Assembly (NCBI GenBank): GCA_028819215.1
Contig: JAPPMG010000007.1
Span: 1-64,000, forward strand
From: Bryobacterales bacterium
GTDB lineage: Bacteria; Acidobacteriota; Terriglobia; Bryobacterales; UBA6623
Reading direction: 5' to 3'
DNA: 64,000 bases
Each line of letters starts with the position of its first letter. Positions within the stretch are counted from its first letter, which is position 1. Below, one piece after another: positions 1 through 64,000 of the stretch. The position numbers and the translations under genes were made by a program. The notes beneath the pieces are model-generated. The model saw only the letters and a program-made list of their open reading frames with translations, was not told the origin of the DNA and made no database searches.

Positions 1-96
1 GCCGCAGCAACCCGCCTCAGAACTCGTTCACGAGGGGAGGATCCCTGAGTCTAGGCCCTGCGCCCTCCCGCCCGCCCACTCGGCGGCTGCAAGCGG

Positions 97-113
97 ACCG
101 ACTGAAAGTCGGT
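97..113 (-). terminator. Hairpin downstream of the ABC permease gene
   Basis: A perfect 7-bp inverted repeat (ACCGACT / AGTCGGT) with a 3-nt loop lies 24 nt past the permease stop codon. There is no T-run after it, so it may only stabilise the transcript end. The rest of positions 1-136 shows nothing I can support; the partner ATPase of the permease would be expected beyond the left edge. Confidence 0.3.
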
Positions 114-136
114 GGGATTAGACCGGGCAGGTGGAA

Positions 137-919
137 CTAAATCACGTCCGGAAATCCCTTCTTGGCGCGTCGGAAGAACAGCGTCCCGAGAACGAAGACA
201 GCACAGGCCGAGCCGGCGAGAAAGGCGGTCTCGCCGAGGCTGGGGCCGCTTCCTCCAAGGATCGCGCTGCGGTATCCGAGCACGGCGTAGCGCAACGGAT
301 TCCACTCCAGCACGAAGTCGACTCGCCCCCGATAGAAGGCCTCGGGCAGGAACACGGGAGTGGCCCAGAACCAAGCCATCAGCGCCACCGAGAGTACCTG
401 CGAGGTGTCCTTGACATAAACCTGCAGACCGGCCGCGCACCAAGCCAGGCCCAGGCTGAACAGCGCGAGCGGCAGCAGCCATAGCGCAATCAGCGCCAGA
501 GATGCGCTCGGGGCGTGCCCCCAAAACGCAGCTGCGACCAGCAGCGCCAACACGGACAGCAAGTGCGTTGCGCCGGTCGATGCGAGGATGCTCACCGGCA
601 CGGCCTCGGACGGGAAAACGCTCCTCTTCACCAAGGCCGCGTGTTCGACGACCGCCGGAGCCGAGCGCGCCAGGGTCTCGGAGAAGAACAGCCACGGCAG
701 CATCCCCGCCATCAAGAAAAGGGGATAGTTGTCGGTCGCCTCTTCCGGGGGCAGGCGCGCGCCAAAGGCGTGCCGGAACAGGAACCAGTAGATGGCCAGC
801 AGGACTAGCGGGTGGATCACGCCCCACAGCCAGCCGAGCACCGACCCGACGTAGCGCTGCCGGAAATCGCGTCGCGTCAGCTGGTACAGCAGGCTCGCGG
901 TAACGCCGAAGGATCGCAT
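137..919 (-). CDS. ABC-2 type permease for O-antigen/polysaccharide export
   Basis: This 260-residue inner-membrane protein has the layout of Wzm/RfbA-type permeases, which pair with an ATPase to flip lipid-linked polysaccharide across the inner membrane. The N-terminus has the family pattern of a short amphipathic start (LLYQLTRRDFRQRYVGS) followed by GWLWGVIHPL. About six hydrophobic segments follow, and the C-terminal half contains the typical 'W.NP......YR' element (EWNPLRYAVLGYR, about residues 204-216). Length is normal for the family. No ATPase is seen; the neighbour in the direction of transcription lies outside the window. The gene ahead of it (M28 peptidase) is on the same strand 32 bp away, so co-transcription is possible. 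The substrate cannot be told. Confidence 0.9.
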   Translation of the reverse strand: MRSFGVTASLLYQLTRRDFRQRYVGSVLGWLWGVIHPLVLLAIYWFLFRHAFGARLPPEEATDNYPLFLMAGMLPWLFFSETLARSAPAVVEHAALVKRSVFPSEAVPVSILASTGATHLLSVLALLVAAAFWGHAPSASLALIALWLLPLALFSLGLAWCAAGLQVYVKDTSQVLSVALMAWFWATPVFLPEAFYRGRVDFVLEWNPLRYAVLGYRSAILGGSGPSLGETAFLAGSACAVFVLGTLFFRRAKKGFPDVI

Positions 920-951
920 CGCGCCGCCGGTCCGGACCGCTCGCAGCCGGG

Positions 952-2838
952 TTACGGTCGCGGGGCCAAGGTCACCTTGGCCGTGACCTCCTGCGCGCCG
1001 CGCAGTACTCGCACCGTGACGACATCGCCGACCTTCGAGTCGCGCAAGGCGTATGTGAAGTCATACAGATTCGTGATGGCAGCATCATTCCAGTGCGTAA
1101 GGATGTCGCCGCCCTGCAGTCCCGCCTTGGCGGCCGGGGAACCTTCTCGAACGTCTGCGAACTTCACTCCATTGGGGACCTCGCCGAAGTCCGGGATCGA
1201 GCCGAACCAAGGGCCGTAGCCGCGCTGCTCCCCGTCCCCGGCACCCGGTCCGTGACTGGAGTCAGGCGCGGCCTTTATGAACGCGAGCCGCTCGGGGCGC
1301 TCCGCGACGCCGTCAATGATCTGGCGCGCCATGGCGAGCATCTCGACGGTAGTGGCGCCATCGATCTTGTCGGCGGTGTCAGTCGGCTTGTGGTAGTCCG
1401 AATGCAGCCCCGAGAAGAAGAACAGGACCGGGACCTTCTTGGCCGCGAACGAGGTGTGGTCGCTGGAGCTGTACCCGCTCTTGGACCTGTCCACCCTCAA
1501 TTCGTGCTCGGTCGCAGCTGCCTGCACTAAGGCCTCGAACGGCTCGGCAGTGCCGACGCCGCCCACGTAGAGCTTGCGGTTCTCGATCCGGCCGACCATG
1601 TCGAAGTTGAACATCGCCACCGCGTTCTCCAAGGGCAGGGTGGGGTTCTCAACCCAATGGCTGGAACCCAGCAGGCCGATCTCCTCGCCTGCAAAGGCGA
1701 GGAACAGGACCCCGCGCTCCCGCTCGTCGGCCTGGGCGTAGCTGCGAGCCAGCTCTAGGATCGCGGCCACGCCCGAAGCGTTGTCGTCGGCGCCGAGATG
1801 GGGAGCGCGGCGATTCGGGGCCAAGGAGCCTTCGCCGCCGAGCCCCAAGTGGTCATAATGCGCCCCGACGACCAAGTACTCCTCCGACTTGCCGGGCAGG
1901 TAGCCCGCCACGTTGCTCACCATCGCGCGTTCGTGCTCGACATCCACCGACAGGCTCACGCGCAAGGAGGAGGCAAGTTGGAATGATTGGGGCTGCTTAG
2001 ACTCTTCGATGTCCCTCTCCAATAGGCGCAACGAGCGACCAGAACCACGCAGCCACTGCTCCGCGATTGTCCTGCGGATCTGCACCATGGGAATCCCCGC
2101 ATCGGTGGGCCCGGACACGCTGCCGAATCGGATCAAACGATCGCGGCTGCCACCCCGAGTGCGGGAGTTGACCAGCAACACGGCCTTGGCCCCGCGCTTG
2201 CGAGCTTGAATTGCCTTGGCGATCAGGTGAGAGTGCCGTGTCATTCGGCGACTGCTCCCCGACCTGCCTTCTTCCTGCTCGGACGAGGCTTCCTCGCTGA
2301 AGAAGCGAGGCTCGTAGCGCATCACCAGGACGATCTTGTCCTCGACGTTGAGATGGAAGTAGTCGTCGTAGTCAAACTCCTCGGCCGTGGCGCCGTATCC
2401 CGCGAACACGACTTCGCCCTCGACGCTGCCACTGCCCGAGAAGTTGATCGGGATGAAGTCCTGCTTCGATTCGAGTTCGCTGGCACCTCGCTTGCGCTCC
2501 ACTCGCAGGCTGTTGTCTTCGCCCATGCTGGCGCCGGTAGTGACTTCGAACGGCTGCAGGTACGTGCCGTCGTCGCCAGCCGGCTCGACCCCTTGCGCCT
2601 TCAGAGCCTGAGCGATGTATTCCGCGGCCTCATCCAACTCCGGCATGCCCGCCCCGCGCCCCCGCATCTCAGGGGATGCCAAGAATTCGACATGGCCCAT
2701 GTATCGCTCAACGGCCTGCTCATCGGGAGCGCCTTGAGCTGGCCAGCCGACCAGCAGGAGGGCTGCGAGGACGAGGCATCCCGATGGGGAGCCCAAGCAG
2801 CGAATCCGGAGAAATCGGGGAACGTGGGATAGCTGCAT
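952..2838 (-). CDS. Secreted M28 aminopeptidase with PA and C-terminal PDZ domains
   Basis: Start chosen at the ATG that gives a clean signal peptide (LVLAALLLVGWPAQG, then APDE), 628 residues; an in-frame ATG 16 codons upstream is possible, and the longer open frame runs into the divergent hlyD gene. A PA-like insert (residues ~110-300) precedes the zinc peptidase core. Metal ligands of family M28 are visible: H and D in GAHYDHLG, D in LGADDNASG, the EE pair in AFAGEEIGLLGS, D in FNFDMVGR and H in SGLHSDYHKPTD. The last ~90 residues form a PDZ domain (GSPAAKAGLQGGDILTHWND). This is an exported zinc aminopeptidase acting on peptides in the periplasm; such PDZ-M28 fusions are common in Acidobacteriota. 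Substrate is unknown. Confidence 0.9.
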   Translation of the reverse strand: MQLSHVPRFLRIRCLGSPSGCLVLAALLLVGWPAQGAPDEQAVERYMGHVEFLASPEMRGRGAGMPELDEAAEYIAQALKAQGVEPAGDDGTYLQPFEVTTGASMGEDNSLRVERKRGASELESKQDFIPINFSGSGSVEGEVVFAGYGATAEEFDYDDYFHLNVEDKIVLVMRYEPRFFSEEASSEQEEGRSGSSRRMTRHSHLIAKAIQARKRGAKAVLLVNSRTRGGSRDRLIRFGSVSGPTDAGIPMVQIRRTIAEQWLRGSGRSLRLLERDIEESKQPQSFQLASSLRVSLSVDVEHERAMVSNVAGYLPGKSEEYLVVGAHYDHLGLGGEGSLAPNRRAPHLGADDNASGVAAILELARSYAQADERERGVLFLAFAGEEIGLLGSSHWVENPTLPLENAVAMFNFDMVGRIENRKLYVGGVGTAEPFEALVQAAATEHELRVDRSKSGYSSSDHTSFAAKKVPVLFFFSGLHSDYHKPTDTADKIDGATTVEMLAMARQIIDGVAERPERLAFIKAAPDSSHGPGAGDGEQRGYGPWFGSIPDFGEVPNGVKFADVREGSPAAKAGLQGGDILTHWNDAAITNLYDFTYALRDSKVGDVVTVRVLRGAQEVTAKVTLAPRP

Positions 2839-3094
2839 GGCGGCTTCGGGCACCTTCGCCTGCTTGGCTGGTTGGAGCAAATTCATCCGCGAGCCGATCG
2901 CGGCCGGGGCGGGACTGCGCTGCCCGAAGGCAGGCGGATTCCGGTTCTCTATTGTATAGGCACGGTCCTCAAGTCCATGCCGACTAGGGTCGCGCTCGTC
3001 GCTCCCTGCCAACTTCTTTCGGCCACTCGATAACCGCTTGGCCAAGAAAATCGCCATAAACTGAGTACGGCGATCGAATCGCGAGGCTGGAACC

Positions 3095-4549
3095 ATGGCG
3101 ACCTCAGCTTTCACCCTATCTTGGATTTCGAGACCGATCTTCGCAGCGGGATCTGCTCCGGACGAGCAGCCGGTCCCGCAGCGAGGGCCTGGTCCGGAGC
3201 CCGTGCCGGATCCACAGAGCAAGCCGCCCAAGTTTCCGGCATGGGGCATTGCCTTGTTGGTCGTCGGCGGCATCTTGGTTGGCTTGGGCATCTACCAGGC
3301 CGTGAGCGGACAGGCGCCACAACCAACCGCCACGCAGCCGACCCTGACGAGTACCGTGGCGGTTGAAACGAGCACCTTCGAGAAGTCGATTCGCATCGGC
3401 GGAACGGTCGGTGCCACGAATTTCGCCATGATCCGCGCGCCGCGGATGCGCGGGGGCAGAGACCGCGGAGGCGGCTCGTCGCTAACGATCCAGTCGCTCG
3501 CCGAAGCCGGCACCGTGGTCCAGGCCGGAGACGTGGTGGCGGAGTTCGAATCCAAGAGCACCCAAGACCAGATGGACACCTACGCCTCGATGCTGGCCCA
3601 GACCAGGGCCCAGACCGCCACGCGCAAGGCCGAAATGCTGATCGCCACCGAGACCCTGAGGCAGAATTTCCGCACTACCAAGGCCGAGGCCGAAAAGGCG
3701 GCCTTTGACCTCCAGACGGCCGAGGTGCGATCAGCAATCCAGGCGGAGATCTTCCGGCTGCTCGCCGAGGAGGGCACAGCCTCGTCAGAGCAGTTGGAGC
3801 AGGAAGTGCGCCTGCAGGAGATGGCTGATGAGGCGGAGCGGCGCAGCCTCGACATCACTGTCGAGCAGGACGAGAAGCGCCTCGAGCGGACCGAGTTTGA
3901 CTTCGACAAGATGAGGCTGCGGACACCGGTCGGCGGCTTGGTCGTGATCGAGACCATGTTCTCGCGCGGCAGCTTCCAGCAGGCCTCGCCCGGCGATCAG
4001 GTCTATGGAGGGGCGTACTTCATGCGGATCGTCGACCTGTCCAGCATGGCGGTATACGCAGAACTGAACCAAGCCGACAGCCAGATCATTGAGTTGGGTG
4101 CGCCCGTCATCGTCCGGCTGGACGCTTACCCGGACGCTGAGTTCGAAGGCCGCATCAAGAACGTTGGTGCCATGGCCACGTCGAGCGGCTCGAGCGGCGG
4201 CCGCCGTGGACCCCCCGGCTCGAGCGGGTCGCGAGGTGACTGGATCAAGAAGGTGTCAGTCTTGGTCGAGATCGTAGATTCTGACGAGCGCATCCAGCCG
4301 GATCTGTCCGCAAGCGTCGACGTCATTGTCGACAAGCAAGAAGACGTTCTGGTCATTCCGCGGGCCGCCATCGCCGAAATCGATGGCTCGTCGGTGGTAT
4401 GGGTCGAAGACGATCGCGCATTCGAGATGCGCCAAGTCCAGCTCGGCCCGATCAGCGATACGCAAGCAGTGGTGGTTTCGGGGCTGAGCGAGGGCGAACT
4501 GATCGCCGCCCAGCCCATCGCGGCGCCAACGCAACTGGCGCAGCGATAG
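3095..4549 (+). CDS. HlyD-family periplasmic adaptor subunit
   Basis: This 484-residue protein has a proline-rich cytoplasmic tail, one transmembrane segment (AWGIALLVVGGILVGLGIY, ~residues 49-67), a split lipoyl/barrel-sandwich region and a long Glu/Lys/Gln-rich coiled coil (~145-270). The barrel-sandwich closes with LRTPVGGLVVIE, and a beta-barrel and membrane-proximal domain follow to the C-terminus. This is the architecture of membrane-fusion proteins that bridge an inner-membrane ABC or RND pump to an outer-membrane channel. An insert rich in Gly/Ser/Arg (~354-375) is unusual. No pump or TolC-like gene lies next to it, so the partner is unknown. The ATG is preceded by GAGGCTGG, an acceptable ribosome site. 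It diverges from the M28 gene across a 256-bp gap. Confidence 0.88.
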   Translation: MATSAFTLSWISRPIFAAGSAPDEQPVPQRGPGPEPVPDPQSKPPKFPAWGIALLVVGGILVGLGIYQAVSGQAPQPTATQPTLTSTVAVETSTFEKSIRIGGTVGATNFAMIRAPRMRGGRDRGGGSSLTIQSLAEAGTVVQAGDVVAEFESKSTQDQMDTYASMLAQTRAQTATRKAEMLIATETLRQNFRTTKAEAEKAAFDLQTAEVRSAIQAEIFRLLAEEGTASSEQLEQEVRLQEMADEAERRSLDITVEQDEKRLERTEFDFDKMRLRTPVGGLVVIETMFSRGSFQQASPGDQVYGGAYFMRIVDLSSMAVYAELNQADSQIIELGAPVIVRLDAYPDAEFEGRIKNVGAMATSSGSSGGRRGPPGSSGSRGDWIKKVSVLVEIVDSDERIQPDLSASVDVIVDKQEDVLVIPRAAIAEIDGSSVVWVEDDRAFEMRQVQLGPISDTQAVVVSGLSEGELIAAQPIAAPTQLAQR

Positions 4550-4598
4550 CTCGACCGCAGCGGGCCTTCCGGGCGTGAGCTCGGACCCGCCGGCACCA

Positions 4599-4625
4599 TT
4601 GAAGAGAATCCCTGCGTGCTAGGAT
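4599..4625 (+). promoter_or_regulatory. Candidate promoter of tRNA-Glu
   Basis: TTGAAG and an extended -10 (TGCTAGGAT) are 15 nt apart, 36 nt before the tRNA. A 7-bp hairpin (AGGAGCG/CGCTCCT, 4632-4652) lies between; it could be part of the tRNA leader or a weak terminator for the upstream hlyD gene. Confidence 0.3.
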
Positions 4626-4660
4626 CAAATCAGGAGCGGCCCCGGCGCTCCTTCTACCGC

Positions 4661-4738
4661 GTCCCCATCGTCTAGCCCGGCCTAGGACACCGCCCTTTCA
4701 CGGCGGCAACGCGGGTTCGAATCCCGCTGGGGACGCCA
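4661..4738 (+). tRNA. tRNA-Glu (anticodon TTC)
   Basis: A complete cloverleaf can be drawn. The acceptor GTCCCCA pairs with TGGGGAC, the anticodon stem is CCGCC/GGCGG around loop CTTTCAC (anticodon TTC at 4697-4699), and the T arm is GCGGG-TTCGAAT-CCCGC. The discriminator is G and CCA is encoded (4736-4738). Its 3' end is the left copy of a direct repeat that recurs at 13452, so it probably served as an integration site. Confidence 0.96.
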
Positions 4739-4743
4739 ATTTC
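4728..4743 (+). repeat. Left direct repeat (att-like) at the 3' end of tRNA-Glu
   Basis: TGGGGACGCCAATTTC spans the last acceptor bases, the CCA and 5 nt beyond. 15 of 16 positions match the segment at 13452-13467. The 11-nt core TGGGGACGCCA is identical. This is the usual layout of an integration target in a tRNA gene. Confidence 0.65.
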
Positions 4744-4912
4744 TCGAGTTAAACGCCTGTATTTCAGCAGGTTAAGGAAATACTCGGGTGATCTGCGCCA
4801 CTCGCGCATTTGAACGACTCTGTCACACCTACGCCGTGTCGCGTCACTTACTTCGATGACGTGGCGTGTCCCGAGTGGCGATGACCAGCGGCCTGTCGCG
4901 GAGGGCCCGCCC

Positions 4913-6007
4913 TCAGCGAGAGGACCATTTCGTGCCCTCGCGGGCGAGCAGGACTCGCTTGCGCTCCACGCCCCAGCGATAGCCGCCGCACGTGCCGTCA
5001 GTCCGAATCACGCGATGGCAGGGGATCGCGATGGCGAGCGGGTTGCAAGCACAAGCTTGCGCGACCGCCCGCGCCGCCTTCGGAGAGCCGACGCGATCTG
5101 CGATCTCGCCATAGGTCGCCGTCGTGCCGGCTGGGATCTCCCGTAGCGCCTGCCACACCCGCTGCTGGAACGTCGTCCCGCGGATATCGAGCGGCAACGC
5201 GGCACCCACTGCGGGCGCCTCGACAAAGCCGACGACCCGGGCCACCAAGGAATCGAACTGCGGGTCTCCCGCGACGAGTTCCGCCCGCGGGAAACGGTCC
5301 TCGAGGTCGTGCACCAGGGCGTCCGGATCGTTTCCGAGCAAGATCGCGCACGCCCCCTCGGCGGTCGCTGCAACTAGGATCGAGCCGAGCGAGCACTCGC
5401 CAACGGCAAACCGTATCGTCTCGCCGGGAGCCCCTCGCCGGAACGTCGCGGGAGCCATCCCGAGGGTTTTCCCGGAAGCGTCGTAAAACCGACCGTTAGA
5501 GTTGAAGCCAGCCTCGTAGATGGCCTCAGTGACTGTTCGCGACGTGCGTAGCGCCTCGCGCATCCGAGCAGCACGATGGGCAGCGATATACGCATGCGGC
5601 GTGCAGCCTGTGGCCACCTTGAATACGCGGTGGAAGTGGAACCGGCTCATGCCGGCGGCTTTCGCGAGGGCATCGAGGCCTGGCAACTCCTCTGCTGTCT
5701 GGACGAGTCGACACGCAGCCGCGACCGCTTCCGCATGGCGTTCCGCAAGCGCCGGCTCGTCTGGGCGGCACCGCCGGCACGGGCGGAAACCGGCGCGCTC
5801 GGCGTCCTCACAAGAGGGGTGGAAGCGCACATGCTTGCGCCGCGGCCGCCGCGCCGGGCAGCCAGGACGGCAATAGACACCGGTCGTTGCCACCGAGTAG
5901 ACGAAGTCGTCCCACGCGCCACGGTCGCGGTTCAAGACCGCCGCCCAGCATTCGTCATTGCTCGGGACTGGGCTCGGCGTAGAATTCGGAATCTCGGTTT
6001 CGGGCAT
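4913..6007 (-). CDS. ada: Ada: bifunctional methylphosphotriester/O6-methylguanine-DNA methyltransferase and AraC-type regulator
   Basis: The 364-residue protein has the full Ada domain order. First comes a zinc/phosphotriester-accepting domain with VYCRPGCPAR (~residues 44-53) and the paired PCRRCRP (~96-102). An AraC-type helix-turn-helix follows (FHFHRVFKVATGCTPHAYI and EAIYEAGFNSNGRFY). The C-terminal alkyltransferase domain has the acceptor cysteine in IPCHRVI and a GGYRWG element. It removes methyl groups from DNA irreversibly and, once methylated at the N-terminal Cys, activates the adaptive response. The start ATG follows GAGGAGCC, a good ribosome site. It lies alone, just inside the putative island, with no alkA or alkB beside it. 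Assignment is firm; its regulon cannot be inferred here. Confidence 0.95.
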   Translation of the reverse strand: MPETEIPNSTPSPVPSNDECWAAVLNRDRGAWDDFVYSVATTGVYCRPGCPARRPRRKHVRFHPSCEDAERAGFRPCRRCRPDEPALAERHAEAVAAACRLVQTAEELPGLDALAKAAGMSRFHFHRVFKVATGCTPHAYIAAHRAARMREALRTSRTVTEAIYEAGFNSNGRFYDASGKTLGMAPATFRRGAPGETIRFAVGECSLGSILVAATAEGACAILLGNDPDALVHDLEDRFPRAELVAGDPQFDSLVARVVGFVEAPAVGAALPLDIRGTTFQQRVWQALREIPAGTTATYGEIADRVGSPKAARAVAQACACNPLAIAIPCHRVIRTDGTCGGYRWGVERKRVLLAREGTKWSSR

Positions 6008-6300
6008 ATTGAAGGCTCCTCGGATCGCTGCTGTTCGGCCGCGGACCGCGCCGCGGCCCCTAAGGTCATGCTAGGCATTCGGAAACGGTCGCGCATCTCG
6101 ATTCTTGCTCTCGAATTCGCGGCTGGAACGTAGCCCTGCGACCACCGAATGCCGCCCGGGATTCGATGGGCGGCAGGGTCGGCCTACAAGCGTCCGGTCG
6201 AGATTGACGGCGGTCGGTCGTACGGCTATCGTTAAGCGAATCGGGTGTAGCGCCCTGTCCCGGCTCCGCCACCTGACCCTATCGAGCTGCTGAAGCCACC

Positions 6301-7392
6301 ATGTCCGGCCTGACTCCTTGGCAGGCGGTCGCCGCATTCCTGACGCCGACCGCCCTCTTTGCCATCCTCCTCACCCTGCACATCGTCCTCCCCGCCCGTC
6401 GCGTCGAAGGCTACGCCCGCGTTACACCAAGCCGGTACCGCCTCAACGGTCTCGCCGTCTTCATCTGCGCCCTCGCTATCTGGTGGTTTGAGCTGACCTC
6501 CGCCCCGCTCGGCTGGCTGTGGCTGGCGAAATGGCACGCGCTCGCCGGAGCGGTGGCATTGAGCGTCGTCCTCACAGTGTGGATGGTCCTCCGCGCACCC
6601 GCCGACGACCGCAGCCCGCTGGTGCAGTGGATCGAAGGCCGTTCCCGCAACGTCCACTTTCGCGGCGACATCGACGCCAAGATGTTCATGTACGTCTACG
6701 GCGGCACCTACCTCGCGCTGAACGCTGTCTCGAGCGCCGCGTACCACTATGGCGAATACGGCCCGGCGGCGAACGCCGGCGTGTTCCTGCACGCGGCGAT
6801 GTGGGTGTGGTTCGTGACGGACTATTTCTGCTTTGAGCGCGTTCAGCTCTTCACTTTCGACATCATCGAGGAACGCGTCGGCTTCAAGCTCATCGTCGGC
6901 TGCATCGCCGTCTATCCCTGCCTGTATCCGATCGCGCTGTGGGGAACGGCCGGTCTGGCGAGACCCGACATCGATCCGTCGCGGGACGCTCTCTGGCTTG
7001 GAGGTTCGGCGGCGGTGTTTCTGCTCGGCTGGGTGATCACGCGCGGCGCCAACCTCCAGAAGTATGTGTTCAAGAGGTTCCCCGAGCGTGCGTTTCTCGG
7101 GCTCATCAGACCGGTCACGGTCACGGACGGGGAACGCAAGATCCTCTGCAGCGGGTACTGGGGAGCCGCCCGGCATGTGAACTACACGGGTGAAATCCTA
7201 GAGGCGCTCGGAATGGCGCTGGCACTCGGACACTTCACGAACATCTGGGCCTGGATCTATTTCGTCTACCTCACGATCTTCTTCGTCATCCGCGACCGTA
7301 TCGACGACGGCCGGTGCGCCCGCAAGTATGGAGAACTGTGGGAGCAATACCGGGGCAGGGTTCGTCATCGTCTGATCCCCGGGGTTTACTGA
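6301..7392 (+). CDS. ERG4/ERG24-family sterol reductase-like membrane protein
   Basis: A 363-residue multi-pass membrane protein. The C-terminal third matches the signature of eukaryotic sterol C14- and C7-reductases (ERG24, lamin-B-receptor C-terminus, DHCR7). It has a [SC]GYWG element followed by RHVNYTGEILEALG, then a membrane span, then RDRIDDGRCARKYGELW and a terminal YRGRVRHRLIPGVY. The middle segment DYFCFERVQLFTFDIIEE also follows the family pattern. These motifs form the NADPH and sterol pocket. Bacterial members are known but scarce. The protein is shorter than the usual ~430 residues, mainly at the N-terminus. Whether it reduces the C14, C7 or C24 double bond cannot be decided. It heads a group of genes with steroid-type signatures (7.5-11.2 kb). 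Confidence 0.8.
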   Translation: MSGLTPWQAVAAFLTPTALFAILLTLHIVLPARRVEGYARVTPSRYRLNGLAVFICALAIWWFELTSAPLGWLWLAKWHALAGAVALSVVLTVWMVLRAPADDRSPLVQWIEGRSRNVHFRGDIDAKMFMYVYGGTYLALNAVSSAAYHYGEYGPAANAGVFLHAAMWVWFVTDYFCFERVQLFTFDIIEERVGFKLIVGCIAVYPCLYPIALWGTAGLARPDIDPSRDALWLGGSAAVFLLGWVITRGANLQKYVFKRFPERAFLGLIRPVTVTDGERKILCSGYWGAARHVNYTGEILEALGMALALGHFTNIWAWIYFVYLTIFFVIRDRIDDGRCARKYGELWEQYRGRVRHRLIPGVY

Positions 7393-7545
7393 GCGCGGTT
7401 CGACCCTGAGGCGCCAATTCGCGGCGCCGAACGTTGGTAGTCACAGTCGAAGAAAGCGCCGTCGTGGCCAGCTAGTGTTGCCGTCGAGCCCTGCCGAGTT
7501 CGTGCGTGAATCCGACAGCGTGAGCATTGGGGCTGTCAGTCAGCG

Positions 7546-8595
7546 TCACGAAGACTCGGAGACTGCCAGCTCCGGATAGAACTGCCGGCAGTACCGGCGA
7601 TACGCCCCAATCGGGCCGTCGGCCCGGCAAAGCCGGGGCTGGTGGCAGTACCGCATCCGTTCCCAGATAACGACGTCCTGCTGGACATCTCGCCTCTGCT
7701 GCGACAGCAGAATTTGGTTCATCACTCTGTGCCGCAGGCTAACGGGAAGGAAGCGCAGGCCCATGATGGGCTTGCGGGGCTTGTGCATCCGCCGCACCTG
7801 GTTGGCCAGCACTAACTCTACGTGCTCGCTATCGACGGGTGTTGACAGCACCCAATATCTCACGCGCATGTCAATGGACGTCTCGTGGATTTCGACGAAG
7901 GAGTAGCCCAGCCCATAGACGTGAGTGTCAGCCGAGACTTCGTGCACCACGTCGATGCCAGCGACCCTTCGAACACGCCTGAATTCGAAGCGGCTCCGCA
8001 AATAGGCACCCTCGACCGACAACGAACCCACCGGAGTCACGTTGCTGTAGCCGTGTACGTATGCCAAGTGCCCGAAATCCACGGAGTTTTCCGCCAATTG
8101 CTGGACGTGCCCCGGAAATCGGAGGGTTCGGAATCCCAGCTTGCACCATTCGGCTCCGGGGAGCGGTCCGTCCGGCAGGTGCCACTGCGGTGGACGACCG
8201 CCACTTCCCCACCAGCCAAAGACCATCCCGAGGATCTCCTTTGTCTCGTAGAGTTTCAGCTTCGCGCCTCTCGGGGCAGGGGCATTCGGAGTGGCGACGC
8301 ATTGCCCGGTTGCATCGAACTCGAATCCGTGAAAGGGACAGACTAGGCAGCCGTCACGGACCTTGCCGCCAACGGAGGGCCCTAGGTGCGAGCCCAAATG
8401 CGGACACTTCGCGTCGGCCACGCAGATACGGCCCTCTGCGTCGCACCAGACGATGATCTCCTCGCCCACCCAAGTCCTTTCGATCAGTTTCTCTCGCAGG
8501 ATTGACTCGCGACTGGCGATGAAATACCAGCCCTCGGGGAAAGAGGGCAGTTCATCAATGGGACCCGGCGATCTCCCGTTGGGCTTCGTGATCAT
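7546..8595 (-). CDS. Rieske non-heme iron oxygenase, sterol desaturase/demethylase-like
   Basis: The ATG at 8595 gives 349 residues; an upstream in-frame TTG at 8640 would add 15. A Rieske [2Fe-2S] site is clear (C64-P-H66 and C86-P-F-H89). The mononuclear iron site reads N170-x2-D173-x2-H176-x4-H181, preceded by a GHVQQLAEN segment like that of the cholesterol 7-desaturases DAF-36/Neverland. The bacterial sterol C4-demethylase SdmA is also a Rieske oxygenase. Its position between an ERG24-like reductase and a DUF1295 protein supports a steroid substrate, but the family also covers other ring hydroxylases such as KshA, and no dedicated reductase is adjacent. It is transcribed opposite to its neighbours. 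Fold is certain; substrate is inferred. Confidence 0.8.
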   Translation of the reverse strand: MITKPNGRSPGPIDELPSFPEGWYFIASRESILREKLIERTWVGEEIIVWCDAEGRICVADAKCPHLGSHLGPSVGGKVRDGCLVCPFHGFEFDATGQCVATPNAPAPRGAKLKLYETKEILGMVFGWWGSGGRPPQWHLPDGPLPGAEWCKLGFRTLRFPGHVQQLAENSVDFGHLAYVHGYSNVTPVGSLSVEGAYLRSRFEFRRVRRVAGIDVVHEVSADTHVYGLGYSFVEIHETSIDMRVRYWVLSTPVDSEHVELVLANQVRRMHKPRKPIMGLRFLPVSLRHRVMNQILLSQQRRDVQQDVVIWERMRYCHQPRLCRADGPIGAYRRYCRQFYPELAVSESS

Positions 8596-8820
8596 CTGTC
8601 CAGAGTCTGTCTCAGGCTGCGGGTCAGCGGCGACCGGCAACTGGTTGGCACGGCGATCTCTCGACCGGCTTCCCGGATGCCAAGGTCAAGCACAGCAACA
8701 ATATAGCGGTATTTCGCCCCAACCGCGCCCTGGCCCGCTCACGCCCGCATCGCGGCGGCCAGGGCCGACTGGTCTTGACGAGACACACGGGCATGCTCTA
8801 GCGTTACGAGCGCAATCCCG

Positions 8821-9663
8821 ATGCCCGGACTCGACCTGTTCAGCCATCCGCTCTCCGGCCAGCCGTACGGTAGCGCGCTGGAACTATGCCTAGTTCTCGT
8901 GGTGCTGGCTTGGGTCGCGACGCTCGTCACCGGCGACTGTTGTGAGTGGATGGACCGCCTGTGGTCCCTGTGCCCGCCGGTGTACTGCCTGTTGGTCGCC
9001 GTCGAGGTTGGATTCGACGTGGCGCGCGTCAACCTCATGACGGCACTGGTGATCCTCTGGGGCGCGAGGCTCACCTACAACTTCGCCCGCAAGGGCGGTT
9101 TCCGGAAAGGCGGCGCGGACTACCGCTGGGGCGTCGTGAAGGCGAGAATCGGCCCGACGAAGTTCCTGTGGCTGAACATCGCCTTCGTCGCGCCGGGCCA
9201 GTTGCTGCTCATGTGGCTGTTCACCTCGCCTGTGCATCAGGCGTGGGTTTGGCGGGACCAGCCTCTCGGCTGGCTCGATGGGTTTTCCGCAGTGCTCTTC
9301 CTGGTGTGTTTCGCCGGTGAGTTGATCGGCGACGAGCAAATGTGGAAGTTCCAGCAGGAGAAGAGGCGCAGGATCGCAGCCGGCGAAGAAGTCGTGCAGC
9401 CATTCATCGTCACGGGCCTGTTTCGTTACGCACGCCATCCGTCGTATCTGTGCGAAATCGGGATGTGGTTCGCCTTCTGTCTCTTTGCCGTGTCGGCGTC
9501 AAGCGACTGGTTCCACTGGACCGGGCTCGGCGTGGTTCTGCTTGCTGCGCAGTTCATCGGCGTGATCCGCATGACGGAGGAGATATCCGCGGGGAAGTAC
9601 CCGACCTATGCCGAGTACCGCGCGCGGACGCCAATAGTGCCTCTGCCGGGGCTGCGCAGGTAG
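8821..9663 (+). CDS. DUF1295 / steroid 5-alpha-reductase-like membrane protein
   Basis: This 280-residue integral membrane protein has about six or seven spans and the DUF1295 pattern. That includes an early LTYNFARKGGFRKGGADYRWG segment, the C-terminal TGLFRYARHPSYLCEIGMW, and a final E-x-K-Y-x-x-Y-x-x-Y-R motif (SAGKYPTYAEYRART). The family belongs to the superfamily that includes 3-oxo-5-alpha-steroid 4-dehydrogenases and isoprenylcysteine methyltransferases, and its C-terminal RHPxY box resembles that of the sterol reductases. It probably reduces or modifies a lipid or sterol using NADPH. The context supports a steroid-related role. The start ATG has no obvious ribosome site. The exact reaction is unknown. 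Confidence 0.8.
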   Translation: MPGLDLFSHPLSGQPYGSALELCLVLVVLAWVATLVTGDCCEWMDRLWSLCPPVYCLLVAVEVGFDVARVNLMTALVILWGARLTYNFARKGGFRKGGADYRWGVVKARIGPTKFLWLNIAFVAPGQLLLMWLFTSPVHQAWVWRDQPLGWLDGFSAVLFLVCFAGELIGDEQMWKFQQEKRRRIAAGEEVVQPFIVTGLFRYARHPSYLCEIGMWFAFCLFAVSASSDWFHWTGLGVVLLAAQFIGVIRMTEEISAGKYPTYAEYRARTPIVPLPGLRR

Positions 9664-9868
9664 GGCTCGCCGCCTCTGGAGCCGGCGTACCGAGCGCATT
9701 GCTAGCTGTCCAATATCGTTTCGAGCCTTGAACGGCAGGTTTCGTCTTGGCCGGGCTGGCGCAGCGTTGGGGCCCGCAGGGAGGCGTTGGGGACATCTCA
9801 ATGACACAGCGCGGTTAGACGGGTGCGGTGCGGAGAGTCCGCGCTAGGCTATCCGCTAGGAATAAGAG

Positions 9869-10600
9869 ATGCCCGAAAATCGCCTTCATCGAGCGCCGTT
9901 CGAACCAAGCGCGCACCAGCCGGGCCTGACAATCCCGACGGCACTGATCGCGGCGCTGGTTGTCACGATTCTGGCCCTTCTCGGCATCGGTACGCGCTAC
10001 TACGCCGACGGGGACCTAAACGCCATCTATTGCCTTCTCAGCCTGTTCTTCTCGGCCAACCTGCTGATCTGCTATTGGGAGGTGTGTCTGTTTCTCCGAC
10101 CAGACCATGTCGAAATGCGAACTAGGTATTGGCGCGAGAGGAGCAGTATCACGGGCCGGACACCGGCTAGGGAGTTCCTCCTCGCAAGGGTCCCCTTGAC
10201 CCGGATACTGTCGCCGACTCTATGGGCTGATGTCTGGGCGGCCTACTCCCACTACGACGGATCCTATGCGGACCGCCGGACGTTCGGATACAACGCGGAT
10301 ATCGCCAACGGCATGGTGACGCCAGTTCCAACACTCATCCTGTACGCGGCCTACACGTTCGAGCTCCTGCCTGCCGTCCTTGCGGGAATTCTCGGGGTCA
10401 TGCTGTTCTGGCAATGGACGTACGTGACCTCGGTCTACTGGGCCAGCTTCTTCGTGGCCAACCGGCATGCCCGAATCAGCCGACGCGAGGTCTACACCTA
10501 TATCTGTGCGATCAATTCTCCCTGGGTGCTGTGCGCACTCCTTGGGTTGTACGTCTCCGTTCGCCTGATTCTTGACGGCAACTACAGCGTTCTGGGTTAG
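9869..10600 (+). CDS. Putative EBP/EXPERA-like membrane protein (possible sterol delta8-delta7 isomerase)
   Basis: A 243-residue protein with about five membrane spans. I compared it from memory with human EBP (emopamil-binding protein, sterol delta8-delta7 isomerase). A charged glutamate sits in a membrane span (CYWEV, E71), as EBP has E80. A Y-x3-D-x2-Y stretch (residues 126-133) precedes an FxxNxD span, matching EBP's YAKGDSRY and the following catalytic span. The last span has N216-x2-W219, as EBP has N193-x2-W196. EBP's second catalytic glutamate (E122) appears replaced by N142 or D144, and H76 is not kept. The call is therefore tentative, but the location inside a sterol-type cluster makes it plausible. 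AGGA lies 8 nt before the ATG. Otherwise it would be an unknown membrane protein. Confidence 0.5.
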   Translation: MPENRLHRAPFEPSAHQPGLTIPTALIAALVVTILALLGIGTRYYADGDLNAIYCLLSLFFSANLLICYWEVCLFLRPDHVEMRTRYWRERSSITGRTPAREFLLARVPLTRILSPTLWADVWAAYSHYDGSYADRRTFGYNADIANGMVTPVPTLILYAAYTFELLPAVLAGILGVMLFWQWTYVTSVYWASFFVANRHARISRREVYTYICAINSPWVLCALLGLYVSVRLILDGNYSVLG

Positions 10601-10755
10601 ACAGCCACGCCAAACTCCGCCAGACACCTGAGAAGATCCTGGGACGGTTCGCCGATTGCTACAAGGTGAAAGCAGGGACATAGCCGCATCGAAACTGCTC
10701 TGGGAGCAATCGGACGGATGGGTCGAGACTCTCCCAAAGACCGGCGGTCAGGACG

Positions 10756-11241
10756 ATGAACAGATTTGAAGTAGATACTCCACGCATACGGATCGAAGCA
10801 CCGATCGGCTTCGTCTGGGAGATCCTCACAGACGTTGAGAAATACGGCGAGTGGAATCGGTTCACGCCGCAGGCCCGGACGGATTTCACAATCGGTTCGC
10901 CTGCGCATCTGCTGGTCAGGATGGGGAAGGCAAAGATGCAGATTACCGAAACCGTCTGCGCATTCGAATACCCCCGCCTCATCGCTTGGCGAAAGACATT
11001 CGGGGCACGCTGGCTCTTGCACGCGGTGCGAGAGCAACACCTAGAGACTGTGAGCGAGACGACGTGTCAGTACCACAACACGGACCGATTGACGGGTATG
11101 CTCGCGCCGCTGGTGTTTCTATGCTTCGGCGGCTATATGCGTCGCGGATTCACCGATGTGGGCGACGGATTGAGGCGTTACTCGGAAGCGAAATTCACAA
11201 CAACGAGACCGGGCGCGGACCTGGGCAGTTTGCCGTCCTGA
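10756..11241 (+). CDS. SRPBCC/START-like lipid-binding protein
   Basis: 161 residues with the helix-grip (Bet v1/START) pattern. There is an opening strand (IRIEAPIGFVWEILTDVEKYGEWNRF), the central beta sheet with a W-[RK]-x-T turn, and a long C-terminal helix (GGYMRRGFTDVGDGLRRYSE). These small soluble proteins bind hydrophobic ligands such as lipids, sterols or polyketides, and some are cyclases. It ends the steroid-type group, 155 bp after the EBP-like gene, so a carrier role for the cluster's substrate is a reasonable guess. AGGA precedes the ATG at good spacing. Ligand and catalysis are unknown. Confidence 0.75.
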   Translation: MNRFEVDTPRIRIEAPIGFVWEILTDVEKYGEWNRFTPQARTDFTIGSPAHLLVRMGKAKMQITETVCAFEYPRLIAWRKTFGARWLLHAVREQHLETVSETTCQYHNTDRLTGMLAPLVFLCFGGYMRRGFTDVGDGLRRYSEAKFTTTRPGADLGSLPS

Positions 11242-11403
11242 TCCTCGTTCCGGCAATACCCCGCGGTCAAGCCACGTTCTCCGTTCAGCCGTTGGGCTCC
11301 GCCTCTCTAGGCAGATCGCTCTGTGGATCAGTAGGGGAGTTACATCCAATAGTGACGAAGTCGGCCCGGCAACCGACTACTCGTTCTTGACCCATCTCAG
11401 AGA

Positions 11404-11477
11404 GCGGCCCAACCAGGATTCGAATCTGCCACGTTCCACTGTGACGCCGTTGCTCCAGCCATCTGAGCTACGGGGCT
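11404..11477 (-). pseudogene. Degenerate tRNA-like sequence
   Basis: On the minus strand a perfect D-arm sequence (GTAGCTCAGATGGCTGGAGCA) and a T loop (ATTCGAATC) are spaced as in a tRNA, flanked by GC-rich segments that pair only partly (GCAGCCC with GGGCCGC, one mismatch, with two extra bases before the D arm). The bases in anticodon-loop position (GTCACAG) would read CAC (Val), but the anticodon stem does not pair and the first T-stem pair is A-C. No CCA is encoded. It looks like a decayed tRNA carried on the island rather than a working gene. Confidence 0.45.
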
Positions 11478-11587
11478 GCCCTCAATTTCGTCAGATGCAG
11501 GCGGAATCGTATCGTTGGCGCATAAACGTCGAGAACTCTCACGCCTATGTCCTAGCCGTGTTTGATCGCTAGCCGAGGGAGTAAGAG

Positions 11588-11749
11588 TTGAAGACCGTTA
11601 GTGCTGAAGAGGCGTTCGATTTCTATTTCGACCAGATCGCACCGGGAGCAGGTATCTACGCCTTGTCCAGGGTTCAGGCGAACTGCGGACAGGAACTGCC
11701 GTGGAAGCTAGGTCACGAGTGGCTTGAAGAGGCTGGAAAGCTCGGATAG
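11588..11749 (+). CDS. Possible small protein (53 aa, TTG start)
   Basis: A TTG preceded by GAGGGAGTAAGAG (strong ribosome site, ~8 nt spacing) opens a 53-codon frame ending TAG. The peptide begins LKTVSAEEAFDFYFDQ and ends HEWLEEAGKLG; it is acidic, with no membrane span. I do not recognise it. It could be a truncated gene. The surrounding 11242-11904 otherwise holds only the tRNA remnant. Confidence 0.35.
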   Translation: MKTVSAEEAFDFYFDQIAPGAGIYALSRVQANCGQELPWKLGHEWLEEAGKLG

Positions 11750-11904
11750 CGCATCACGCGGAATCATGCGTGTTCTTGCTGTCTGCATCTAGAAGCAAGA
11801 AATGCTCTCACGGCACAACCATCCTCCCGCCATAATCGCCGTAGTGTCCGTGCGGTCGCGTTCCGCTCACTCGCGCGGCGGCCCATGCGGGCTAGAATAC
11901 TAGC

Positions 11905-12159
11905 ATGCCTCAGAAGCAACAGGTCGAATTTCAGGGGATTCGGCGCAACGCCATCCGCGTAGAGGTCGAGGAGACCACGGAAAGATGGTGCAGTGCCAAG
12001 CTTAGCGACGGTTCAATCATCAAACTGAAAGCCATCATCACCGATGTCGGTCGGCTCGAGAATACGTTTGACAATAACGGAGACCCCGTTTACGTCGTCA
12101 AGTCTTCGAACGTCTTGGCTGTCGAAGCAAACGAGGACCTGCGGCAGAAGGTCCACTGA
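11905..12159 (+). CDS. Small conserved-looking hypothetical protein (84 aa)
   Basis: This 84-residue, soluble, charged protein is rich in short beta-strand-like segments (IRVEVEETTERWCSAKLSD, then IIKLKAIITDVGRLE, then YVVKSSNVLAVEA), suggesting a small SH3-like barrel. I do not recognise a family. The ATG is 6 nt after TAGAAT (11893-11898) with no Shine-Dalgarno, so the transcript may be leaderless. It lies 8 bp ahead of the next gene and probably forms an operon with it and the DUF7689-like gene. Codon use and GC are lower than in flanking chromosomal genes, in keeping with the island. Confidence 0.6.
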   Translation: MPQKQQVEFQGIRRNAIRVEVEETTERWCSAKLSDGSIIKLKAIITDVGRLENTFDNNGDPVYVVKSSNVLAVEANEDLRQKVH

Positions 12160-12167
12160 GGTCAAAG

Positions 12168-12665
12168 ATGGAGACATTGCAGCATTCCACGATCAATTTG
12201 GTGCAGGGAGTGCCGTACATTCCCGGAAGCGTCCTTACCACGTTGGTTTCCTATCAGGATTCCGAGAAGGAGTCCGTCCCGATCTTTTCAGAGTCGCCCG
12301 ACTCCGTTATAGGACGTTCCAACGACTTGCCGGTCTCTACGGGAAATTCCGCTAGCTGGCAGGACATGTCTCAGGAACAAGTGGTCGGCATCAAGTTTCG
12401 GACGCTGACTGAGCAATGGCGGGAACAGCGCGGTTTCAGTTCTTCTCAGAGCGAGATCGAGGCATGCCCTGCGTACCACGCCCTGCTGGCGATGGGGGAT
12501 TCCGTGATTCCCTTGATTATGGAGGAACTTGAAAAGGGAGCCAAGGATCACTGGTTCCGAATATTGGAACTGGTGTCCTCAGAGCAGCCCGTCCGATACG
12601 AGGATCGCGGGCACTATGCGAAAATGAGAACGGCTTGGCTCGATTGGTGGAAAACGCGCTCTTAG
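12168..12665 (+). CDS. Hypothetical protein (165 aa), middle gene of a three-gene group
   Basis: The N-terminal ~70 residues are polar and low in predicted structure (an address-label-like SYQDSEKESVPIFSESPDS stretch). The C-terminal half has the compact pattern HALLAMGDSVIPLIMEELEKG, then HWFRILELVS, then MRTAWLDWW, which resembles a short HEAT-like helical module. I recall this C-terminal pattern as recurrent beside DUF7689-type proteins, which matches the next gene. The ATG follows GTCAAAG, a weak ribosome site, 8 nt after the previous stop. The 3' end overlaps the next frame by 31 bp. Function is unknown. Confidence 0.6.
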   Translation: METLQHSTINLVQGVPYIPGSVLTTLVSYQDSEKESVPIFSESPDSVIGRSNDLPVSTGNSASWQDMSQEQVVGIKFRTLTEQWREQRGFSSSQSEIEACPAYHALLAMGDSVIPLIMEELEKGAKDHWFRILELVSSEQPVRYEDRGHYAKMRTAWLDWWKTRS

Positions 12666-13150
12666 GCATCCCAAGATTCAGAGCAGCCTTCCCAAAACTT
12701 TCAACGAGTAACTTCGAGGTTACGAGTCCGGAGGACATAGCCTACAATTGCATCGCTTGGGCTGCCGAAGATGATTCCCGTAAATGGTGGCCCATAGATG
12801 GGTCGATGTCCCATTACTGGCCAGACGGGGTTAGGTACTCCGAAGACCCGGAGGCATTTATAGAAGCGTACGCCACAATCGGGTATTCGCGGTGCCAGAA
12901 CGGAGATCTAGAGCCTCACCTAGAGAAGGTAGCGCTGTACGGTAAGGAGGATCTTCTTGGGCGTATGAAGATCAAGCATGCCGCCCGTCAGCAACCGTCC
13001 GGTAGATGGACCAGCAAACTCGGTGACTTCCAAGATATTGCGCATTCCATACCGGACGATGTAGGAGGTGGGGACTACGGCGAAGTGGTTTGCTACCTCT
13101 CACGTCTGAGGCAGGGAATGTCAGATAAACCGTGTAAGCAGCAGGGATGA
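12635..13150 (+). CDS. DUF7689-like protein (171 aa)
   Basis: The sequence has a series of tight motifs: FPKLSTSNFEVTSPED, YNCIAWAA, WWP...YWP, a GYSRC...LE...KVALYG stretch, HAARQQPSGRWTSKLG and DIAHSIPDDV..GDYGEV. This string of His, Cys, Trp and Asp-rich boxes is the pattern I associate with DUF7689. The conserved C/H/D residues would fit an enzyme, possibly a cysteine hydrolase or toxin-type domain, but none has been shown. The ATG used overlaps the previous gene; a start some 8-10 codons later is possible. No immunity or antitoxin gene can be identified with confidence among its neighbours. Confidence 0.65.
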   Translation: MARLVENALLGIPRFRAAFPKLSTSNFEVTSPEDIAYNCIAWAAEDDSRKWWPIDGSMSHYWPDGVRYSEDPEAFIEAYATIGYSRCQNGDLEPHLEKVALYGKEDLLGRMKIKHAARQQPSGRWTSKLGDFQDIAHSIPDDVGGGDYGEVVCYLSRLRQGMSDKPCKQQG

Positions 13151-13343
13151 CAACGAGCACACTCCGCACATCGTTGTGTTCTCTCGATCGGATGCTCGCG
13201 GAGCCACCGTCTAGATCCAGCAGCCCGTCGACCTCCCAGAGGGCAAGGCCGTGTTCAACTCCTTCGATGAGATCATCCGCATCGCGAGACGCGAGCTTGC
13301 AGACCACTTGGAGCAAGCCGCCTCACAGCTACGCTCTCGCTGA
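13146..13343 (+). pseudogene. Remnant of a small gene with an internal stop
   Basis: One frame reads DNEHTPHIVVFSRSDARGATV, then TAG (13212-13214), then IQQPVDLPEGKAVFNSFDE followed by a helical tail (IIRIARRELADHLEQAA) to a TGA at 13341. The protein-like composition on both sides of the stop suggests an inactivated gene rather than chance. It has no clear start and I do not recognise the family. It lies just inside the right end of the island. The remaining ~100 bp to the repeat show nothing. Confidence 0.3.
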
Positions 13344-13451
13344 ATGTTGGGCTATCGCCACTCTTGCAAATAGTTCCCTTTGTTATGGTCTTTAGGTGAA
13401 ATATGGTGCGATCGTACGGGATGCGGGCGGACGGTGAGAGTCAGCTCCGAT

Positions 13452-13467
13452 TGGGGACGCCAGTTTC
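13452..13467 (+). repeat. Right direct repeat (att-like)
   Basis: TGGGGACGCCAGTTTC matches the tRNA-Glu 3' end (4728-4743) at 15 of 16 positions in the same orientation. The bases ahead (CCGAT) also resemble the tRNA (CCGC). No other part of a tRNA is present here, as expected for the distal att site of a tRNA-integrated element. Confidence 0.6.
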
Positions 13468-13543
13468 CGTCGCTGCCACAGGTTCGCCCAAGCCGCGGAC
13501 GCTTCGCTAGGCTCTCCCGGCCTTCATCAGCCAGTATTCGGCC

Positions 13544-14929
13544 GTGCTGCCCATCCTAGCTGCCTATTGCCTCGCGCTCCTGCTGGTGGGAGCGTTTGCA
13601 TCCCGTTCCGTCCGCCGGGCGGAGGATTTCTTCGTAGCCGGGCGAAGCCTGCCGCCGACACTAATCTTCTCGACGTTTCTCGCAGCCAACCTCGGGGCCG
13701 GAAGCACCGTCGGCGCAGCCGAGTTCGGTTACACGTCCGGTCTGCCCGCGTGGTGGTGGGTGGGATCGGCCGGCATAGGCTCCGTGGTGCTGGCCTTCCT
13801 GGTAGGACCGCGCCTACATCGGGTCGCCAAGGCGCGCGGCTTGTACACCGTCGGTGACTATCTGGAGCTTCGCTACGGCCGGACCACCCGCCTCGTGGTC
13901 GCCGCGATCCTACTGGTGGGAGCGCCCGCGATCCTGGCCGGGCAGATCATCGCGGCAGGCTTGGTGCTGCAAGCCGCTGTCGGATTGCCAAAGAGTCTCG
14001 GCACGGCGCTCGCCGGCACTCTCGCGACCGCGTACTTTGCCATGGGCGGGCTGCGCTCGGCGTCATGGGTGAACTCGCTGCAGGTAGCGGTCAAGGCTGT
14101 CGGATTCTTGGTCGCGGTGCCGTGGATGATCGCTGCCAGCGGCGGCTGGACGGAGGTGGCGGCCGCCGCCGCTGACGACACCGCGCTGTCGCTTGGCGGG
14201 GCGGGCTTCGGAGACACGGCCCAACTCGTGCTGCTGCTGGCCCCGGCCTTCGTGGTCTCGCCGGGCCTGGTGCAAAAGCTCTTCGGGGCAAGGGACGAAC
14301 ATGCGGTCCGGGTCGGCGTGGGGCTGCAGGCGGCGGCCCTGCTCGCCTATGCCGTCCTGCCTGTCCTGCTTGGCATGGCGGCCCGCGTGCATTTCCCGGA
14401 GCTGGCCGACCCGGACAGCGCCTTGGTCAAGCTCTTCACCGAGGTCGCGCCGCTGTGGCTGGGAGCCCTGATGCTGGCCGCGATCCTGTCCGCCGAGGTC
14501 AGCTCGGCCGATGCGGTCTTGTTCATGATCGCCACGTCGCTGTCCCGCGACGTGTTGGAGCCGCTCTCTCGCGGCAAGCTCAGCGACCGGGAGCGGCTGG
14601 CGCTGGCTAGGCGCTCCGCATTGGGCGCGGGCGCGCTGAGCATCCTGCTTGCCAACTGGTTCCAATCGATCCTCTCGGCGCTCAGCTTCTTCTACAGCCT
14701 GCTCACGCTGACACTGTTCGTGCCGCTCGTCGCGGGCTTGTTCTGGAGGCGGCCGGGTCAATCCGTCGCGCTTGCCGCCATCGCCGCTTCGCTCGGGGCT
14801 GCCGGCCTTGCGATGCTCGCCGGCGGTGCGGCCGAGGGCTGGCTACCACCGATTCCGGTCGGCATTCTGGCAGGAGCCGTGGTGTACATTGCGCGTGCGG
14901 CGATTGGCCGCCGGGCCAGTGCGCCATGA
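13544..14929 (+). CDS. Sodium:solute symporter (SSS family)
   Basis: 461 residues with about thirteen membrane spans. The first spans carry the SSS pattern (RRAEDFFVAGRSL after the first helix, then NLGAGSTVGAAEFGY with the unwound sodium-site helix, and GLYTVGDYLELRYG). A later SAEVSSADAVLFMIATSLSRDVL segment matches the family's TM8 sodium-site and following region. It imports a small solute with Na+ in the inner membrane; the substrate (sugar, amino acid, carboxylate or nucleoside) cannot be told. The start is GTG without a strong ribosome site. It is the first gene past the island's right repeat and stands alone. Confidence 0.88.
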   Translation: MLPILAAYCLALLLVGAFASRSVRRAEDFFVAGRSLPPTLIFSTFLAANLGAGSTVGAAEFGYTSGLPAWWWVGSAGIGSVVLAFLVGPRLHRVAKARGLYTVGDYLELRYGRTTRLVVAAILLVGAPAILAGQIIAAGLVLQAAVGLPKSLGTALAGTLATAYFAMGGLRSASWVNSLQVAVKAVGFLVAVPWMIAASGGWTEVAAAAADDTALSLGGAGFGDTAQLVLLLAPAFVVSPGLVQKLFGARDEHAVRVGVGLQAAALLAYAVLPVLLGMAARVHFPELADPDSALVKLFTEVAPLWLGALMLAAILSAEVSSADAVLFMIATSLSRDVLEPLSRGKLSDRERLALARRSALGAGALSILLANWFQSILSALSFFYSLLTLTLFVPLVAGLFWRRPGQSVALAAIAASLGAAGLAMLAGGAAEGWLPPIPVGILAGAVVYIARAAIGRRASAP

Positions 14930-15118
14930 ATGCGCTCAACTCGCCAAGAGCACATGCGGTGTGGCTAGGGCCACGATCCGGCACTCGCGCTCGGAGTAGG
15001 TCATCCAGCGACCAAGAGGTTTGGCTGCCGAGGTCTCGCTCGTCCCTAGTCATAGGTCGCGCCTCCTTGTTTCGGTCCGAGAGCTACTTGCGTAGCGAGA
15101 GGGGCGGATCAGGGGGAA

Positions 15119-15928
15119 TCACGCTGTCAGTTTCGCTGCGGTTGGACAAATGTCGTGCATAATGCACTGGCCGCAATCCGGTTGTCTAGGCCTGCACCAC
15201 TTCCGACCGATCTCGAACGCTGGAAGATCCAATAGCCCAGGAAACTTCGGGTTGAGGTCTCGAGCACGATATTGGATCAATTCGTTTGGCGCTCTTTCGG
15301 GGATCAGATCCAGCCTGTGGAGAACGCGGCGGACGTGACGATCAGGAGAAACGTCTATAGAGAAATAGTCGCTGACCGGTTTCTTGAATCCGCGGACGAG
15401 GATGTTTGCGGCCATGGTTGCGATCTTTGGTCCGATCCCTTCAAATTCAAGGAATCTGTAGACAAGCCCTGCGCTGGAGGGGCAGTCGGCCCAGATCCTC
15501 TCCGTTCTTCCTTCGTACTTCTCTGCTATTCGTCGCAAAGCCGCGTGGATGTGACGGCTCATCTCTTTGTGCAGCCAATGGAGTGAGGGCGGGCCCTCCA
15601 TGTGGCGCTGAATTTCGTCTTCGGACAACTCAAGGAGCTTCGAGAAGAGAAACGTGGGCTCTCCGGGGCTTCCTATTTTCTGAGACAGACGGTACGGGAT
15701 GAGCCAAGCTCGGTCTGCATCAATTTGGCGGTCTGTGATGCAGGCGATGACAAAAGCGTGTGGGTGGTGCTCTAGATCGTTTACGAGGCTCTTGGCTTCT
15801 TGGTGTTGGACCTGATTCAGGTCCGGTGGCTTCTTGAACGAGATCGGCAAAGCCTTGGCCGGGCCTTCGAAGACGTTCTTGCCACGCTCGACAAGTCGCT
15901 CGAGAATTCTTTGCTCGTCAACTCCCAT
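15119..15928 (-). CDS. Endonuclease III-like HhH-GPD DNA glycosylase with [4Fe-4S] site
   Basis: 269 residues. A helix-hairpin-helix (FEGIGPKIATMAANIL, ~173-188) is followed by the catalytic-type Asp in SIDVSPDRHVRRVL (~203). The C-terminus has the iron-sulfur loop C-x6-C-x2-C-x5-C (WCRPRQPDCGQCIMHDICP). This is the core of Nth/MutY-type base-excision glycosylases. The usual lysine of bifunctional Nth (in the HhH hairpin) is replaced by K in GPKIA, so lyase activity is possible but not assured. The N-terminal ~100 residues are unlike Nth or MutY and resemble the less-studied 'iron-sulfur cluster loop' proteins. It stands alone on the minus strand. The lesion it acts on is unknown. Confidence 0.8.
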   Translation of the reverse strand: MGVDEQRILERLVERGKNVFEGPAKALPISFKKPPDLNQVQHQEAKSLVNDLEHHPHAFVIACITDRQIDADRAWLIPYRLSQKIGSPGEPTFLFSKLLELSEDEIQRHMEGPPSLHWLHKEMSRHIHAALRRIAEKYEGRTERIWADCPSSAGLVYRFLEFEGIGPKIATMAANILVRGFKKPVSDYFSIDVSPDRHVRRVLHRLDLIPERAPNELIQYRARDLNPKFPGLLDLPAFEIGRKWCRPRQPDCGQCIMHDICPTAAKLTA

Positions 15929-16473
15929 TCGATCAGTCTAGATGAGGGGCAGACACCTGCAGAAAGCTACGCCGTGCGCGGGATAGTTCCACAATGGCTT
16001 GCCGGAAGCGGTCCGAGGTTGGCATCGAATCCCGGTTTTCTGCGGTCCGATCTGTCGAGGTCCCGACTAGACGCGACCGAGATCCTGAAGGGCAGCGCGA
16101 AGAACGCGAGCGAACCGGGAGATAGCGGGCAAGGCCTCCAGAGGCCGCTTTCCGGAAAACACCGACGATTCAGTGCACGAGGCGCGCACCGCAACGAGAA
16201 CGTGGGAATTCGAGCGGGCAACGCGAGGGATGCTCCGAAATGGCGTTCCTAGACAGACGGAAATTCAACGTTCTGACTGGCGGGTCGATGTCCAGATTGC
16301 CTCTCTCGGCGGTCTGACTACACATCGGTGACGCACAGGTTACGGCCAAATCCTTGACGTGGTCTGCCCCGCGCTTCGGGGTCTGTGATCACAGCGTGTC
16401 GCAGTCAGCACGTGCGCGCGCCCGCCACGGAGCTAGCTCAACTGAACCGCGAATATGTTGGGCGAACTAAGCC
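15929..16473. other. Intergenic stretch without recognised genes
   Basis: About 545 bp between two divergently placed genes. Open frames here (for example one running through 15800-16252) have no protein-like features or credible start. No RNA or repeat was recognised. Confidence 0.5.
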
Positions 16474-16479
16474 TATAAT
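16474..16479 (+). promoter_or_regulatory. TATAAT -10 box ahead of the second symporter
   Basis: A perfect TATAAT ends 14 nt before the ATG at 16494, and no good -35 element is seen at the usual distance. The predicted transcript leader would be only about 7 nt. Confidence 0.4.
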
Positions 16480-16493
16480 GAACGGCTCGCCTC

Positions 16494-18161
16494 ATGGAGA
16501 CTTCCCTGCAAGCCATTGATTGGGCGGTGATCGCCGTCTACTTCGCAATGATGGTCGCCGTCGGGCTGTACGCCGCCCGGCGCGTCCGGCAAACCTCCGA
16601 TTACTTCCTCGGCAACCGCAGCTTCAACGTCTGGCTGGTCATCGGCCAAGCACTCGGCGTCGGCACGCATGCGGAAATGCCGGTCTCGCTGGCCGGCAAG
16701 GTCTACCAATCCGGCTACGCCGGCATCTGGTACCAGTGGAAGAACCTATTCATCACGCCCTTTTACTGGATCCTGGCTCCGCTCTTCCGCCGCTTCCGCC
16801 GCACGACAACCGGCGAAGTCTACGAGGATCGCTACGGCGACTGGATGGGCGCGGTGTACACGGCGTTCGCGCTGGCCTATTTCACGTTCAACATGGGCGC
16901 CATGCTCAAGGGCGCGGGCAAGCTCGTCAGCGTGGCCTCCGGAGAAGCCGTCTCGGCCAACGCGGTCGTGCTGGCCATGACCGCCACCTTCCTGCTCTAC
17001 AGCTTTGTCGGGGGCCTGGTCTCGGCCGCCTATACCGACTTCGTCCAGAGCCTGTTCATCATCGCCCTCAGCTTCCTGCTGATCCCCATGGGCCTGCGGG
17101 AGACTGGCGGGTTCACCGGGATCCGCGAGACTCTCGATCCAGGCATGCTCTCGATGGTCACGCCCGGGGATGTCGGGGTCTTCACGATCGTGATGCTGAC
17201 CTTGAACGGGCTGATCGGCATCGTCGCGCAGCCGCACATCCTAGCCAGCGTGGGCACTGGCAAGGACGAGCGCTCGTGCCGCATCGGCATGGCTTACGGC
17301 AACTTCATCAAGCGCTTCTGCACCATCGGATGGGCCCTGGTCGGGATCGTGGTGGCCACGCTGCTGATCCAGCGCGGCGAAGTCGCGTTCGCCGACCCTG
17401 AGGACGCGTTCGGCTATGCCACGCGCGAGTTGCTGTTCCCCGGCGGGCTGGGGCTGATGATCGCTTGCGTGCTGGCCGCGAACATGTCGACCGGCTCGGC
17501 ATTCATGGTCGACAGCGCCGCGCTCTTCACGCAGAACCTCTACCGCCGCTACTTCCGCAAGGACGAGACCGATCGGCACTACCTGTGGTCCGGGCGCTTC
17601 GCGGGCGTGGCGATTACGCTGCTTGGAGTTGGCTTTGGACTGTTCGTCGGCAGCGTGCTGCAAGCCTTCCTATTCACCGAGACACTGGCTGCGTTCATGG
17701 GGATCAGCATGTTCGGCGCGATCTCCTGGCGTCGCTCGAACCGCTGGGGCGCCCTCGCCAGCCTGCTGGTGTCGTCGGGCGTGTTCTTCTGGCTGACGTA
17801 CAGGCAGTACGGCGTGCTGCTGCAGTGGGAAGCGCTCAACTTCGGGATCTCGTTGGTCGCCGGCTTCCTCGCGCTGGCGGTCATCAGCCTGCTGACCCCG
17901 CCGGAGTCGAAACAGCGGCTTGATCCGTTCTACGAGCGGCTCGACCGCCGCTCGCGCTGGGATCCCGCCAGCGAAACCGAGGTCGAAGTCAGCCAGCCGG
18001 GTCACGACTTGCTTTTCGTGCATCTATTCGACCTCGGCCTCAGCCGCGGCCTGGGGGGCTTCTACCAGCGCTTCCGCGTGGATATCAACGGCTTGCTGGT
18101 AGCCGCGCTAGTGGTGGTCGCCCTGATCGCGCTCGCCAAGGGCATCCTGTTCCTGCCTTGA
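16494..18161 (+). CDS. Sodium:solute symporter (SSS family), long form
   Basis: 555 residues with about thirteen to fourteen spans. The N-terminus has RRVRQTSDYFLGNRSF and a sodium-site helix GVGTHAEMPVSLAG, then TTTGEVYEDRYGDWMG. Later NMSTGSAFMVDSAALFTQNLYRRYFR matches the SSS TM8-TM9 signature. The C-terminal ~90 residues (from about DPFYERLDRRSRW) are an extra hydrophilic region ending in one more span, as in some larger SSS proteins. It imports an unknown solute with Na+. It is convergent with the acetate-kinase-like gene and is not obviously co-regulated with it. Not closely similar to the first symporter at 13.5 kb. Confidence 0.88.
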   Translation: METSLQAIDWAVIAVYFAMMVAVGLYAARRVRQTSDYFLGNRSFNVWLVIGQALGVGTHAEMPVSLAGKVYQSGYAGIWYQWKNLFITPFYWILAPLFRRFRRTTTGEVYEDRYGDWMGAVYTAFALAYFTFNMGAMLKGAGKLVSVASGEAVSANAVVLAMTATFLLYSFVGGLVSAAYTDFVQSLFIIALSFLLIPMGLRETGGFTGIRETLDPGMLSMVTPGDVGVFTIVMLTLNGLIGIVAQPHILASVGTGKDERSCRIGMAYGNFIKRFCTIGWALVGIVVATLLIQRGEVAFADPEDAFGYATRELLFPGGLGLMIACVLAANMSTGSAFMVDSAALFTQNLYRRYFRKDETDRHYLWSGRFAGVAITLLGVGFGLFVGSVLQAFLFTETLAAFMGISMFGAISWRRSNRWGALASLLVSSGVFFWLTYRQYGVLLQWEALNFGISLVAGFLALAVISLLTPPESKQRLDPFYERLDRRSRWDPASETEVEVSQPGHDLLFVHLFDLGLSRGLGGFYQRFRVDINGLLVAALVVVALIALAKGILFLP

Positions 18162-18180
18162 CGGCAGCGCTGGCATCCGC

Positions 18181-19299
18181 CTATGGGCTTAGCAGGCGGT
18201 AGACTTCGCGGCCTACCACAAGTTCTTCCTGCGCCGCCAGCACCAAGCACGCCACGACGGCATCGTGCCGTTCGATCCGGCAGTCCGGGACAGGATTCCT
18301 GTTCTTGTCGGGGTCGAGCGCGATCGACAGGAATTCCAAGCCTGCGCAGATCCGCTGGCGCAGTCCGGCGGCGTTCTCGCCAATCCCGCCGGTGAACACC
18401 AGCGCGTCCAGCCCCCCCATGGCGGCCGCATAGGCGCCGATCGTCTTGCGCACTTGGTAGACGAACACTTCGAGCGCCAGCTCGGCGCGGGCATCGCCCT
18501 TGGAAACGGCGCCCTCTATGTCCCGGACGTCACCGCCTGGAATCCCCGAGAGTCCGGCCAGCCCGCCGGACTGGACCAGCCGCTCGCGCATCTCTGCGGG
18601 CGAGAGCTGCACGCGATCCATCAGGTACAGCGCTGCAAACGCATCCAGCTCCCCGTGGCGCGTGGCGTTCTCCAAGCCGGACTGCGGCGAGAAGCCCATC
18701 GTCGTGTCGACCGAGCGCCCGCCGTGGATGGCGCACATCGAAGAACTGCCTCCCAAGTGGCATGACACCGCGCGCAGGCTCGCGCCGTCGACACCGAGCA
18801 ATCCGGGCAGCCGCTCCGCCACGGATCGGTGCGAAGCGCCGTGAAAGCCGTAGCGTCGGATCCCGAAGCCCTCGCGCCATTCCTCGGGCAGGCCGTAAGT
18901 GCTGGCCCGGGCGGGCATCGTGCTGTGAAAGCCCGTCTCCATCACGGCAACCAGGGGCAAGTCGGGGCGCTGGCTGCGAAACTCTTCGATTCCCTCGATG
19001 TAGATGCCGTTGTGCAGGGGCGCGGCGGCCTCGTATTCGCGCAGCGCGGCGACAAGGCCCCCGTCGATCCGGAAGGTGCCGCAGAACTCCGGGCCGGCAT
19101 GCACCGCCTTGAAGCCGACCGCGTCGATCTGCCCCGCGTCGCGCAGCACTCGGTCTATGGCCGCGCGATAGCTCGGCGCGTCGCCGCCGGGGCGGCCGAT
19201 GCGCTCCAGCCGACCGGCGGCAAGCTCTCGCTCGGCAGGGAAGTCCAGCAGCTTGTACTTGAGCGAAGTAGAACCCAAGTTGGGAACCAAGACCCGCAT
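18181..19299 (-). CDS. Divergent acetate/propionate kinase family protein
   Basis: 372 residues, shorter than typical AckA (~400). Family boxes are present but altered: NLGSTSLKYKL at the N-terminus, FHSTMP, RYGFHGASH, CHLGGSSSMCAI (normally HLGNGAS), DTTMGFSPQSG, ATRHGELD and FTGGIGENA. The substrate arginine equivalent to R91 of the Methanosarcina enzyme (HRVVHGG) is a lysine here (FKAVHAG). The histidine of HLG, the arginine of ATR and the C-terminal glutamate (EEL) are kept. It should phosphorylate a short carboxylic acid with ATP, but the altered pocket suggests a substrate other than acetate or a changed rate. No pta lies nearby. The next gene upstream is the divergent symporter side; an E2 gene follows at 19336. 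Confidence 0.78.
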   Translation of the reverse strand: MRVLVPNLGSTSLKYKLLDFPAERELAAGRLERIGRPGGDAPSYRAAIDRVLRDAGQIDAVGFKAVHAGPEFCGTFRIDGGLVAALREYEAAAPLHNGIYIEGIEEFRSQRPDLPLVAVMETGFHSTMPARASTYGLPEEWREGFGIRRYGFHGASHRSVAERLPGLLGVDGASLRAVSCHLGGSSSMCAIHGGRSVDTTMGFSPQSGLENATRHGELDAFAALYLMDRVQLSPAEMRERLVQSGGLAGLSGIPGGDVRDIEGAVSKGDARAELALEVFVYQVRKTIGAYAAAMGGLDALVFTGGIGENAAGLRQRICAGLEFLSIALDPDKNRNPVPDCRIERHDAVVACLVLAAQEELVVGREVYRLLSP

Positions 19300-19335
19300 C
19301 GCTACCAGACCTGCGCCCTCCGCGAGGCTTCCGCC

Positions 19336-20598
19336 CTACAGGACGGGAGTGCTCCAGTTTTCCACGATCTCGCGGATGTGTTCCAAGAACAGGTCCGCGA
19401 TCGCGCCATCCGTCACGCGGTGGTCGAAGCTCAGCGTCAGATAGGCCATCGACCGGATCGCGATCGCGTCGTTGATCACAACCGGCGTCTTCGTGACAGA
19501 GCCGATTCCGAGAATTGCCACCTGGGGCTGGTTGATGGCGGGGGTGGCCAGCAGCGAATTGTAGCTGCCGTAGTTGGAAACCGAGAAGGTGCCCTGCGAA
19601 ATCTCGTCCGGCTTGAGCGCCTTGGAGCGAGCCCGGGCGGCGAGGTCGTTCACGGCGCGCTGCATTCCAAGCAGGCTCAGCTCGTCAGCCTTGCGGATAA
19701 CGGGCACGATCAGACCCCAGTCCAAGGCCACGGCCACGCCGATGTTGACGTCGTTGTGCTTGATCAGCTGCTTGCCGTCCAGCGACGCATTCACGGTGGG
19801 GTAAGCCTTCAGGGCGGATGCTGCGGCCTGCAGGAAGAACGGCAGGAACGTCAGCTTGGTGCCGTTCTGCTCCAAGAACTTGTCCTTAGCGGCATTGCGC
19901 AGCTTCGCAATGTTGGTGCAATCGACCGCATGCACGGTCGAGACGTGCGGGGAGGTCCGCTTGGTCCGCACCATGTGCTCGGCGATGCTCTGGCGCATCG
20001 CGCTGAGCGGCTCGGCATCGAAATCGCCGAAGCGCGCTTCGGGAGCGGGCGGAAAGGCCGTCGCGGGCAGACCCGAGGCGGCGGCCCGCTCCTGGCTCTC
20101 GATGTACGCCAAGATGTCCTTCTTGGTGATGCGGCCGCCCGCGCCCGTGCCCTTGCCCAGCCTGGCCAAGTCGATTCCTTTTTCCTTGGCGATACGGCGC
20201 ACCAGCGGCGAGCTGTGGACGCGCTTGCCGGAATCGGCCGGGGCAGGCTCGGGATGAGGTGCGGGAGTCGGCTCTGCCTCCTTGGCCGGCTCGGCCGGCG
20301 CAGTTTCGGCCGGCGCGGGCGCGACTGCGCCGGCTGTCGGCCCTGCGTGCTTGCCAACCTTGGAGCCGTCGCCTATGACGGCTACCACCGTGTTGATCTC
20401 GACTGTCTCGCCCTCGGGGAAGAAGATCGCTTCCAACACGCCCGAATCCGGTGAGGGAACCTCCGAGTCGACCTTGTCTGTCGAGATCTCGAACAGCACC
20501 TCGTCGCGCTCCACCTTGTCGCCGGGGCCCTTCAGCCACTTCGTGATGGTGCCTTCGACAATGCTCTCCCCCATCTGGGGCATGACAACTTCAGCCAT
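19336..20598 (-). CDS. Dihydrolipoamide acyltransferase (E2) of a 2-oxoacid dehydrogenase complex
   Basis: 420 residues in the standard order. An N-terminal lipoyl domain has the lipoylated lysine in STDKVDSE (K~43). An Ala/Pro/Glu-rich linker (~90-135) follows, then a peripheral subunit-binding domain (SPLVRRIAKEKGIDLARLG, ~140-160) and the acyltransferase core ending in SFDHRVTDG with catalytic His and Asp. It transfers acyl groups to CoA between E1 and E3 in the cytoplasm. Which complex (pyruvate, 2-oxoglutarate or branched-chain) is not settled by the sequence; SFDHRVTDG with one lipoyl domain fits branched-chain or 2-oxoglutarate types. It lies 19 bp after lipB and downstream of lpd on the same strand, so the operon supplies E3, lipoylation and E2. 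E1 is not in the window. Confidence 0.9.
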   Translation of the reverse strand: MAEVVMPQMGESIVEGTITKWLKGPGDKVERDEVLFEISTDKVDSEVPSPDSGVLEAIFFPEGETVEINTVVAVIGDGSKVGKHAGPTAGAVAPAPAETAPAEPAKEAEPTPAPHPEPAPADSGKRVHSSPLVRRIAKEKGIDLARLGKGTGAGGRITKKDILAYIESQERAAASGLPATAFPPAPEARFGDFDAEPLSAMRQSIAEHMVRTKRTSPHVSTVHAVDCTNIAKLRNAAKDKFLEQNGTKLTFLPFFLQAAASALKAYPTVNASLDGKQLIKHNDVNIGVAVALDWGLIVPVIRKADELSLLGMQRAVNDLAARARSKALKPDEISQGTFSVSNYGSYNSLLATPAINQPQVAILGIGSVTKTPVVINDAIAIRSMAYLTLSFDHRVTDGAIADLFLEHIREIVENWSTPVL

Positions 20599-20617
20599 TT
20601 CCGCCCTTCCTCGCTTC

Positions 20618-21349
20618 TCAACCCTTCTCGTGGCCCCAGTTGCTGCCCAGACCGCCGATGATTGTGCGACCGAAGACCTCGCCGAATCTCGCGCTCATCG
20701 ACTCGATCACGGCCTCGCGGTTCGGCGCCTTGCCCAGCACCTTCTCCATGGAAGTAACCGGCTTGGTCAGCCCGCACGGCACGATCCACTTGAAGTGGTC
20801 CAAGTCGGTGCTCACGTTCAGCGCCAGCCCGTGCGAAGTGACCCAGCGGCTCAGGTGGACGCCCAGAGCCGCGATCTTGGCGTCCGCGACCCAGACGCCG
20901 GTCAGGCCCTCGACGCGTCGCGACTGGATGCCGAAATCCAGCAGCACGGCCATGATGACCTCTTCGAGCGCCCGCAGATATGCACCGACATCGCGGCGCC
21001 ACTGCTTCAGGTCGAGAATCGGGTACGCCACGACTTGGCCGGGGCCGTGATAGGTCACGTCCCCGCCGCGATCCGTCTCCTCTACTGCAAAGCCGAGTTG
21101 GCGGAGCCGGCCTGGCGCGGCCAATATGTGGGCCGTATCGGCGTTCCGACCCATGGTAATCGTCGGCGGGTGCTCCACGAACAGCAGTTGATCACAGGCG
21201 GCCCCCAGCTTGCGGCGCTGCACTAAGTCCAACTGGACATCCCAAGCTTGGCGGTATCCGCATCGGCCCAAGTCGCGAACCTCGCAGGTTCGGGCCGGTG
21301 GCATGACGCCCGAGGAGGGCTCTGCCGTGCCGAGAACCGCTTCAGGCAT
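20618..21349 (-). CDS. lipB: Octanoyltransferase LipB
   Basis: 243 residues. LipB transfers octanoyl from acyl carrier protein to lipoyl domains, the first step of lipoate synthesis. Visible motifs are FVEHPPTITMGRNA, the conserved RGGDVTYHGPGQVVAYPI (substrate pocket), KIAALGVHLSRWVTSHGLALN with the active-site Lys, and PCGL with the catalytic Cys. The ATG at 21349 overlaps the end of lpd by 8 bp, implying translational coupling; an ATG 15 codons later (21304) is also possible. It sits between lpd and the E2 gene that it would modify. Lipoyl synthase lipA is not nearby. Confidence 0.95.
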   Translation of the reverse strand: MPEAVLGTAEPSSGVMPPARTCEVRDLGRCGYRQAWDVQLDLVQRRKLGAACDQLLFVEHPPTITMGRNADTAHILAAPGRLRQLGFAVEETDRGGDVTYHGPGQVVAYPILDLKQWRRDVGAYLRALEEVIMAVLLDFGIQSRRVEGLTGVWVADAKIAALGVHLSRWVTSHGLALNVSTDLDHFKWIVPCGLTKPVTSMEKVLGKAPNREAVIESMSARFGEVFGRTIIGGLGSNWGHEKG

Positions 21350-22736
21350 TGATGGCCTGCCCGTAAATCCCGTTGAATGCGTCGAGAACCGCTTCCGACA
21401 GCGTCGGGTGCGCGTGAATGGTCGTGCGCATGGACTCGCCGGTGGCCTCGCTCTTCATCGCCACGACCGCCTCGTGAATCAGCTCCGTCGCTTGCGGCCC
21501 CAGGATGTGCACGCCGAGGATTTCGTCGAACTCCTCGTCGGCCACGACCTTGACGAAACCCGCATGGCTGTCGAGGATCGACGCCTTGCTGTTGGCGGCG
21601 AACGGGAACTTGGAGACCTTGACCTTCCAACCGGCTGCGCGGGCCTTGGCCTCGCTCAGCCCGACGCTGGCGACCTGCGGCTCACAATAGGTGCAGTTCG
21701 GGTTCAGGTTGTAATCGATCGGCTCGACCGACCGTCCGGCAATGCGGGCTGCGGCGACCAGGCCCTCCGCCGATGCCGTGTGCGCCAGCTGGGGGGTGCC
21801 CGCTACGATGTCGCCGATGGCGTAGACGCCCATCTCGGCGGTTTCCATGTACCCGTTCACGGGGATGAATCCGTGATCGGTCTCGATCGCCGTGTTTTTG
21901 AGGCCCACATTCTCCGTGTTGGGCTTGCGGCCAACCGCGACCAGCAACTTTTCGAACTGCCGGGTCTGCTTCTTTCCGGCTGGGTCATTGAAGGCCAGCT
22001 TGACGCCGCTCGAAGTTTCCTCGATCTTGTCCACGGTCGTGTCGGCAAACACCTCGATGCCCTTGGCCTTGAACGCTCGCAGCAGCCCGGACGACACTTC
22101 TTCGTCTTCTAGGGGAACCACCCGGGGCAGCATTTCGAAGAGGGAGACATCCGCTCCGAAGCTGCGGTACATCGAGGCGAATTCGACTCCCACCGCGCCG
22201 GCGCCGATGACCGCCAGCGAGCCAGGCACTTGTTCCAGGTCCAGAACTTCGACATTCGTCAGCACGCGGCCCGACTTCACGTCCAAGCCAGGCAGCATGC
22301 GGGCTTCCGAGCCCGTCGCCAGGACGATGTGCGCGGCCTTGAGCGTGCGCTCCCCGTCCGGACCTGCCACTCTGACCTTGCCGGCTCCTTGCAACGTTGC
22401 GTAGCCGGGTATGGTGCTGATCTTGTGCCGCTTGAACAGCTGCCTGATACCGGCCGCATGCTTGCCGACGATTTCGGTCTTGCGCTTGCCCATCGTCTTG
22501 AAATCAATCGAGACGCTATCGGCCAGCACTCCGATCTGCTTGCCGTGGAGCGCAGACTCGTAGACCTCCGCAAAGTGCAGCAAGGCCTTGGTCGGGATGC
22601 AGCCGACGTGCAGGCAAGTGCCTCCCAAGTGCGGGTCCTTCTCAACCACGCCAACCTTGAGGCCATACTGCGCAGCGCGAATAGCCGCTACGTAGCCACC
22701 GGGCCCGCTGCCGATGACCAAGACATCGTGATCCAT
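21342..22736 (-). CDS. lpdA: Dihydrolipoyl dehydrogenase (E3)
   Basis: 464 residues from the ATG at 22736 (a TTG seven codons upstream is in frame but less likely). FAD motif VLVIGSGPGGYVAA, redox disulfide GGTCLHVGCIPTK, a second Rossmann motif VIGAGAVGVEFASMY for NAD, a YAIGDI box and the C-terminal His-Glu dyad HAHPTLSE. It reoxidises dihydrolipoamide of 2-oxoacid dehydrogenase complexes and reduces NAD+. It is the first gene of an lpd-lipB-E2 operon. All functional residues are present. Confidence 0.96.
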   Translation of the reverse strand: MDHDVLVIGSGPGGYVAAIRAAQYGLKVGVVEKDPHLGGTCLHVGCIPTKALLHFAEVYESALHGKQIGVLADSVSIDFKTMGKRKTEIVGKHAAGIRQLFKRHKISTIPGYATLQGAGKVRVAGPDGERTLKAAHIVLATGSEARMLPGLDVKSGRVLTNVEVLDLEQVPGSLAVIGAGAVGVEFASMYRSFGADVSLFEMLPRVVPLEDEEVSSGLLRAFKAKGIEVFADTTVDKIEETSSGVKLAFNDPAGKKQTRQFEKLLVAVGRKPNTENVGLKNTAIETDHGFIPVNGYMETAEMGVYAIGDIVAGTPQLAHTASAEGLVAAARIAGRSVEPIDYNLNPNCTYCEPQVASVGLSEAKARAAGWKVKVSKFPFAANSKASILDSHAGFVKVVADEEFDEILGVHILGPQATELIHEAVVAMKSEATGESMRTTIHAHPTLSEAVLDAFNGIYGQAINA

Positions 22737-22757
22737 GGCCAAATCGCAGTCTAACAA

Positions 22758-23132
22758 AGGGGCGTTATATACCTAGGTGCCCAAGGACCGCGAGCACCTC
22801 GGCAGACCGTACCGCGCCAATGCTCTCCCCGCCGCAACACGTTCCCGACGCCAGAGCGACTATCCCGGCCCTGCCAATGTTGCTCGCCGCATGCAGGCGC
22901 GCTTTCCCGCTGCAGCGCCATATCCACTTCCGCCATTTGTGTGTGACTTGGGATCAAGACCCGACAGCCGCATGCTGTTGCCCCTGAGACCGCAGTAGTT
23001 CCCGTCGGCCCGAGACGCGCGCGAAATGCGCCCGTTGCTGGGGCACCGCATGTTGCCCGGGTGGAGCCGCAGCCCGTACCGTTCAGGTCGCTGGCCCTTC
23101 GGCCAGAGCCGAACTCGCGGAGGAAAAGGCCT
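22758..23132. other. Intergenic stretch without recognised genes
   Basis: About 375 bp between lpd and a convergently placed methyltransferase end. Short frames only; no RNA gene, repeat or confident promoter recognised beyond a TATAAC ahead of lpd. Confidence 0.45.
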
Positions 23133-23783
23133 TCACCGCCTGGAATACACCACGAACCATTTCCCGCCCTCGAACAGGTAATGCTCCTCGGAGGGTTGGA
23201 AGCCCACGTCCGCCATCCATGCGGTCACCTGGTCTTGGCTCATATGCATATGGCGCTCGTCCGCCCCTGTGTGCCCGCGGTCTATAATCGCAACTCTGCC
23301 TTCCGGTTTGATGTAACGTGCGAGGTTCTTGAGGTAGCCGGCTCGATCCTCGACATGGTGCAAGACGTTGTGAAAGAACGCCAGATCGATGTCCTGTGTC
23401 GGAAGATTGGGGTCCGTGAACTCGCCGAGCACAGTTTCGACGTTCGAGACGCCCTCGGCCCGTACCTTCTCCCCGATGTGGTCGACAAGGCCTTGGTCCA
23501 CCTCCACGGCATAGACTTTGCCGCCAGGAGCAACGGCGCGTGCGAATGGCAGGCTGAACACTCCCGTGCCGGCGCCGATGTCCGTCAGGATGTCTCCGGG
23601 CTTGAGCCGGAGCCTGGCGATCACCTCGTCGATCTGGAGCCCCTTGACTCGATTGGGCCGGTCAAGGGTTTCGATCCATCGTTCCGCAGGTCGAGATCCC
23701 AGCTGCCAAGCAACACCTTCCGATGCGCCGACTGTGCCGAGGACAACCGCTATCGCTGCTGCTCGGGCTCTTCGAAGCTGCAT
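23133..23783 (-). CDS. Exported class I SAM-dependent methyltransferase
   Basis: 216 residues from an ATG preceded by GGGGGAATTGAC (good ribosome site); the open frame extends further upstream but overlaps the divergent permease gene. The N-terminus looks like a signal peptide (RRARAAAIAVVLGTVGASEGVA). Motif I is LTDIGAGTGVFSLPFA, with an acidic residue ending strand 2 (VYAVEVD) and FFHNVLHHVED as motif post-II/IV. The segment VARL..KPGD with a WIETLDRPNRVKGLQ lead-in is typical of methyltransferases with a signal-like N-terminus found in Acidobacteriota and Planctomycetes. How SAM would reach a periplasmic enzyme is unclear, so the signal could be an anchor or the start could be internal. 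Substrate is unknown. Confidence 0.78.
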   Translation of the reverse strand: MQLRRARAAAIAVVLGTVGASEGVAWQLGSRPAERWIETLDRPNRVKGLQIDEVIARLRLKPGDILTDIGAGTGVFSLPFARAVAPGGKVYAVEVDQGLVDHIGEKVRAEGVSNVETVLGEFTDPNLPTQDIDLAFFHNVLHHVEDRAGYLKNLARYIKPEGRVAIIDRGHTGADERHMHMSQDQVTAWMADVGFQPSEEHYLFEGGKWFVVYSRR

Positions 23784-23889
23784 GTCAATTCCCCCTCTCG
23801 GATTCCCCTTGGCAGCACCGCGCGGAACGTCTCCTGGCCGCTCGCCCCGGTCGGGTTGGCAGGGCTGCAACGCTGCCCCAGTATGCCAC

Positions 23890-25311
23890 GTGCCGAGAGC
23901 TGACTCGCGCCCACCGATCGCTGCTGACCACGAGGGAAGCTCCGCAGCGACCTTGGACCGAAAGCTGGGCTCCTTGGACGGTGCCGCGATCGTCGTCTCC
24001 AATGTGATCGGCGGAGGAATCTTCATTGTTCCTGCCGTTGTGGCCCAGCTGGCACCCAGTCCGTGGGCGATGCTTGGCGTTTGGCTGGTTGGTGGGGCAC
24101 TGGCCTTTGCCGGGGCTCTCGGCTACGCAGAACTGGCCGCGCTACGGCCGCGGGCTGGAGGCGAGTACGTCTACCTGAGGGAGGCCTACGGCCCGATATT
24201 CGGGTTTCTCACTGGCTGGACGTCGTTCGTCGCGGGATTCTCCGGCGCCATCGCGGCTAGCGCGGTCGGCATGGCAGCGATCTTGGGCCGGTTCATTCCT
24301 GCGGCTGCAGACACGACGCCGATCCTTTCCATACCGCTGCCATTCTTCTCATTGACGCTCTCATCTCAAGCGCTGGTGGCGCTTGCGGCCATCGCGGGAT
24401 TGTCGGTCATTCACAGTGCGGGCCTGGGTCCCGGCCGCATCGTCCATAACCTACTGGCGGGTGCGAAAGTCACGGCGTTGGTCATCGTCGTGGCGCTCGG
24501 ATTCTCGATCGGGCGGGGCAACGTGACGAACTATACGGGCGGGGGATCGATTGAGTTCTCGAACTGGGTGTTCGCGCTGATACCCGTGCTGTTCAGTTAC
24601 TCGGGATGGAACGCCGCGGCATACGTCAGTGAGGAGATCCGAAACCCGGAACGGAACGTTCCGCGGGCTCTGCTGATGGGCACCGCGGTTGTCGTGCTGA
24701 TCTACCTCTCCCTGAACATGGTGTTCCTGTACGCGATGCCGGTCGAGGATTTTCTGAATCAGTCGATCCGTATCGGCGACATCGCCGTGGAGCGGCTGTT
24801 CGGCAGTGGCGCGGGTGGAGCATGGGCCGCGGCGTCGATCGTGATGATCGCGGCCAGCATCAGCGCGATGGTGATCGCCGGACCGCGGGTCTACTATGCG
24901 ATGGCTCGTGACGGGCTGTTCTTTGGCGCTGTAGCCCGCGTGCACCCGCGGTTTCGCACGCCGGTCGTGGCCATTGCGGCACAGGCAGTCTGGAGCGGCA
25001 TCCTAGTCCTAACGGGCACGTTTGGCCAACTAGTGGAGTACACGGGCTTTGCCATCGTGTTGTTCGCGGGCGTCGCGGTGTTCGCGGTGTTCGTGCTCCG
25101 GAGAAGGCATCCTACGGAGACCCGGCCTTTCCGCGCTTGGGGTTACCCGTTCGCGCCGCTCTGCTTCGCGGTGGCGTGCATATTGATCGTGGCCAATGCC
25201 CTGCGGGAGAGTCCCGCCACTTCGGGCGCCGGACTCGTCGTCATCGCGCTGGGAGTCCCGCTCTATTTCTGGATGCGCGCCAGGAACCGACGCCCCCGGG
25301 CGCAGGGTTGA
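23890..25311 (+). CDS. APC-family amino acid permease
   Basis: About 473 residues from the GTG at 23890. A TTG at 23953 is another candidate, and longer frames overlap the methyltransferase. Twelve predicted spans. The first is the substrate-binding helix with GGGIF (VVSNVIGGGIFIVPA), followed by the conserved GALGYAELAALRPRAGGEYVYLREAYG. A later SGWNAAAYVSEEIRNPERNVPRALLMG segment is typical of the LAT/APC group. It imports or exchanges amino acids or amines with H+ or another amino acid; specificity is not readable. Diverges from the methyltransferase gene and stands alone. Confidence 0.88.
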   Translation: MPRADSRPPIAADHEGSSAATLDRKLGSLDGAAIVVSNVIGGGIFIVPAVVAQLAPSPWAMLGVWLVGGALAFAGALGYAELAALRPRAGGEYVYLREAYGPIFGFLTGWTSFVAGFSGAIAASAVGMAAILGRFIPAAADTTPILSIPLPFFSLTLSSQALVALAAIAGLSVIHSAGLGPGRIVHNLLAGAKVTALVIVVALGFSIGRGNVTNYTGGGSIEFSNWVFALIPVLFSYSGWNAAAYVSEEIRNPERNVPRALLMGTAVVVLIYLSLNMVFLYAMPVEDFLNQSIRIGDIAVERLFGSGAGGAWAAASIVMIAASISAMVIAGPRVYYAMARDGLFFGAVARVHPRFRTPVVAIAAQAVWSGILVLTGTFGQLVEYTGFAIVLFAGVAVFAVFVLRRRHPTETRPFRAWGYPFAPLCFAVACILIVANALRESPATSGAGLVVIALGVPLYFWMRARNRRPRAQG

Positions 25312-25412
25312 CAGTCGATGGGCCGAATCGGCGGCGGATCCAGCCGGGCTCTGCGCAGGTCCGGTCAGCGCTCCGCTCTTCGCTATACCGTCCCCTCGCT
25401 CTCAGACGGGTT

Positions 25413-26138
25413 TCATCCGGGCCCCCTCCCGCGGCAGCGCAGCCGCAGGATGGTCGACAGTATGCCGACGCTGGCACCGACGACGCCCCGGACAGTGCCG
25501 CCCACCTTGGACTTGCCGAAGCGACGACGCCGGGTGTCGACTGGGCGCTCGACCATGTTCATGCCGCGCTGAATGGCCTTGACCTGCATCTCCACCGTCC
25601 AGCCGTAAGCGGCATCCCGCATATCCAACCGGCGCAGCGCATCCGCGCGGACAGCCCGGAAAGGTCCGAGATCTGTGATCCGCCTGCCCCACAACAGGCG
25701 GATCAGTACCGCGGCGACGCGGTTGCCGAGTACTTGTGGCGTCGACATCGCGCCGGGTTCCACCGTTCCCAGCACGCGCGATCCGATCACAATGTCGGCA
25801 CCGTCCTCGATCGCTTGGAGCAGATCGACGGACTGCCGCACGTCAAAGGCCTGGTCTCCGTCGACGAACAGGACCACGTCCACCGCCGGCAGCGCAGCAA
25901 TCGCTGTCTGACAGGCAATCCCATAGCCGGGCTGCGGTTGCTCGACAACCCGCGCGCCCGCCAGGACCGCCTGCTCGCCAGTCGCGTCCGAGGAAGCGTT
26001 GTCGCAGACTACGACCTCGTCGATCAGCGGCTGGCCCTGGGGCTCTGCCAGTGCCAGCAAGGCACGCACCACAGCCCCGATGTTCTCCTCTTCGTTGTGC
26101 GCGGGAATCACCGCGCCAATGTTCAGCCCCGCGTACAT
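25413..26138 (-). CDS. Family 2 glycosyltransferase (DPM/UGT-like)
   Basis: 241 residues from ATG 26138 (GGTGCGGG just upstream). GT-A fold motifs: VIPAHNEEENIGAVV at the N-terminus, DEVVVCDNASSDAT, the DxD-like FVDGDQAF, and TDLGPFRA in place of the D-[LM]-x-[ST]-G-[FY]-[RK] acceptor element. The closing segment (RRRFGKSKVGGTVRGVVGA) is typical of dolichol-phosphate-mannose-synthase-like enzymes without membrane domains. It should transfer a sugar from a nucleotide donor to a lipid or cell-envelope acceptor at the inner membrane. No polysaccharide cluster surrounds it. Confidence 0.88.
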   Translation of the reverse strand: MYAGLNIGAVIPAHNEEENIGAVVRALLALAEPQGQPLIDEVVVCDNASSDATGEQAVLAGARVVEQPQPGYGIACQTAIAALPAVDVVLFVDGDQAFDVRQSVDLLQAIEDGADIVIGSRVLGTVEPGAMSTPQVLGNRVAAVLIRLLWGRRITDLGPFRAVRADALRRLDMRDAAYGWTVEMQVKAIQRGMNMVERPVDTRRRRFGKSKVGGTVRGVVGASVGILSTILRLRCRGRGPG

Positions 26139-26318
26139 CCCGCACCAACGCACTTGACAGCGCCCGTTGCCGACAACGATCCAGTGTAGGCCCGCGGCCT
26201 TGCCCGCGAGCGCGCCGAGTTGCAGTCCGCAGCTCCGGCCGTCGCTGCGCTCGTACCGCTCCTCTGAGTCATTCGCCCGGCGGTCGGCAGGATTCTCCGC
26301 TCCGTACAATCAATGGAC

Positions 26319-27278
26319 ATGCCATCCCCGCCAATCGTCGAAGCCGCCGACAGGGCTTACGAGGTACACCACGACTGGGGCGCCCTTCCGGCCAGCATCC
26401 GCTACGGAAACTGCCACGGAGTCCAAGTGGATTCCGAGGGATTGGTCTACGTCCACCACACCGTTCACGCCGACTCTCCCAGCGATCACTCGGTAGTGGT
26501 CTTCGATCCGCGGGGCGCGTTCGTGAGGTCATGGGGCGACGCGTTCGCCGGCGGGGCGCACGGCTTCCGTCTCACCCGCGAGGGCGGCGAGGAATTCCTC
26601 TACTTCTGCGATATCCGACGCGGCATCGTGCAGAAGACTAGCCTTGACGGCAAGATTCTGCTCACCTTGGGGTACCCGTCGGAATCGCCGGCCTACGCCG
26701 TCCGCGAAGGCCGGCTCGCCCCGTCTTGGAAACCCACGAATCTCGCCGTGGCGCGCAACGGCGACATCTACGTTGCCGATGGCTACGGTTCGAGCTACGT
26801 GGTTCGCTACGACCGCGAGGGCCGCTATCTCCAGACCTTTGGCGGCGGACAGAGCGAGGCTCCCGGCAGCCTGCACTGTCCGCACGGCATCGAGATCGAT
26901 GCCCGCGGTGGAGCGGAGGAGGTCCTCGTCGCGGACCGTTCCAACCATCGCCTGCAGTATTTCGACCTCGACGGCAATCACTTGCGCTTCGCGGGTGGCG
27001 TCGACTTGCCGTGCCACTTCGACATCTTCCGGGATGGCACGCTGTTGGTGCCTGATCTGGCCGCGCGTGTCACCCTGCTCGACTCGGCCAACAACCTTAT
27101 CGGCCACCTTGGCACGGGGCCGGGCGATTGGCGCGAGCGACGGCTGCTCGACCGCAGCCACTTCCCCCCCGGCCAGTTCGTTTGCCCGCACGGCGCTTGC
27201 TTCGACCACGAAGGCAACATCTTCGTGGCGGAGTGGGTCGAGATCGGTCGCGTGACCTTCCTCAAGCGGACCCGCTAG
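26319..27278 (+). CDS. NHL-repeat six-bladed beta-propeller protein
   Basis: 319 residues from the second of two close ATGs; the first (26313) is only 2 nt from a TACAAT box and cannot be translated from its likely start site. Repeated NHL units are visible (NLAVARNGDIYVADGYGSS, then PHGIEIDARGGAEEVLVADRSN, then PHGACFDHEGNIFVAEW). The fold is like peptidyl-alpha-hydroxyglycine lyase and related propellers. No signal peptide, so cytoplasmic unless exported another way. Substrate or partner is unknown. Convergent with the TonB receptor gene. Confidence 0.85.
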   Translation: MPSPPIVEAADRAYEVHHDWGALPASIRYGNCHGVQVDSEGLVYVHHTVHADSPSDHSVVVFDPRGAFVRSWGDAFAGGAHGFRLTREGGEEFLYFCDIRRGIVQKTSLDGKILLTLGYPSESPAYAVREGRLAPSWKPTNLAVARNGDIYVADGYGSSYVVRYDREGRYLQTFGGGQSEAPGSLHCPHGIEIDARGGAEEVLVADRSNHRLQYFDLDGNHLRFAGGVDLPCHFDIFRDGTLLVPDLAARVTLLDSANNLIGHLGTGPGDWRERRLLDRSHFPPGQFVCPHGACFDHEGNIFVAEWVEIGRVTFLKRTR

Positions 27279-27305
27279 CCGGGATCGCAGCGTGCCGCAA
27301 GTCCC

Positions 27306-27334
27306 GCGCGACCTGATTCGAAGGAATCGCGCGC
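27306..27334. terminator. Bidirectional hairpin between convergent genes
   Basis: GATTC-GAAG-GAATC forms a 5-bp stem on a 4-nt loop, extended by GCGCG/CGCGC after a 4-nt bulge. It lies between the ends of the NHL gene and the TonB receptor gene. No clear U-tract. Confidence 0.4.
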
Positions 27335-27374
27335 CGCTGGCGTATAGCAGCGGTTGCGCCGCTAGTTCGCGCCC

Positions 27375-30179
27375 TTAGAAAACCCTGAAGCTTGTCCCGA
27401 CCGTGAAGGTGCGACCCTCCCTGTAGCCGAGGAAGGTCTCCCCGCCCTGCGTCCAGAACCAGCGGGCGTTGTTGAGATTCTCGGCCGCGAAGCGCATCTT
27501 CCAGCGATCATCCCCCTTGAGCGTCAATTCGTAGACCAGGTCCGCTGTCGCCAGGCCGTCCTGGACCACGTCGGGCAGCCCGAACGCGCCCACGTCGGTG
27601 ATGCGGCTCGAGAAATAGTTCAGGTAGAAGCGGGCCGTGCTGCGCGCCTTGGGCCGCGCCCACTCCGCGATTACGTTCGACACGTAGCGCGACTGGCCTT
27701 GCATCGGGCGCACCAAGGAGGTGAGGACCACGGTCTCCGAGACATTGCTCAGGTCGATATTCGAGTCCACCATGGTGAAATTCGACGACACGGCGAATTC
27801 GCGCAGCTTTGGCGAGACGAAGTCCAAGCCACGCCGGAACTCGAACTCCACGCCGTAGTTTTGCGCGGCCGTCGCGTTCGAGAACGTGCGCAGCAGGGCC
27901 ACCGCCGCGATCATGGTCTGCTCGATCGGGCTGTCGAAATTCTTGAAGAAGAAGCTCGCCGCCAGCAGCTGGTTGCCGCCAGGGAAGTACTCCCAGCGGA
28001 AGTCGTAGTTGCTGATGTCGGTCTGCACCAGTTCCGGGTTGCCGATGGTCTGCAGGCCGCCCACCACGTTCAGGAAGCCGAAGCGCGCCAGCTCGCGGAA
28101 GTCGGGCCGCGAAACGGTCTGGCTGTAGCCGACGCGCAGGTTCTGCTTCGGCGAGAGCGCGTAGATCACGTTGATCGCTGGCAGGTAGTTCAGCGCATCG
28201 AACGGCGCGGGCTCGCGGCCAGTGTCCGGCAGGAACTGGTTGAAGGTCGTCACGTCCTGCTGCATGTCTTCGATGCGCAGGCCGCCGATGATGCGCCACT
28301 TGGCGGCGAGGTTCAACTCGACCATGCCGTAGTAGCCGAACACGTCGCGGGTGCCGCGGTAGGCGTCGGTGACCCGGGTTGTCTCGTTCAGCTCGAATCC
28401 GCGCGGGCGGATATTGTCAGGCGAGAACAGATCGTTGGGTGACAGCGTCAGGTCGATCCCCCGCGTGCTCCGCAGGTTGTAGCGGAAGCGCCGCGAGCTG
28501 AAATTGCGCCCGCGCGACGAGTAGTTCGCGCCGAAGCGCACCGCACCGCTGAAGCTGCCCCGGTAGAAGGGCACCATCATGTCGACGCTCGGGTTGAGGA
28601 TTGTCTCGTTCAGGTCGTTGAACATGCGAAACGCGCTCTGGCTGTCGTCGAAGAAGATGAACGACTCTGTGCGCGGCTGGAAAATCTGCAAGCTCTCGCG
28701 CAGGTCCGGCTCGTCGCGCGTGGCCTTGGAATAGGCCATGCTCCATGTCAGGACGCTGTTGTTCAACCCCGCGAACAGGTGCTCGCCGTCGATCTGGGTG
28801 TTCTGGATGGTGCGCTCGATAAAGCGCAGGCGCTGGTTGCGGATGTCGGTGTTGAAGTCTTGGTAATAGCCCTCGTAGTAGCGGGCGTTGTCATCGGTGT
28901 CGCGCGAGAAGAAGTTCTTCAGCGACAGCTTGTGGGCCGGATTGAACTGATAGGACACGTTCAGCACGCCGCCCAAGCGCACCGCCTCGGTCGACTCGTC
29001 GTAGTCGAATTCGCTCTGCAGCACCGGAGGGCCGGCGTTGGTCGGGTCGGTGGCGGCCATCGGATTGGGGAAGTAGTAGTTGCGCTCTTGGTCGAAGATC
29101 GACCGCAGCGAATTCGAGAACGTCAGCGCGCCGACGATGCCGAGCTTGCCGAAGGAATTGCCCGCCACGATGTTCCAGCTCATCGAAGGCCGGCTCAGGT
29201 TGCGCGGGACCCGCTCCCAGTTGTTGGAGAAGGCGCGCCCGAACTCCTGCAGCTCGTTCCGGCTGAAGGTGAAGCGGTCGAGCCTCTGGTCCGTCGGGAT
29301 GACGCTGGGCAGGCCGCGCGTGCCGTCGTCAAAGCCGAAGAAGTCGCGGCCGCCGCCCGGGTAGTCAAGGAACGTGCGGCCCTGAGTCTGGTCGTTGAAG
29401 CCGATCGAATAGCTCACATTGAGCGTCGGACGCGTTGGAAACTCGGTTGTCTCCACCTGCACCAGTCCCGCCGAAAACTCGCCCGGCAAGTGCGGCGAGT
29501 AGGTCTTCTGGACCTTGATGCTGTCGATCAGGCTGGCAGGGAACAAGTCGAGGGGCACGACCCGGCGCTCCGGCTCCGTGCTGGCCAGCAGCGCGTTGTT
29601 CAGCGTCGTGCCGCTGTAGCGGGGATCGAGCCCGCGCACGAACACGAAATCGTTCATGGTCGTCACGCCCGTGACCTTCTCGATGGCCTCGGCAGCATCC
29701 GACGAGGTGCCGCCGCGAATCTCCTCGGCGCTGATGGTGTCAGAGACAGTGGACGCCAGCTTGCGCTCGACCAGCATCGCCTCCCGGGTGGCCACCGAGG
29801 ATGCCACCGTGGCGACGACATCGACCACCGTCTTCTCGCCCTTGGCAGACATGACCGTGCTGGCGTCCGCAATCTCGCCAGCGAGCACTTCCAGGCCCTC
29901 GACGTTGACCGCTTGGTGATGGGCGGACTTGTAGCTGACCGTGTACGTGCCAGCAGGGACGTTGTCGATCGTGAAGCTGCCTTCGGTCGTCGTGGTCGCC
30001 GTGACGGTCAGTTCGCCCGTCACCTCGACTTCGACTTGCGGGATCGGATTCCCCGTGCTGGCGTCATAGACGAAGCCCAGCACGCTGCCACCGCCATCCT
30101 GCGCCTGCAGCGCAGGGCCGCCGGAAGCCAGCAAGACCGCCATGGTCGAACGAAGGATCCTGCCTAGTCGAACCTGCAT
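27375..30179 (-). CDS. TonB-dependent receptor with N-terminal carboxypeptidase-regulatory-like domain
   Basis: 934 residues. A signal peptide (AVLLASGGPALQAQ) is followed by a carboxypeptidase-regulatory/Ig-like domain (GFVYDASTGNPIPQVEVEVTG ... PAGTYTVSYKSAH, ~33-105). A plug domain comes next (AEAIEKVTGVTTMNDFVFVRGLDPRYSGTTLNN, ~160-200), then a long outer-membrane barrel ending in GTSFRVF with a terminal aromatic, as expected for BAM recognition. Such receptors import large or scarce nutrients with energy from TonB-ExbBD. The ligand is not known. It is transcribed away from the response-regulator gene just upstream (same strand, 111-bp gap), which may control it. This architecture is abundant in Acidobacteriota. 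Confidence 0.92.
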   Translation of the reverse strand: MQVRLGRILRSTMAVLLASGGPALQAQDGGGSVLGFVYDASTGNPIPQVEVEVTGELTVTATTTTEGSFTIDNVPAGTYTVSYKSAHHQAVNVEGLEVLAGEIADASTVMSAKGEKTVVDVVATVASSVATREAMLVERKLASTVSDTISAEEIRGGTSSDAAEAIEKVTGVTTMNDFVFVRGLDPRYSGTTLNNALLASTEPERRVVPLDLFPASLIDSIKVQKTYSPHLPGEFSAGLVQVETTEFPTRPTLNVSYSIGFNDQTQGRTFLDYPGGGRDFFGFDDGTRGLPSVIPTDQRLDRFTFSRNELQEFGRAFSNNWERVPRNLSRPSMSWNIVAGNSFGKLGIVGALTFSNSLRSIFDQERNYYFPNPMAATDPTNAGPPVLQSEFDYDESTEAVRLGGVLNVSYQFNPAHKLSLKNFFSRDTDDNARYYEGYYQDFNTDIRNQRLRFIERTIQNTQIDGEHLFAGLNNSVLTWSMAYSKATRDEPDLRESLQIFQPRTESFIFFDDSQSAFRMFNDLNETILNPSVDMMVPFYRGSFSGAVRFGANYSSRGRNFSSRRFRYNLRSTRGIDLTLSPNDLFSPDNIRPRGFELNETTRVTDAYRGTRDVFGYYGMVELNLAAKWRIIGGLRIEDMQQDVTTFNQFLPDTGREPAPFDALNYLPAINVIYALSPKQNLRVGYSQTVSRPDFRELARFGFLNVVGGLQTIGNPELVQTDISNYDFRWEYFPGGNQLLAASFFFKNFDSPIEQTMIAAVALLRTFSNATAAQNYGVEFEFRRGLDFVSPKLREFAVSSNFTMVDSNIDLSNVSETVVLTSLVRPMQGQSRYVSNVIAEWARPKARSTARFYLNYFSSRITDVGAFGLPDVVQDGLATADLVYELTLKGDDRWKMRFAAENLNNARWFWTQGGETFLGYREGRTFTVGTSFRVF

Positions 30180-30290
30180 AGATCGGTACCTCGATTCCTC
30201 CCCCAGGGCCTGAGCGCAGGGCGAGCCCGAATACGCCCCGAATACGACTTCCCGCGCAGCCGCGCCTGCTCTGAACGTATTACCGTTGCG

Positions 30291-31016
30291 TTACGTTCGT
30301 GCGGCACTGCCGTTAAGGTTTGATGAACCCTCGCTCGGGTCACGCACCGTGTACCCAAACCCGCGGACCGAGCGGATGTACTGCGGATTGGAGGGATCGG
30401 CCTCGAGCTTGCTCCGCAGGCGCCGGATATGCACGTCGACGGTGCGATCGGTAACGTGGCAGGCCAATCCCCAGACCGCTTGCAGCAGAGCCTCGCGACT
30501 CCAGACGCGTCCAGGCTGACGCAACATCTTCTCCAAGATCTGAAACTCGGTGGCCGTTACCGGGATCGCGCGCCCTTGCAGGCGCACCTCCCGCCTGTCC
30601 TTGTCCAATTCAAGGCCGCCCACCCGGGCCAGCGAATCCAACGCCCTGCTCGAGCGCAGCCGGAGCTTGAGGCGCACCACCAGCTCCTTCACCGAGAACG
30701 GCTTGACGACGTAGTCGTCGCCGCCGATCTCCAAGCCGCGCAGCCGATCCGCCTCTTCGGTACGGGCGGTAAGGAAAACGACCGGAATATCCCGCAGCCC
30801 GGGATCCTGCCGCAATTCCTTGCAGACCGAGAATCCGTCCAGGCCCGGCAGCATCACGTCCAGCACGATGGCGTCCGGCTGGACGCGCTGGCAGAAGTCG
30901 ATGGCAGCCAGGCCATCGTGGATACAGGCAACTTCGAACCCCTCCTGCTCGAGGGCGTACTGCAGCAGGCCTGTCAGATCTCGATCATCTTCGATGACGG
31001 CGACCTTGGACGGCAT
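30291..31016 (-). CDS. OmpR/PhoB-family response regulator
   Basis: 241 residues. The receiver domain has the acidic pair E9-D10-D11, the phosphorylatable Asp in AIVLDVMLPGLDG (~D53), Thr in FLTAR and Lys in YVVKPF. The winged-helix DNA-binding domain is intact (VTATEFQILEKMLRQPGRVWSREALL ... DRTVDVHIRRLRSKLEADPSNPQYIRSVRGFGY). The C-terminal tail is Ser/Asn-rich. No histidine kinase is adjacent, so it is an orphan here. The sequence is close to PhoB type, and 11-bp-phased CGTTAA repeats lie upstream (31050-31082), which may be its own operator. It may control the TonB receptor gene downstream. Confidence 0.93.
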   Translation of the reverse strand: MPSKVAVIEDDRDLTGLLQYALEQEGFEVACIHDGLAAIDFCQRVQPDAIVLDVMLPGLDGFSVCKELRQDPGLRDIPVVFLTARTEEADRLRGLEIGGDDYVVKPFSVKELVVRLKLRLRSSRALDSLARVGGLELDKDRREVRLQGRAIPVTATEFQILEKMLRQPGRVWSREALLQAVWGLACHVTDRTVDVHIRRLRSKLEADPSNPQYIRSVRGFGYTVRDPSEGSSNLNGSAART

Positions 31017-31049
31017 ATCGCGTTCCTATCCGCACGATAGCCAGCGGGC

Positions 31050-31082
31050 CGTTAACGCTAGGTGTCAAGAGCGTTAAAGGTT
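31050..31082. promoter_or_regulatory. Candidate PhoB-type operator (11-bp phased repeats)
   Basis: Three 11-mers are in tandem: CGTTAACGCTA, GGTGTCAAGAG and CGTTAAAGGTT. The first and third share CGTTAA exactly 22 bp apart, the spacing used by OmpR/PhoB dimers. It lies between the response regulator and queA starts. A similar CGTTAAGGTTT occurs inside the end of the regulator gene (~30312). Confidence 0.3.
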
Positions 31083-31150
31083 AGTGAAGGAATGCCCGTC
31101 CAGCCGCGGCCCGCTGCGCCCCCTAGGCGCGGCCATTCCTAGAATGGGGC

Positions 31151-32194
31151 TTGCTCGCCGCGGATTTCGACTACGAACTGCCCAAGCGGCTGATCGCCCA
31201 GCGACCGCTCGCCGGGCGCAGCGACAGCCGCATGCTGGCGATCGACCGCCGGGCGGGCACTTGGACCGACAGCATGGTCGCCGACCTGCCGCGCTTCGTC
31301 GGGCCGGGTGATTGCCTGGTTGTCAATAACAGCCGCGTGCTGCCCGCGCGACTGCTCGGCACGCGCCGCGACTCCCCAAGACAGTCAGGAGGCGGGGCCG
31401 CGGAGATCCTGTTGCTGGAATCGGACCCGAAGGGCGCGGGCCTGTGGCGGGCGCTCGTTAGGCCCGGAAAGAAGCTCGTGCCGGGGACGGCGGTGCAGGT
31501 CGGCGACATCTCGGTCCGCATCATGGATCGCTTGCCCGACGGCGTCCGCTTGGTCGAATTCCCGGGCATGGACAGCGCGGCCGTGGAGCTGCTCATGCGC
31601 GAGCACGGACACATGCCGCTGCCGCCATACATACGCCGGGCCGACGAGCTGGCCGACCAAGAGCGCTACCAGACCGTATTCGCCCGAGCGGGAGGGTCGG
31701 TGGCGGCACCTACGGCAGGCCTGCACTTCGACGGCCCCCTGCTCGAGCGCGTGCAGGCGCGGGGCGCCACACTCGCCGAGATCACGCTGCATGTCGGGCT
31801 CGGCACGTTTCGTCCGCTCTCCTCAGAACGGGTCGAAGACCACACCATGCATGCCGAGCGCTTTGAGATCTCGCGCCAGGCGGCCGATAGCATTCATGCG
31901 GCGGGACGTGTCGTGGCGGTCGGCACGACTGCCGTGCGCACGCTGGAAGCGGCCGCAGGCACGGGTGGGGGCGCGATCCGGCCCCTGCGCGACGAGACAG
32001 ACCTCTTCATCACGCCGGGATTCCGCTTTCAAGCGGTCGGCGCCCTGTTGACCAACTTTCACCTGCCCCGGTCGACCCTGCTGATGCTCGTGGCCGCATT
32101 CGCCGGCACGGATCTGACGCGCGCTGCCTACGCCCACGCTGTCGAGCAGGAATACCGCTTCTACTCGTACGGCGATTGCATGCTGGTCACGTAG
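31151..32194 (+). CDS. queA: S-adenosylmethionine:tRNA ribosyltransferase-isomerase QueA
   Basis: 347 residues; makes epoxyqueuosine in tRNA anticodons from preQ1 and SAM. Start is TTG at 31151, giving the family-typical ADFDYELPKRLIAQRPL. Other boxes: VVNNSRVLPARL, GRGxHMPLPPYIRR-like EHGHMPLPPYIRRAD, RYQTVFARAGGSVAAPTAGLHF, HVGLGTFRP and TNFHLPRSTLLMLV at the C-terminus. TAGAAT lies 5 nt before the start with GGGGC between, so the transcript may be leaderless. Stands alone; ends 8 bp inside the convergent HAD gene. Confidence 0.95.
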   Translation: MLAADFDYELPKRLIAQRPLAGRSDSRMLAIDRRAGTWTDSMVADLPRFVGPGDCLVVNNSRVLPARLLGTRRDSPRQSGGGAAEILLLESDPKGAGLWRALVRPGKKLVPGTAVQVGDISVRIMDRLPDGVRLVEFPGMDSAAVELLMREHGHMPLPPYIRRADELADQERYQTVFARAGGSVAAPTAGLHFDGPLLERVQARGATLAEITLHVGLGTFRPLSSERVEDHTMHAERFEISRQAADSIHAAGRVVAVGTTAVRTLEAAAGTGGGAIRPLRDETDLFITPGFRFQAVGALLTNFHLPRSTLLMLVAAFAGTDLTRAAYAHAVEQEYRFYSYGDCMLVT

Positions 32195-32837
32195 CTGCCG
32201 CCCTGCGCTCCGCCAGCCACGCGCCCAGAGCCGGAACAGAGTCAAACAGGCAGTCCGGGCGGCTCGCGGCCAAGCGCTCGCGGGCCGCGCCCGGAGCCCA
32301 CGCGGCCGCCACGCTCGTGATGCCGAGCTCCTTGGCGGCGCGCACGTCCGAAGGCGCATCTCCCACCCCCGCCACCTCGCCGGGAGCGAAGCCCCAGCCG
32401 GCCAGCACGCGCCGCATCGCGGCGGGCTTGACGCCGCCCGCGGCGGATCCGGCCTCGACCACCGGGAACCGATCGAGAAGCCCGAACGCTTCGAGCGAAA
32501 TCCGGGCGCTGTGCGGCCCCTTGCCGGTCACGATCGCCAGCTCCACGCCGTCGCTCCGCAACGACTCCAGCAATTCCGGGATGCCTTCGAACGGCGCGGG
32601 ACACAGCGCATGCGCAAGCCGGTACTCGGCCAGATACTCGGCTAGCGCCACTTCTGGTGCGTCCGGGCAGAGCCGGGCCAGGATTCCTTCCTCGCTGGGC
32701 CCGAACATGGCATGGATCTCGGCGTCAGAATATTCGCGGCCGAGCCGTCTGGCGAAGACGCGGGCGAACGCTCGATAGCAGACCGGGAGCGTGTCTCCCA
32801 GAGTCCCGTCGAGGTCGAAGATAACGCCGCGCAGCAT
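32187..32837 (-). CDS. HAD-family hydrolase (phosphoglycolate phosphatase-like)
   Basis: 216 residues from ATG 32837. HAD motif I is IFDLDGTL (nucleophile Asp), motif II VTGKG, motif III the Lys in GVKPAAM, motif IV GVGDAPSDVRAA. The cap domain is helical (type C1), as in Gph or PpaX. It should hydrolyse a small phosphoester in the cytoplasm. It starts 5 bp after the ThyX-like gene ends on the same strand, so the two form an operon; a role in nucleotide metabolism would fit but is only an inference from position. Confidence 0.9.
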   Translation of the reverse strand: MLRGVIFDLDGTLGDTLPVCYRAFARVFARRLGREYSDAEIHAMFGPSEEGILARLCPDAPEVALAEYLAEYRLAHALCPAPFEGIPELLESLRSDGVELAIVTGKGPHSARISLEAFGLLDRFPVVEAGSAAGGVKPAAMRRVLAGWGFAPGEVAGVGDAPSDVRAAKELGITSVAAAWAPGAARERLAASRPDCLFDSVPALGAWLAERRAAAT

Positions 32838-32842
32838 CGGGC

Positions 32843-34303
32843 TCAGCGCGTCAGCGCGTCCTGCACCCACGGGGGAGTGGCGTGCAGCAGGCGGCCCAAG
32901 TCAGGCTCGGCTTCGAGGATGCGCTCGCGCATCTCCCATGCGATCCGTCGATAGGAGATATGGCCCTTGACGCCCGAACGCACGCGGATGATGTACTCGG
33001 CTTCGGCAAAGTCCATCTTGAACAGCGAACGGCAGCGCGCCGCGAATGGCAGCAGGTAATGGCTGGCCGGCTCTGACGCGGCGCGTATCGCGGCGCGCGC
33101 CTCCGCAGCCGCCGCTAGGGCGCGGTCGAAAATCTCGCCTACGCCAGCCTCGTCCAGCAGTTCCGGCCGCTCGCAGCCCAAGCGGTCAGTGAACGCCTGG
33201 CGGATCTGCTGGCAGCGGCGGTGGCGGTGCATGTCACGGTAGGCTCCGATGTCGCACACGACGTCGAACACGTAGCGATACCCGCTGCGGAACGGCTGCA
33301 TCAGCTCGTCGCGCGAGTGGCGGCCTTCCAATGCCGTGTCTAGCACCTCCATCTTGCGCGCCGCGCTCCAGCCGCTGACCGCGTCCAATATGACCCGGAA
33401 GGGATGGTCGGTCACGGCATAAAGCCAGCTTGCGGCGGATTCGTCCAGCGCGTCGCCGGGCTGGACGAGGTCCACATCGCGCGGCGTGGCGTAGCTGCCG
33501 GGATTGAAATTCTGGCTCGCCCACGCCGCCACGCGCTCTCTGGCGCGTAGTTGCGAGGTGTCCGGGTCGGCATACTTGGCCAGCGTTGGAGCTAAGGGTT
33601 CGACCGCCCCGTCGGCCTCGAGCCCGCACGCCGGAGGGGCGGCGCAGGCTTCGTGCATCTCCTCGGCCAGCGAACGGACCTCCCCGTAGTCGGACACGCC
33701 GAGCTTGCGCATCTGCTTCTCGAGCGTGCGAATGCTGGTCACTTGCCCGATGTTCGTGGAAATGCCGGCGAACAGCAGATACCTCGCCACGTCGAACGCG
33801 CGCGCCTCGATCGTCCGCCGGTACGCGCCGGCCTTCATCCCCTCCGGCTTGGGATTGGCTTCTCGAAGCGGCTCGATCAGCGCGGCGTGCAGCTCCAGAT
33901 AGGCGCGAAGCTGGTCTGCCGCGGCCGCGGCATAGACGCCCTCAAGGGGCGAGCCGCGCAGCTCGTCCGGGACGATCACGCTGCCCTTGGAGAAGTCTTG
34001 GTAGCGGCTGGACTTGGCCTGTCCGTCCCAGAGCTGCTCGTCCTCGATTTCGATCGCGGCCAGCTCGGAGATTCCCTCGAAGCAAAAGATGCAGTGGCCC
34101 AGGTCCGCGATCGAGGCGTGGCCGTACTGGAAGTAGAAGCTGTCCAGAAACCTTGCGGCGCTGTGATCCTTGACCCAGGCCAAGCTGTCTGTGATCGAGT
34201 CGGGGGAGCGGCTATAGCGGGCGAGCGCGTAGGCGCTTTTCTCCGGCGGCATGGGCGCGACGACCACGACCCGGCGGTGGGCGGACTTGGCGTCGTGCGG
34301 CAT
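32843..34303 (-). CDS. Double-length ThyX (FAD-dependent thymidylate synthase) family protein
   Basis: 486 residues, about twice the length of standard ThyX (~230). The N-terminal half has a ThyX-like core (YFQYGHASIADLGHCIFCFEGIS) but its expected RHR motif is replaced by an acidic stretch ending in SSRYQDF. The C-terminal half again has a ThyX-like pattern with MHRHRRCQQIRQAF, where the usual RHRxxS serine is Q, and ends in KGHISYRR. ThyX uses FAD and methylene-tetrahydrofolate to make dTMP. This tandem protein may be one polypeptide forming pseudo-dimer sites, or a relative with another role. Start ATG 34303; in-frame codons further upstream overlap the divergent aldehyde dehydrogenase. 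No thyA is seen in the window. Confidence 0.75.
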   Translation of the reverse strand: MPHDAKSAHRRVVVVAPMPPEKSAYALARYSRSPDSITDSLAWVKDHSAARFLDSFYFQYGHASIADLGHCIFCFEGISELAAIEIEDEQLWDGQAKSSRYQDFSKGSVIVPDELRGSPLEGVYAAAAADQLRAYLELHAALIEPLREANPKPEGMKAGAYRRTIEARAFDVARYLLFAGISTNIGQVTSIRTLEKQMRKLGVSDYGEVRSLAEEMHEACAAPPACGLEADGAVEPLAPTLAKYADPDTSQLRARERVAAWASQNFNPGSYATPRDVDLVQPGDALDESAASWLYAVTDHPFRVILDAVSGWSAARKMEVLDTALEGRHSRDELMQPFRSGYRYVFDVVCDIGAYRDMHRHRRCQQIRQAFTDRLGCERPELLDEAGVGEIFDRALAAAAEARAAIRAASEPASHYLLPFAARCRSLFKMDFAEAEYIIRVRSGVKGHISYRRIAWEMRERILEAEPDLGRLLHATPPWVQDALTR

Positions 34304-34499
34304 CGGCGTGCGGCGGCCCGCGGAACCTCTCCAAGCGCGGAAAGTTGCGGGAATCTGCGATTGTACAAGCCTAGCGGCCCTGTCGCTCGGCGGGGAAGCC
34401 CAGGCTGGCTTGACACGCGGGCGGGAAACCGTGCAAGATTCTCTTTTCGCCTCGCCTTGCGGATCGCTTCGGCGCGCGGCGAGCAAGGAGAACTGCACC

Positions 34500-35915
34500 A
34501 TGGAGATGCTCATCGCAGGGGGCTGGACCGGCGGCTCCGGCTCGATCCCGGTCCTGAATCCATACGACGGCAGCGAGGTCGACACCGTGCCGCGCGCCTC
34601 CAACGCCGACATTGACCGCGCCATCGCGTTCGCAGTGGACGGCGCCACGAAAGTCAAGGCGCTGTCGGGCTACGAACGCTACCACATGCTGATGAAGGCT
34701 GCCGCTCTGATGGAAGAGCGTCTCGAGGACCTGGCCCGCACCATCACGCTCGAGGAGGGCAAGATCATCGCCGAGGCCCGGCTCGAAGTGGACCGCGCCC
34801 GGGAAACCATCATCGGCTCGGCCGAAGAGGCCAAGCGGCTCGGCTCGGAGGTCGTGCCGCTGGACGGGGCGCCGGGCACCGGAAACCGTTTCGGCTTCAC
34901 GCTGCGCGTGCCATGTGGCGTGGTGTTGGCGGTGACGCCATTCAACTTCCCGCTCAATCTGGTATGCCACAAGATCGGCCCCGCTTTCGCGGCCGGCAAC
35001 AGCGCCATTCTCAAGCCCGCCACGGACACGCCCCTGGTGGCGCTGAAGTTCGCCAGGCTGCTGCTGGACGCGGGCTTGCCTCCCGAGGCCATCCAAGTCG
35101 TGACCGGCTCGGGCAGCGAAGTCGGGCGCCAGCTCTGCTCGGACCCGCGCATCCGCAAGATCAGCTTCACCGGCAGCCGCGACGTCGGCGAGGCCATCTG
35201 TGGCATGGCCGGGCTCAAGAAGGTCACGATGGAGCTCGGCAGCAACTCGCCCGTCATCGTCCTGCCGGATGCCGATCTGGACAAGGCCGCGAACGCCATC
35301 GTGGCGACCGGCTTCGCCAACGCGGGCCAGGTCTGCATCAGCGCCCAGCGCATTCTCGCCCACGAAACGGTTTACGGCGACCTGCTCGACAGCCTCGGCC
35401 CTCGCGTGCAGGGCCTGCAGACGGGCAACCCGCTCGACGACGACGTCCGCGTCGGACCCATGGTGCGCGAGAACGACGCGATCCGCGTGCAAGAGTGGAT
35501 CCGCGATGCCGCCGCGACGGGCGGCCGCCTGCTGGCCGGAGGAGAGCGCGACGGCGCGATCGTCGAACCCGCCATCGTGGCCGATGTCAGCCCGGACATG
35601 CGCATTTCCTGCGACGAACTGTTCGGTCCGGCCGTGGGCCTGACGCCGTTCGAGTCGGTGGACGCCGCAATCGCCAGCGCCAACGACACCAACTACGGCC
35701 TGTCGGCAGCGATCTTCACCGAGAGCCTCGACAATGCGATGCGCTTCGCCAAGGAAGTCGATTCGGGCAACATCCATATCAACTGGGGCACGCAGTGGCG
35801 GGCCGACCTGATGCCCTACGGGGGCCTGAAGGAGAGCGGCTTCGGCAAGGAAGGCCCGCGCTACGCGGTCGAAGAGATGACCGAGACCAAGATGGTCGTG
35901 ATGCACCTGCCCTGA
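34500..35915 (+). CDS. NAD(P)-dependent aldehyde dehydrogenase
   Basis: 471 residues from ATG 34500 with AAGGAG 12 nt upstream. Visible ALDH motifs: TPFNFPLNLV, FTGSRDVGEAI (cofactor loop), the catalytic Glu in MELGSNSP, the nucleophile Cys in GQVCISAQR, and the late FGPAVGLTPF and GLKESGFGKEGP boxes. ELGSNS plus GQVCISAQR fits the lactaldehyde/phosphonoacetaldehyde/non-phosphorylating glyceraldehyde-phosphate group rather than betaine aldehyde dehydrogenases. It oxidises an aldehyde to an acid in the cytoplasm. It is divergent from the thyX-like gene; no pathway partner is beside it. Confidence 0.92.
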   Translation: MEMLIAGGWTGGSGSIPVLNPYDGSEVDTVPRASNADIDRAIAFAVDGATKVKALSGYERYHMLMKAAALMEERLEDLARTITLEEGKIIAEARLEVDRARETIIGSAEEAKRLGSEVVPLDGAPGTGNRFGFTLRVPCGVVLAVTPFNFPLNLVCHKIGPAFAAGNSAILKPATDTPLVALKFARLLLDAGLPPEAIQVVTGSGSEVGRQLCSDPRIRKISFTGSRDVGEAICGMAGLKKVTMELGSNSPVIVLPDADLDKAANAIVATGFANAGQVCISAQRILAHETVYGDLLDSLGPRVQGLQTGNPLDDDVRVGPMVRENDAIRVQEWIRDAAATGGRLLAGGERDGAIVEPAIVADVSPDMRISCDELFGPAVGLTPFESVDAAIASANDTNYGLSAAIFTESLDNAMRFAKEVDSGNIHINWGTQWRADLMPYGGLKESGFGKEGPRYAVEEMTETKMVVMHLP

Positions 35916-36046
35916 TCGCGCGAGCTTCCGCAGCTCCTCGCTGCAGCGCTCGGGGCCGGCGCGCGCCCGCGCTACGATGAGGCTGGCACTGCCGTCGGCC
36001 GGCCGCTGCGACCGGCCGTAGCGCGTTCGCCAATCCGAGAGAACTG

Positions 36047-37444
36047 GTGCGAGTGCGAGGGCGGCTGTTTCACGGGGATGCCCTCCGATTCCCGAAGTCC
36101 TACCCCCTGCGGCTGATCTGCCTGGCCCTGATCGGGGCGGTCATCTGGCTGGCCTCGGAGCCGGAAGGTGTCAGCGAGCACGGCGGCGACGTCACCGCGT
36201 TCCTGCTGGCGTTTTCGGTGATCGTGCTTGCGGCCAGGGCGGGCGGCGAGATCTTCGAGCGGCTCAATCAGCCCGCTGTGCTCGGCGAGTTGGTATTCGG
36301 CATCCTGCTGGGCAACCTCGGGCTCTTGGGACTGGAAGCCGAGGCCCTGCGCGACACTCCGTTCCTTGCCGTTGCCGCCGAGATCGGGGTGATCCTGCTG
36401 CTCTTCCAAGTCGGCCTCGAGTGCGACTTGGACGACCTGCTGGCGGTTGGTCCGTCAGCGGTCACGGTTGCCGTGATCGGCGTCGCGGCACCGCTGGCGC
36501 TAGGCTTCGCGGTTTCATCCGTCTTCATGCCTGAAGACGTCGCGTGGTACGCGCACCTGTTTGTCGGCGCCACGCTCGCCGCGACCAGCGTCGGGATCAC
36601 GGCGCGGGTGCTGAAGGACCTGGAACTGATCGAGAAGGCCGAATCCAAGCTCGTCCTCGGCGCAGCCGTGGTCGACGACATCCTCGGGCTCGTCATATTG
36701 GCGTTCATGCTCGGCTTGGTGCACTCCGCAGATCAGGGCACGAGCGCTAGCTTCAGGCTGATGCCGCTGATCCTGATCGGCGTCAAGGCGGTCGGCTTCC
36801 TTGCGGGCTCGATCCTCATGAGCCGCACGATCATCATGCCGATCATCTCGCTGGTAGAGCACTTCAAGTCAAAGTCCGGCGGTATCGTGCTCTCGGTAGC
36901 GTATTGCTTCGTGATGTCGGCCCTCGCCGAATTGGTAGGCCTAGCCGACATCGTCGGCGCCTTCGCGGCAGGACTGGTCATCGACCGGGCCATCACCAAG
37001 TACTTCGGCGGCAAGGAGCCGCTGCACAGGATCGAAGAGTCCGTCACACCGCTCTGCGCCGTCTTCGTGCCCGTGTTCTTTGTCTACATGGGCATGCGCG
37101 TGGAGCTGTCGCTGTTCGCACACCCGGCCGTGCTGGTCTTCGCCGCGCTGCTGAGCGTGACAGCAGTTGTCAGCAAGCTGATCTGCGCGCTCGGCGTGCT
37201 CGACAAGAGCCTCAACCGCATCGCGGTCGGCGTGAGCATGATCCCCCGCGGCGAGGTGGGCCTGATCTTCGCCGGCGTCGGATCCTCGGCGATGGTCTCC
37301 GGCGAGCCGCTGTTCTCGGCTGAGACGTTCTCCGCCATAGTCGCCATGGTCATGCTCACAACCTTGCTCACGCCGCCGCTCATCGCAAGGGCGTTCGGGC
37401 GCGGCGGGCAGGGCATTTCGGGCTCGCAGGCCGCCCAGGCCTGA
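36047..37444 (+). CDS. Cation:proton antiporter (CPA2 family)
   Basis: 465 residues with about twelve to thirteen spans, GTG start. The CPA2 signature is clear: NQPAVLGELVFGILLGNLGLLG near the N-terminus, LLFQVGLECDLDDL, the LGAAVVDDILGLVILAFML helix with the paired Asp residues that bind the ion, and PVFFVYMGMRVEL. There is no cytoplasmic TrkA-N or RCK domain, so it is a NapA/KefB-type exchanger core. It exports Na+ or K+ in exchange for H+ for pH or ion homeostasis. Stands alone between the aldehyde dehydrogenase and the FGE-type gene. Confidence 0.92.
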   Translation: MRVRGRLFHGDALRFPKSYPLRLICLALIGAVIWLASEPEGVSEHGGDVTAFLLAFSVIVLAARAGGEIFERLNQPAVLGELVFGILLGNLGLLGLEAEALRDTPFLAVAAEIGVILLLFQVGLECDLDDLLAVGPSAVTVAVIGVAAPLALGFAVSSVFMPEDVAWYAHLFVGATLAATSVGITARVLKDLELIEKAESKLVLGAAVVDDILGLVILAFMLGLVHSADQGTSASFRLMPLILIGVKAVGFLAGSILMSRTIIMPIISLVEHFKSKSGGIVLSVAYCFVMSALAELVGLADIVGAFAAGLVIDRAITKYFGGKEPLHRIEESVTPLCAVFVPVFFVYMGMRVELSLFAHPAVLVFAALLSVTAVVSKLICALGVLDKSLNRIAVGVSMIPRGEVGLIFAGVGSSAMVSGEPLFSAETFSAIVAMVMLTTLLTPPLIARAFGRGGQGISGSQAAQA

Positions 37445-37459
37445 CCTTGCAGAGCGCGG

Positions 37460-38338
37460 CTACGAGGCGTCGCCGGCGCAGCGGAATCCCAAGTTGTTCA
37501 GGCCCGAGTCCGGCGCGGTCATCTGCCTTGCAGCGACGCGGTAGCCCTGGCAATAGTTCTCGCTGCAGAGCCAGCTGCCGCCGCGCTGGACTTTCTGATC
37601 ACCGGTCCGCGGACCCTTCGGATCGTCCACCGGCGAGTAGCGGAAATAGTCCGGGGCATACCAGTCCTGCACCCATTCCCAGACGTTGCCGGTCATGTCG
37701 TACAGGCCGTAGCCGTTGGCCGGGAACTTCTTGACCGGGCCGTGGCTGCCGTAGCCATCCAGCGTGCGATCTTCGTTCGGGAATATGCCCTGCCACAGAT
37801 TCGCATGATGGACGCCGCCAGGGGTGAGCTCGTCACCCCACGCGTACTTGGCACCCTCTAGGCCGCCACGGGCGGCGAACTCGAACTCCGCCTCCGTCGG
37901 CAGGCGGGCACCGCGCCAGTCGCAGTACGCCACGGCGTCATCCCAAGAAAGGTGCACCACGGGATAGTCGGACATCTGCTCGTGAGACGATCCCGGGCCG
38001 TGCGGGCGGCGCCAGTCCGCCCCGTCCCCCTTGGTCCAGCCGTTGCGGCGCGGGTCGAAGACGCCGGACCAACCCAATCTCTCGGACTCGGTGACGTAGC
38101 CGGTTTCGTCGGCGAAGGCGGCGTACTGGCCGTTGGTAACCTCGTGCTCGTCCAAGTAGAACGGACTCACGCGGACCGGATGCTCCGGCCCTTCGAACGG
38201 CTCGCCGTCATTGGTGCCCATCATGAATTCGCCGCCCTCCACCAACACCATTCCGGAGACATCGGGAGGTGGCCCGGAGCCGCACGCGATGCACAACAGC
38301 GTGGCACCGCCAGCCGCAAGAAGCGCTATGCGTAGCAT
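37460..38338 (-). CDS. Formylglycine-generating enzyme (SUMF1) family lipoprotein
   Basis: 292 residues from ATG 38338. The N-terminus (LRIALLAAGGATLLCIAC) looks like a lipoprotein signal with Cys as the mature start. The FGE-sulfatase domain follows: GGEFMMGTND, HEVTNGQYAAF, RLPTEAEFEFAARGG, YDMTGNVWEWVQDW and RGGSWLC. Both active-site cysteines of true FGEs are kept as C-x4-C in GGSWLCSENYCQGYRVAAR. FGE oxidises a sulfatase cysteine to formylglycine using O2 and copper. No sulfatase lies in the window. TATAAT ends 7 nt before the ATG, so the transcript is probably leaderless. Export of an FGE is unusual and may mean a different target. Confidence 0.88.
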   Translation of the reverse strand: MLRIALLAAGGATLLCIACGSGPPPDVSGMVLVEGGEFMMGTNDGEPFEGPEHPVRVSPFYLDEHEVTNGQYAAFADETGYVTESERLGWSGVFDPRRNGWTKGDGADWRRPHGPGSSHEQMSDYPVVHLSWDDAVAYCDWRGARLPTEAEFEFAARGGLEGAKYAWGDELTPGGVHHANLWQGIFPNEDRTLDGYGSHGPVKKFPANGYGLYDMTGNVWEWVQDWYAPDYFRYSPVDDPKGPRTGDQKVQRGGSWLCSENYCQGYRVAARQMTAPDSGLNNLGFRCAGDAS

Positions 38339-38421
38339 CCGCAGTATTATACGCGAGCAAAGCGAAGCCAAAAGGGGCTAGGCTTAAGGAAGGGTTTGAG
38401 CCCGCCGGGAATACCCGCGTC

Positions 38422-40398
38422 ATGCTAGGCCGTCGCAAAATCCGGTCGTGCGTACTTTGTACGTTCGCAGCGCTTGCGCTCGTCGGCACCAGTGCGGCAG
38501 AAAGCCTGAGCTGGCGGCGCTTGGGCGGTTCCGGCGTGGCGGCCGGTCTGGCCGGTCCGGCCGGCGGATCCGTGCAAGACGTTTGGTTCTCGGCGAACGG
38601 CCGCACCCTGTACGCTTCGCTGCAGGGCAGCGGAACATGGGCGAGCACCGATCTCGGCCTGAGCTGGCAGCCTGCCGACAGTGCTGCAGCGGACTTCCCG
38701 GCCGCCTTGGAGAGCGCCCGCCAAGCGGGCGGTTCCACCGCGGTGGTGCGCAATCCCTACAGAGCCGGAGTGGCCTACGCTCTCGGGGAGCACCTGTACC
38801 GCTCCGACGATGGCGGCAGCGAGTGGACCAACCTCACCGCCATCGGCGGCAACTCCCTGATAGGACGCTGGCAGTCCGCGCTGGCGATCTCCCCGACCGA
38901 TGCGGACGTAATCGTGGTCGGCAACTCGATGGGCTTGTGGAAATCCCACGATGCCGGCGTGACCTGGAGCAGCCTCAACTCGAGGCTGCCCAACTTCCCG
39001 GCCGCGCGCTTCCTCGCCACCAGCGCGGCCACGGCGCCCTCGCTCGCGGCACCGCAACTGGGGACGCTGGAGCTGATTCGCACGGCGGCGGGCCGCACTT
39101 GGCGCGCCACCACCGGCTCGCAGTTCGCGGACAGCGGCATTCCTGAAGCCGAAAGGACTGATCCGTCGATCACAGCGAGATTCCTGCCCCCGGGATACGC
39201 GGTCTCGCACCGCGTATGGCGCGACGGCAAGCCGGTCTCGCCCAGCCTGACCGGCTGCGCTTCGGAAGCGGGCTGCGCCGGTCAGGCGATCAGCGCGTTC
39301 GCCGCTAGCAACGGCCTCTGGGCCGGCACCTCGAACGGCAACATTTGGGTTTCGGCCGACGGCGGCGCGAATTGGGAGCGGGTCTGGTCCGATCCGTGGG
39401 GCGCAGCAGTGACGAGCCTGTGGGTCGGTGCAGAGCCGCAGGCTGCCGCACTTGCAACGGCGGGCGGCCGGATCCTGCGCTCCACCAACGCGGGCAGATC
39501 GTGGTTCGACATCACCTCGGACCTGCCGGATTCGAGCTGGGCGGCGGTGCAAGGCCATCCCGAGGCCTCGGCCGTCTATGTCGCAGGGCCGCTCGGGATC
39601 TACTTCGCGAATGTAGACCTGGCGCAGCCAGGCCCGGCGGGTTCGTGGTCTGCGATTACGGGAAACCTGCCCGGGGGTTCGGTGGACGACCTGGCCATCG
39701 AGCCGAGGCGCGGCCGCCTGTACGCGGCCGTGCCGGGCTTTGGCGTCTATTGGGCCCTCGCTCCACGACTGGACGAGGCGCTGCGGGCGCTGAGCTCGGC
39801 CGACCTGGAGGGCCGGCCGGCTGCACCCGGTAGCCTGCTCACCATCTTCGGGACTGAGGCCTTGAGCGCCCGGGCCGCCGGCAGGTCCGCGCCGATTCTT
39901 GAAGCTGCCCGAGGCCGGACACAGTTGCAAGTGCCCTTCGCGGTGGAAGGTGAGTCGTTGCGCCTGCAGCTCAACACGGGGGATGCGAGCCATGTGCTCG
40001 ACCTCCCGCTAGCCCAGGTTTCACCCGCAGTGTTTATCGTCGATGGCGAGCCGCTGATCCTGGACGCCGCAACAGGGGCGCTGGTCGGGTGGCACCGACC
40101 GGCTCAGCCAGGCGCCAACGTGCTGGTCATGATGGCTGGTCTGGGCGCTGTCCATCCGCCGTGGCCGGCCGGCCTGCCCTCCCCCAGCAGCGTAGCCCCG
40201 CGTCCGGTTGCCGACGTGCAGGCACGGCTCGGAGGCGTTCCGACGAAGGTCGCCTCGATGCAACTCGCTCCGGGGTATGTCGGCATGTACCTAGTGGAGC
40301 TTGCGATTCCTCCGACTGCGACGCCGGGCGAGGCCCAGCTGGTGATCGAGGCAGACGGACAGCCAAGCAACACTGTCGGCCTAGTTATCGGCCGCTAG
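38422..40398 (+). CDS. Secreted beta-propeller protein with C-terminal TIGR03437-like domain
   Basis: 658 residues from ATG 38422; the longer frame overlaps the divergent FGE-type gene. Signal peptide CTFAALALVGTSAAES. The body holds Ycf48/sialidase-like (BNR) repeats with S-x-D-x-G-x-x-W boxes (STDLGLSWQ, SDDGGSEWT, SHDAGVTWS, SADGGANWE, STNAGRSWF), forming a propeller to ~residue 440. The C-terminal ~230 residues match the pattern of the Solibacter-family domain TIGR03437 (PGSLLTIFGTEAL, TQLQVPFA, PAVFIVDGEPLILDA, GLGAVHPP, LAPGYVGMYLVELAIP). Probably an extracellular or surface protein of unknown function. Ends 14 bp inside the convergent alr. Confidence 0.85.
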   Translation: MLGRRKIRSCVLCTFAALALVGTSAAESLSWRRLGGSGVAAGLAGPAGGSVQDVWFSANGRTLYASLQGSGTWASTDLGLSWQPADSAAADFPAALESARQAGGSTAVVRNPYRAGVAYALGEHLYRSDDGGSEWTNLTAIGGNSLIGRWQSALAISPTDADVIVVGNSMGLWKSHDAGVTWSSLNSRLPNFPAARFLATSAATAPSLAAPQLGTLELIRTAAGRTWRATTGSQFADSGIPEAERTDPSITARFLPPGYAVSHRVWRDGKPVSPSLTGCASEAGCAGQAISAFAASNGLWAGTSNGNIWVSADGGANWERVWSDPWGAAVTSLWVGAEPQAAALATAGGRILRSTNAGRSWFDITSDLPDSSWAAVQGHPEASAVYVAGPLGIYFANVDLAQPGPAGSWSAITGNLPGGSVDDLAIEPRRGRLYAAVPGFGVYWALAPRLDEALRALSSADLEGRPAAPGSLLTIFGTEALSARAAGRSAPILEAARGRTQLQVPFAVEGESLRLQLNTGDASHVLDLPLAQVSPAVFIVDGEPLILDAATGALVGWHRPAQPGANVLVMMAGLGAVHPPWPAGLPSPSSVAPRPVADVQARLGGVPTKVASMQLAPGYVGMYLVELAIPPTATPGEAQLVIEADGQPSNTVGLVIGR

Positions 40399-41539
40399 GA
40401 GCGCCGGTATACTGGCGCGGCACCCGTTGGGTGATGCGGCACAGCACCTCGTAGGGCACGGCGCCGATCCGATCCGCGACGGTGCCGGCGTCGAACGGCG
40501 CGGCTCCCAGCAGCACGGCCTCGTCACCCACCCGCGCAGACATCGCGGCGCTGAGGTCGATGATGGTCAGATCCATGCTGATTGCGCCGACGATGGGACA
40601 GCGCGCACCTCCGAGCAATACCTCCCCGCGATTCGAGAGACGCCGGTCCAGCCCGTCCGCAAAGCCGACCGCGAGGGTTCCGACGCGCATCGGCCGGGGC
40701 GCGACGAACGATGCGGCGTAGCCCACGGCAGTGCCTCGGGGCAAGTCGTGCACGGCCGCGAGTCGGGCGCGCCACTCCAGGGCGGGCACCAAGCCGCTGG
40801 CCTTGCCCGCGCCGCGCCCCACGGCATTGAGCACGAAGCCGTACAAAGCAAGGCCCGGCCGGGCCATCGTGCAGTTGCGCCGCAACCATGCGTCCCCCGC
40901 CCGATGGATGATCGCGGCGCTGGAGCAAGAATGCACGTAGCGCGGCGCCAAACCGGCCTCGCGCAGCGCCCTTAGCTGCCGCTGGAACAGCTCGTTCTGG
41001 CGCTCGGTCTGGTCGGAGTCGAGATTTTCGGGCGAAGCGTAGTGCGTGCCCACCCCCACCACGTCCAGGGCAGCGCACTCGCGCAGCTTGTCGAGCAGGG
41101 CAAGCGGCCCGGAGCCGTTGCCGGGAACGAAGTCCAGGCCGAGTCGATTCAGGCCAGTGTTGAGCATCAACTGGCAGGGCAGCCTCCGTCCCAAACGCCC
41201 GGCTGTCTCGTTCCAGCTCTCTAGCTGCTCTTGGGAGCTGACCATCGGATAGATTCCCCGCGCCGCTGCTTCGCACTCGTCTCCCGGCTCGAGGCCGCCG
41301 AGCACCCCCAGCGTCCCGGACAGCCCCGCCGTCCTCAACTGGACCGCTTCCTCGAGCGTGGCGACCGCGAAATGACGCGCGCCCGCCCCGGCTAGGGCGC
41401 GGCTCACAGCGACCGCTCCATGCCCGTAGGCGTCGGCCTTCACAACGCACATCAGGATCGTCGGCTCTCCGACGATCCGCTTCAGGTGTTCGTAGTTCTT
41501 GCAGATCGCGCCGAGATCGACGATGGCACGGGTCCGCAT
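40385..41539 (-). CDS. alr: Alanine racemase
   Basis: 384 residues. Makes D-alanine for peptidoglycan using PLP. The PLP lysine is in CVVKADAYGHG (~K34) and the catalytic tyrosine in TAVGYAASF (~Y264); ISMDLTIIDL and a DEAVLLG box complete the C-terminal beta domain. TAGATT ends 7 nt before the ATG, with no Shine-Dalgarno, so it may be leaderless. It is 49 bp past argS on the same strand. All key residues are present. Confidence 0.95.
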   Translation of the reverse strand: MRTRAIVDLGAICKNYEHLKRIVGEPTILMCVVKADAYGHGAVAVSRALAGAGARHFAVATLEEAVQLRTAGLSGTLGVLGGLEPGDECEAAARGIYPMVSSQEQLESWNETAGRLGRRLPCQLMLNTGLNRLGLDFVPGNGSGPLALLDKLRECAALDVVGVGTHYASPENLDSDQTERQNELFQRQLRALREAGLAPRYVHSCSSAAIIHRAGDAWLRRNCTMARPGLALYGFVLNAVGRGAGKASGLVPALEWRARLAAVHDLPRGTAVGYAASFVAPRPMRVGTLAVGFADGLDRRLSNRGEVLLGGARCPIVGAISMDLTIIDLSAAMSARVGDEAVLLGAAPFDAGTVADRIGAVPYEVLCRITQRVPRQYTGAPSGR

Positions 41540-41588
41540 TGGACTGAATCTAGCACGCGCGAGGCGCGTTCAAGCGGCGCGAGACGAT

Positions 41589-43580
41589 TTACATCCTCGT
41601 CGGCACGGGCATGCCCATCACGGACATCTGATCTGCCAGTTCCCGGTGCGCCAGGCGCACGATTGCCAGCAGTACAGCCTTGCGCTCTGGATCTTCCTCG
41701 TTGAGGATGTGCGTGTGGTGATAGAAGTTGCTGAACGCCTGGGCCGCCTGAAAGGCGTTGCGGGCTAGCTGCGCCGGCTCGCCGGACTCGGCGGCGCGGG
41801 CGGCGGCCCAGCGCGACATCGACATTTTCAGCACGAGCTGCCACAGGCTCTCGTCCTCCAAGTGCCGCTGCAGGCTGACGGGCGGCGGCAGCTCTCCGCT
41901 CTCGGACCCGCCGCCGGAGGCCGCGGCGTGCTTGCGCAGGATGTTCCCGGCTCGGACGGCTGCGTATTGAAGGTACGGGCCGGTCTCGCCCTCAAACGCC
42001 AGCGCTTCCTGGAAGTCGAATGCAATGACTGTGTTGCGGGTCACCCGCAGCATGAAGTAGCGCAGCGCCCCGACCGCGATCTGCGCGGCAATCTCGCGGC
42101 ATTCCGCCGCGGCCAGCTCGGAGTGACGGCTGCGCACCTCGTCGAAGGCGGTGTCGACCAGCAGGTCCAGCAGGTCGTCCGCCTTCACGCCCAGCCCCTT
42201 GCGCCCGGACACCTCGATATACGGCTTGGTCCGGTCCGTCTCGCTGAGTTCGATGCCGAGTTGCGCGCAGCAGCGCGGAGACAGCGCCACCATCTCGTAG
42301 GCGAAATGGATGCTGGCCCGGGCCTGCTGTTCGAACCCGAGCGCCTCCAAGGCTGCCCGCACCACGTCTTGGAGGTACGACTGCCGGACGTCGATGACGT
42401 TGTAGACCTCGTCCGCGCCGCCGAACGAAGGCGCATCGGCCGATCCGCCGTCGGCTACCGTCACCCAAGTTCCTTCCGCCAGCGGGACTTGCGCCGGCTT
42501 GTATCCGAAGTCCTTGCCCGCGAGCAGTCCGAACTTCCACAGCTGGTAGGCAATGTCCTTGCCGACGTACGTGACGGTGCCGTTGGAGCGCACGATCACC
42601 TTGTCCGCGTCCGGCGCTTCCTCGTCGGCGCCGGCGGGCTCGCCCTGCGAGGCGTCGGGGGATCCGCGGAACGCCGTGGCGGGCATCACCCAGCAGCCGG
42701 CGTTCTTGCCGGCGTTCTCGAAGTAGATCGCGTCCCGCTGCTTGAGCAGTTCGAAGGCTGCCGACCAAAATCGCAGCTTGAGAATCTCGCTCTCGCGCGG
42801 CAGGACGTCGTACGCGACGCCAATGCGCCTCATCGTGGCCAAGTGGCAGGCCGTGATCGCATCCGCGACCACCGCCCCGAGTTCGGCGATCTCGCCGTCG
42901 CCGGATTCCAATGCATGCAGGGTCTCTGCGCGCCAAGCGATGGCCTGCTGGTCCTTGGCCGCGAACAGCCGCGAGATCTCGGCGTACAGGTCCCAGCACA
43001 GATGGTCAAAGCGGATGCCGGGATCGGCCGCCAGGCCGCGCACTGCATCCGCGCCTTGGTTTCGAAGGTAGTGAAAGGCGGCCACCACGTCCGCCACCTG
43101 CACGCCGGTGTTGTCGATGTAGTTCTGCACCTCGACAGTCCGGCCGAGCGAGCGCAGCAAGCGCACCAAGGTGTCGCCGAGCACGGCGTTGCGAAGATGG
43201 CCGATGTGCGCCGCCTTGTTGGGGTTGATGTTCGTGTGCTCGACGATCACCTTGGCCGTTCGTGCCGCGACGGCCTCGGGCCCCGACAGCACGGCGGAGG
43301 CATAGGCGGCCCGGTCAAAGCGGGCGTTGACGTAGCCGGCACCCGCCGCCTCGAGCGAGCGGATGCCTTCGATTGGCGGGACTTCGGCGACCAGCTCGGC
43401 AGCGATCTGGCGCGGTGCCTTGCGCAAGACCTTGGCAAGGCTGAAACAGACCGGGGTGGCGAGGTCTCCGTGCTCGGGCTGGCGAGGCAGCTCGGTCACC
43501 ACCTCGACCTGCGCGGCGTAGCGATCCGAGATATGTGCCGACAGTGCCGCCTGCAGGCGGTTCTCAAGCGTCAGCAACAT
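41589..43580 (-). CDS. argS: Arginyl-tRNA synthetase
   Basis: 663 residues from ATG 43580; an in-frame codon 6 positions upstream is possible. The class I HIGH motif reads NPNKAAHIGHLRN in the family's typical form. The second motif is the GLGVKADDLLD region rather than a canonical KMSKS, as usual for ArgRS. The C-terminal DALR anticodon-binding domain contains LQYAAVRAGNILRK and ends in LADQMSVMGMPVPTRM. It charges tRNA-Arg. A ~45-residue insert with acidic ADEEAPDADKV (~350-365) is a common feature of acidobacterial ArgS as far as I can tell. Divergent from the GH15 gene. Confidence 0.95.
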   Translation of the reverse strand: MLLTLENRLQAALSAHISDRYAAQVEVVTELPRQPEHGDLATPVCFSLAKVLRKAPRQIAAELVAEVPPIEGIRSLEAAGAGYVNARFDRAAYASAVLSGPEAVAARTAKVIVEHTNINPNKAAHIGHLRNAVLGDTLVRLLRSLGRTVEVQNYIDNTGVQVADVVAAFHYLRNQGADAVRGLAADPGIRFDHLCWDLYAEISRLFAAKDQQAIAWRAETLHALESGDGEIAELGAVVADAITACHLATMRRIGVAYDVLPRESEILKLRFWSAAFELLKQRDAIYFENAGKNAGCWVMPATAFRGSPDASQGEPAGADEEAPDADKVIVRSNGTVTYVGKDIAYQLWKFGLLAGKDFGYKPAQVPLAEGTWVTVADGGSADAPSFGGADEVYNVIDVRQSYLQDVVRAALEALGFEQQARASIHFAYEMVALSPRCCAQLGIELSETDRTKPYIEVSGRKGLGVKADDLLDLLVDTAFDEVRSRHSELAAAECREIAAQIAVGALRYFMLRVTRNTVIAFDFQEALAFEGETGPYLQYAAVRAGNILRKHAAASGGGSESGELPPPVSLQRHLEDESLWQLVLKMSMSRWAAARAAESGEPAQLARNAFQAAQAFSNFYHHTHILNEEDPERKAVLLAIVRLAHRELADQMSVMGMPVPTRM

Positions 43581-43768
43581 CGGTCCGAAAGCCCGCAAGG
43601 GCGGAGCTGGCAGGATCTGCGCGCTCCCGAAATTCGGAGTCTAGCACAGGGCTAACGAGGCCGTTGCAAGGGCAGCTTGCGCTTCGTCGGCGATGCAGGC
43701 CAACTGGATTGACAGTTGGCGCGGGCGGCGGGTAGACTGCGATACCCTGCGTCGAGCCGGGGAAGCCC

Positions 43769-45571
43769 ATGCCCTACAAGCCGATTGAATCCTACGGAGT
43801 CATTGGCAACCTGCGCTCGGTGGCGCTGGTGGCTAACGACGGGGCGATCGATTGGTGCTGCCTGCCGCATTTCGATTCCCCGAGCGTGTTCGGGGCCATC
43901 CTCGACGACAAGAAGGGCGGATCTTTCAAGATCGCCGTCGAGCGCGACAGCTCGCACCGACAGCTCTACCTGCCCGAGACGAACATTCTGATCACGCGCT
44001 TCCTGAGCCAGGAGGGGGTGGGCGAGGTGATCGACTTCATGCCGATCAGCGAACGCGGCGACAACCAGCACCACGAAATCGTCCGGATCGTCCACTCCGT
44101 GCGCGGCATGCTCCCGTGTCGGCTCCATTGCGACCCCGCTTACGACTACGCCCGGGCGAAGCACCGCACTGAGATCGTGCCGGAAGGGGCGGTGTTCAGC
44201 GCGGCGGGGGCTGATTTCGCGCTCTTGAGCCCGATTCCGCTGCAGCAGACGGCCACGGGGGTGCAGGCCGAGTTCGTGCTCGAGCCCGGGGAGCAGGTCG
44301 TGTTCGTGTTCCGCCAGGGCGGAGCCGGGGAGGGCAGGCGGCTGATCCAGGCGCCGGCGGACGGGCAGGCAGCCCTGGAACGCACCACCGAGTACTGGCG
44401 GACGTGGCTCAACAAGGGCCGCTACGAGGGCCGCTGGCGCGAAATGGTCGAACGCAGCGCACTCGCTCTCAAGCTGCTGACATTCGAGCCGACGGGCGCG
44501 ATCGTGGCCGCGGCGACCTGCAGCCTGCCCGAGGAAGTCGGCGGCGAGCGCAACTGGGACTACCGGTACACCTGGATTCGTGACGCCGCCTTCACGATCT
44601 ACGCCTTCCTGCGCCTGGGCTATACGGAAGAGGCCGCGAACTTCATGGGCTGGCTGGAGGCGCGCGTCCGGGAGCACGACGCGCCGACCGGCCCGCTGCA
44701 GATCATGTACTGCATCGACGGCAGCCCGGAGATTCCCGAAATCGAGCTGCCGCACCTGGAGGGCTATCGCGGCTCGGGGCCTGTCCGGATCGGCAACGCC
44801 GCTGTCCAGCAACTGCAGCTGGACATCTACGGCGAACTGCTCGATTCGGTTTACCTGTACGACAAGTACGTCACGCAAGTCTCCTACGACCTGTGGGTCA
44901 AGATCCGCATGATGCTCCGCTGGGTCGCCCGCCACTGGGAGACTCCGGACGACGGCATCTGGGAGGTGCGCGGCGGCCAGCAGCAGTTCGTCTACTCGAA
45001 GATGCAATGCTGGGTTGCGCTCGACAGGGGGCTGCGGCTCGCGCTCAAGCGCGGCTTGCCCAACAACCGGGAGTGGCTACGCAGCGCCAGGGACCGCATC
45101 TACGAGTCGATCATGCGCTACGGGTGGAGCCGCGAGCGGCAGGCGTTCGTGCAGTACTATGGCGCGGATGCGCTGGACGCCAGCAACTTGCTGATGCCCT
45201 TGGTGCGCTTCGTGTCGCCCACCGATCCCCGCATGCTGTCCACTCTGGACCGCACGATGGATGAACTGGTCTCCGACTCGCTGGTCTATCGCTACGAGAT
45301 CGGCAAGGGGGCCGGCGACGGCCTGGAGGGCACCGAGGGCACCTTCAGCGTGTGCACGTTCTGGCTGGTGGAATCGCTCACCCGAGCGGGCCGCGTAGAC
45401 GAGGCGCGCCTGATCTTCGAAAAGATGCTGACCTACGCCAACCCGCTCGGTCTCTACGCCGAGCAGATTGGCTCCAGCGGCCAGGCGCTGGGCAACTTCC
45501 CCCAGGCGTTCACGCACCTGGGCTTGATCAGCGCGGCGTTCTGCCTGAACCGGCACCTGCAGGCCGGATAG
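43769..45571 (+). CDS. Glycoside hydrolase family 15 (glucoamylase/trehalase-like)
   Basis: 600 residues with an N-terminal beta-sandwich ([44 protein letters not shown]) and an (alpha/alpha)6 barrel. GH15 boxes are present: [18 protein letters not shown] with the general-acid region, [25 protein letters not shown] with its Glu, and [16 protein letters not shown] with the second catalytic-type Glu. No signal peptide, so cytoplasmic. Actinobacterial relatives include trehalases and oligosaccharide glucoamylases. It should remove glucose from alpha-linked sugars. A Gly-rich gap of 15 bp separates it from the convergent phosphatidyltransferase. Confidence 0.93.
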
Positions 45572-45586
45572 TCGCGCGTCGGCCAG

Positions 45587-46258
45587 CTAGACCGAGCGAT
45601 AGCCCTCTTGCAGCTCCGCCTGGCCCGACTTGCCCGTCTCGGCGGCCGCGACAGAATCCGAGGCCTTGACCTCCGCCAGCTTGCGGCTCTCCTTCCAGGT
45701 ATGCACGATGCGATGGACTACCGTCAGGTTGGAAAGCACCGCCATCACCCACAGCACGGGCGCCATGCGGTCGAACAGGGCGCCGATGATGAGGAGCACG
45801 ATCCGCTCGGGCCGTTCCATGAATCCGACCTTGCAATTCGGAATCAAGTTTTCTGACCTCGCCCGGCTGTAGCTCACCAGCACTGTTCCGGTCATCACGA
45901 CCGCCGTCAGGACGATGTAGCTGAAACGCTCGATGCGGGCATAGTGGACGAGCAGTCCCGTCAGCAGGATCAGGTCGGAATAACGGTCCATGACCGAATC
46001 CAAGAACGCGCCGAAGCGCGTGACCTTGTTCGCGCTGCGCGCGACCGCGCCGTCCGTCAGATCGAAGACCGCTGCCGACAGGATGATCAGGCCGCCATAC
46101 AGGAACTCGCCGCGGGCGAGGATCCAAGCGGCGGCGCCGTTGACGACCAAGCCGATCAGGGTCAGCACGTTCGGATGTATGCCGCTGAGCGTCAGCAGGC
46201 GCACCAAGGCGGAGAGCACCTTGCCAAAACCGCTGCCAATGGTACCCGTGAACGACAT
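45587..46258 (-). CDS. CDP-alcohol phosphatidyltransferase family protein
   Basis: 223 residues. The signature D-G-x2-A-R-x8-G-x3-D-x3-D is complete (DLTDGAVARS, then FGAFLDSVMDRYSD). About six spans. It follows greA by 2 bp (ATG 46258; an ATG 4 codons upstream overlaps greA). CDP-alcohol transferases make phosphatidylglycerol-phosphate, phosphatidylinositol-phosphate or related lipids from CDP-diacylglycerol. The NLIPNCKVGFMERPERIV segment resembles the myo-inositol-phosphate/archaetidyl-type members (PgsA-like). Exact head group cannot be told. Confidence 0.9.
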   Translation of the reverse strand: MSFTGTIGSGFGKVLSALVRLLTLSGIHPNVLTLIGLVVNGAAAWILARGEFLYGGLIILSAAVFDLTDGAVARSANKVTRFGAFLDSVMDRYSDLILLTGLLVHYARIERFSYIVLTAVVMTGTVLVSYSRARSENLIPNCKVGFMERPERIVLLIIGALFDRMAPVLWVMAVLSNLTVVHRIVHTWKESRKLAEVKASDSVAAAETGKSGQAELQEGYRSV

Positions 46259-46260
46259 GC

Positions 46261-46746
46261 CTAGCCCCACTCGCCGCCACCCTTGCTGAAGATGGTCTGC
46301 ATGCTGATCACCTCGAACTCCTTGCTGCCCCGCGGAGTGTGCGCCGTGGCGCTGTCCCCCTCGCGCTTGCCGATGAGGGACCGGCCGATGGGTGAGGATG
46401 TTGAGATCTTGCCCGCCGCGACGTCGGACTCCTCCGAAGTCACCAGTTCGTACGTGATCTCCCGGTCTTCATCGACGTCATAAAGGACGACCGTAGAGCC
46501 CAAGCCCACGGCATCCTTGGGGATCTTCGACACGTCGATCAGCCGCAGGCTGGCCAAGCGCTGGACCAGCTGTGCCAAGCGCGCGTTGAGCAGGCGCTGG
46601 CGCTCTTTCGCGGATGCGTATTCGGCGTTCTCGCTGAGGTCGCCGTGTTCGCGGGCTTTCTGGATTTCCTTGGGCAGCCTGTCGAGAAGTTCCGCCTCGA
46701 TCGTGCGGATCTCGTCTTCGATCTTCTCGATAACGCTGAGGCGCAT
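46261..46746 (-). CDS. greA: Transcription elongation factor GreA
   Basis: 161 residues. The N-terminal coiled coil has REHGDLSENAEYASAKERQ, and the C-terminal FKBP-like domain has SPIGRSLIGKREGD. It rescues backtracked RNA polymerase by stimulating transcript cleavage. A TATAAT box on the same strand lies about 90 nt upstream (~46835), so it is likely transcribed with a long leader and with the phosphatidyltransferase gene downstream. Confidence 0.95.
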   Translation of the reverse strand: MRLSVIEKIEDEIRTIEAELLDRLPKEIQKAREHGDLSENAEYASAKERQRLLNARLAQLVQRLASLRLIDVSKIPKDAVGLGSTVVLYDVDEDREITYELVTSEESDVAAGKISTSSPIGRSLIGKREGDSATAHTPRGSKEFEVISMQTIFSKGGGEWG

Positions 46747-46866
46747 TGGTACCCGACCAGGCGGCGGGCAGCCCGGAGCAGCGCGCCGGGCGGCTCCTCC
46801 GGCAAGCCGACTGGCTAGCCGCCTCCCCCCCGATTATAGGTTACGGGCCTTGCCGAGCGGCCCGCG

Positions 46867-47880
46867 CTAGACCAATTCCACCGGGGCACCGGTGCGGGCC
46901 GACTCGTACACGCCGAGCACGAAGCGCAGCGCCGAGAGGCCCTCGGCGCCATCGACGAGCGGCGCGCCACCCTCGCGCACGGCACGCCCGAAATCTTGGA
47001 ACTGCCGCTGAAGGTTCGCGATTGAAATCGCCATCGGATCGGCCGCGCCGGAATCGACACCGCTGGCCAGAGGCGCGTCATCCCCGCTATCGCCATCGAC
47101 ATCCCACGCGGTGAGCTGGTCGCCGGTAATGATCGCGGTCCCCTTCGAGCCGTGGATCTCGATCCGCTCTGGATAGCCCGGCAACGCCGCGGTCGCCGCC
47201 TGGAGCACCCCGCCGGCGCCGCTTTCGTAGACCAGCACGGCGTTGACCAGGTCCTCGGCCTCCATCGCATGCGTGGCGCCAAGCTGCCAGTGCGCGAAGG
47301 CGCGTTTGACGGGCCCGCCCAAGTACTGCATCACATCCGCTGTGTGAATTCCCTGGTTGATCAAGGCGCCGCCCCCTTCCACCGCCCAGGTGCCCTTGCC
47401 GGGCCGGTCGTAGTAGCTCTGCGGCCGATGCCACTTGACGTAGCCGTCAACCTGCAGGATGCGCCCGAGCCGCCCATCCGCGATGGCGCGCTTGAGGAAG
47501 ATCGAGCTCTCGTCGAAGCGGTGCTGGCTGATCACCCCGAGCCGCACGTCGGCATCGGCGCACAGCCCGATCATCGTGCGGCAGTCGTCCAAGGTGAGCG
47601 CCATGGGCTTCTGAAGCAAGACATGCTTGCCGCTCGCCGCTGCGCTGCGGCAGATCTCAACGTGCGAATCCGGGAACGTGCAGACATCGACGATGTCAAT
47701 GTCGTCGCGGGCGCAGAGACCGGAGTAATCCGGCACGAAAGCGCAGCCGTACTGCGACGCGAACTGCTCGCCCTTCTGCCTGCCCCGGTTCGAGCAGGCC
47801 ACCAAGTCGTAGCCGATCGCGCTATAGCTCTCGGCGTGCTTGTGGGAGATCGCCCCCGTACCGACCAATCCGATGCGCAT
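46867..47880 (-). CDS. Gfo/Idh/MocA-family oxidoreductase
   Basis: 337 residues. N-terminal Rossmann motif GLVGTGAISHKHAESY, then the GKHVLLQKPMALT box with the typical EKP replaced by QKP, the catalytic-type Lys in the KWHRPQSYY region, GGGALINQGIHTADVM with the substrate His, and a GSKGT loop. It oxidises or reduces a sugar or inositol derivative with NAD(P). The ATG follows GGAGC; the gene lies 14 bp past purD on the same strand, and the pair may be co-transcribed. Substrate is unknown. Confidence 0.92.
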   Translation of the reverse strand: MRIGLVGTGAISHKHAESYSAIGYDLVACSNRGRQKGEQFASQYGCAFVPDYSGLCARDDIDIVDVCTFPDSHVEICRSAAASGKHVLLQKPMALTLDDCRTMIGLCADADVRLGVISQHRFDESSIFLKRAIADGRLGRILQVDGYVKWHRPQSYYDRPGKGTWAVEGGGALINQGIHTADVMQYLGGPVKRAFAHWQLGATHAMEAEDLVNAVLVYESGAGGVLQAATAALPGYPERIEIHGSKGTAIITGDQLTAWDVDGDSGDDAPLASGVDSGAADPMAISIANLQRQFQDFGRAVREGGAPLVDGAEGLSALRFVLGVYESARTGAPVELV

Positions 47881-47894
47881 GGTGCCTTCCGCTC

Positions 47895-49178
47895 CTAGTT
47901 CCGGGCCGCGACTCGCTCCAACCCCCGTCGGCCTATGTCGCGGCGATAATGGGCTCCTTCGAAGTGGATCGCCCCCACGGCCTCGTACGTTTGGGACAGC
48001 GCCGCTTCGAGGCTCTCCCCTTGGGCCGTCACGCCCAGCACCCGCCCGCCGGAGGTCGCCGGTGCGCCTCCGGCTAGGGCGGTGCCGGCATGAAATACCT
48101 TCGCGCCCAGCTGCTCGGCGGCGGCCAGGCCTGTGATGGGACGACCCTTGGGATAGCTGCCCGGATATCCCTCCGAGGCCATCACGACGCAAGCCGTCGG
48201 GCTCGCGCCCGTCCGCACGAGCGACGGGTCCAGAGCGCCCCTGGAGGCGCTCGCCAGCAGTTCCGCGAAGCCGCCTTCCAAGCGGTACAGCAGCGGCTGT
48301 GTCTCCGGATCGCCCAAGCGGACGTTAAACTCCAGCACTTGCGGACCGTCCTCGGTCAGCATCAGGCCGCAGTAGAGGAAGCCCTTGAACGGCGTGCCGC
48401 GCCGGCGCATGCCTGCCAGGGCCGGCTCGACGATAGTGTCCACGATGCGATCCCGCATCGCGCCAGTGATGATCGAGTCGTCGCAGTACGCGCCCATGCC
48501 GCCGGTATTGGGGCCCCGGTCTCCCTCCAGGGCGCGTTTGTGGTCCTGTGTCGCGGGCAGCGCGCAGAATGCGTTGCCATCGCTGAGAACCATGAAGCTA
48601 ACCTCTTCACCGGTTAGAAACTGTTCGACCAAGACGCGCCTTCCGGCTTCGCCGACGACGTTTCCGGCGAGCATTTCGCGCGCGGTGGCACGGGCCTGCG
48701 CCTCGTCCTCGACGATGATGACGCCCTTGCCGGCTGCCAGCCCGTCAGCCTTCAACGCGACCGGATAGCCGAATTGTCCGACAGCGCCGTCCACCTCGCG
48801 CACGTCTTCGAGCAGAGCGGAGTTTGCCGTTGGCAGGCCGCATTCGACGAGAAAGTCCTTGGCAAACGCCTTGCTGCCCTCCAACTGCGCCGCTGCCCGC
48901 GTCGGACCGACGATACCCAGGCCCCGGCTGTCGAACTCGTCCACCATGCCCGCGACTAGCGGCGCTTCCGGGCCGACTACCGTGCAGTCGGATCCGAGAT
49001 ACTCGGCTAGCGTGGCTATCTCTTTCGGGTCCAGTATATTGCCGGATACGCAACTAATATCTGCAGCCATCCCTGCGTTGCCGGGAACGCCATGAACGCG
49101 CTCCACGCCGGGATCTTGGGAGGCGCGCCAAGCCATGGCGTGCTCGCGGCCGCCGCCGCCAACAACAAGGATCTTCAT
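47895..49178 (-). CDS. purD: Phosphoribosylamine-glycine ligase PurD
   Basis: 427 residues from ATG 49178. ATP-grasp enzyme of purine synthesis. N-terminal KILVVGGGGREHAMAW, PEAPLVAG, AFAKDFLVECGLPTANS, DGLAAGKGVIIVE, FLTGEEVSFMVLSDG, TQDHKRALEGDRGPNTGGMGAY and VLEFNVRLGDPETQPLL are all present. It joins glycine to phosphoribosylamine. The start of mnmG on the opposite strand lies 71 bp away. All expected residues are conserved. Confidence 0.96.
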   Translation of the reverse strand: MKILVVGGGGREHAMAWRASQDPGVERVHGVPGNAGMAADISCVSGNILDPKEIATLAEYLGSDCTVVGPEAPLVAGMVDEFDSRGLGIVGPTRAAAQLEGSKAFAKDFLVECGLPTANSALLEDVREVDGAVGQFGYPVALKADGLAAGKGVIIVEDEAQARATAREMLAGNVVGEAGRRVLVEQFLTGEEVSFMVLSDGNAFCALPATQDHKRALEGDRGPNTGGMGAYCDDSIITGAMRDRIVDTIVEPALAGMRRRGTPFKGFLYCGLMLTEDGPQVLEFNVRLGDPETQPLLYRLEGGFAELLASASRGALDPSLVRTGASPTACVVMASEGYPGSYPKGRPITGLAAAEQLGAKVFHAGTALAGGAPATSGGRVLGVTAQGESLEAALSQTYEAVGAIHFEGAHYRRDIGRRGLERVAARN

Positions 49179-49249
49179 CGGGGACTCCACGCCGCCCGGC
49201 CCGCGACCCGGACGCAAGGGCCTAGAATAACAAGACGAGGGGCGGTGGC

Positions 49250-51108
<1,859 letters not shown>

Positions 51109-51112
<4 letters not shown>

Positions 51113-51681
51113 CGTTCGAGGAATCCCTCGACGAGGTGCTCGCGGAACTTGGAATCTCGCCTGACGCGGCGCAACTGGCCGGCCTCTGCGAGCACTTCGA
51201 GCTGCTGCAGAAGTGGAACCGGCGCATCAACCTCACAGCGGTGAGGGGTCCCCGCGAGGCGGCCCGGCGGCACTTCGGGGAAGCGGCGTTCCTGCACCGC
51301 GAGCTGCCCGCCATGTCCTCTGCCGTCGACGTCGGCTCGGGCGGCGGGTTTCCCGGAATGCCGTTTGCGGTCTTGCGCCCACAAACGGCCGTCACCTTGG
51401 TCGATTCCAAGCGCAAGAAGGCCAGCTTCTTGCGCATGGCGGCCCGCACGCACGCCAATGTCAGCGTCTGCGCCTGCCGGATCGAGGATTGGAGCGGGCA
51501 AGCGGAGTGGGCCTTGATCCGGGCGGTCGCCCCGGCGACCGTCCTGCCCGCCCTGGCCGGGCGCGCCGCTTCCGTAGCCGTGCTGGGCACGGACCGCCCG
51601 CCCGAGGGGCCGTTCGGCCCGTGGCTGGACCGGCGCATGCCTTGGAGCGACAAGCGGCGACTCTGGACAGCGGAGAGCTAG
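51109..51681 (+). CDS. rsmG: 16S rRNA (guanine-527-N7)-methyltransferase RsmG
   Basis: 190 residues. [19 protein letters not shown] replaces the usual NLTAI..p.e...rH..Ds, followed by the SAM motif [19 protein letters not shown] and a [15 protein letters not shown] loop. It methylates G527 of 16S rRNA. It is slightly short at the C-terminus. It overlaps mnmG by 4 bp, and two parS sites follow it. Confidence 0.93.
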
Positions 51682-51730
51682 CCGCGGCCGGGCCGCGAGC
51701 GGGCGCCGGGGACGAAGGCCTCCGGTCCGG

Positions 51731-51746
51731 TGTTTCACGTGAAACG
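51731..51746 (+). promoter_or_regulatory. parS site 1
   Basis: TGTTTCACGTGAAACG differs from the perfect ParB-binding palindrome by the last base. It lies between rsmG and parA. Confidence 0.85.
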
Positions 51747-51764
51747 ATCGAAACGCCCCCGGAG

Positions 51765-51780
51765 TGTTTCACGTGAAACA
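51765..51780 (+). promoter_or_regulatory. parS site 2
   Basis: TGTTTCACGTGAAACA is a perfect 16-bp parS palindrome, 34 bp (centre to centre) from site 1 and about 50 bp before parA. ParB loads here and spreads, marking the origin region for segregation. Confidence 0.95.
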
Positions 51781-51832
51781 TTGGGCCGGCTCGCCGCCTG
51801 CGATTTGCTAGGCTAGAGTCTCTCGACGGCGA

Positions 51833-52615
51833 GTGTCTGCCTGGATAGCAATCGCCAACCAAAAGGGTGGCGTCGGCAAGACCACGACAGCCATCAACCT
51901 GGCGGCCTCGCTTGCCGCCGCTGACTGTCGGCTGCTTCTGATCGACAGTGACCCGCAGGGCAATTCGTCGAGCGGGCTCGGCGTCGCGCCGACGCCGGAA
52001 CAGCCCACGCTGTACGACGCGATCGTCGGCGATAGCGCGCCGCGGGCCGCGGTCTGCAAGACTGGCTTCGCCGGCTTGGACGTGCTTCCGGCCAGCCCCC
52101 ACCTTGCCGGAGCCAACGTCGAACTCGCGACTGTCCCCGATCCGGCCTCGCGCCTGAGGCGCCTGCGGGACGACTTCGGCGCCGAGTACGACTTCGTGCT
52201 TCTGGACTGCCCGCCCGCGCTGGATCTGCTCACCCTGAACGCACTGGTGGCGGCGGATTCGGTGCTGATCCCGATGCACTGCGAGTATTTCGCGCTCGAG
52301 GGCATTTCCTCGCTCCTGCAGACGATGGAATCGGTCCGCGCCGAACTCAATCCCGAACTGGCCATCGAGGGGGTGGTCCTCACCATGTACGATGGCCGGA
52401 CCTCGCTCACGCGCCAGGTTGCGGAAGAGCTGCGGGCGCACTTCGGGCCGCAGCTGCTCGAGACTGTGATCCCCCGCAACGTGCGGCTAGCCGAAGCTCC
52501 GAGCCACGGCATGCCTGCGCTGCAGTACGACATGCGCTCCAAGGGCGCGGCAGCCTACCTGGCCCTTGCGCGCGAAATCCTAGACCGCGCCAAACGCAAG
52601 GCGCTGAATGGCTAA
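51833..52615 (+). CDS. parA: Chromosome partitioning ATPase ParA (Soj)
   Basis: 260 residues, GTG start. Deviant Walker A at residues 11-18 (KGGVGKTT), Walker B/switch as FVLLDCPPALD, and LTMYDGRTSLTRQV typical of Soj-type ParA. It forms ATP-dependent dimers on DNA and moves ParB-parS complexes. It overlaps parB by 8 bp. TAGAGT lies ~13 nt before the start. Confidence 0.96.
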   Translation: MSAWIAIANQKGGVGKTTTAINLAASLAAADCRLLLIDSDPQGNSSSGLGVAPTPEQPTLYDAIVGDSAPRAAVCKTGFAGLDVLPASPHLAGANVELATVPDPASRLRRLRDDFGAEYDFVLLDCPPALDLLTLNALVAADSVLIPMHCEYFALEGISSLLQTMESVRAELNPELAIEGVVLTMYDGRTSLTRQVAEELRAHFGPQLLETVIPRNVRLAEAPSHGMPALQYDMRSKGAAAYLALAREILDRAKRKALNG

Positions 52616-53513
52616 CGAGGCTCCCATGACACTCATGACCGACCATCCCCCCAGCGCGAAGAAGAGGCCTGCCCTCGGCAGGGGCTTGTCCGCGATCCTT
52701 CCGACCGCGGCGGCCCCGCGGGCCCCGTCAGGCCAAGCCGTGGCCCAGATCCCGGTCGGCCTGATTGACCCGAACCCCGTCCAGCCGCGCTCGAACTTCG
52801 ACGAGGATGCCTTGCGCGGGCTGGCCGAGTCGATCCGCGCCGACGGCGTCCTGCAGCCGCTGCTGGTGCGGCCCGCCGGGAGCCGCTACACGCTGATCGT
52901 GGGCGAGCGCCGCCTCAAGGCCGCTCGGCTCGCGGGCCTGACGACGGTTCCTTCGATCGTCCGAGAAATCGAGGCGGATCGCTTGCTCGAAGCCACGTTG
53001 GTCGAGAACATCCAGCGGGAGGACCTCAACCCGATAGAAATCGCCCTCGCATTGGAGCAGATGCTCAAGGAATTGGAGATCGTCCAAGACCAGCTCGCCG
53101 AGCGCACGGGCATGAGCCGCACCTCTGTCACCAACCACCTGCGCCTGCTGAAGCTCCCGCTGGCCGTCATCCGCCTGGTGCGCGACGGCAAGCTCCAGAT
53201 GGGCCATGCGCGCGCCTTGCTCGCATTGGACAGCGACGAGGAGATCGAGAGCGTGGCCAACCGCGCTGTCGAGACCGAGATGTCGGTTCGCTCTGTCGAG
53301 GAATACGTGCGGCGCAAGCGCAGCGACGCCAAGAGGCGGCGGCCGCAAGCGCTGGACCCGAACATCGCCGCGGCGATCGAGAACTTGGAACGGGTCCTGC
53401 AAGCGCCGGTGCGACTCCGGGGCCGGGGCCGCAAGGGCCGGATCGAGATCGCCTATTCCTCTCCGTCCGAGCTGGAGGCGATCTATGACAGAATCGTGGG
53501 AGAGGCCGGGTAA
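52608..53513 (+). CDS. parB: Chromosome partitioning protein ParB (Spo0J)
   Basis: 301 residues. An N-terminal LGRGLSAI box is followed by the CTP-binding ParB/Sulfiredoxin domain with QPRSNFDEDAL, QPLLVRP and GERRLKAARLAG (99-110), then ENIQREDLNPIE. The helix-turn-helix domain has LAERTGMSRTSVTNHLRLLKLP, and the C-terminal dimerisation domain is present. It binds the parS sites upstream of parA. The ATG lies 8 bp inside parA. Confidence 0.96.
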   Translation: MANEAPMTLMTDHPPSAKKRPALGRGLSAILPTAAAPRAPSGQAVAQIPVGLIDPNPVQPRSNFDEDALRGLAESIRADGVLQPLLVRPAGSRYTLIVGERRLKAARLAGLTTVPSIVREIEADRLLEATLVENIQREDLNPIEIALALEQMLKELEIVQDQLAERTGMSRTSVTNHLRLLKLPLAVIRLVRDGKLQMGHARALLALDSDEEIESVANRAVETEMSVRSVEEYVRRKRSDAKRRRPQALDPNIAAAIENLERVLQAPVRLRGRGRKGRIEIAYSSPSELEAIYDRIVGEAG

Positions 53514-53517
53514 TCTA

Positions 53518-53556
53518 TTTAAGTCATTTGTTATCAGTACTATAGAATCACTTAAA
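53518..53556. terminator. AT-rich inverted repeat between convergent genes
   Basis: TTTAAGT (53518-53524) and ACTTAAA (53550-53556) flank an AT-rich 25-nt segment, in sharp contrast to the GC-rich surroundings. It follows parB directly and overlaps the 3' end of the next minus-strand gene. It could end transcription from both sides. Confidence 0.35.
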
Positions 53557-54165
53557 GGGGCTGGCATGGATGCGTTCCAGCATCCCTCTGGCGCGCGCTC
53601 GCGCGACGTGCACGATTCGGTCTTGTTCGGCGATCTTGTTCAAGATCGGCTCTAGCAGCCTGGGCGCCACGATGCGATCACGCTCGAATGCCGATTGCAG
53701 GCTTACCAAGGCTTGGTCGACGCCCAGACGGTCGAAGCGGTAGAGCCGTTCTAGAGTTTGCAAGTGCTGCTGTGTCTCGGCCAGCCGCACGAACCACGAT
53801 GCCAACTCGCGCGCGGCGGGCTCTTCCGTGTAGTCGAAGACCGTTTCCCCGCGCAGTTGGCCGCCGGCTTCGTATCGCAACAGCTTGCGCCCGGTCGATG
53901 CAACCTTGCGCTTGCTGGCCACCGACCGGGAGAAGTAACCCAAGTCAGCGGCCCAGTCGAACACGAGAGCCGCTTCTTGCCGCCCGACCTCGTAATCGAC
54001 GCTGTCTTCGCCGTCTTCGGAATAGGTGGCGACACCCTCGACCGTCAGCCTGACTTCGAAGCGGTCCGGAATGGAACCCGGAAACACGCGCTCGAAGTAG
54101 ATCGCGTCCTGTGCGCCGGCGGAGCACACCGCCAGCAACCCAACCGCCGAGGCCCGGCCCAGCAC
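53548..54165 (-). CDS. Secreted hypothetical protein (205 aa)
   Basis: Start chosen at GTG 54165, which has GGATGGGGG about 9 nt upstream and yields a short signal peptide (LGRASAVGLLAVCSAGAQ). The longer open frame lacks a ribosome site and overlaps ruvC further. The mature part has a beta-rich first half (YFERVFPGSIPDRFEVRLT ... SVDYEVGR ... ETVFDYTEEPA) and a helical second half (LAETQQHLQTLERLYRFDRLGVDQALVSLQSAFER). No family recognised. It follows ruvC by coupled translation and may be cotranscribed with yebC-ruvC. Confidence 0.75.
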   Translation of the reverse strand: MLGRASAVGLLAVCSAGAQDAIYFERVFPGSIPDRFEVRLTVEGVATYSEDGEDSVDYEVGRQEAALVFDWAADLGYFSRSVASKRKVASTGRKLLRYEAGGQLRGETVFDYTEEPAARELASWFVRLAETQQHLQTLERLYRFDRLGVDQALVSLQSAFERDRIVAPRLLEPILNKIAEQDRIVHVARARARGMLERIHASPFK

Positions 54166-54169
54166 CGAC

Positions 54170-54658
54170 TCACGCCCCCATCCCGGCGGCACCGCGCCGG
54201 TTGGCGTGGCAAAGCGCCACGGCAAGGGCGTCTGACACGTCCAGAGGATCAATCGTTTCGCGCACCCCCAGCAATACGCTCACCATTCGCCGAACTTGCT
54301 CTTTATCTGCGCTCCCGTGGCCTACCACGCTGTTCTTGACCGTGGTCGGCGAGTAGCTTGCGATTGGCACGCCCGCTTCGGCAAGGCTCAGCATCGCGGC
54401 ACCTCGAACGTGGGCCAAGACCAGCGCGCTGCGTACGTTCTTCTGCGCGAACACATCCTCAACGGCCGCCTCGTCTGGCGAGAAGCGGTCCAAGACCTGC
54501 CTCAACCCGCCCGCTACCCTGCACAGCCGCTCGGTCAACTCCAGCCGCTCGGGCAGCCGGATGGTGCCGTAGTCCACGGCTTGAGTCTCCCGGCCAACGC
54601 TCTCGATCAGGCCGTAGCCCGTCACTCGCGACCCGCAGTCTACTCCAAGTATCAGCAC
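54170..54658 (-). CDS. ruvC: Holliday junction resolvase RuvC
   Basis: 162 residues. Catalytic acidic residues are visible in ILGVDCG (Asp7), AAVEDVF (Glu) and the C-terminal DVSDALAVALCH pair. It cleaves Holliday junctions with RuvAB, whose genes are not in the window. It lies 12 bp after yebC, the common yebC-ruvC order. The sequence ends shortly after the catalytic helix, which is normal. Confidence 0.95.
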   Translation of the reverse strand: MLILGVDCGSRVTGYGLIESVGRETQAVDYGTIRLPERLELTERLCRVAGGLRQVLDRFSPDEAAVEDVFAQKNVRSALVLAHVRGAAMLSLAEAGVPIASYSPTTVKNSVVGHGSADKEQVRRMVSVLLGVRETIDPLDVSDALAVALCHANRRGAAGMGA

Positions 54659-54670
54659 GGCGGGCGCCGC

Positions 54671-55420
54671 TCAGGCGGAAAGAGCCTCGAGCTCCCTTTC
54701 GTCGATGTCGAAGTTCGAGAAGACGTTCTGGACATCGTCTTGCTCTTCCAACTTCTCGATCATGCGGATCACGCTGCCCGCCTGCTTGCCCTCGACCCTG
54801 ACCGTGTTCTCGGGTACCCGAGAGACGTCCGCCGAAAGCGGGGCGATGCCGGCGGCCCGAATGGCCTCCAGCACCGTGTTGTGATCCTCCGGCGCCGAAT
54901 CCACCGCCCAGTGCTCGCCCTCGTCCCGCATGTCTTCGGCGCCGGCCATCAACACCACGTCCATCAGGTCGTCCTCGCTGGCGTCATCCTTGGAAACCGC
55001 GATCACACTACGCTTGTGGAATATCCACGACACGCAGCCGTTCTCGCCCAAGTTGCCGCCGTTCTTCGAGAAAATGTGCCGCAGTTCGGCCACCGTGCGG
55101 TTGCGGTTGTCGGTGAGCGTCTCCACCATGACCGCCACGCCCGCGGGAGCGTAGCCCTCAAAGGTCACTTCCGAATAAGTCTCGCCCTCCAGCTGCCCGC
55201 TCCCGCGCATGACGGCGCGCTTGATGTTGTCGCTTGGCATCGACTGCGCCTTGGCGGCGGCAACCGCGGTACGCAGGCGCGGGTTGGAGTCTTCGTCGGC
55301 CCCGCCCTCGCGAGCCGCGACTTGGATCTCCCGGATCAGGCGCGTGAATATCTTGCCGCGCTTCGCATCCGTGGCGGCCTTCTTGTGCTTGATAGTCGAC
55401 CACTTGGAATGCCCAGACAT
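54671..55420 (-). CDS. YebC/PmpR family transcriptional regulator or translation factor
   Basis: 249 residues. N-terminal SGHSKWSTIKHKKAATDAKRG is diagnostic, followed by NPRLRTAVAAAKAQSMPSDNIKRA and YEGYAP-type EVTFEGYAPAGVAVMVE. Good ribosome site (GGAGG) ahead of the ATG. Members are reported as DNA-binding regulators and, for some, as factors relieving ribosome stalling at polyprolines. It is the first gene of the yebC-ruvC operon. Confidence 0.95.
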   Translation of the reverse strand: MSGHSKWSTIKHKKAATDAKRGKIFTRLIREIQVAAREGGADEDSNPRLRTAVAAAKAQSMPSDNIKRAVMRGSGQLEGETYSEVTFEGYAPAGVAVMVETLTDNRNRTVAELRHIFSKNGGNLGENGCVSWIFHKRSVIAVSKDDASEDDLMDVVLMAGAEDMRDEGEHWAVDSAPEDHNTVLEAIRAAGIAPLSADVSRVPENTVRVEGKQAGSVIRMIEKLEEQDDVQNVFSNFDIDERELEALSA

Positions 55421-55538
55421 ATGCTCGCTGGCCTCCGGCAGCGCGCCGAAGCGCGGCCGCTCGGGAGCAAAAACCCTTTGTAGAGCATAGCAGATAAGGC
55501 CCTGTTTCGGACTCTCGGAAGGGCTATAGAATGGAGTC

Positions 55539-56510
55539 TTGGCCTTTCCTGTCCACCGCTACCGACGCCTCCGCGGCAGCGCCCCGCTGCGCGCGCTGGT
55601 GCGCGAGACCCGGCTGAGCCCGACAGACTTCGTCTACCCGTTGTTCGTATGCCCCGGCGAGGGCGTGCGGGTGCCGATCGACTCGATGCCGGGCGTATGC
55701 AATCTCTCGGTAGACCTGTTGGTGGAAGAATGCCACGGCGCGGCGGCGCTGGGCGTGCCAGCGGCGATCCTGTTCGGGATCCCGCCGAGCAAGGATCCTC
55801 TCGGCAGCGGCGGATACGACGAGAACGGAATCGTCCAAGAGGCGATCCGCGCGCTTAAACGGGAGGTACCGCAACTGCTCGTGATTGCGGACACGTGCCT
55901 GTGCGAGTACACCGACCACGGCCACTGCGGCGTCATCGAAGATGGCGACGTGCATAACGACAAGAGCCTCGCCCTGCTGAGCCGGACAGCTGTCTCCCAA
56001 GCGCGGGCCGGGGCTGATATCGTCGCTCCCTCGGACATGATGGACGGTCGCGTCGGCGCGATCCGGGAGGCGCTCGACGAAGCGGGCTTCGAAAGCGTGC
56101 CGATTCTGTCGTACGCAGCCAAGTACGCGTCTTCCTTCTACGGGCCGTTTCGCGACGCGGCGCAATCGGCTCCGCAGTTCGGCGACCGCAAGGGCTATCA
56201 AATGGACCCGGCCAACCACCGCGAGGCGATGCGCGAGATCCGGGCCGACATCGACGAGGGCGCGGACATGATCCTGATCAAGCCCGCGCTGCCCTATCTC
56301 GACGTGCTCTGGGAAGCCAAGCAGGAGTTCGGCCTGCCGACCGGGGCCTACCAGGTCAGCGGCGAATACGCGATGCTGCAAGCCGCGACGGCCAACGGCT
56401 GGCTGGACACGGACCGGGCAGTGCTCGAGAGCTTGACGTGCATCAAGCGCGCCGGCGCAGACTTCATACTGACCTACTACGCCTTGCACGCCGCTCGCCT
56501 GCTGGCCTGA
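55539..56510 (+). CDS. hemB: Delta-aminolevulinic acid dehydratase (porphobilinogen synthase)
   Basis: 323 residues from TTG 55539. [12 protein letters not shown] near the start, the zinc-type cysteine site [15 protein letters not shown], the active-site lysine in [17 protein letters not shown] and the second Schiff-base lysine in [11 protein letters not shown]. It condenses two aminolevulinates to porphobilinogen for heme. TAGAAT ends 6 nt before the TTG and no ribosome site is seen, so it may be leaderless. dacB follows after 9 bp. Confidence 0.95.
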
Positions 56511-56519
56511 CACGCTCAT

Positions 56520-58070
56520 ATGGTCCGGCTGGCTGCTTCGCTATTGCTGCTCGCGGCGAGCCTTGCTCACGCCCAGACAGCCGAGAAACCGAACCTCTCT
56601 CAGAGGATCGGCGACCTGCTCGGGCGACCTGCCGCCCAGCGCACCCACTGGGGCGTCTGCGTTGTCGATCTCGACACCGGGGAGACGCTCTACCAGCACG
56701 GAGAAGACCGGCTCTTCGTTCCAGCTTCGAACGTCAAGCTGTTCTCCACCGCGATGGCCCTGCGCAGGCTTGGACGCGACTATGCCTTCACCACCAGCGT
56801 GGTGGGCGAGGGCAGCATCAGCGAGAGCGGCCAGCTGGACGGCGACCTGCGCCTGATCGGCGGCGGCGACACGAACCTGTCCTCCCGCGAGCTGCCCTAT
56901 CGCAAGAGCGAGGACTTCGCCCAAGACCGCCTGGGCCCGCTGCGGCAGCTGGCCCAGGCGGTCAAGAACGCGGGAATCGAGAGCGTCGCGGGCAACGTGG
57001 TGGGCGACGATTCCCGCTACGTCTGGCAGCCGTACCCGAGGGGCTGGTCGTACGCGGACACGCTGCAGGGCTACGGCAGCCCGACCAGCGCGCTGGTGTT
57101 CAACGACAACCTGATCTCGTTGCGCGTCACCCCCGGAGCGGTGGGGGGGCCGGCCCGCGTTGCCGTCGTCCCGACGCTTCCGTACTACTCGCTCAGCAAC
57201 CGCACGCTGACCGCGAGCGGTCGGACCGTGGCGCGCAGCTTGCAGGTCCGGCGGGGAGAGGCGCCCGGCCAGGTCGTTCTGGCGGGCCAGATCCCCAGCA
57301 GGTCGGGCGGGAGAATCTTCGAACTTGCGGCCGACGACCCGGCTCTGTACGCGGCAGTCGCCCTCAAGCAAGCGCTGGTCGACCTCGGTGTCGAGGTGCA
57401 AGGCCGTGCCGTGGCCCACCACCTGCTGCCCGACCGGCTGGCAAGCCTGCGCTCGGGGCCGGGTGCGTCTGCGTCGAAACGCGAAAAGACACTCGCCGAG
57501 CTGACGTCGCACCCGCTGAGCGAGCTCATCCGCGTTGTCAACAAGGACAGCGAGAATCTGCACGCGGAAATGCTGCTGCGCGAAGTGGCCCTGCACGAAT
57601 CCGGCATTGCCACGCAGGAGGCGGCGATCCAGAGCCTGCGACGCTTCCTAGCCGAAGCCGGGCTGCGCACCAACGAATTCGTCCTGCGTGACGGTTCCGG
57701 CCTCTCGCGCCACGACCTGCTCTCGCCCAGAGGCACGGTGCGCCTGCTGGAGCACATGTGGCGGTCGGAAGATCGGGACGCATACCTGCACAGCCTGCCA
57801 GTCGCGGGGCTTGACGGCACGCTCGACTGGAGATTCGGACGCACCCCCGCCAGAGGGCGCATCCGCGCCAAGACGGGCTCGATGTCTCACGTGCTGGCGC
57901 TGTCCGGGTACGTGTCGAGCCATGGCGGGCGGACACTCGCGTTCGCCATATTCGCCAACAATTTCGGAATCGCCCAGTCCTCTACCCGCTATCTGGTGGA
58001 CGCGATCGCAGCCGAACTGATCTATCCGGATCCGTTGTCGAGCGGGGCCGGGCCGGGGGGCACAAACTGA
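56520..58070 (+). CDS. dacB: D-alanyl-D-alanine carboxypeptidase/endopeptidase DacB (PBP4, S13 family)
   Basis: 516 residues with a signal peptide (LAASLLLLAASLAHAQ). Penicillin-binding motifs: SxxK as ASNVKLFS (~Ser66), the SxN-type SENLHAEMLLR and DGSGLSRHDLLSP, and KTG as RAKTGSMSH near the C-terminus. It cuts D-Ala-D-Ala tails and peptide cross-links of peptidoglycan in the periplasm. It starts 9 bp after hemB and ends 37 bp before pyrB, but shared transcription is only inferred. Confidence 0.93.
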   Translation: MVRLAASLLLLAASLAHAQTAEKPNLSQRIGDLLGRPAAQRTHWGVCVVDLDTGETLYQHGEDRLFVPASNVKLFSTAMALRRLGRDYAFTTSVVGEGSISESGQLDGDLRLIGGGDTNLSSRELPYRKSEDFAQDRLGPLRQLAQAVKNAGIESVAGNVVGDDSRYVWQPYPRGWSYADTLQGYGSPTSALVFNDNLISLRVTPGAVGGPARVAVVPTLPYYSLSNRTLTASGRTVARSLQVRRGEAPGQVVLAGQIPSRSGGRIFELAADDPALYAAVALKQALVDLGVEVQGRAVAHHLLPDRLASLRSGPGASASKREKTLAELTSHPLSELIRVVNKDSENLHAEMLLREVALHESGIATQEAAIQSLRRFLAEAGLRTNEFVLRDGSGLSRHDLLSPRGTVRLLEHMWRSEDRDAYLHSLPVAGLDGTLDWRFGRTPARGRIRAKTGSMSHVLALSGYVSSHGGRTLAFAIFANNFGIAQSSTRYLVDAIAAELIYPDPLSSGAGPGGTN

Positions 58071-58107
58071 TCTCGCTATCATAGGAAGTCCAGGGCTTGA
58101 GGGTCGA

Positions 58108-59031
58108 TTGCATTCCGAAGGGCCGAATCCCCGCAGCCTGCTGGGAATCGAGGGCGTGCCCCGCCCCGAGATCGAGCGACTGCTCGAGCGCGGCCGCCAT
58201 TACAAGGCAGTCCCTCCCAACAAGAAGCTCGCCACCCTAGCCGGGCGCTCGATCGTCAACCTGTTCTTCGAGCCCTCGACCCGCACGCGCACGAGCTTCG
58301 AGATCGCTGCCAAGCGCCTTGGCGCAGACACGATCGGCATCCAAGCGCTCGGGACCAGCCTTTCCAAGGGAGAGTCGCTGGTCGACACGCTGAACACTCT
58401 GGCTGCGATGAACCCCGACATCATCGTGATGCGGCACGCTGCCTCGGGCGCGCCGCACTTCCTGTCGCGCTTCCTGTCGATTCCGATGATCAACGCGGGC
58501 GACGGACGCCACGAGCACCCGACGCAAGCCCTGCTCGACGCCCTGACCATCCTCGAAGTGAAGGGAACGCTGGAAGGCCTCCGGGTGGCCATCATCGGCG
58601 ATATTTCGCACTCGCGGGTGGCGCGCTCGAACCTTCACTTGCTATCGAAGTTCGGCGCTGACATCATCGCCTGCGGACCTGCCACGACAGTATCGAAAAA
58701 CCTGCCCCTGCTAGCCCCCGGCATTGGGCTGACCTTCGACATGCGCGAAGCTGTCCGAGACGCGGACGTGATCATGATGCTGCGCGTGCAGCTCGAACGC
58801 CAGAACGTCGAGGTCTTCCCCAAGAGCGAGTACTTCCGCTACTACGGCCTGACGCTCGAACACATGGCGCTGGCAAAGCCGGACGCGATCGTGCTGCACC
58901 CGGGCCCGATCAACCGCGGGCGCGAGATCTCCAGCGAGGTCGCAGACTCCCAGCGCTCGATGATCCTGAGCCAGGTCGAGAACGGCGTAGCCATCCGGAT
59001 GGCGGTCTTGGAATGGGTCTGCCTCGACTAG
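58108..59031 (+). CDS. pyrB: Aspartate carbamoyltransferase catalytic subunit
   Basis: 307 residues from TTG 58108. Carbamoyl-phosphate site FFEPSTRTRTSFEIAAKRLGAD, then MRHAASGAPHF, NAGDGRHEHPTQALLD (aspartate/carbamoyl-phosphate residues), GDISHSRVARSN and VLHPGPINRGREI. Second step of pyrimidine synthesis. TATCAT lies 25 nt before the start. pyrC follows after 13 bp; no pyrI regulatory subunit is nearby. Confidence 0.95.
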   Translation: MHSEGPNPRSLLGIEGVPRPEIERLLERGRHYKAVPPNKKLATLAGRSIVNLFFEPSTRTRTSFEIAAKRLGADTIGIQALGTSLSKGESLVDTLNTLAAMNPDIIVMRHAASGAPHFLSRFLSIPMINAGDGRHEHPTQALLDALTILEVKGTLEGLRVAIIGDISHSRVARSNLHLLSKFGADIIACGPATTVSKNLPLLAPGIGLTFDMREAVRDADVIMMLRVQLERQNVEVFPKSEYFRYYGLTLEHMALAKPDAIVLHPGPINRGREISSEVADSQRSMILSQVENGVAIRMAVLEWVCLD

Positions 59032-59044
59032 GACGGAAAATCGC

Positions 59045-60334
59045 ATGCGCATGCTGCTAAAGAACGGCCACGTCGTGGACCCGGCCAGCGGTCTTGACGC
59101 CAAGCGCGACGTGCTGCTCGATGACGAGCGGATCGCCGCGATCGAGCCTTCGATCGAGAGCACGGGCGCGCAAGTCTACGATGCCTCCGGACTTGTCGTC
59201 GCGCCCGGGTTCGTCGACATCCACGTGCATTTGCGCGAGCCCGGCATCGAACACGCCGAAACCATCGAGAGCGGCACCCGCGCCGCGGCAGCGGGCGGAT
59301 TCACCGCCGTGTGCTGCATGCCCAACACGCAGCCCGTGAACGATTCCGCGCAGGTGACCAGCTTCATCGTGGAGCGCGCGCGCCGCACCGCCGCTGTCCA
59401 CGTGCATCCGATCGGGGCGATCTCGAAGGGCAGCAAGGGAGAGCGGCTGGCGGACGTTGGAGCCATGCGCGGCGAGGGCGCCGTCGCGATCAGTGACGAT
59501 GGACTGCCGGTCATGAACTCGGGCCTGATGCGCCGGGCCATGAAATACGCAGCTTCCTTCGGCATGACGGTGATCGATCACTGCGAGGATCTCAACCTGA
59601 GTGCCGGAGGGGACATCCACGAGGGGATCCAGAGCATGCGCCTGGGCCTTGGAGGCATCCCGGCCAGCGCCGAGGACGTCATGGTGGCGCGCGATATCAT
59701 CCTGGCCGCCGAGACCGGCGCACGAATCCATGTCGCGCACATTTCCACGGCGAGTTCGATCGCGATGGTGCGGCACGCCAAGAAGCTGGGCCTGCCGGTC
59801 ACGTCGGAAGTGACCCCGCACCATTTCGCGCTGACGGACGAGCAGATCCCGGGTTACGACTCCAATTACAAGATGAGGCCGCCGCTGCGAACCGGCAGCG
59901 ATGTAACCGCTGCTATCGAGGGGCTTGTCGACGGCACGATCGACTGCATCGCGACGGACCACGCGCCGCACACCGGACACACGAAGATGCAGGAGTTCGA
60001 ACGCTGCCCGTTCGGCGTGACCGGCCTGGAAACGTCGCTCGGACTCGCGCTGAAGGCGCTGTATCACACGGGCAAGGTGGACTTGGTCCACCTCGTGCGG
60101 CTGTTCACGAACTCTGCCAGCTCCTGCCTCAACCTGGGCCGTGGGGAGCTGCGCATCGGGGGGCCGGCCGACATCACCGTGTTTTCCACCGAGCGCGAGT
60201 GGACCTACGACGCCGCGGCAACGCTGTCGAAGAGCAAGAACTCGCCGTTCGGAGGGACCGTCTTCCGCGGCGGGCCGGTCGCAACGATCGTGGCGGGCCG
60301 CTTCGCTTGGACCGCCGAAGACGGCATCCGCTAG
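59045..60334 (+). CDS. pyrC: Dihydroorotase
   Basis: 429 residues, type I dihydroorotase of the amidohydrolase fold. Metal ligands are visible: HVHLREPG (H-x-H), VIDHCEDLNL (His), IHVAHIST (His) and CIATDHAPH with the catalytic Asp. A C-terminal composite beta-sandwich domain carries the GGPADITVF box. GGA lies ahead of the ATG. Forms an operon with pyrB. Confidence 0.95.
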   Translation: MRMLLKNGHVVDPASGLDAKRDVLLDDERIAAIEPSIESTGAQVYDASGLVVAPGFVDIHVHLREPGIEHAETIESGTRAAAAGGFTAVCCMPNTQPVNDSAQVTSFIVERARRTAAVHVHPIGAISKGSKGERLADVGAMRGEGAVAISDDGLPVMNSGLMRRAMKYAASFGMTVIDHCEDLNLSAGGDIHEGIQSMRLGLGGIPASAEDVMVARDIILAAETGARIHVAHISTASSIAMVRHAKKLGLPVTSEVTPHHFALTDEQIPGYDSNYKMRPPLRTGSDVTAAIEGLVDGTIDCIATDHAPHTGHTKMQEFERCPFGVTGLETSLGLALKALYHTGKVDLVHLVRLFTNSASSCLNLGRGELRIGGPADITVFSTEREWTYDAAATLSKSKNSPFGGTVFRGGPVATIVAGRFAWTAEDGIR

Positions 60335-60444
60335 GACCGCAGTCCCGCCTCTCAGCAAGCCTGCTTCTTCGTCATGGCAGCGACTGCTAGCCCGTGGCCG
60401 CGAGCTGCTCGCGCCCCGAGACCAGCCGTCGCAGAGATTCCGCT

Positions 60445-61392
60445 TCAAGGGGTGGCTGCGTAAGCCCTGGCCAGCGCGCCGAGATCGACTTGGGCGGCAT
60501 CTCCGCGGTGAACCACCAGGCGGTACCTGAGCCGAATGTCCTGCCCTAGCGGGACGGGCACTGCTGCGGGACCTGGCCAGACCGGATTCTGCATGCTGGG
60601 AGTCGCCGCTGCCCGCAGCACCCACTTCTGCGGATAGCCCGCCGACGTGGGATGGACGATCACGGCCACGCCGCTCCTCGGCAGCGGCTCCGAGCCGAAT
60701 CCGCCCGAGAAGTCGACCCAGTCGCCGGCATCCAGAGCCAGCCGGGCCGGTTCGACCGGGCCGGCGGCGGCGGTGAAGCGCAAGTCGGATAGCATCTTCA
60801 CGCGCACCGAGAACCCGCCGTAGCCCTTGTCATCTTCCGAGCCGCCCAGCCGCACGCCTTCCTGCAGCGCGGCAAGCCGGATATCAAAGTCAATCAGCTG
60901 TGCGTCCGACTCCGCCGGCGCCACGGAGACCTCGGCGGTCTCCTCCAAGATCGGCTCGGCACCTTGCTCGAAATCGGGCGAGAACCAGCGATGGACGATG
61001 CGCACGCCGTTGCCGGACGGAAGCGCGGCGGCATCCTGCACCTGCCAAGAAAAACGCTGCGCCAGCCACGGATCGCCAGCGCGGACATCGCCGACCAACA
61101 CTTGGTGCCACGTCCAGTACACTCCGCGATGGTGGTAGTGGTCCTGGGGGAAGTCCTCGGTAAGGATCTCACCGTCCAGCCCGTACAGGGGGTGGATGTA
61201 GTTCGAACGCTCGTACTTGCCAGCGAGCGACTTGGGGGCGAGCTGATAGAACAGCACGGGGCGGCCCGCCTCGCGCACCATAAAGCCGCCGTCCTGGCGG
61301 CTGACGGCTATCGCGGGGCTGGCGGGGGCTGGCGGCTGCACCTCGCACCCGCCGAGCAGGAACAGAGTGATGATGGCGGCAATCCAGGGCAA
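60445..61392 (-). CDS. DUF6807/PmoA-like lipoprotein
   Basis: About 315 residues from TTG 61392, chosen for the GAGAGAG just upstream and for the short lipoprotein signal with lipobox LLGGC. The open frame continues upstream across the divergent peroxiredoxin gene. The mature protein is beta-rich with conserved YIHPLYGLDGEILTEDFPQDHYHHRGVYW, WFSPDF and GGFSVRVK segments, the pattern of DUF6807 (PmoA-like) proteins that are often found beside sugar oxidoreductases in Planctomycetes and Acidobacteria. Function is unknown; a carbohydrate-linked role is suggested by family context only. TATAAT lies 24 nt upstream of the start. Confidence 0.8.
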   Translation of the reverse strand: MPWIAAIITLFLLGGCEVQPPAPASPAIAVSRQDGGFMVREAGRPVLFYQLAPKSLAGKYERSNYIHPLYGLDGEILTEDFPQDHYHHRGVYWTWHQVLVGDVRAGDPWLAQRFSWQVQDAAALPSGNGVRIVHRWFSPDFEQGAEPILEETAEVSVAPAESDAQLIDFDIRLAALQEGVRLGGSEDDKGYGGFSVRVKMLSDLRFTAAAGPVEPARLALDAGDWVDFSGGFGSEPLPRSGVAVIVHPTSAGYPQKWVLRAAATPSMQNPVWPGPAAVPVPLGQDIRLRYRLVVHRGDAAQVDLGALARAYAATP

Positions 61393-61458
61393 TGGCTCTC
61401 TCGCACCAGCGCCCAGATTATAGCCAGCGGCGAACCCGCTGCTATAGTGGCGTTGCCA

Positions 61459-61911
61459 ATGCTGGCCGTCGGAGATCAGGCCCCCGACTTCTCCGCAGAC
61501 ACTGATGGCGGTGGCCGCATCCGGCTTTCGGAGCTGCGCGGCCAGCGGGTCGTGCTCTACTTCTATCCAAAGGACGGCACGCCAGGCTGCCTCTTCGAGG
61601 CCTGCGCATTCCGCGACGCGCACGAGGAGCTAGCGGCCAAGGGCTGCGTGGTCATTGGCGTGAGCCCGGACAGCGTCAAGTCCCACGACCGGTTCAGCAC
61701 CCGGCATTGCCTGCCGTTCCGGCTAGTGAGCGATCCCGACCATGCAATCGCCGAATCCTACGGCGCGTGGCGCCCGAAAATTCTGTTCGGCAACAAGTAT
61801 CTGGGCATCGTGCGCTCAACGTTCGTAATCGGCACCGACGGCAAGATCGAGGCCGTCTACGACCGAGTCAAGGTTCGCGGGCACGTGGCCGAAGTGCTCT
61901 CCAACCTCTGA
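61459..61911 (+). CDS. bcp: Thioredoxin-dependent peroxiredoxin (Bcp/PrxQ type)
   Basis: 150 residues. The peroxidatic cysteine is in YPKDGTPGCLFEAC, with the resolving Cys five residues on, as in Bcp. VGDQAPDF starts the family core and SPDSVKSHDRF is the typical loop. It reduces peroxides using thioredoxin. Start ATG lies 10 nt after TATAGT with no ribosome site, so it may be leaderless. Divergent from the DUF6807-like gene with overlapping promoters. Confidence 0.93.
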   Translation: MLAVGDQAPDFSADTDGGGRIRLSELRGQRVVLYFYPKDGTPGCLFEACAFRDAHEELAAKGCVVIGVSPDSVKSHDRFSTRHCLPFRLVSDPDHAIAESYGAWRPKILFGNKYLGIVRSTFVIGTDGKIEAVYDRVKVRGHVAEVLSNL

Positions 61912-61941
61912 CGATCCGCCGCCGACCACGGCGAGCGCGGG

Positions 61942-61947
61942 TATAAT
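61942..61947 (+). promoter_or_regulatory. TATAAT -10 box of larE
   Basis: A perfect TATAAT ends 8 nt before the GTG start codon of larE. A transcript starting at the usual distance would begin at or next to the start codon. Confidence 0.55.
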
Positions 61948-61955
61948 GTACACCC

Positions 61956-62795
61956 GTGGACCCTGTTCTGGAAGGCAAGCAGGAGAGACTGTTCGGACTG
62001 CTGGCGAATATGGGGGACGTGCTCGTCGCCTACTCCGGCGGCACGGACTCGGCCTACCTGGCGTGGGCGGCGACTCACGTGCTGGGGACGAAGGCGCTGG
62101 CGGTGACCGCGGACTCGGCGTCGATCCCGGAATCGCACAAGCGGGACGCCATTGCGTTCGCGTCGGAGTTCGGCATACGGCACCGCATGGTGAAGACCGG
62201 CGAGTTCGAAAACCCGGAGTACACCCGCAACGACAGCAATCGCTGCTTCCACTGCAAAGACGAGCTGTTCAACCGCATGAACGAGATCGGCGCGGAACTG
62301 GGAGTCGGCACGATCGCATATGGCGTCAATGTCGACGACACGAGCGATTTCCGGCCCGGCCACCGCGCGGCCCACAAGCACTCCGTGCGAGCGCCCCTGC
62401 TGGAGGCCGGCCTAGCCAAGGCTGAGATTCGCGAGCTGTCGCGCAGGGCCGGGCTTCCGACCTGGAACCGTCCCGCCGCGGCCTGTCTGAGTTCGCGCAT
62501 CCCCTACGGAACGGAAGTGACGCCAGAAAACCTGCGGCAGGTCGAACTCGCCGAGGAGGCGCTGGCACGCTTCGGGTTCCGCGTCTACCGCGTGCGACAC
62601 CATGGCACGCTGGCGCGCATCGAGATTGGCCGCGACGAGCTGCCCAGGGCTCTGAGTCTCGACATGGCAGAAACGCTGGTCGAAGCCTTCCGCGAAATTG
62701 GCTACCACTACGTCACCCTAGACCTAGCCGGCTACCGGCAAGGCTCGCTCAACGAGGTGCTCGAGGGCGAGGCCTTCCACATCTTGAACCAATAG
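61956..62795 (+). CDS. larE: ATP-dependent sacrificial sulfur transferase LarE
   Basis: 279 residues, GTG start. PP-loop SGGTDSAYLA, NRCFHCKDELF and RPAAACLSSRIPYG carrying the sacrificial cysteine used by LarE to build the nickel-pincer cofactor of lactate racemase. The family's KTGEFENPEYTRND and AYGVNVDD segments are intact. No larA, larB or larC is in the window, so either they are elsewhere or this copy serves another racemase-type cofactor. Transcript probably leaderless. Confidence 0.93.
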   Translation: MDPVLEGKQERLFGLLANMGDVLVAYSGGTDSAYLAWAATHVLGTKALAVTADSASIPESHKRDAIAFASEFGIRHRMVKTGEFENPEYTRNDSNRCFHCKDELFNRMNEIGAELGVGTIAYGVNVDDTSDFRPGHRAAHKHSVRAPLLEAGLAKAEIRELSRRAGLPTWNRPAAACLSSRIPYGTEVTPENLRQVELAEEALARFGFRVYRVRHHGTLARIEIGRDELPRALSLDMAETLVEAFREIGYHYVTLDLAGYRQGSLNEVLEGEAFHILNQ

Positions 62796-63138
62796 CTTCC
62801 GCCAATGCCTGCAAGGCCCTAGCGGGCTCCCAACGCGATGGCACGAAAGCAGTTTCCCTCTTCCTGCAACAGACGCGCCATTTCGGATAGTAATACAATT
62901 TAATGTCAGATGTTAGATAATCGACAAATGTATTATCTCTGGATTTAACAATTCTGTAACACTACGTTTTCATCGAAAATTTCTTAGAAATCGCCATATT
63001 CACCGTGCTAGACTCTGGAAGTTCACAAGGTTCAAGACGGCCCTGTCGCGTCCATAGCGGCAAATTCACCTGATCCCAGCGACGGACCGTCTTGGAGACT
63101 TGACCCGAGCATCCCAGCTTGAGCGCGGCCACCGCCCA
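62796..63138. other. Candidate oriC: AT-rich region upstream of dnaA
   Basis: The 62880-62995 part is strongly AT-rich in an otherwise GC-rich sequence (runs such as TAATACAATTTAATG and AAAATTTC). Towards dnaA there are three weak DnaA-box-like sequences sharing TTCAC: ATATTCACC (62996), AAGTTCACA (63019) and AAATTCACC (63062). No perfect TTATCCACA is present. Position directly before dnaA supports an origin, but box matches are poor. Confidence 0.45.
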
Positions 63139-64000
63139 ATGAACCCGTGGAACCTCATTCAAGCAACGATCCGTGAGTCGATGACCGCGGAGAGCTACCG
63201 CAACTGGGTCGAGCCGGTGACCTTCAGCCACGTGGGCAAGGATCGGGTGCTACACATCGAAGCACCCAACTCTGACGTGCGGCGCTGGCTCGAGGCAGAG
63301 TGTGCAGGCCAGATCCTCGCCATCTCCGCAAAGCAGGGCCAGAACCTGCGATCGGTCTCGATCGGCATCAGGCCCGATCTCAGCCGCCCGGTTCAAGGCA
63401 CCTTGGCGCTAGATGCCGACGAGCGGCAGTTCAACCCCAGCTACACCTTCGATCGGTTCGTGACTGGATCGTGCAACGAGTTCGCACGCTCGGCTTGCGA
63501 AGGTGTTGCGGTGAATCCATCCGGGACACTCAACCCGTTGTACCTGCATGCCCAAGTGGGCATGGGCAAGACCCACCTGCTGCATGCCATTGCCAATTGC
63601 GCGCTCGCAGCGGACTCGCGCCGGAAGATAGTCTACACGTCTGCCGAGGGCTTCATGAACGAGATGGTTAAATCGTTGCGATTCAACGACTTTACCAGAT
63701 TCCACGACCGCTTTCGAAGCCCCGACATGCTGTTGGTGGACGACATCCAGATTCTTGGCAATAAACAAGCCATGCAAGATGAATTCTTCCACACGTTCGA
63801 GGCCTTGTATCAGAACGGGAAGCAGATCGTGCTGACGAGCGATTCGAAACCGGAGGCGGTTCCGGGGCTCGTCAATCGCCTCAAGTCGCGATTCCTGTGG
63901 GGCGAGGTCGCTGATATCCAAGCACCCGACCTAGAGACCAAGATGGCCATCTTGGACAGCAAGTCTAGCGAGGCAAGGGTTGCCCTGCCAGACCAGGTGC
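63139..64000 (+). CDS. dnaA: Chromosomal replication initiator DnaA (3' end outside window)
   Basis: The ATG at 63139 opens a frame that runs off the window end, 287 codons seen. Domain I is MNPWNLIQATIRESM...SYRNWVEPVTF. A short domain II follows, then the AAA+ domain with FNPSYTFDRFVTGSCNEFA, Walker A as QVGMGKTHLLHA, Walker B as LLVDDIQILG and sensor-type LTSDSKPEAVPGL, LKSRFLWGEVADIQAPD. The Walker A starts QVGMGKT (usually YGGxGxGKT), a mild deviation. It initiates replication. The DNA-binding domain IV lies beyond the right edge. Confidence 0.95.
   Translation, partial: MNPWNLIQATIRESMTAESYRNWVEPVTFSHVGKDRVLHIEAPNSDVRRWLEAECAGQILAISAKQGQNLRSVSIGIRPDLSRPVQGTLALDADERQFNPSYTFDRFVTGSCNEFARSACEGVAVNPSGTLNPLYLHAQVGMGKTHLLHAIANCALAADSRRKIVYTSAEGFMNEMVKSLRFNDFTRFHDRFRSPDMLLVDDIQILGNKQAMQDEFFHTFEALYQNGKQIVLTSDSKPEAVPGLVNRLKSRFLWGEVADIQAPDLETKMAILDSKSSEARVALPDQV

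What the first reader, a model, noticed from the sequence alone, without database searches (positions are those of the whole stretch)
6301..11241. Putative sterol-modification gene cluster in a bacterium
Five genes in 5 kb carry signatures of separate steps of sterol tailoring: an ERG4/ERG24-type double-bond reductase, a Rieske oxygenase with a DAF-36/Neverland- or SdmA-like iron site, a DUF1295 steroid-reductase-like protein, an EBP/EXPERA-like candidate isomerase and a START-like SRPBCC protein. Single members occur in many bacteria; the combination is what matters. Bacterial sterol synthesis is rare, and the eukaryote-like post-squalene steps are only partly known in bacteria. No squalene monooxygenase or oxidosqualene cyclase lies here, so the cluster may complete a pathway encoded elsewhere or modify sterols from a host or the environment. 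The families are recognised from sequence; the shared pathway is inference.
Basis: partly seen in the sequence, partly recalled or inferred. Interest (0 to 1): 0.85.

Follow-up and report, generated by a model that had tools for sequence, protein, structure and literature searches.

The report
Sponge-symbiont sterol-editing gene block
A bacterium that likely lives in sponges carries a compact gene block predicted to reshape the ring double bonds of sterols it likely cannot make itself, including a protein predicted to fold like the human cholesterol-pathway isomerase EBP, whose close relatives occur in bacteria of ten phyla.

The parts
6301..7392 (+). ERG4/ERG24-family sterol reductase homologue, 363 aa; cofactor-end residues shared with the operon type, G-C in place of its G-D motif
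   Evidence: PF01222 129 bits; best solved relative a Delta(14)-sterol reductase; motif counts
7546..8640 (-). KshA-type Rieske oxygenase homologue, 364 aa from TTG or 349 aa from ATG at 8595; Rieske ligands C79/H81/C101/H104 and iron site H191/H196/D322 (364-aa numbering)
   Evidence: PF00355 and PF19298; KshA alignments; positions
8821..9663 (+). DUF1295 membrane protein, 280 aa, reductase-like superfamily
   Evidence: PF06966 130 bits, Steroid_dh 14.3 bits against cut-off 22.6
9869..10600 (+). EXPERA/EBP-like protein, 243 aa, candidate sterol isomerase
10683..10769 (+). deletion scar: last 28 codons and stop of a short-chain dehydrogenase gene that is intact in close relatives
   Evidence: DNA and protein comparison with L006-L008 and L131-L133
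10756..11241 (+). SRPBCC-like protein, 161 aa, candidate lipid binder
   Evidence: Polyketide_cyc2 26.4 against cut-off 27.4 bits; same neighbour in L006-L008

Best explanation
The block encodes homologues of an ERG4/ERG24 reductase, a KshA-type Rieske oxygenase and a DUF1295 protein, a protein predicted to fold like the sterol isomerase EBP, and a likely SRPBCC lipid-binding protein, and it likely edits the ring double bonds of sterols that this bacterium would take from its host or neighbouring microbes. Shown: the gene families, conserved residues, gene context in relatives, absence of squalene epoxidase and CYP51 matches in the genome, and the deletion scar. Inferred chemistry: the Rieske enzyme oxidises or desaturates the sterol nucleus; the EXPERA-like protein moves the ring-B double bond (delta-8/delta-7 type) by protonation and deprotonation; the ERG24-like enzyme reduces one nuclear double bond with NADPH; the DUF1295 protein reduces a 3-oxo-steroid or another nuclear bond; the SRPBCC protein holds or carries the sterol. 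In close relatives two short-chain dehydrogenases would handle the 3-hydroxyl/3-oxo step and a sulfotransferase would sulfate the product; the window's organism has lost these genes from the block and would hand on an unsulfated product.
Against: No Pfam EXPERA match for the window protein, no EBP in profile search of PDB sequences, Foldseek E-values of EBP only 0.06 and 0.31; H76, R110 and T125 of EBP are changed. Full block seen in one group of close kin only (3 of 77 loci); 46 of 77 EXPERA loci show none of the queried sterol genes in the flank; outside these kin EXPERA and Rieske genes lie apart, and co-occurrence may reflect shared sponge life. The second Rieske copy of this genome lies by a P450-GPP34 gene, not by sterol genes. 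SRPBCC under cut-off; DUF1295 far under the Steroid_dh cut-off. No assay.
Confidence: 0.62

Rival explanations
1. The block is the tail of a complete de novo sterol pathway whose early genes lie elsewhere in the genome.
For: EXPERA-like relatives lie by SE-OSC operons in other phyla; a same-genus genome, G010, holds operon-type ERG24, SdmA and SdmB genes (L138).
Against: No PF08491 match and no CYP51 (best P450 match 31% identity) in a genome 98.98% complete; one full-length cyclase, hopene-type by motif; two more cyclase matches over cut-off are short, 30 and 41 bits. The three relatives with the full block also lack a squalene-epoxidase match (G264-G266).
Confidence: 0.1
2. The enzymes act on hopanoids or another bacterial triterpenoid rather than sterols.
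For: The genome has a hopene-type cyclase; the ERG24-like protein has lost the G-D motif of the operon type (G-C in 68 of 68 rows of its group), so its substrate may differ.
Against: EBP and ERG24 proteins of known function act on sterols (EBP: PMC4263179 passages; ERG24: recalled), and the EXPERA-like gene lies near SE-OSC, CYP51 and sterol methyltransferase genes in several phyla.
Confidence: 0.1
3. The block opens a steroid breakdown route: KshA-type ring hydroxylation followed by ring cleavage.
For: The Rieske protein's C-terminal domain and best solved relatives are those of 3-ketosteroid 9-alpha-hydroxylase.
Against: The one breakdown marker tested, TIGR03213, reaches 62.8 bits against a cut-off of 366, a level also seen as hits in 5 of 14 control genomes; no breakdown gene was recognised in the block. 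Only one marker was tested.
Confidence: 0.08
4. The genes are neighbours by history and each serves a separate sponge-linked lipid function; co-occurrence reflects sponge life only.
For: Order is conserved only in close kin; two same-genus genomes keep only ERG24 and DUF1295 at that place; EXPERA and Rieske genes are apart in the other phylum genomes.
Against: EXPERA and Rieske presence agree in all 247 phylum genomes, and families with steroid-linked domains make up at least three of five genes.
Confidence: 0.1

Closest known systems
Clusters of steroid genes (CSGs) of Ircinia sponge symbionts (PMC9531527; passages and section 14 read)
   Same: Sterol genes in sponge symbionts of many phyla, with evidence of horizontal transfer; EXPERA-like relatives of the window protein lie beside such operons
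   Different: CSGs hold lanosterol synthase, CYP51 and ERG24; this block has no cyclase and no CYP51 and uses another ERG24 type and a KshA-type instead of an SdmA-type Rieske
msb sterol locus of a Melophlus gammaproteobacterial symbiont (PMC7074536; passages read)
   Same: Symbiont sterol genes including a fused squalene epoxidase/cyclase like that of L009
   Different: Core synthesis locus; no isomerase named in the passages seen (term count 0 in the main text)
Cholesterol pathway of Enhygromyxa salina (PMC10202945; passages and section 7 read)
   Same: Bacterial late sterol tailoring with eukaryote-like enzymes; homologues for nearly every step are reported
   Different: E. salina makes sterols itself and its genes are dispersed; which isomerase homologue it has was not seen (supplement)
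Human EBP / EXPERA superfamily (PMC4263179 passages)
   Same: Predicted fold and 7 of 11 activity residues
   Different: No Pfam-level match, three activity residues changed, 31 more residues between the first acidic residue and the W-Y-D motif
KshA 3-ketosteroid 9-alpha-hydroxylase
   Same: Domain pair and metal ligands
   Different: Substrate unknown; steroid breakdown not evident from the one marker tested

Membership tests
EXPERA/EBP superfamily (243-aa protein) | Pfam PF05241 match over cut-off | tested here: not met
   No match at E<=1 for the window protein; 3 of 8 distant relatives give 8.8 to 11.7 bits against cut-off 25.7
EXPERA/EBP superfamily (243-aa protein) | EBP fold | tested here: met
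EXPERA/EBP superfamily (243-aa protein) | The 11 EBP activity residues | tested here: inconclusive
   7 identical, 1 conservative, 3 changed; mapping by spacing, for E80 and H76 by helix position and judgement
ERG4/ERG24 sterol reductases | PF01222 over cut-off | tested here: met
   129 bits, cut-off 27
KshA-type Rieske oxygenases | Rieske plus KshA_C domains with metal ligands | tested here: met
   Both over cut-off; ligands aligned with KshA
SdmA 4beta-methylsterol monooxygenase | NCBIfam NF052579 over cut-off | tested here: not met
   34.4 bits, cut-off 600
DAF-36/Neverland cholesterol 7-desaturase | Groups with DAF-36/NVD in a tree; 7-desaturase activity | not tested
   No eukaryotic sequence was at hand; likeness is recalled
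CSG de novo sterol cluster | Cyclase, CYP51 and ERG24 together | tested here: not met
   No cyclase or CYP51 in the block and none of that type found in the genome
Steroid 5-alpha-reductase (DUF1295 protein) | Steroid_dh PF02544 over cut-off | tested here: not met
   14.3 bits, cut-off 22.6; DUF1295 130 bits
SRPBCC/START-like | A family of the superfamily over cut-off | tested here: inconclusive
   Polyketide_cyc2 26.4 bits against 27.4; AHSA1 and Polyketide_cyc also below cut-off

The most novel reading that the evidence does not exclude
A new bacterial branch of EBP-like sterol isomerases, passed between sponge symbionts of ten phyla and paired with a KshA-type Rieske oxygenase, lets bacteria that cannot make sterols rewrite the ring double bonds of sterols made by the sponge or by other symbionts. 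Sterol chemistry in a sponge would then be a community pathway, and some sponge-sterol and fossil-sterane unsaturation patterns would be bacterial edits.
Probability: 0.35. Interest if true: 0.88.

Novelty: new variant of a known kind. Interest (0 to 1): 0.72.

Why it matters
Who makes and edits sponge sterols is an open question that bears on steranes as animal biomarkers (discussed in PMC10070321, passages). Known symbiont clusters explain core synthesis and side-chain methylation. This block points to a separate ring-editing module in bacteria that show no core pathway, and it offers a directly testable isomerase candidate that annotation misses because no Pfam model reaches it.

Tried and rejected
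Sequence and profile searches of PDB sequences with the 243-aa protein and its family found no EBP. The DUF1295 model from 6 closely related sequences was unusable (pLDDT 44) and was not searched; its sequence finds no solved relative at E<=5. I rejected SdmA for the Rieske protein and disfavour a hidden de novo pathway. Of the four lost genes only the sulfotransferase was sought elsewhere in the genome: best match 30% identity.

For print I used searches, and read passages of PMC9531527 (plus section 14), PMC7074536, PMC10070321, PMC12004948, PMC8163846, PMC4263179 and PMC10202945 (plus section 7), and the outline and section 4 part 1 of PMC13277303. A search on GPP34-P450 fusions showed nothing on point in the 6 of 20 rows listed. 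Other searches: 69 (sponge MAG sources) and 72 (Rieske sterol desaturases), listings only apart from PMC8163846.

My notebook gives the deletion as 3.7 kb; recounting one search gives about 4.6 kb, used here.
Full report
Observation. The five ORFs are present at the coordinates given. Pfam gives ERG4_ERG24 (129 bits), Rieske plus KshA_C (61 and 85 bits), DUF1295 (130 bits), nothing for the 243-aa protein at E<=1, and a just-subthreshold Polyketide_cyc2 for the SRPBCC protein. NCBIfam's SdmA model scores 34 against a cut-off of 600. The best solved relatives of the Rieske protein are KshA sequences, and it keeps the Rieske ligands and a two-histidine-one-aspartate iron site in alignment with KshA (that these are the ligands is recalled).

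Where the family occurs. A pattern scan of the genome collection (84,980 species) found 77 loci of close relatives, titled as Acidobacteriota, Nitrospirota, Alpha- and Gammaproteobacteria, Dadabacteria, Nitrospinota, Latescibacterota, Binatota, Gemmatimonadota, Rhodothermales and Acidimicrobiales, some without phylum; 76 of 77 titles are MAGs. The titles name no host. Codes APA, RHO, COS and CAR (16 of 77 titles) fit four sponge species sampled in PMC8163846 (passages); that the SB06 series comes from Ircinia ramosa is recalled, and the source of the other series was not verified. A tree of 77 rows needs at least three label changes for Acidobacteriota on well-supported branches, which fits horizontal transfer, with losses as an alternative.

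Sterol context. With nine genes of locus L009 and the window's five as queries, 31 of 77 loci hold another of these genes in the fetched flank (up to 8 kb): SE-OSC 18, sterol methyltransferase 18, CYP51-like 17, operon-type ERG24 15, SdmA 14, SdmB 6; 46 of 77 hold none, some with short flanks. In L009 Pfam shows one 1146-aa protein with squalene epoxidase and cyclase domains, a P450, an ERG24, a Rieske/VanA_C protein, an epimerase-type SDR and two proteins with sterol methyltransferase C-terminal domains. These resemble the known sponge-symbiont sterol operons (CSGs, PMC9531527; msb locus, PMC7074536). In L009 the EXPERA gene is the direct convergent neighbour of the SE-OSC gene.

Link to the Rieske gene. 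In 247 genomes drawn from the window's phylum, the EXPERA protein (E<=1e-20) and the Rieske protein (E<=1e-100) each occur in 13, the same 13, in 4 of 141 genera. With genera as the unit, chance agreement is 6e-8. In the 12 others of the 13 genomes the two genes are not close to each other. Of 49 EXPERA-bearing genomes (50 of the 77 loci asked, one not held, 27 not asked), 36 have the Rieske and 18 a squalene-epoxidase match at E<=1e-40; 25 of the 31 without it have the Rieske, and 11 of the 18 with it. A shared sponge life could produce part of this.

No sterol synthesis seen in this genome. The 5.86 Mb, 98.98% complete genome has no PF08491 match. Of four cyclase matches one is full-length, 657 aa with a DTDDTA stretch (hopene-type by recall); two more pass the cut-off at 41 and 30 bits over short stretches of long frames, one does not pass. 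The best match to the L009 P450 is 31% identical and lies in what looks like a GPP34-P450 protein. A ring-cleavage dioxygenase model is far below cut-off.

The block in relatives. The window lacks the four middle genes. DNA homology stops at 10613-10638 and resumes at 10665-10668, about 4.6 kb further on in L131-L133, and the window keeps the last 28 codons of the second SDR. The sulfotransferase is not elsewhere in the genome above a 30% match. In the family, 10 of 18 genomes hold the Rieske family at E<=1e-60 and 9 of 18 an ERG24 match at E<=1e-10. Two same-genus genomes, G013 and G010, have only ERG24 next to DUF1295 in the 20 kb fetched. So the five-gene form is a shortened version of a nine-gene block.

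The ERG24-like protein. Its best solved relative is a Delta(14)-sterol reductase. Compared with 44 intermediate and 7 operon-type rows, residues of the C-terminal part (NADPH end, by recall) are shared, whereas the G-D motif of the operon type (6 of 7) reads G-C in 68 of 68 rows of its own group. I infer a kept NADPH reduction and a changed substrate position.

Mechanism and confidence. I read the block as a tailoring module for sterols from outside the cell: oxidation by the Rieske enzyme, double-bond shift by the EXPERA-like protein, reduction by the ERG24-like and DUF1295 proteins, binding by the SRPBCC protein; sulfation only in relatives. Gene facts, predicted fold and context are shown; substrates, order of steps and products are inferred. 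Confidence 0.62.

Novelty. Sponge-symbiont sterol clusters and their spread are known. Not found in the searches named under Tried and rejected: a bacterial EXPERA-like family tied to them, its co-occurrence with a KshA-type Rieske, and a cyclase-less tailoring block. Hence a new variant of a known kind.

Noticed in passing
L099:6851-8869 (own genome C55) and L146:847-2853 (own genome C15): GPP34-P450 fusion protein (Pfam on the C55 copy; the C15 copy judged by eye); the C55 copy lies beside a second KshA-type Rieske gene, and relatives of it sit in the sterol locus L009.
   Followed up: partly
window 11216-13477: Stretch with no counterpart in relative L131, where homology stops at 11215 and resumes at 13478; it holds a DUF7689 gene and an unassigned 165-aa ORF.
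   Followed up: partly
L006:8885-13435: Four-gene segment (DUF1214, sulfotransferase, two SDRs) inside the block of close relatives; a sulfotransferase suggests sulfated sterols there.
   Followed up: partly
L051, L055, L056 beside EXPERA; L053:14558-15715: Latescibacterota loci with a sterol methyltransferase next to the EXPERA gene but no SE-OSC in the flank, and L053 with a window-type ERG24 in the flank.
   Followed up: no
G223:C35:111411-111857: A second, broken EXPERA copy with two stops, besides an intact one on another contig of the same genome.
   Followed up: no
L138 (same-genus genome G010, C72): Operon-type ERG24, SdmA and SdmB genes in a same-genus relative, so some members of the genus may make sterols.
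   Followed up: no
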